A stretch of DNA of 11,590 bases, from assembly GCA_017535125.1 (NCBI GenBank), contig JAFXUS010000071.1, positions 1-11,590 of the forward strand, read 5' to 3'. Shown here piece by piece: positions 1-11,590 of the stretch. Under the pieces are notes generated by a model, which searched no databases, was not told the origin of the DNA, and saw only the letters and a program-made list of their open reading frames with translations. Position numbers and translations under genes: made by a program. Source of the DNA: Bacteroidales bacterium (GTDB lineage Bacteria; Bacteroidota; Bacteroidia; Bacteroidales; UBA932). How positions within the stretch are numbered: the stretch's first letter is position 1; each line of letters opens with the position of its first letter.

Positions 1-897
1 GACATGGACTTCAAGGTCACCGGTACCGCCGACGGCATCACCGCCACCCAGATGGACATCAAGGTGGACGGTCTGTCCTACGAGGTGCTGGAGAAGGCGC
101 TTGAGCAGGCCCGCCAGGGCCGCATGCACATCATGGGCGAAATGATGAAGACCATCAGCGAGCCGCGCGAGGACTACAAGCCCTTCGTGCCGCGCATCGT
201 CCAACTGCGCATCGCCGCCGAGTTCATCGGCGCCGTCATCGGCAAGGGTGGCGAGACCATCCAGAAGATCCAGAAGGAGACCGGCACCGTCATCAACATC
301 GACGAGGAGCCGATTCCGGGCACCAACCTCACCGAGGGTGTGGTGGACATCGCTTCCGACAACGCCGAGAACATGCAGAAGGCCCTCGATTGGATCAAGG
401 GTATCTGCGCGGTTCCCGAGGTCGGCACCGTCTATCACGGCCGCGTGGTTTCCATCCTCGAGTTCGGCGCCTTCATCGAGATCCTGCCGGGCAAGGAAGG
501 CCTGCTGCACGTCTCCGAGATCGCGTGGAACAAGACCGAGAAGGTCGAGGACGTGCTGTCCGTCGGCGACGAGGTGGACGTCAAGCTCCTCGAGATCGAC
601 GCCAAGACCGGCAAGATGCGCCTCTCCATGCGCGCCCTGACCGAGAAGCCGGAAGGCTACAAGGAGCCGGAGCGCCGGCCGCGCGGTGAGCGCGGCGACC
701 GTGGCGGCGAGCGCCGCAACGGTGGCGACCGCCGTGAAGGCGGCCGCGGGCGCGACGAGCGTCGCGGCGGTGACCGTCGCGAGGGTGGCCGTGACAACCG
801 TCACAGCGACCGCCCGCGTCACAACAACGGTCCTCGCCAGGAGGCTCCCGCCCCGTCCTTCGACGACTATAAGGAGACCGTCGACGAGGTCTTCTAG
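1..897 (+). CDS. pnp: Polyribonucleotide nucleotidyltransferase (PNPase), C-terminal part
   Basis: This is the 3' end of a gene that begins before the window, so the ATG at 4 is internal. PNPase degrades RNA 3'-to-5' by phosphorolysis and acts in mRNA turnover in the cytoplasm. The visible start, DMDFKVTGTADGITATQMD, is the conserved end of the second RNase PH core; the Asp of MDF matches, from memory, the E. coli catalytic D492. Counting from the Met at 4, a KH domain lies at about 64-130 with its GxxG loop as GKGG (80-83). An S1 domain follows at about 140-211 (GTVYHGRVVSILEFGAF through GKMRLSMRAL). The last ~75 residues are an Arg/Gly-rich, probably disordered tail ending in an acidic peptide (FDDYKETVDEVF). 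The order core-KH-S1 is diagnostic. The tail contains two copies of GGDRREGGR (240-248 and 255-263) and probably adds RNA affinity (inference). Confidence 0.97.
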   Translation, partial: DMDFKVTGTADGITATQMDIKVDGLSYEVLEKALEQARQGRMHIMGEMMKTISEPREDYKPFVPRIVQLRIAAEFIGAVIGKGGETIQKIQKETGTVINIDEEPIPGTNLTEGVVDIASDNAENMQKALDWIKGICAVPEVGTVYHGRVVSILEFGAFIEILPGKEGLLHVSEIAWNKTEKVEDVLSVGDEVDVKLLEIDAKTGKMRLSMRALTEKPEGYKEPERRPRGERGDRGGERRNGGDRREGGRGRDERRGGDRREGGRDNRHSDRPRHNNGPRQEAPAPSFDDYKETVDEVF

Positions 898-915
898 ACC
901 TGTCGGCCGAATATA

Positions 916-971
916 AGTTGTCCCCCAAAAGCTGAAAGAACCCTTGCGGGAAAAGCTTTTGGGGGACAATT
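916..971. terminator. Long hairpin between convergent pnp and omega-amidase genes, probable bidirectional terminator
   Basis: A perfect 16-bp inverted repeat has arms 918-933 (TTGTCCCCCAAAAGCT) and 954-969 (its exact reverse complement). The 20-nt spacer contains a small CCC-TTGC-GGG hairpin at 941-950. It lies 20 nt after the pnp stop and 16 nt beyond the stop of the convergent gene, where a bidirectional terminator is expected. Neither side carries a proper run of T after the stem, so it is not a textbook intrinsic terminator. It could instead be a dispersed repeat, a small MITE-like element, or a 3'-end stabilising structure. Confidence 0.6.
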
Positions 972-985
972 ACGTTCCGACCTCT

Positions 986-1774
986 TTATTTCAAATCAAA
1001 GTTGTCGGCGTCTTCGAGGACGGGGAACTTGCGGTGGTAGGAGACCAGGTGGGCGAGGTCGATCTCGCCGCAGGCGAAACCTTCCTGATTGTCCTCGACC
1101 TGCGCGAGCGTCTCGCCGTAGGGGCTGATGAGGGCGGTGCCGCCGTCGTACTCGCACGCGGGGTCGCTTCCGATACGGTTGACGGCCCCGACATAGCAGG
1201 CGTTCTCGATGGCGCGGGCACGGGAAAGCGTGTCCCACGCGAAACGCCGCACGCCGGGCCAGCTGGCCACGAACAGGATGGCGTCGTAGTCGTCGCGGTT
1301 GCGCAGCCACACGGGGAAGCGCAGGTCGTAGCAGACGGCCAGCAGGAAACGCACGCCCATGTATTTGACCACGACGCGCTCGGTTCCGGCACGGAAGCGT
1401 TCGCCTTCTCCGCCGTAGCCGAAAAGATGGCGCTTGTCGTACTGCTCGTAGCTCCCGTCCGGCCGCACGAAGTAGAAGCGGTTGACGCAGGGGGCCTTTT
1501 CGTCATTCGCCGACACCGATCGGCGAATCTCCAACGCTATCGATCCCGCGACGGCCGCATGCAGCTCCGCCGCCTTGCGCTGCATCCACGCCAGACCCGC
1601 GGAGGGCTCGTGCTCGACGGTGGCGTCGGGCAGCGTGGCGAAACCGGTGGTGAACATCTCGGGGAGGACGTAGAGCTCGGCCTGCGGGGCGCGGGCGAGA
1701 AGCTCGTCCAGCTTCGCGCAGTTGGCCTGCGGGTCACCCCAGGTTATATTGAATTGAATCAGACAGATTTTCAT
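986..1774 (-). CDS. Omega-amidase, YafV/Nit2-type carbon-nitrogen hydrolase
   Basis: This 262-residue nitrilase-superfamily hydrolase probably deamidates 2-oxoglutaramate and/or 2-oxosuccinamate (glutamine/asparagine transaminase by-products) in the cytoplasm. The Glu-Lys-Cys triad is visible: E39 in VLPEMF, K114 in YDKRHLF and C148 in AVCYDLRFP. DLRFPVW, RARAIENACYVGAVNRIG and the C-terminal FPVLEDADNF closely resemble E. coli YafV (256 aa), recalled from memory. The start at MKICLIQFN fits the family N-terminus. No clear Shine-Dalgarno precedes it. Oddly, between AGSIAL and VNRF there are 15 residues where YafV has about 6. Residues 82-91 (EIRRSVSAND) are encoded exactly by a palindromic repeat at 1502-1532, described separately. 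It is the last gene of the minus-strand run, 59 nt after the transporter. Its link to sugar-acid catabolism is unclear and it may simply ride along as an amide-repair enzyme. Confidence 0.88.
   Translation of the reverse strand: MKICLIQFNITWGDPQANCAKLDELLARAPQAELYVLPEMFTTGFATLPDATVEHEPSAGLAWMQRKAAELHAAVAGSIALEIRRSVSANDEKAPCVNRFYFVRPDGSYEQYDKRHLFGYGGEGERFRAGTERVVVKYMGVRFLLAVCYDLRFPVWLRNRDDYDAILFVASWPGVRRFAWDTLSRARAIENACYVGAVNRIGSDPACEYDGGTALISPYGETLAQVEDNQEGFACGEIDLAHLVSYHRKFPVLEDADNFDLK
1502..1532 (-). repeat. Palindromic REP-like element, copy A, in frame inside the omega-amidase gene
   Basis: On the minus (coding) strand the element reads GGAG, a 9-nt arm ATTCGCCGA, a 6-nt loop TCGGTG, the complementary arm TCGGCGAAT, then GAC. 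The arms are at 1505-1513 and 1520-1528 on the plus strand and pair perfectly. The flanks GGAG/GAC and the AT-ended arms are shared with copies at 1788 and 2519, although the stem sequence differs. It encodes residues 82-91 of the hydrolase without breaking the frame, at a place where relatives appear about nine residues shorter. Read as an inserted, still translated element (inference). Confidence 0.75.
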
Positions 1775-1787
1775 ATTCTTTGTTTAA

Positions 1788-1816
1788 AGATTCCGGGTCA
1801 AGCCCGGAATGACTAT
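1788..1816 (+). repeat. Palindromic REP-like element, copy B, intergenic
   Basis: These 29 bp are identical to 2521-2549. The palindrome has arms ATTCCGGG (1790-1797) and CCCGGAAT (1803-1810) around a TCAAG loop, followed by GAC. The leading tetranucleotide is AAAG rather than GGAG, so the left edge has decayed or differs. It fills most of the 59-nt gap between the transporter stop and the omega-amidase start, about 14 nt upstream of the latter. A second CGGAATGAC at about 1822-1830 may be a remnant of another copy. Confidence 0.8.
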
Positions 1817-1833
1817 GACGGGCGGAATGACGG

Positions 1834-3300
1834 CTAGAGTTCAATCGGTTTGTACTTCGGAACCAGGGTCTTCATGATGATCCAGGCGAGGAGGTAGGCG
1901 ATGCCGCAGTAGCAGAAGATGATGAAATAGCCGGCCGGTTTGCCCTCGAAACCGAGGAAGCGGAAGGCGGAGCCGGCCCCTTCCGCATAGGTGAAGAGGT
2001 TGCCCGCGACCTTCTGGATGATCATCGAGCCGATGCCGCCCGCCGTCGTGCCGATGCCGGTGATGGAGGCGATGGTGCTCTTCGGGAACATGTCCCCGAT
2101 GGTGGAGTAGAGGTTGGCGCTCCAGGCCTGGTGCCCCGCGCCGGCGAGGCCGATCAGGATGGCCGGCCACCAGGCGGAGTTGAGGTTGATGCCCAGCGGC
2201 TGCGCGAAGAGCGCGGCGATGGGGAAGAAGGCGAAGATGAGCATGGCGAGCATGCGGCCCGCGTACGGGTTCATGCCCTTTTTCTCCACGAAGATCTTGG
2301 GCAGGTAGCCGCCCACGATGGAGACCACGGTCACGATGGCGTAGAGCGTGAAAATCAGCGCCTGGCCCAGGCCGGAGGTGGCGGGGGCGCCGAACTGGTT
2401 GCTGAAATAGGAAGGCGCCCAGAACAGGAAGAACCACCACACGCCGTCGGTGAAGAACTTGCCGGTGATGAAGGCCCAGGTCTGCTTGTACTTCAGGCAC
2501 TGGATGAACGGAATGGAAGGAGATTCCGGGTCAAGCCCGGAATGACTATTAGAAGAGACCGGCGAATCTTCCTCATCCTGATGAATATACGCCAGTTCCG
2601 CCTCGTTGACGCGCGCGCTCTTCTCGGGCTTCTCGTACATGAAGGCCCAGAAGAACATCCAGATGAAACCCAGGCCGCCGATGATGATGAAGGCCCATTC
2701 CCAGCCGAGCTTGACGGCGAGGGGCGGAATCAGCAGCGGCGCGGCCAGCGCGCCCACGGATGCGCCTGCGTTGAAGATGGAGGTCGCGAAAGCGCGGTCC
2801 TTCTTCGGGAAATACTCGGCCGTCACCTTGATGGCGGCCGGGAAGTTGCCGGACTCGCCGAGGGCGAGGATGCCGCGGCAGAGCAGGAACAGGTAAACGG
2901 ACGTCGTCGAAACGGCCAGCGCGACGTTGCTGCCCGCCTCGATGGCGCGCAATGCGGCCACGCTGCCGAGTCCCGTGAAGAGGGCCGTAGCCCAGCCGCA
3001 GGCGGCGTGCATGCAGGCGCCGAGCGACCAGACGCCGATGGCGATCAGGTAGCCCTTCTTGGTGCCCATCCAGTCCACGAACTTGCCCGCGAAGAGGCAG
3101 CAGATCGCGTAGAAGATGGAGAAGAAGGAGGTGATGGTGCCGTAGTTGGCGTCCGTCCAGTGGAATTCCGGCTTGATGAATTCTTCGTAGGTCAGGGAAA
3201 GGACCTGGCGGTCGAGGTAGTTGACGGTCGTCGCCACGAAGAGCAGCGAGCACAGCCACCAGCGCCAGTTGGTCATCAGTTTCTGTTGTGTGGTCGACAT
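1834..3300 (-). CDS. exuT: MFS hexuronate transporter, ExuT-like (anion:cation symporter family)
   Basis: This 488-residue inner-membrane permease probably imports galacturonate/glucuronate or a related sugar acid by proton symport. Family marks are NYLDRQVLSL in TM1 (about 27-36), the loop FAGKFVDWMGTKKG (70-83), LALGESGNFPAAIK (145-158) and about twelve hydrophobic segments in two halves. ExuT members are usually about 430-470 residues. Here the central cytoplasmic loop, between the sixth helix ending near 221 and the seventh starting near 275, is lengthened by NSHSGLDPESP (251-261). That peptide is encoded by a palindromic repeat. The gene starts 1 nt after the eda stop and follows kdgK, so context supports uptake for the KDG pathway. 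The substrate itself cannot be read from the sequence, and other ACS-family sugar acids remain possible. Confidence 0.88.
   Translation of the reverse strand: MSTTQQKLMTNWRWWLCSLLFVATTVNYLDRQVLSLTYEEFIKPEFHWTDANYGTITSFFSIFYAICCLFAGKFVDWMGTKKGYLIAIGVWSLGACMHAACGWATALFTGLGSVAALRAIEAGSNVALAVSTTSVYLFLLCRGILALGESGNFPAAIKVTAEYFPKKDRAFATSIFNAGASVGALAAPLLIPPLAVKLGWEWAFIIIGGLGFIWMFFWAFMYEKPEKSARVNEAELAYIHQDEEDSPVSSNSHSGLDPESPSIPFIQCLKYKQTWAFITGKFFTDGVWWFFLFWAPSYFSNQFGAPATSGLGQALIFTLYAIVTVVSIVGGYLPKIFVEKKGMNPYAGRMLAMLIFAFFPIAALFAQPLGINLNSAWWPAILIGLAGAGHQAWSANLYSTIGDMFPKSTIASITGIGTTAGGIGSMIIQKVAGNLFTYAEGAGSAFRFLGFEGKPAGYFIIFCYCGIAYLLAWIIMKTLVPKYKPIEL
2519..2549 (+). repeat. Palindromic REP-like element, copy C, in frame inside the MFS transporter gene
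   Basis: On the plus strand it reads GGAG (2519-2522), arm ATTCCGGG (2523-2530), loop TCAAG, arm CCCGGAAT (2536-2543), then GAC. Positions 2521-2549 are identical to copy B at 1788-1816. The transporter is read from the other strand, where the element gives NSHSGLDPESP in the central cytoplasmic loop. Its orientation relative to its host gene is opposite to that of copy A, so a different reading frame is translated. Confidence 0.85.
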
Positions 3301-3301
3301 G

Positions 3302-3967
3302 TTATCTGACTTCTCGGATGATTTGCAGGGCGCTTCGGCAGAGTTCGGTGATCCGGGCCCAGTCGCCCGCGGCGACGGCGTCCTTCGGGAAGAGGTTGGA
3401 GCCCATGCCGACGCAGGTCACGCCGGCCTTGAACCAGGCTTCGAGATTGGCCCGCTCGGGCTTCACACCGCCGGTAACCATGATGCGGCTCCAGGGCATC
3501 GGAGCGCGCAGGCCTTTGACGAAGGCCGGGCCGAGCACGTCGCCCGGGAAGACCTTGCAGAGGTCGCATCCGGCTTCCTGGGCCGCGCTGACCTCGCTGA
3601 CCGAGCCGCAGCCCGGGCAGTAGGGGACGAGGCGCCGGTTGCACACCGGCACGACGGCGGGATTCCAGACGGGACCGACCACGAAGTTGGCGCCGAGCTG
3701 GAGGTAGAGGGCGGCGGTGGCGGGATCGACCACGCTGCCGATGCCCAGGATCATGCCCGGGAGCTCCGCGTTGGCGTATTTGACGAGTTCGCTGAAGACT
3801 TCGTGCGCGAAGTCGCCGCGGTTGGTGAATTCGAAGGCGCGCACGCCGCCGTCATAGCAGGCCTTGAGTACCTGCTTCGCGACGGCCGCGTCGGCGTGGT
3901 AGAACACCGGCACCATGCCGGTCTCCTGCATCGTCGCGAGGACCTGGAGTTTGTCGTATTTTGCCAT
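3302..3967 (-). CDS. eda: KDPG aldolase (2-dehydro-3-deoxy-6-phosphogluconate aldolase)
   Basis: This 221-residue class I aldolase cleaves KDPG to pyruvate and glyceraldehyde-3-phosphate, the last step of the Entner-Doudoroff and hexuronate routes. The Schiff-base lysine is K138 in DLCKVFPGD. The catalytic glutamate is E46 in FEFTNR. The region [10 protein letters not shown] (116-125) corresponds to the P-G-x-x-T/S segment of the family, and VTGGV (164-168) is the phosphate-binding end. Length and fold order (single TIM barrel) are normal. It starts 3 nt after kdgK and ends 1 nt before the transporter start, so the three are very probably cotranscribed. Some members also use 4-hydroxy-2-oxoglutarate, but adjacency to kdgK makes KDPG the likely substrate. 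Confidence 0.93.
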
Positions 3968-3970
3968 AAC

Positions 3971-5011
3971 TTATCTTGCTACGCGGCCGGAGGCGTCGCC
4001 CTTCATCAGGTTCTCGACCTCGGCCACGGTGACCTGGTTGTAATCTCCGAAAATGGTATGCTTGAGGCAGGAGGCGGCCACGGCGAAGTTCAGCGCCTTC
4101 TGGTCGTCGCCCGGGAAGCTGAGCAGGCCGTAGATGAGCCCGCCCATGAAGGAGTCGCCGCCGCCCACGCGGTCCACGATGTGGGTGATGTCGTAGCGGG
4201 GAGACTGATAGAGGGTGCTGCCGTCCCAGAGCACGCCGCCCCAGGTATTGTGGTTGGCGTTGATCGAGCCGCGCAGGGTGATGATGACCTTTTTCGCGCG
4301 CGGGAAGCGCTTCATCAGCTGCTCGCCCACGCTCTGGAAGCGCCGCTGGTCGATGGCGCCGCCCGTGGCGGTCACGTCGAAGCCTTCCGGCTTGATGCCG
4401 AAGACCTTGTCGGCGTCCTCCTCGTTGCCGAGAATGATGTCGCAGCCCTCGACGAGGGCGGGCATCACGTCACCGGCGGTCTTGCCGTATTTCCAGAGGT
4501 TCTTGCGGTAGTTGAGGTCGCAGCTGACCGTCACGCCGAGTGCATTCGCAGCGCGTACGGCTTCCAGGCAGACGTCCGCCGCGCCCTGGCTGAGGGCGGG
4601 GGTGATGCCGGTCCAGTGGAACCAGTCGGCGCCCTCGAAGACCTTCTTCCAGTCGATCATGCCGGGCTGGATGGTGGCGATGGAGGAGCCGGCGCGGTCA
4701 TAGACCACCTTGCTCGGGCGCGCCACGGCGCCGGTCTCGAGGAAATAGATACCGAGGCGGTCGCCCCCGAAAATGATGCGGGAGGTGTCCACGCCATAGG
4801 AGCGGAGGTCCTTGAGGCAGGATTTTGCGATATCGTTGTCCGGCAGGCGTGTCACGAACGCGGCGTCGATGCCGTAGTTCGCGAGCGAAACGGCCACGTT
4901 GGCTTCGCCGCCGCCGAAGGTGGCGTCGAACTGCCGGGCCTGGCCGAAGCGGAGGTAGCCGGGGGTGGAGAGGCGGAGCATGATTTCTCCGAAGGTGATG
5001 ACTCTGGGCAT
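3971..5011 (-). CDS. kdgK: 2-keto-3-deoxygluconate kinase (PfkB/ribokinase family)
   Basis: This 346-residue cytoplasmic sugar kinase phosphorylates KDG to KDPG with ATP. The PfkB signature 1 region is FGGGEANVAVSLANYG (32-47). Signature 2 is DRVGGGDSFMGGLIYGL (280-296), with D286 of GGGD as the catalytic base. WTGITPALS and CDLNYRKNLW are typical of the KDG kinase subgroup. The next gene, eda, uses the expected product. The start at MPRVITFGEIMLRL fits the family. It begins 7 nt after the der stop, with no room for an obvious separate promoter, so it appears to be transcribed with the housekeeping genes upstream. Codon use here is dominated by GCC, CTC, TCC and GGC and looks different from der, which uses ATA, GTA, GGA and AGA more often. 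Confidence 0.94.
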   Translation of the reverse strand: MPRVITFGEIMLRLSTPGYLRFGQARQFDATFGGGEANVAVSLANYGIDAAFVTRLPDNDIAKSCLKDLRSYGVDTSRIIFGGDRLGIYFLETGAVARPSKVVYDRAGSSIATIQPGMIDWKKVFEGADWFHWTGITPALSQGAADVCLEAVRAANALGVTVSCDLNYRKNLWKYGKTAGDVMPALVEGCDIILGNEEDADKVFGIKPEGFDVTATGGAIDQRRFQSVGEQLMKRFPRAKKVIITLRGSINANHNTWGGVLWDGSTLYQSPRYDITHIVDRVGGGDSFMGGLIYGLLSFPGDDQKALNFAVAASCLKHTIFGDYNQVTVAEVENLMKGDASGRVAR

Positions 5012-5018
5012 AGGCGTA

Positions 5019-6329
5019 CTATTTCTGACGGCAGTAGATCTGCACGGGGCAGCCGGTGAGGTTGAAATGCTTGCGCAGCTGGTTCTCCAGGAAGCGCTTG
5101 TATGGATCCTTGATGTATTGCGGAAGGTTGCAGAAGAAGGCGAAGGCCGGGAATTTCGTGGGCAGCTGGGTGATGTACTTGACCTTGATGTACTTGCCCT
5201 TCCAGGCCGGAGGCGGAGTCTCCTCTATTATCGGGAGAAGCACCTCGTTGAGCTGTGCCGTGGGGATCTTCCTGCGATAGTTGTCAGACACCCTGGCGGC
5301 GGCATCCAGCACGTCCATCACCCTCTGCATCTTCACCACGGAGGTAAAGACTATGGGGACGTCATCGAACGGCGCGAGCCTGGCCCTGAGGCCTTCGGTG
5401 TACTCGCGGAGAGTATTCTGGTCCTTGATGAAGAGGTCCCACTTGTTGACCACCAGCACGCAGCCCTTGCGGTTCTTCTGGATGATGTTGAATATGTTCA
5501 TGTCCTGGGCTTCCATTCCGCTGGTGGCATCGATCATCAGGATGCAGACGTCGGCCTTTTCGATGGCGCGCATGGAGCGAAGCACGGAGTAGAACTCGAG
5601 GTCCTCGTGGACCTTGGATTTCTTGCGGATGCCGGCGGTGTCGACGAGCATGAACTCGTGCCCGAACTTGTTGTAGTGCGTCTCGATGGAATCGCGGGTT
5701 GTGCCGGCCACAGGGGTGACGATGTTGCGCTCCTCGCCCAGGAGGGCGTTCGTAAGGGAAGACTTGCCGACATTGGGCTTGCCGACGATGGCTATCCTCG
5801 GCACCCCCTCGTAAGGGTCGGCAGCAGGCTGATCCTCCTTCGGGAGGACCCTCACCACCTCGTCGAGCAGGTCGCCCGTACCGGAGCCGTTGGCCGCCGA
5901 GATGCTCCAGATCTCACCGAGGCCGAGGCCGTAGAACTGGTAGGCGTCGTACATCTTGTCGCCGGAGTCCACTTTATTGACGCACAGGACCACCGGTTTC
6001 TTGGACCGGCGGAGCACGTCGGCTATCTCGGAATCGTAATCCGTGATGCCTGTGGCGGCCTCGACCATGAAGATCACGGCGTCAGCCTCCTCGATGGCTA
6101 TCTCCACCTGGCGGCGGATGGCCTTCTCGAACACGTCCTCGGAGTTGGAGGTATAGCCTCCCGTATCGACTACGGAGAACTCCGAGCCGCACCATTCACA
6201 CTTGCCGTAATGCCTGTCGCGGGTGACACCTGCAGTGTCGTCCACGATGGCCTTCCTCATGCCTACCAGACGGTTGAAGAGGGTGGATTTTCCAACATTG
6301 GGTCTTCCTACTATCGCTACCAGGCTCAT
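5019..6329 (-). CDS. der: Ribosome biogenesis GTPase Der (EngA)
   Basis: This 436-residue tandem-G-domain GTPase is needed for maturation of the 50S ribosomal subunit. Domain 1 has GRPNVGKST (8-16), DTGG and NKVD. Domain 2 has [13 protein letters not shown] and NKWD. A KH-like C-terminal domain follows, ending [11 protein letters not shown]. The start is taken at the ATG at 6329 ([11 protein letters not shown]) because the P-loop must lie close to the N-terminus; an upstream in-frame ATG at 6365 would add 12 residues lying inside the previous gene. The chosen start overlaps the stop of the small gene upstream as ATGA, implying translational coupling. Confidence 0.97.
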
Positions 6330-6586
6330 ATCTTGTGTTCTTTGTAGAGCGCGCAGCCAGCACACGCTTCGGTTACCTCCCCGGTACAGTTCCCGGGGAC
6401 TTTGTCAGCCTTGCCGAGACGTTCGGCCTCCTCCTCATGGACACAGCGGATGCCGAGACGGCGCATGTCCTTGTTCTTGCTCACCTCGTACTCGGGGAAC
6501 TCTCCGTCCTTCCGGAATATGATGTTGAAGCACATTCCGAAAACGCAGAGAGCAATGATCGCGAGGGTAAGGAGGAAAACTTTCAT
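6326..6586 (-). CDS. Small Cys-rich membrane-anchored protein of unknown function
   Basis: This is an 86-residue protein. Residues 1-24 form one hydrophobic helix ([22 protein letters not shown]) followed by a charged, soluble part. Besides C14 and C19 in the helix, the tail carries C48, C67, C75 and C78, the last two as CAGC, so a metal site or disulphide is possible. The segment [21 protein letters not shown] resembles small uncharacterised membrane proteins I recall from Bacteroidales, but I cannot name a family or a function. It lies between prs (6-nt gap) and der (4-nt ATGA overlap), so it is almost certainly translated. The hydrophobic helix is followed by charged residues, suggesting an N-terminal anchor; topology is not certain. 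Confidence 0.8.
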
Positions 6587-6592
6587 CCGGAT

Positions 6593-7570
6593 CTAGAAAA
6601 TGAACTCGGGGCTGATGGGCTCGTAGTTGTAAACTTTCCTTATGATGGACGCGAAGGTGCCCGTCATACTCATGACCTTGATCTTCCTGGTGTCGATGGC
6701 AGGGTCGGTCGGGAGCGGGATGGTGTCGGTGATGAACACCTCGGTGAGCTTCGACGCATTGATACGGTCGTAGGCCGGACCGGACAGGATGCCGTGGGTG
6801 GCGCAAGCGCGCACGCTGCAGGCTCCCATGTCCATGAGCACGTCGGCCGCCTTGGTAAGGGTGCCGGCGGTGTCGATCATGTCATCGACTATGATGATGT
6901 TCTTGCCCTCGACCTCACCGATGGCGGTGATCTTGGAGACGACGTTGGCCTTGGCGCGGGACTTGTGGCAGATGATCACAGGGCATCCGAGGTCCTTGGC
7001 ATAGGCGTTGGCGCGCTTGGCGCCGCCCATGTCCGGCGCGGCGATCGCGAGGTCGGGGATGTGCATCGACTTGATGGCCGGGATGAACACTTTGCTGGCA
7101 TAGACGTGGTCCACGGGGAAATCGAAGAAGCCCTGGATCTGGTCTGCGTGGAGGTCGCAGGTCATGACCCGATCGGCTCCCGCCGCACGGAGAAGATTGG
7201 CGACGAGTTTGGCGCCGATGGATACGCGGGGCTTGTCCTTGCGGTCCTGGCGGGCCCAGCCGAAATAAGGAATTACGGCTATGACCTTGTCGGCGGACGC
7301 ACGCTTGGCGGCATCGATGCACAGAAGCAGTTCCATCAGGTTGTCTGCCGGAGGGAACGTAGATTGGATGAGGAACACGGTGGCGCCGCGGACGCTCTCC
7401 ATGTAGGCGGGCTGGAACTCCCCGTCGCTGAAGGGAGTGACCTCGAGGTTGCCAAGATACAGGTCGGGCTCGTCCGGAGACTTCAATGCGTTCAATCCGT
7501 CAATGACCTTGCCGGCAAAGTCCCTGGAGGCCCTGCAGGCGAAGATGACCATTTTATGTACGTTGTTCAT
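6593..7570 (-). CDS. prs: Ribose-phosphate pyrophosphokinase (PRPP synthase)
   Basis: This 325-residue cytoplasmic enzyme makes PRPP from ribose-5-phosphate and ATP for nucleotide, histidine and NAD synthesis. Clear class I marks are FSDGEF (47-52), IPYFGWARQDRKD, the CDLHADQIQGFF segment and the PRPP-binding loop IIIVDDMIDTAGTL. Length is normal. The start chosen is MNNVHKMVIF; M7 is an alternative, since the family core begins around VIFACRAS. It lies 6 nt after the engB stop and 6 nt before the small Cys-rich gene, in the same co-directional run, and probably uses the promoter upstream of engB. Confidence 0.96.
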   Translation of the reverse strand: MNNVHKMVIFACRASRDFAGKVIDGLNALKSPDEPDLYLGNLEVTPFSDGEFQPAYMESVRGATVFLIQSTFPPADNLMELLLCIDAAKRASADKVIAVIPYFGWARQDRKDKPRVSIGAKLVANLLRAAGADRVMTCDLHADQIQGFFDFPVDHVYASKVFIPAIKSMHIPDLAIAAPDMGGAKRANAYAKDLGCPVIICHKSRAKANVVSKITAIGEVEGKNIIIVDDMIDTAGTLTKAADVLMDMGACSVRACATHGILSGPAYDRINASKLTEVFITDTIPLPTDPAIDTRKIKVMSMTGTFASIIRKVYNYEPISPEFIF

Positions 7571-7576
7571 AAGGAG

Positions 7577-8173
7577 TTATAGGGTAGTTAGAATGTTTCC
7601 GATGTAGTCGAGTATTTCGTCGCGGCCCATTCCGGTCTGGGACGAACTGCGGAACGACGGAGGGAGAACCTCCCAGTCACGGAGCATCAGCTCCTCATCC
7701 CGGGCAATCTGCGCAGCAAGGACGTTGGGGCCCTGCTTGTCGCACTTGGTGTAAATGATGCCGAAGGGTATGCCGTTCTCGCCGAGTTCGGCCATGAAGT
7801 CGAGGTCGATGCTGCCGATGTCGTGACGCGAGTCCACAAGGACGAAGAGCATCACGAGCTCCGGTGAATTGTGGATATAATCGCGGGTGAGGGTCTTCAA
7901 CTCGTCACGGCTCTTCTGAGGGAGCTTGGCATAGCCGTAGCCGGGAAGGTCCACCAGATACCAGCTGCCGTTGATCAGGAAGTGGTTGACGACGCGGGTC
8001 TTGCCGGGGGTGGAGGAAGTCATGGCGAGTTTCTTGCGGCCGGTGAGCATGTTTATGAGAGAGGACTTGCCGACATTGGATCGGCCTATGAAAGCGAACT
8101 CAGGCAGTTTCTGCTTGGGCTTCTGTATCGTTCTTGTGCTGCTGCCCGCAAAAGCGGCGTCAGTGATCTTCAT
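7577..8173 (-). CDS. engB: Ribosome biogenesis GTP-binding protein EngB (YsxC/YihA)
   Basis: This 198-residue small GTPase acts in late 50S subunit assembly. G1 is GRSNVGKSS (31-39), the G2 region is SSTPGKTRVVNHF, G3 is DLPGYGYAKLP and G4 is TKCD, all typical of EngB. The N-terminal ~25 residues before LPEFAFIGRSN are variable, as in relatives. It is the first gene of the minus-strand run; a TAnnTTTG element on the minus strand at 8197-8204 sits about 24 nt upstream of the ATG. The same run also carries Der, a second 50S assembly GTPase. Confidence 0.96.
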   Translation of the reverse strand: MKITDAAFAGSSTRTIQKPKQKLPEFAFIGRSNVGKSSLINMLTGRKKLAMTSSTPGKTRVVNHFLINGSWYLVDLPGYGYAKLPQKSRDELKTLTRDYIHNSPELVMLFVLVDSRHDIGSIDLDFMAELGENGIPFGIIYTKCDKQGPNVLAAQIARDEELMLRDWEVLPPSFRSSSQTGMGRDEILDYIGNILTTL

Positions 8174-8196
8174 CGGAGTCCTCTTTAAAACGCGTG

Positions 8197-8204
8197 CAAA
8201 TATA
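8197..8204 (-). promoter_or_regulatory. Candidate Bacteroidota -7 promoter element for engB and the genes after it
   Basis: The minus strand reads TATATTTG, matching the TAnnTTTG consensus of the Bacteroidota primary sigma factor. Transcription would start near 8190, giving a leader of roughly 17 nt before the engB ATG. No well-spaced -33 TTG is seen: the nearest TTG is too close, so the call rests on the -7 box and position. Confidence 0.5.
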
Positions 8205-8228
8205 ACAATTTTCCAGCAATTATTTTCC

Positions 8229-8236
8229 TACCTTTG
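8229..8236 (+). promoter_or_regulatory. Candidate Bacteroidota -7 promoter element for xseA
   Basis: TACCTTTG matches TAnnTTTG and lies in the 65-nt AT-rich gap between the divergent engB and xseA genes. It ends only 2 nt before the first xseA ATG, so the transcript would start at or just past that codon. No convincing -33 TTG is visible. Confidence 0.5.
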
Positions 8237-8238
8237 CA

Positions 8239-9369
8239 ATGAATGAAAGCCTATTCGACATGGAAAGGGAATATATCGACCTGTACACCCTGCAAAGCCG
8301 TCTCAAACTCGGTCTCGAAGACCTGTTCCAGGAAAAAGTCTGGGTAAAGGCGGAGATCGCTTCGGTGAGCGTGAAGGCCAACGGACACTGCTATCTCGAC
8401 CTTTCACAGAACGATGCCGGCGGCGTCGCCGCCCGTGCCAAAGCCGTCATCTGGAGGTCGGACTATTACCAGTTGAGCAGTTTCTTCACGGCTGCCACGG
8501 GGTCGCCCCTGAAGGCCGGCATTTCGGTCCTGGTACGCGTCCAGGTCACGTACAGTCCGCTGTATGGACTTACCCTGACTATCGACGACCTGGACCCGCA
8601 GTTCACCCTGGGGGAACAGGAGCTTGAAAAGCGGCGCACGGTCGCGCGCCTGGAGGCCGAAGGCTTGATGGACAGGCAGAAGGAACTCTCTCCCGCGCCG
8701 CTTCCGTACGCGCTCGCAGTCATTTCGGCCCGCGACGCCGCCGGCTACGGCGATTTCCAGCGCCACCTGCACGGAAACGGATTCGGATTTGTTTTCCGCA
8801 CCGACCTCTTCGAAGCGACGATGCAGGGTGCAGGCGCTCCGGAGTCCATCATTGATGCACTGGACAGAATCGAGAGTTCCGGCACGGCTTACGACGCCGT
8901 CCTCATCCTCCGCGGAGGCGGGTCCACGCTGGACCTGGCCTGCTTCGACGACTACTCCCTTTGCTGGCGCATCTCCCAGTGTGCCGTCCCCGTCTATACC
9001 GCCATTGGCCACGACAGGGACTATCACGTCGCCGACATGGTCGCCCATTCATACGTCAAGACGCCCACCGCCCTGGCGGACCTGTTCATAGACTCCTATA
9101 TGGCCGAGGACGAGCGCATCTGCGCCTTCGGCTCCCGCCTCAGGCTGGCTTTCCTGAACAAGGTCAACAACATGGCTTCCCGCATCGACATGCTGGAGGC
9201 CCGCATCAAGGCGGCGGACCCGCGCGCCATCCTCAAGCGCGGGTACGTCCTCGCCGCGGACGCACGTGGACGCGTGCTCAAGTCCGCGGCTGCCGCCTCT
9301 CCCGGCGACAGCGTCTCCCTCCTGTTCTCCGACGGCACGCTCGACTGTGAAGTCAAGTCCCGCCACTGA
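8239..9369 (+). CDS. xseA: Exonuclease VII large subunit
   Basis: This is the 376-residue catalytic subunit of exonuclease VII, which trims single-stranded DNA in repair. An N-terminal OB fold (about 33-120: KVWVKAEIASVSVKANGHCYLDL) is followed by the catalytic core with LRGGGSTLDLACFDD (224-238), AIGHDRDYHVADMVA (255-269) and KTPTALADL (274-282). The C-terminus has the usual DPRAILKRGYVLA. E. coli XseA is about 456 residues. The shortage falls between about 285 and 325, where the long coiled-coil arm should be and only about 40 residues remain. No xseB follows; a structured gap and a transposase gene come next. The first ATG is used, but M8 (codon at 8260) is a good alternative because the candidate promoter ends at 8236 and residues 1-7 look unconserved. 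Confidence 0.92.
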   Translation: MNESLFDMEREYIDLYTLQSRLKLGLEDLFQEKVWVKAEIASVSVKANGHCYLDLSQNDAGGVAARAKAVIWRSDYYQLSSFFTAATGSPLKAGISVLVRVQVTYSPLYGLTLTIDDLDPQFTLGEQELEKRRTVARLEAEGLMDRQKELSPAPLPYALAVISARDAAGYGDFQRHLHGNGFGFVFRTDLFEATMQGAGAPESIIDALDRIESSGTAYDAVLILRGGGSTLDLACFDDYSLCWRISQCAVPVYTAIGHDRDYHVADMVAHSYVKTPTALADLFIDSYMAEDERICAFGSRLRLAFLNKVNNMASRIDMLEARIKAADPRAILKRGYVLAADARGRVLKSAAAASPGDSVSLLFSDGTLDCEVKSRH

Positions 9370-9402
9370 CTTCCACTCCTCAACTTCAGCACACTTTAGG
9401 CC

Positions 9403-9555
9403 GTTCCACAAAACCCATTGTACCGCCACCGGCCTCCCAACCCACTTCGTGGTCGACAGCGGTACAGTGCATGGCACATCAGGCCAGTCACTGAACAGGA
9501 ATCACCTCTGGAGAACCCTGTAGGGCACACTCCAGTACAATGGGTTTTGAGGAAC
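9403..9555. repeat. 153-bp unit bounded by 21-bp inverted repeats
   Basis: The outer arms 9403-9423 and 9535-9555 match as inverted repeats at 20 of 21 positions (core AAAACCCATTGTAC / GTACAATGGGTTTT). Inside are smaller pairs: TGTACCGC/GCGGTACA (9419-9426, 9459-9466), CCAC-TTC-GTGG (9442-9452), GTGC-ATG-GCAC (9467-9477), CAGT-C-ACTG (9485-9493), and CTGGAG/CTCCAG (9508-9513, 9530-9535) enclosing CCCT-GT-AGGG. No open frame fits it. It could be a MITE-like non-autonomous element, a REP-cluster relic of the adjacent RAYT, or a structured RNA. No target-site duplication was obvious. Confidence 0.7.
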
Positions 9556-9639
9556 ACGAAAAACGCACCGGTTTGCAGGCTATTCCTTGCATTATCCGGA
9601 GCATTCGCCTACATTTGTCCCAGGCAAGCATGGACTGAT

Positions 9640-9705
9640 GCCCCGACGACATTCCCCGGGGCGAGAGGATGCCGGGGAGAATCCCCGGATCCGGGCGTAT
9701 CTGAC
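9640..9705. repeat. GC-rich cluster of overlapping palindromes, possible divergent REP pair
   Basis: Overlapping inverted repeats include GCCCCG/CGGGGC (9640-9645, 9657-9662), CCCCGGGG (9654-9661), CCGGGG-AGAAT-CCCCGG (9672-9688) and the perfect 12-nt palindrome CCCGGATCCGGG (9684-9695). The stretch 9676-9705 starts GGAG, contains that palindrome and ends GAC, the same plan and length as copies A-C. The stretch 9648-9686 resembles the opposite orientation. It lies 70 nt upstream of the RAYT start. The kinship to copies A-C is inference. Confidence 0.45.
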
Positions 9706-9774
9706 ACGCCGAACCGGTCCCGCCGTCGATGAAGGTCGTCGTCATCCAGGCACATTCCCAATACTTGCCATATC

Positions 9775-10776
9775 ATGACATTCACCGCAAAAACTCTAAA
9801 ACGACTTGCCGCAGACCTGTCCCTGGACATCCCTTATGTCAGAGGGGTCGTCCGCCCGGTCAGGAACTGCTGGCACATCTCCTCCGACGGGGGCTATGCC
9901 TTTGCCCTCTTCGAAACCGAGGAGGACTTCAAAGCCGCTATGAACCGTCTCGCTCTACTTGCCCTAAGGAGCGGCGTCATCGTCCTGGCTTTCTGTATAA
10001 TGGACAACCATGTCCACTTCGTGCTGTATGGTCTGAAGGAAGCCTGCGAGGCATTCGTCAAGGAGTTCCTCAACCTGACTGCACACTACAACTCACGCAA
10101 GCATTGCAACAGGAGAGGAGCTTCTTCAATACCCCTGAGTTGCCAGCGGATCGAGGACGAAGAATACCTTCTCAACGCCATCTGCTACGATATTCGGAAT
10201 CCTCCCGTGAACGGTCTGAAATACACATTCTATGATTACCCGTGGTCCAGTGGCCCCCTTTATTTCCGCATCGGTTCAAGCTGGGCATCTCCGTTATGGA
10301 AAGCCGGCCTCGAGGACTGCCCCGCAGAGACAAGGGATTTCTTCAGGGTCAGAAGGGCAGGAGAAATGGGTGCTAAGGAACGAAGGAGGATCACCGGCTC
10401 GGATCAGAGGATTCCGGAAGACTGGCTTTTGTTCGACGGCGTGATACTCCCCTCTTCCTACATCCCGGCCGGTATGGTGGAAAAACTGTTCAGGTCACAC
10501 CGGGCATTCAACTTCTTTGCAGGCAGGAGCAAGGAGAAGGAGATGGAGGATATCATGGGCACATGGTCTTCCCTCAGCCTGCAGGATACGGAAATGCGCC
10601 AGCACCGGGACGAAGAGATGGCAGCCCTGTATGGCACGGACAAGGTCCGCAGCCTGAGCATACGGCAGCGGATAGAGGTCGGGAAGATACTCCGAAGGAA
10701 GTACATGACCTCGGTCAAACAAATTGCAAGGGTGGTCTGCATCCCGCCCGAGGAGGCGGAAAGAGCTCTCGACTGA
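9775..10776 (+). CDS. RAYT-type transposase (REP-associated tyrosine transposase, Y1/HUH superfamily)
   Basis: This 333-residue protein belongs to the IS200-like Y1 transposase superfamily, single-strand DNA nucleases that cut and join at hairpins. The HUH motif is H79-V-H81 in CIMDNHVHFVLYG. The probable nucleophile is Y138 in AICYDIRNPPVNGL, matching the Y-x-x-x-N-P segment of RAYTs. The YPWSSG motif at 155-160 is also a RAYT mark. Compact RAYTs are about 150-220 residues; this one has a long C-terminal extension (about 165-333) ending in a helix-turn-helix-like stretch (SLSIRQRIEVGKIL and TSVKQIARVVCIPPEEAERAL). RAYT genes are usually single-copy and domesticated, and associate with REP palindromes rather than forming a standard IS. 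Here hairpin-rich DNA lies just upstream, none downstream. The gene ends 1 nt from the stop of the convergent histidine kinase. It appears intact. Confidence 0.85.
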   Translation: MTFTAKTLKRLAADLSLDIPYVRGVVRPVRNCWHISSDGGYAFALFETEEDFKAAMNRLALLALRSGVIVLAFCIMDNHVHFVLYGLKEACEAFVKEFLNLTAHYNSRKHCNRRGASSIPLSCQRIEDEEYLLNAICYDIRNPPVNGLKYTFYDYPWSSGPLYFRIGSSWASPLWKAGLEDCPAETRDFFRVRRAGEMGAKERRRITGSDQRIPEDWLLFDGVILPSSYIPAGMVEKLFRSHRAFNFFAGRSKEKEMEDIMGTWSSLSLQDTEMRQHRDEEMAALYGTDKVRSLSIRQRIEVGKILRRKYMTSVKQIARVVCIPPEEAERALD

Positions 10777-10777
10777 G

Positions 10778-11590
10778 CTATCCTTTCGGGTAACGGATGG
10801 TGAAGCAGGCGCCGGACAGCGAGAATGACTTGGAATAAGTGATGTCGGCGTTGCACTTCTCAAGGATACTTCGGCAGATGGCAAGCCCGAGGCCCGTTCC
10901 TGCACTCTTCGTAGTGAAGTTGGGGGTAAAGAGCTTCGGCTGGTTCTCAGGCTGCACGCCGGGACCGTTGTCTTCGAACACGATGTCATAGAACCCGTCA
11001 TTCGCGGAATTGCGCAGGGACACGACGATGCGGCCCTTCTCCGGCTCCCTGCCGGCATCCAAGGCCTCCTGCCGCTGAATGTCGATGGCCTGGACCGAAT
11101 TGGTTATAAGGTTCACGAACACGCGGGTAAGCTGAGGCTTGGGCCCAGTAACCGAGGCTCCCTCCATGCCATAGTACGAAAACTCGATATTCTCCTTGTT
11201 GTCGAACATCGATATCTCCTCCTGGAGCAGCGCATCGAGGTCGATCTGCGAGGGCTCTTCGGTATACAGTTTGGCGAAGGTCGAGAACTCGTTCGCGGTA
11301 TCGGTAAGGATGTCGATGTGGTCCAGCACCACTTTCGCCACTTCGTCGAACTTGTCCTCCCATCCCGCAGCACCTCTCTGCTTCAAGCGTATGAGCCTCT
11401 GCAGCTGTAGTTTCATCGGCGTGAGAGGGTTCTTGATCTCGTGGGCGACCTGCCGTGCCATGGCGCTCCACGCCTTGTCGCGCTCCGCTTGGGCGAGCTG
11501 CTTGGTACTTTCGGCCAGATCGTCCACCATGAGGTTGTAGGCATCCACCAGCGATGATATCTCGTCCTTGCGGTCGTACTCGATGTGCTC
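10778..11590 (-). CDS. Sensor histidine kinase, NtrY-like, C-terminal part
   Basis: The gene runs beyond the window's right edge; 270 C-terminal residues are visible, and the GTG at 11548 is internal because the frame stays open to 11590. The first residues (EHIEYDRKDEISSLVDAYNLMVDD) look like the end of a HAMP domain. The dimerisation/phosphoacceptor helix has the H-box ARQVAHEIKNPLTPMKLQLQ, with His near 50 of the fragment. The ATPase domain shows the N-box FVNLITNSVQAI, G1 EDNGPGV, the F-box FTTKS and G2 GTGLGLAICRSI. The kinase autophosphorylates and passes phosphate to a response regulator, not in view. The NPLTPMKLQLQRL form is typical of NtrY-type kinases of membrane-bound architecture. 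The signal sensed cannot be inferred because the sensor domain is outside. It converges on the RAYT gene with one base between stops. Confidence 0.93.
   Translation of the reverse strand, partial: EHIEYDRKDEISSLVDAYNLMVDDLAESTKQLAQAERDKAWSAMARQVAHEIKNPLTPMKLQLQRLIRLKQRGAAGWEDKFDEVAKVVLDHIDILTDTANEFSTFAKLYTEEPSQIDLDALLQEEISMFDNKENIEFSYYGMEGASVTGPKPQLTRVFVNLITNSVQAIDIQRQEALDAGREPEKGRIVVSLRNSANDGFYDIVFEDNGPGVQPENQPKLFTPNFTTKSAGTGLGLAICRSILEKCNADITYSKSFSLSGACFTIRYPKG

Follow-up and report, generated by a model that had tools for sequence, protein, structure and literature searches.

A probable CGTC-tagged REP copy in frame in an omega-amidase-like gene of a Bacteroidales genome, and REP-like DNA in protein loops of its relatives

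GTAG REPs are short repeats of high copy number, often with a RAYT gene close by as their presumed means of mobilization, and the dRS3 repeats of Neisseria have the core ATTCCC...GGGAAT. The CGTC-tagged REPs, in the portions of PMC3733652 (Di Nocera, De Gregorio and Rocco 2013) drawn on here, consist of a CGTC tag, a stem of 8-9 bp opening with A-T pairs, a loop of 4-5 nt and a tail that is mostly CCA, with other loop lengths in some species. By the same account, stem and loop vary within families, and the repeats are found in Bacteroidetes and within genes, with no transposase associated. Those portions also equate the Rickettsia repeats RPE-4 and RPE-6 with CGTC-4 and CGTC-1, and Neisseria dRS3 with CGTC-1, most of the Neisseria copies lying in large clusters. 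Among titles and the first parts of abstracts in open-licence PMC, it was the sole report of coding palindromes in Bacteroidetes that we found; the RepRanger paper, drawn on in part, is PMC12306157.

We describe here an element of this kind within a protein-coding gene. Very probably it is a copy of a CGTC-tagged REP whose family is multi-copy in related genomes, and which has survived as an insertion in a permissive loop of the protein.

REP copies in the window and their class

The window, the whole stretch of DNA analysed, comprises 11,590 nucleotides of contig JAFXUS010000071.1 from a Bacteroidales bacterium. The features discussed below are:

986..1774, minus strand: ORF for an omega-amidase/YafV-like carbon-nitrogen hydrolase, 262 aa (Pfam E 2e-32)
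1501..1532, minus strand: CGTC-tagged REP copy in the amidase ORF, 24-nt hairpin type (GCCGR...TCRGNG); on the plus strand, CGTC tag 1501-1504, arm 1505-1513, loop 1514-1519, arm 1520-1528, CTCC tail 1529-1532
1787..1814, plus strand: second REP copy, with a 21-nt hairpin at 1790-1810, in the spacer between the MFS transporter and the amidase
1822-1833: partial unit GCGGAATGACGG, after the spacer REP copy
1834..3300, minus strand: ORF for an MFS transporter, 488 aa, with a REP in its linker
2519..2546, plus strand: third REP copy, with a 21-nt hairpin at 2523-2543, in frame in the MFS ORF
about 2557-2573: partial unit GACCGGCGAATCTTCC, near the MFS REP copy

On the minus strand, the sequence of 1501-1532 is GGAG-ATTCGCCGA-TCGGTG-TCGGCGAAT-GACG, so that the palindrome which the original prediction had placed in the omega-amidase exists with exactly that sequence and those coordinates. 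Its loop is of the TCRGNG type, which goes with the 24-nt hairpin class, and its in-frame reading, EIRRSVSAND, forms residues 82-91 of the protein. A shuffled window is expected to contain 0.8 inverted repeats whose arms reach 9 bp or more. A bare 9-bp inverted repeat is therefore unremarkable, and the weight of evidence rests on the family.

The element belongs to a class already known, since it shows most of the features by which CGTC-tagged REPs are defined: an unpaired CGTC at 1501-1504, a stem of 9 bp that begins with A-T pairs (ATTCGCCGA/TCGGCGAAT), copies inside genes, and high copy number in relatives, where a single genome can have as many as 84 strict copies. Its loop departs from the class, having 6 nt rather than 4-5, and its tail is CTCC(A), where CCA prevails. 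Rickettsia RPE-4 and RPE-6, likened to it by description and known from another phylum, are also palindromes within protein genes, inserted in frame where orthologues lack the insert. GTAG REPs resemble it as short high-copy palindromes, but the tag here is CGTC, few REPs lie near Y1_Tnp genes and no link of the RAYT sort was seen. Neisseria dRS3 is connected to it through the equation with CGTC-1 in the consulted portions of PMC3733652, again by description. The case of a shared insertion site given in those portions is recB of two Xanthomonas species, whereas here the loops of several proteins are involved, across genomes.

The MFS copy is read as SHSGLDPESP and, relative to its gene, has the orientation opposite to that of the amidase copy; the prediction that two neighbouring genes carry in-frame copies in opposite orientations is thereby borne out. 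The MFS-amidase spacer of the window (1775-1833) and those of four related loci (L005, L011, L013 and L019) carry REPs soon past the MFS stop codon, all in one orientation and with differing stems. In L006, L007 and L008 the MFS stop overlaps the amidase start and there is no REP. Compared with L005 in 150-base steps, window 986-1800 shows the amidase to be 73-91% identical to that of genome G005, while the adjoining MFS and sugar-acid genes are mostly 93-98% identical (range 81-98). This change in identity lies near the spacer REP at 1790-1810, where a recombination boundary might fall.

The REP-filled loop of the amidase

The NCBI model for YafV-type proteins, PRK10438, scores 240.9 bits against the amidase, just short of its cut-off of 249. 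Residues E39, K114 and C148, which we take to be the catalytic triad of the carbon-nitrogen hydrolase family, are invariant across an alignment of 39 sequences and are intact in the REP-bearing protein. An AlphaFold2 model (mean pLDDT 91.9) places the insert between predicted beta strands 74-82 and 96-103, in a beta-hairpin loop of which residues 83-95 are less confident (block means 66 and 79). Aligned with 2e11, the solved hydrolase nearest to it in sequence, the amidase has nine extra residues in this loop. The predicted hairpin agrees with the loop location considered earlier.

Loop lengths were compared in 96 parsed orthologues, a set from which duplicates had been removed and which includes the window and counts one genome twice (L188 comes from the L011 genome); 9 further loci were unparsed. 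Loops of 7 residues occur in 64 orthologues and of 8 in 13, and that of the window has 16; among the parsed values, the loop of L140 is clipped short and the length of 12 for L217 is an artefact. The original prediction had put the excess at about nine residues over E. coli YafV, a figure that holds against the comparators used here, 2e11 and the modal 7-residue loop.

Loop DNA was called REP-like when its score exceeded those of all 300 shuffles, as it did in 9 of the 96 orthologues (window, L001, L141, L140, L139, L142, L143, L145 and L150). L152 and L013 are marginal, each being matched by 1 of the 300 shuffles. The loop is thus short in most parsed orthologues, and several relatives carry differing REP units in it. 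The REP-bearing loops contain several stem families; one loop, that of L143 (G005, also L005), has its REP in the opposite orientation, and some are doubled. When the DNA was read by eye, L150 and L139 were seen to hold two units facing opposite ways, and L004 and L019 an additional half unit. Loops of at least 13 residues that bear no REP likeness occur in L011/L188 (47 residues, of different sequence) and in the distant L030 (21 residues), and the 21-residue loop of L152 has marginal likeness. With these exceptions, no palindrome-free homologues with a loop similar to that of the window were met among the parsed orthologues. As a separate observation, L031 (5001-5972) has in a second amidase loop a tandem array, about 60 residues long (GDDGMVGYNGTAGDD...), in which a REP-like unit comes first.

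The forward copies in the window, L001, L002, L004, L019 and L150 all start at the same GAG codon and differ in stem type, and the REP-free L003 and L006 also carry that codon. This common start may reflect targeting by short homology. A tree of the amidases is compatible with the forward copies having arisen just once; in it, L007 lies inside a supported clade that is otherwise insert-free, and L005 requires a separate event or an inversion.

The family in related genomes and in other proteins

Sixteen genomes, sampled through their relatives of the amidase, were searched with the strict pattern GAGATTC-N7-18-GAATGACG and, as a control, with the reversed pattern. The strict pattern is present in 13 of the 16, copy numbers over the whole set running from 0 to 84, and the reversed pattern in none. 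A chance palindrome is ruled out by these controls, and the family with constant ends and variable stems that had been foreseen is evident in the relatives. Across the genus of G005, 40 of 101 genomes have at least one strict match (reversed control, 0), although among the matches listed a few are unpaired in the interior and probably arose by chance. A looser pattern gives 131 matches in G012, including some that plainly do not pair. In 1.50 Mb pooled from G005, G006 and G012, taken from contigs known to carry copies, ATTC-N11-18-GAATGA occurs in 154 stretches, against 2 for the reversed control; in 131 of the 154, which were selected by their ends alone, pairing extends through all of the next four positions. 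The stem types of this sample include CCGGG, CCCGG, GCCGG, GCCGA and ACCGG, and the commoner hairpin types of the three genomes have 5-nt loops. Of 136 family stretches, 118 have the G that completes the tag, seen as GACG on the opposite strand. Carriage by phages was rejected for the window's 24-nt type, since one degenerate pattern made for that type found 0 exact matches in viral contigs.

The amidase is one of several proteins whose loops hold such DNA. The MFS linker contains REP-like DNA in 5 of 21 loci, including the window, and the loop of AtpG (ATP synthase gamma) in 7 of 14 parsed loci, each in both orientations. For AtpG, 16 loci were given, the count includes the query's own genome, L274 and L280 were unparsed and L270 was parsed with its own anchor. 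Some further loops had low P values yet fell below the score cut (AtpG L275 and L269; MFS L001 and L147). In HrpB, in a family-4 glycosyltransferase (GT4), in a U32 peptidase and in an ECF sigma factor, two or three of the genomes G005, G006 and G012 hold differing units in the same loop. Units that are identical or nearly so, and may have been inherited, occur in G005 and G012 in a DsbD-like protein and in a family-2 glycosyltransferase (GT2). Peptides that are presumably repeat-derived (CHSERSEES, PSTSSG and CHPEPVEGS) occupy the same loops in L147 and L170 (MFS linker) and in L137 and L238 (U32).

In several relatives without a REP the MFS linker is rich in Ala and Glu, and linkers with a REP are just 1 to 4 residues longer than the 15-residue linkers of relatives that lack one. 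In MnmE of G012 the REP peptide replaces a loop of similar length found in seven relatives, for a net gain of about none. Because of these small gains, clean insertion cannot be claimed for every site.

Origin and persistence of the in-gene copies

One alternative is a single old insertion at each site, with the stem later swapped by gene conversion between REP copies. We regard this as rather unlikely, though several observations speak for it: the common GAG start of six forward copies despite their differing stem types, the spacer REPs that share an orientation and differ in stem, the compatibility of the amidase tree with one origin of the forward copies, and the same or nearly the same units in the DsbD-like and GT2 loops of two genomes. 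It is opposed by the reversed copy of L005, by the nesting of L007 among insert-free members of a supported clade, by the two units in each of L150 and L139, and by the occurrence of both orientations in the AtpG and MFS loops.

The original prediction went further, to elements selected for translatability in many frames on both strands, that is, to a protein-coding palindrome family in a strong sense. Genes in the pooled sample were called with a home-made codon scorer, by which 87% of the 1.50 Mb is coding. Just 39 of 136 copies lie within these genes, the rest being at gene edges or outside, so that the repeats are depleted in genes. (The 136 are 138 less a chance hairpin in an acyltransferase that had been counted twice; in the first 787 kb alone, under a looser rule, 11 of 41 copies are in genes.) A Pfam family could be assigned to 31 of 34 scanned REP-bearing genes, one of 35, split over two loci, having been left out of the scan. 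Relative to their genes, 18 copies have the same and 21 the opposite orientation, and several frames are used. The readings contain 33 Arg residues, compared with 63.5 expected under even use of the open frames, a number as low being reached in 1 of 5000 draws. Use of both orientations and several frames, and the avoidance of Arg-rich readings, speak for selected translatability. The scarcity of Arg is, however, attributable to loss of harmful insertions, with selection acting as a filter after insertion, and the codon usage of the chosen frames is nothing special (P 0.33). Of the 6 frames, 4-5 are open in consensus elements, no more than in random hairpins of the same composition, which average 4.5-4.95 (P 0.55-0.86). 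We had expected hairpins of a length indivisible by 3 to be rarer in genes, and this failed: 17 of 38 copies of the 23-nt type lie in genes, a larger share than for the 21-nt type (12 of 54, with the chance hairpin dropped) or the 24-nt type (6 of 37). This part of the prediction is unsupported, and selection for translatability appears very improbable.

It appears equally improbable that transposases of the Y1/RAYT kind move the elements. The window does contain an ORF (9775-10776, plus strand) with weak likeness to Y1/REP-associated tyrosine transposases (Y1_Tnp, E 0.04; REP_Tyr_transpos, E 7e-4, far below the cut-off). It is preceded by a 21-nt inverted repeat (9403-9423/9535-9555), 95% complementary, with its arms 111 nt apart. 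Y1_Tnp genes occur in 14 of the 16 genomes, with 1 to 3 matches regardless of REP copy number, and over 101 genomes the two copy numbers are uncorrelated (rho 0.12, P 0.23). The first 16 Y1_Tnp loci (46.8 kb) held 3 REPs, more than we would have expected from copy number, but two of these share a spacer and neighbour gene in two genomes, and 29 further loci around high-scoring Y1_Tnp genes held just 1 REP in 90 kb (background, 2 in 47 kb around 13 amidase loci). No association of REPs with Y1_Tnp genes, the one transposase family examined, was found, and mobilization by this family was set aside for want of support from either the copy numbers or the locus scans.

Very improbable, too, is a hairpin placed in the gene for its RNA or DNA structure (mRNA stability, or binding of gyrase or another protein). 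In its favour, stem pairing is maintained across types, and in the spacer the copies come after the stop codon of the gene upstream. Against it, the local RNA fold is ordinary, being no better than shuffles (z -0.76; 46 of 200 fold as well), no Rfam family matches the window at gathering scores, and most parsed amidase orthologues lack the hairpin. On the fold and the Rfam result, an RNA function was rejected.

The preferred reading remains insertion of a multi-copy CGTC-tagged REP into a permissive loop. We infer that the repeats would spread as small non-autonomous, selfish DNA, landing widely. Insertions that break genes would be lost; those falling in frame in permissive loops would survive, be translated as an added loop peptide and later decay. 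Most likely the peptide encoded by the REP has no specific function. As a kind, a REP within a protein is ordinary; what is notable is its recurrence across proteins. A broader proposal, which we offer tentatively and hold to be somewhat less likely than its opposite, is that REPs are a standing source of loop evolution in this lineage. Many proteins, ATP synthase gamma included, would have the same loops overwritten again and again by differing units in both orientations, through insertion and replacement or through conversion of one REP by another, with selection at the protein level picking the frame.

Such insertions amount to natural 'linker-scanning' data on which loops of conserved proteins tolerate added residues, and the related REP-rich and REP-free genomes provide material for testing how CGTC REPs move.
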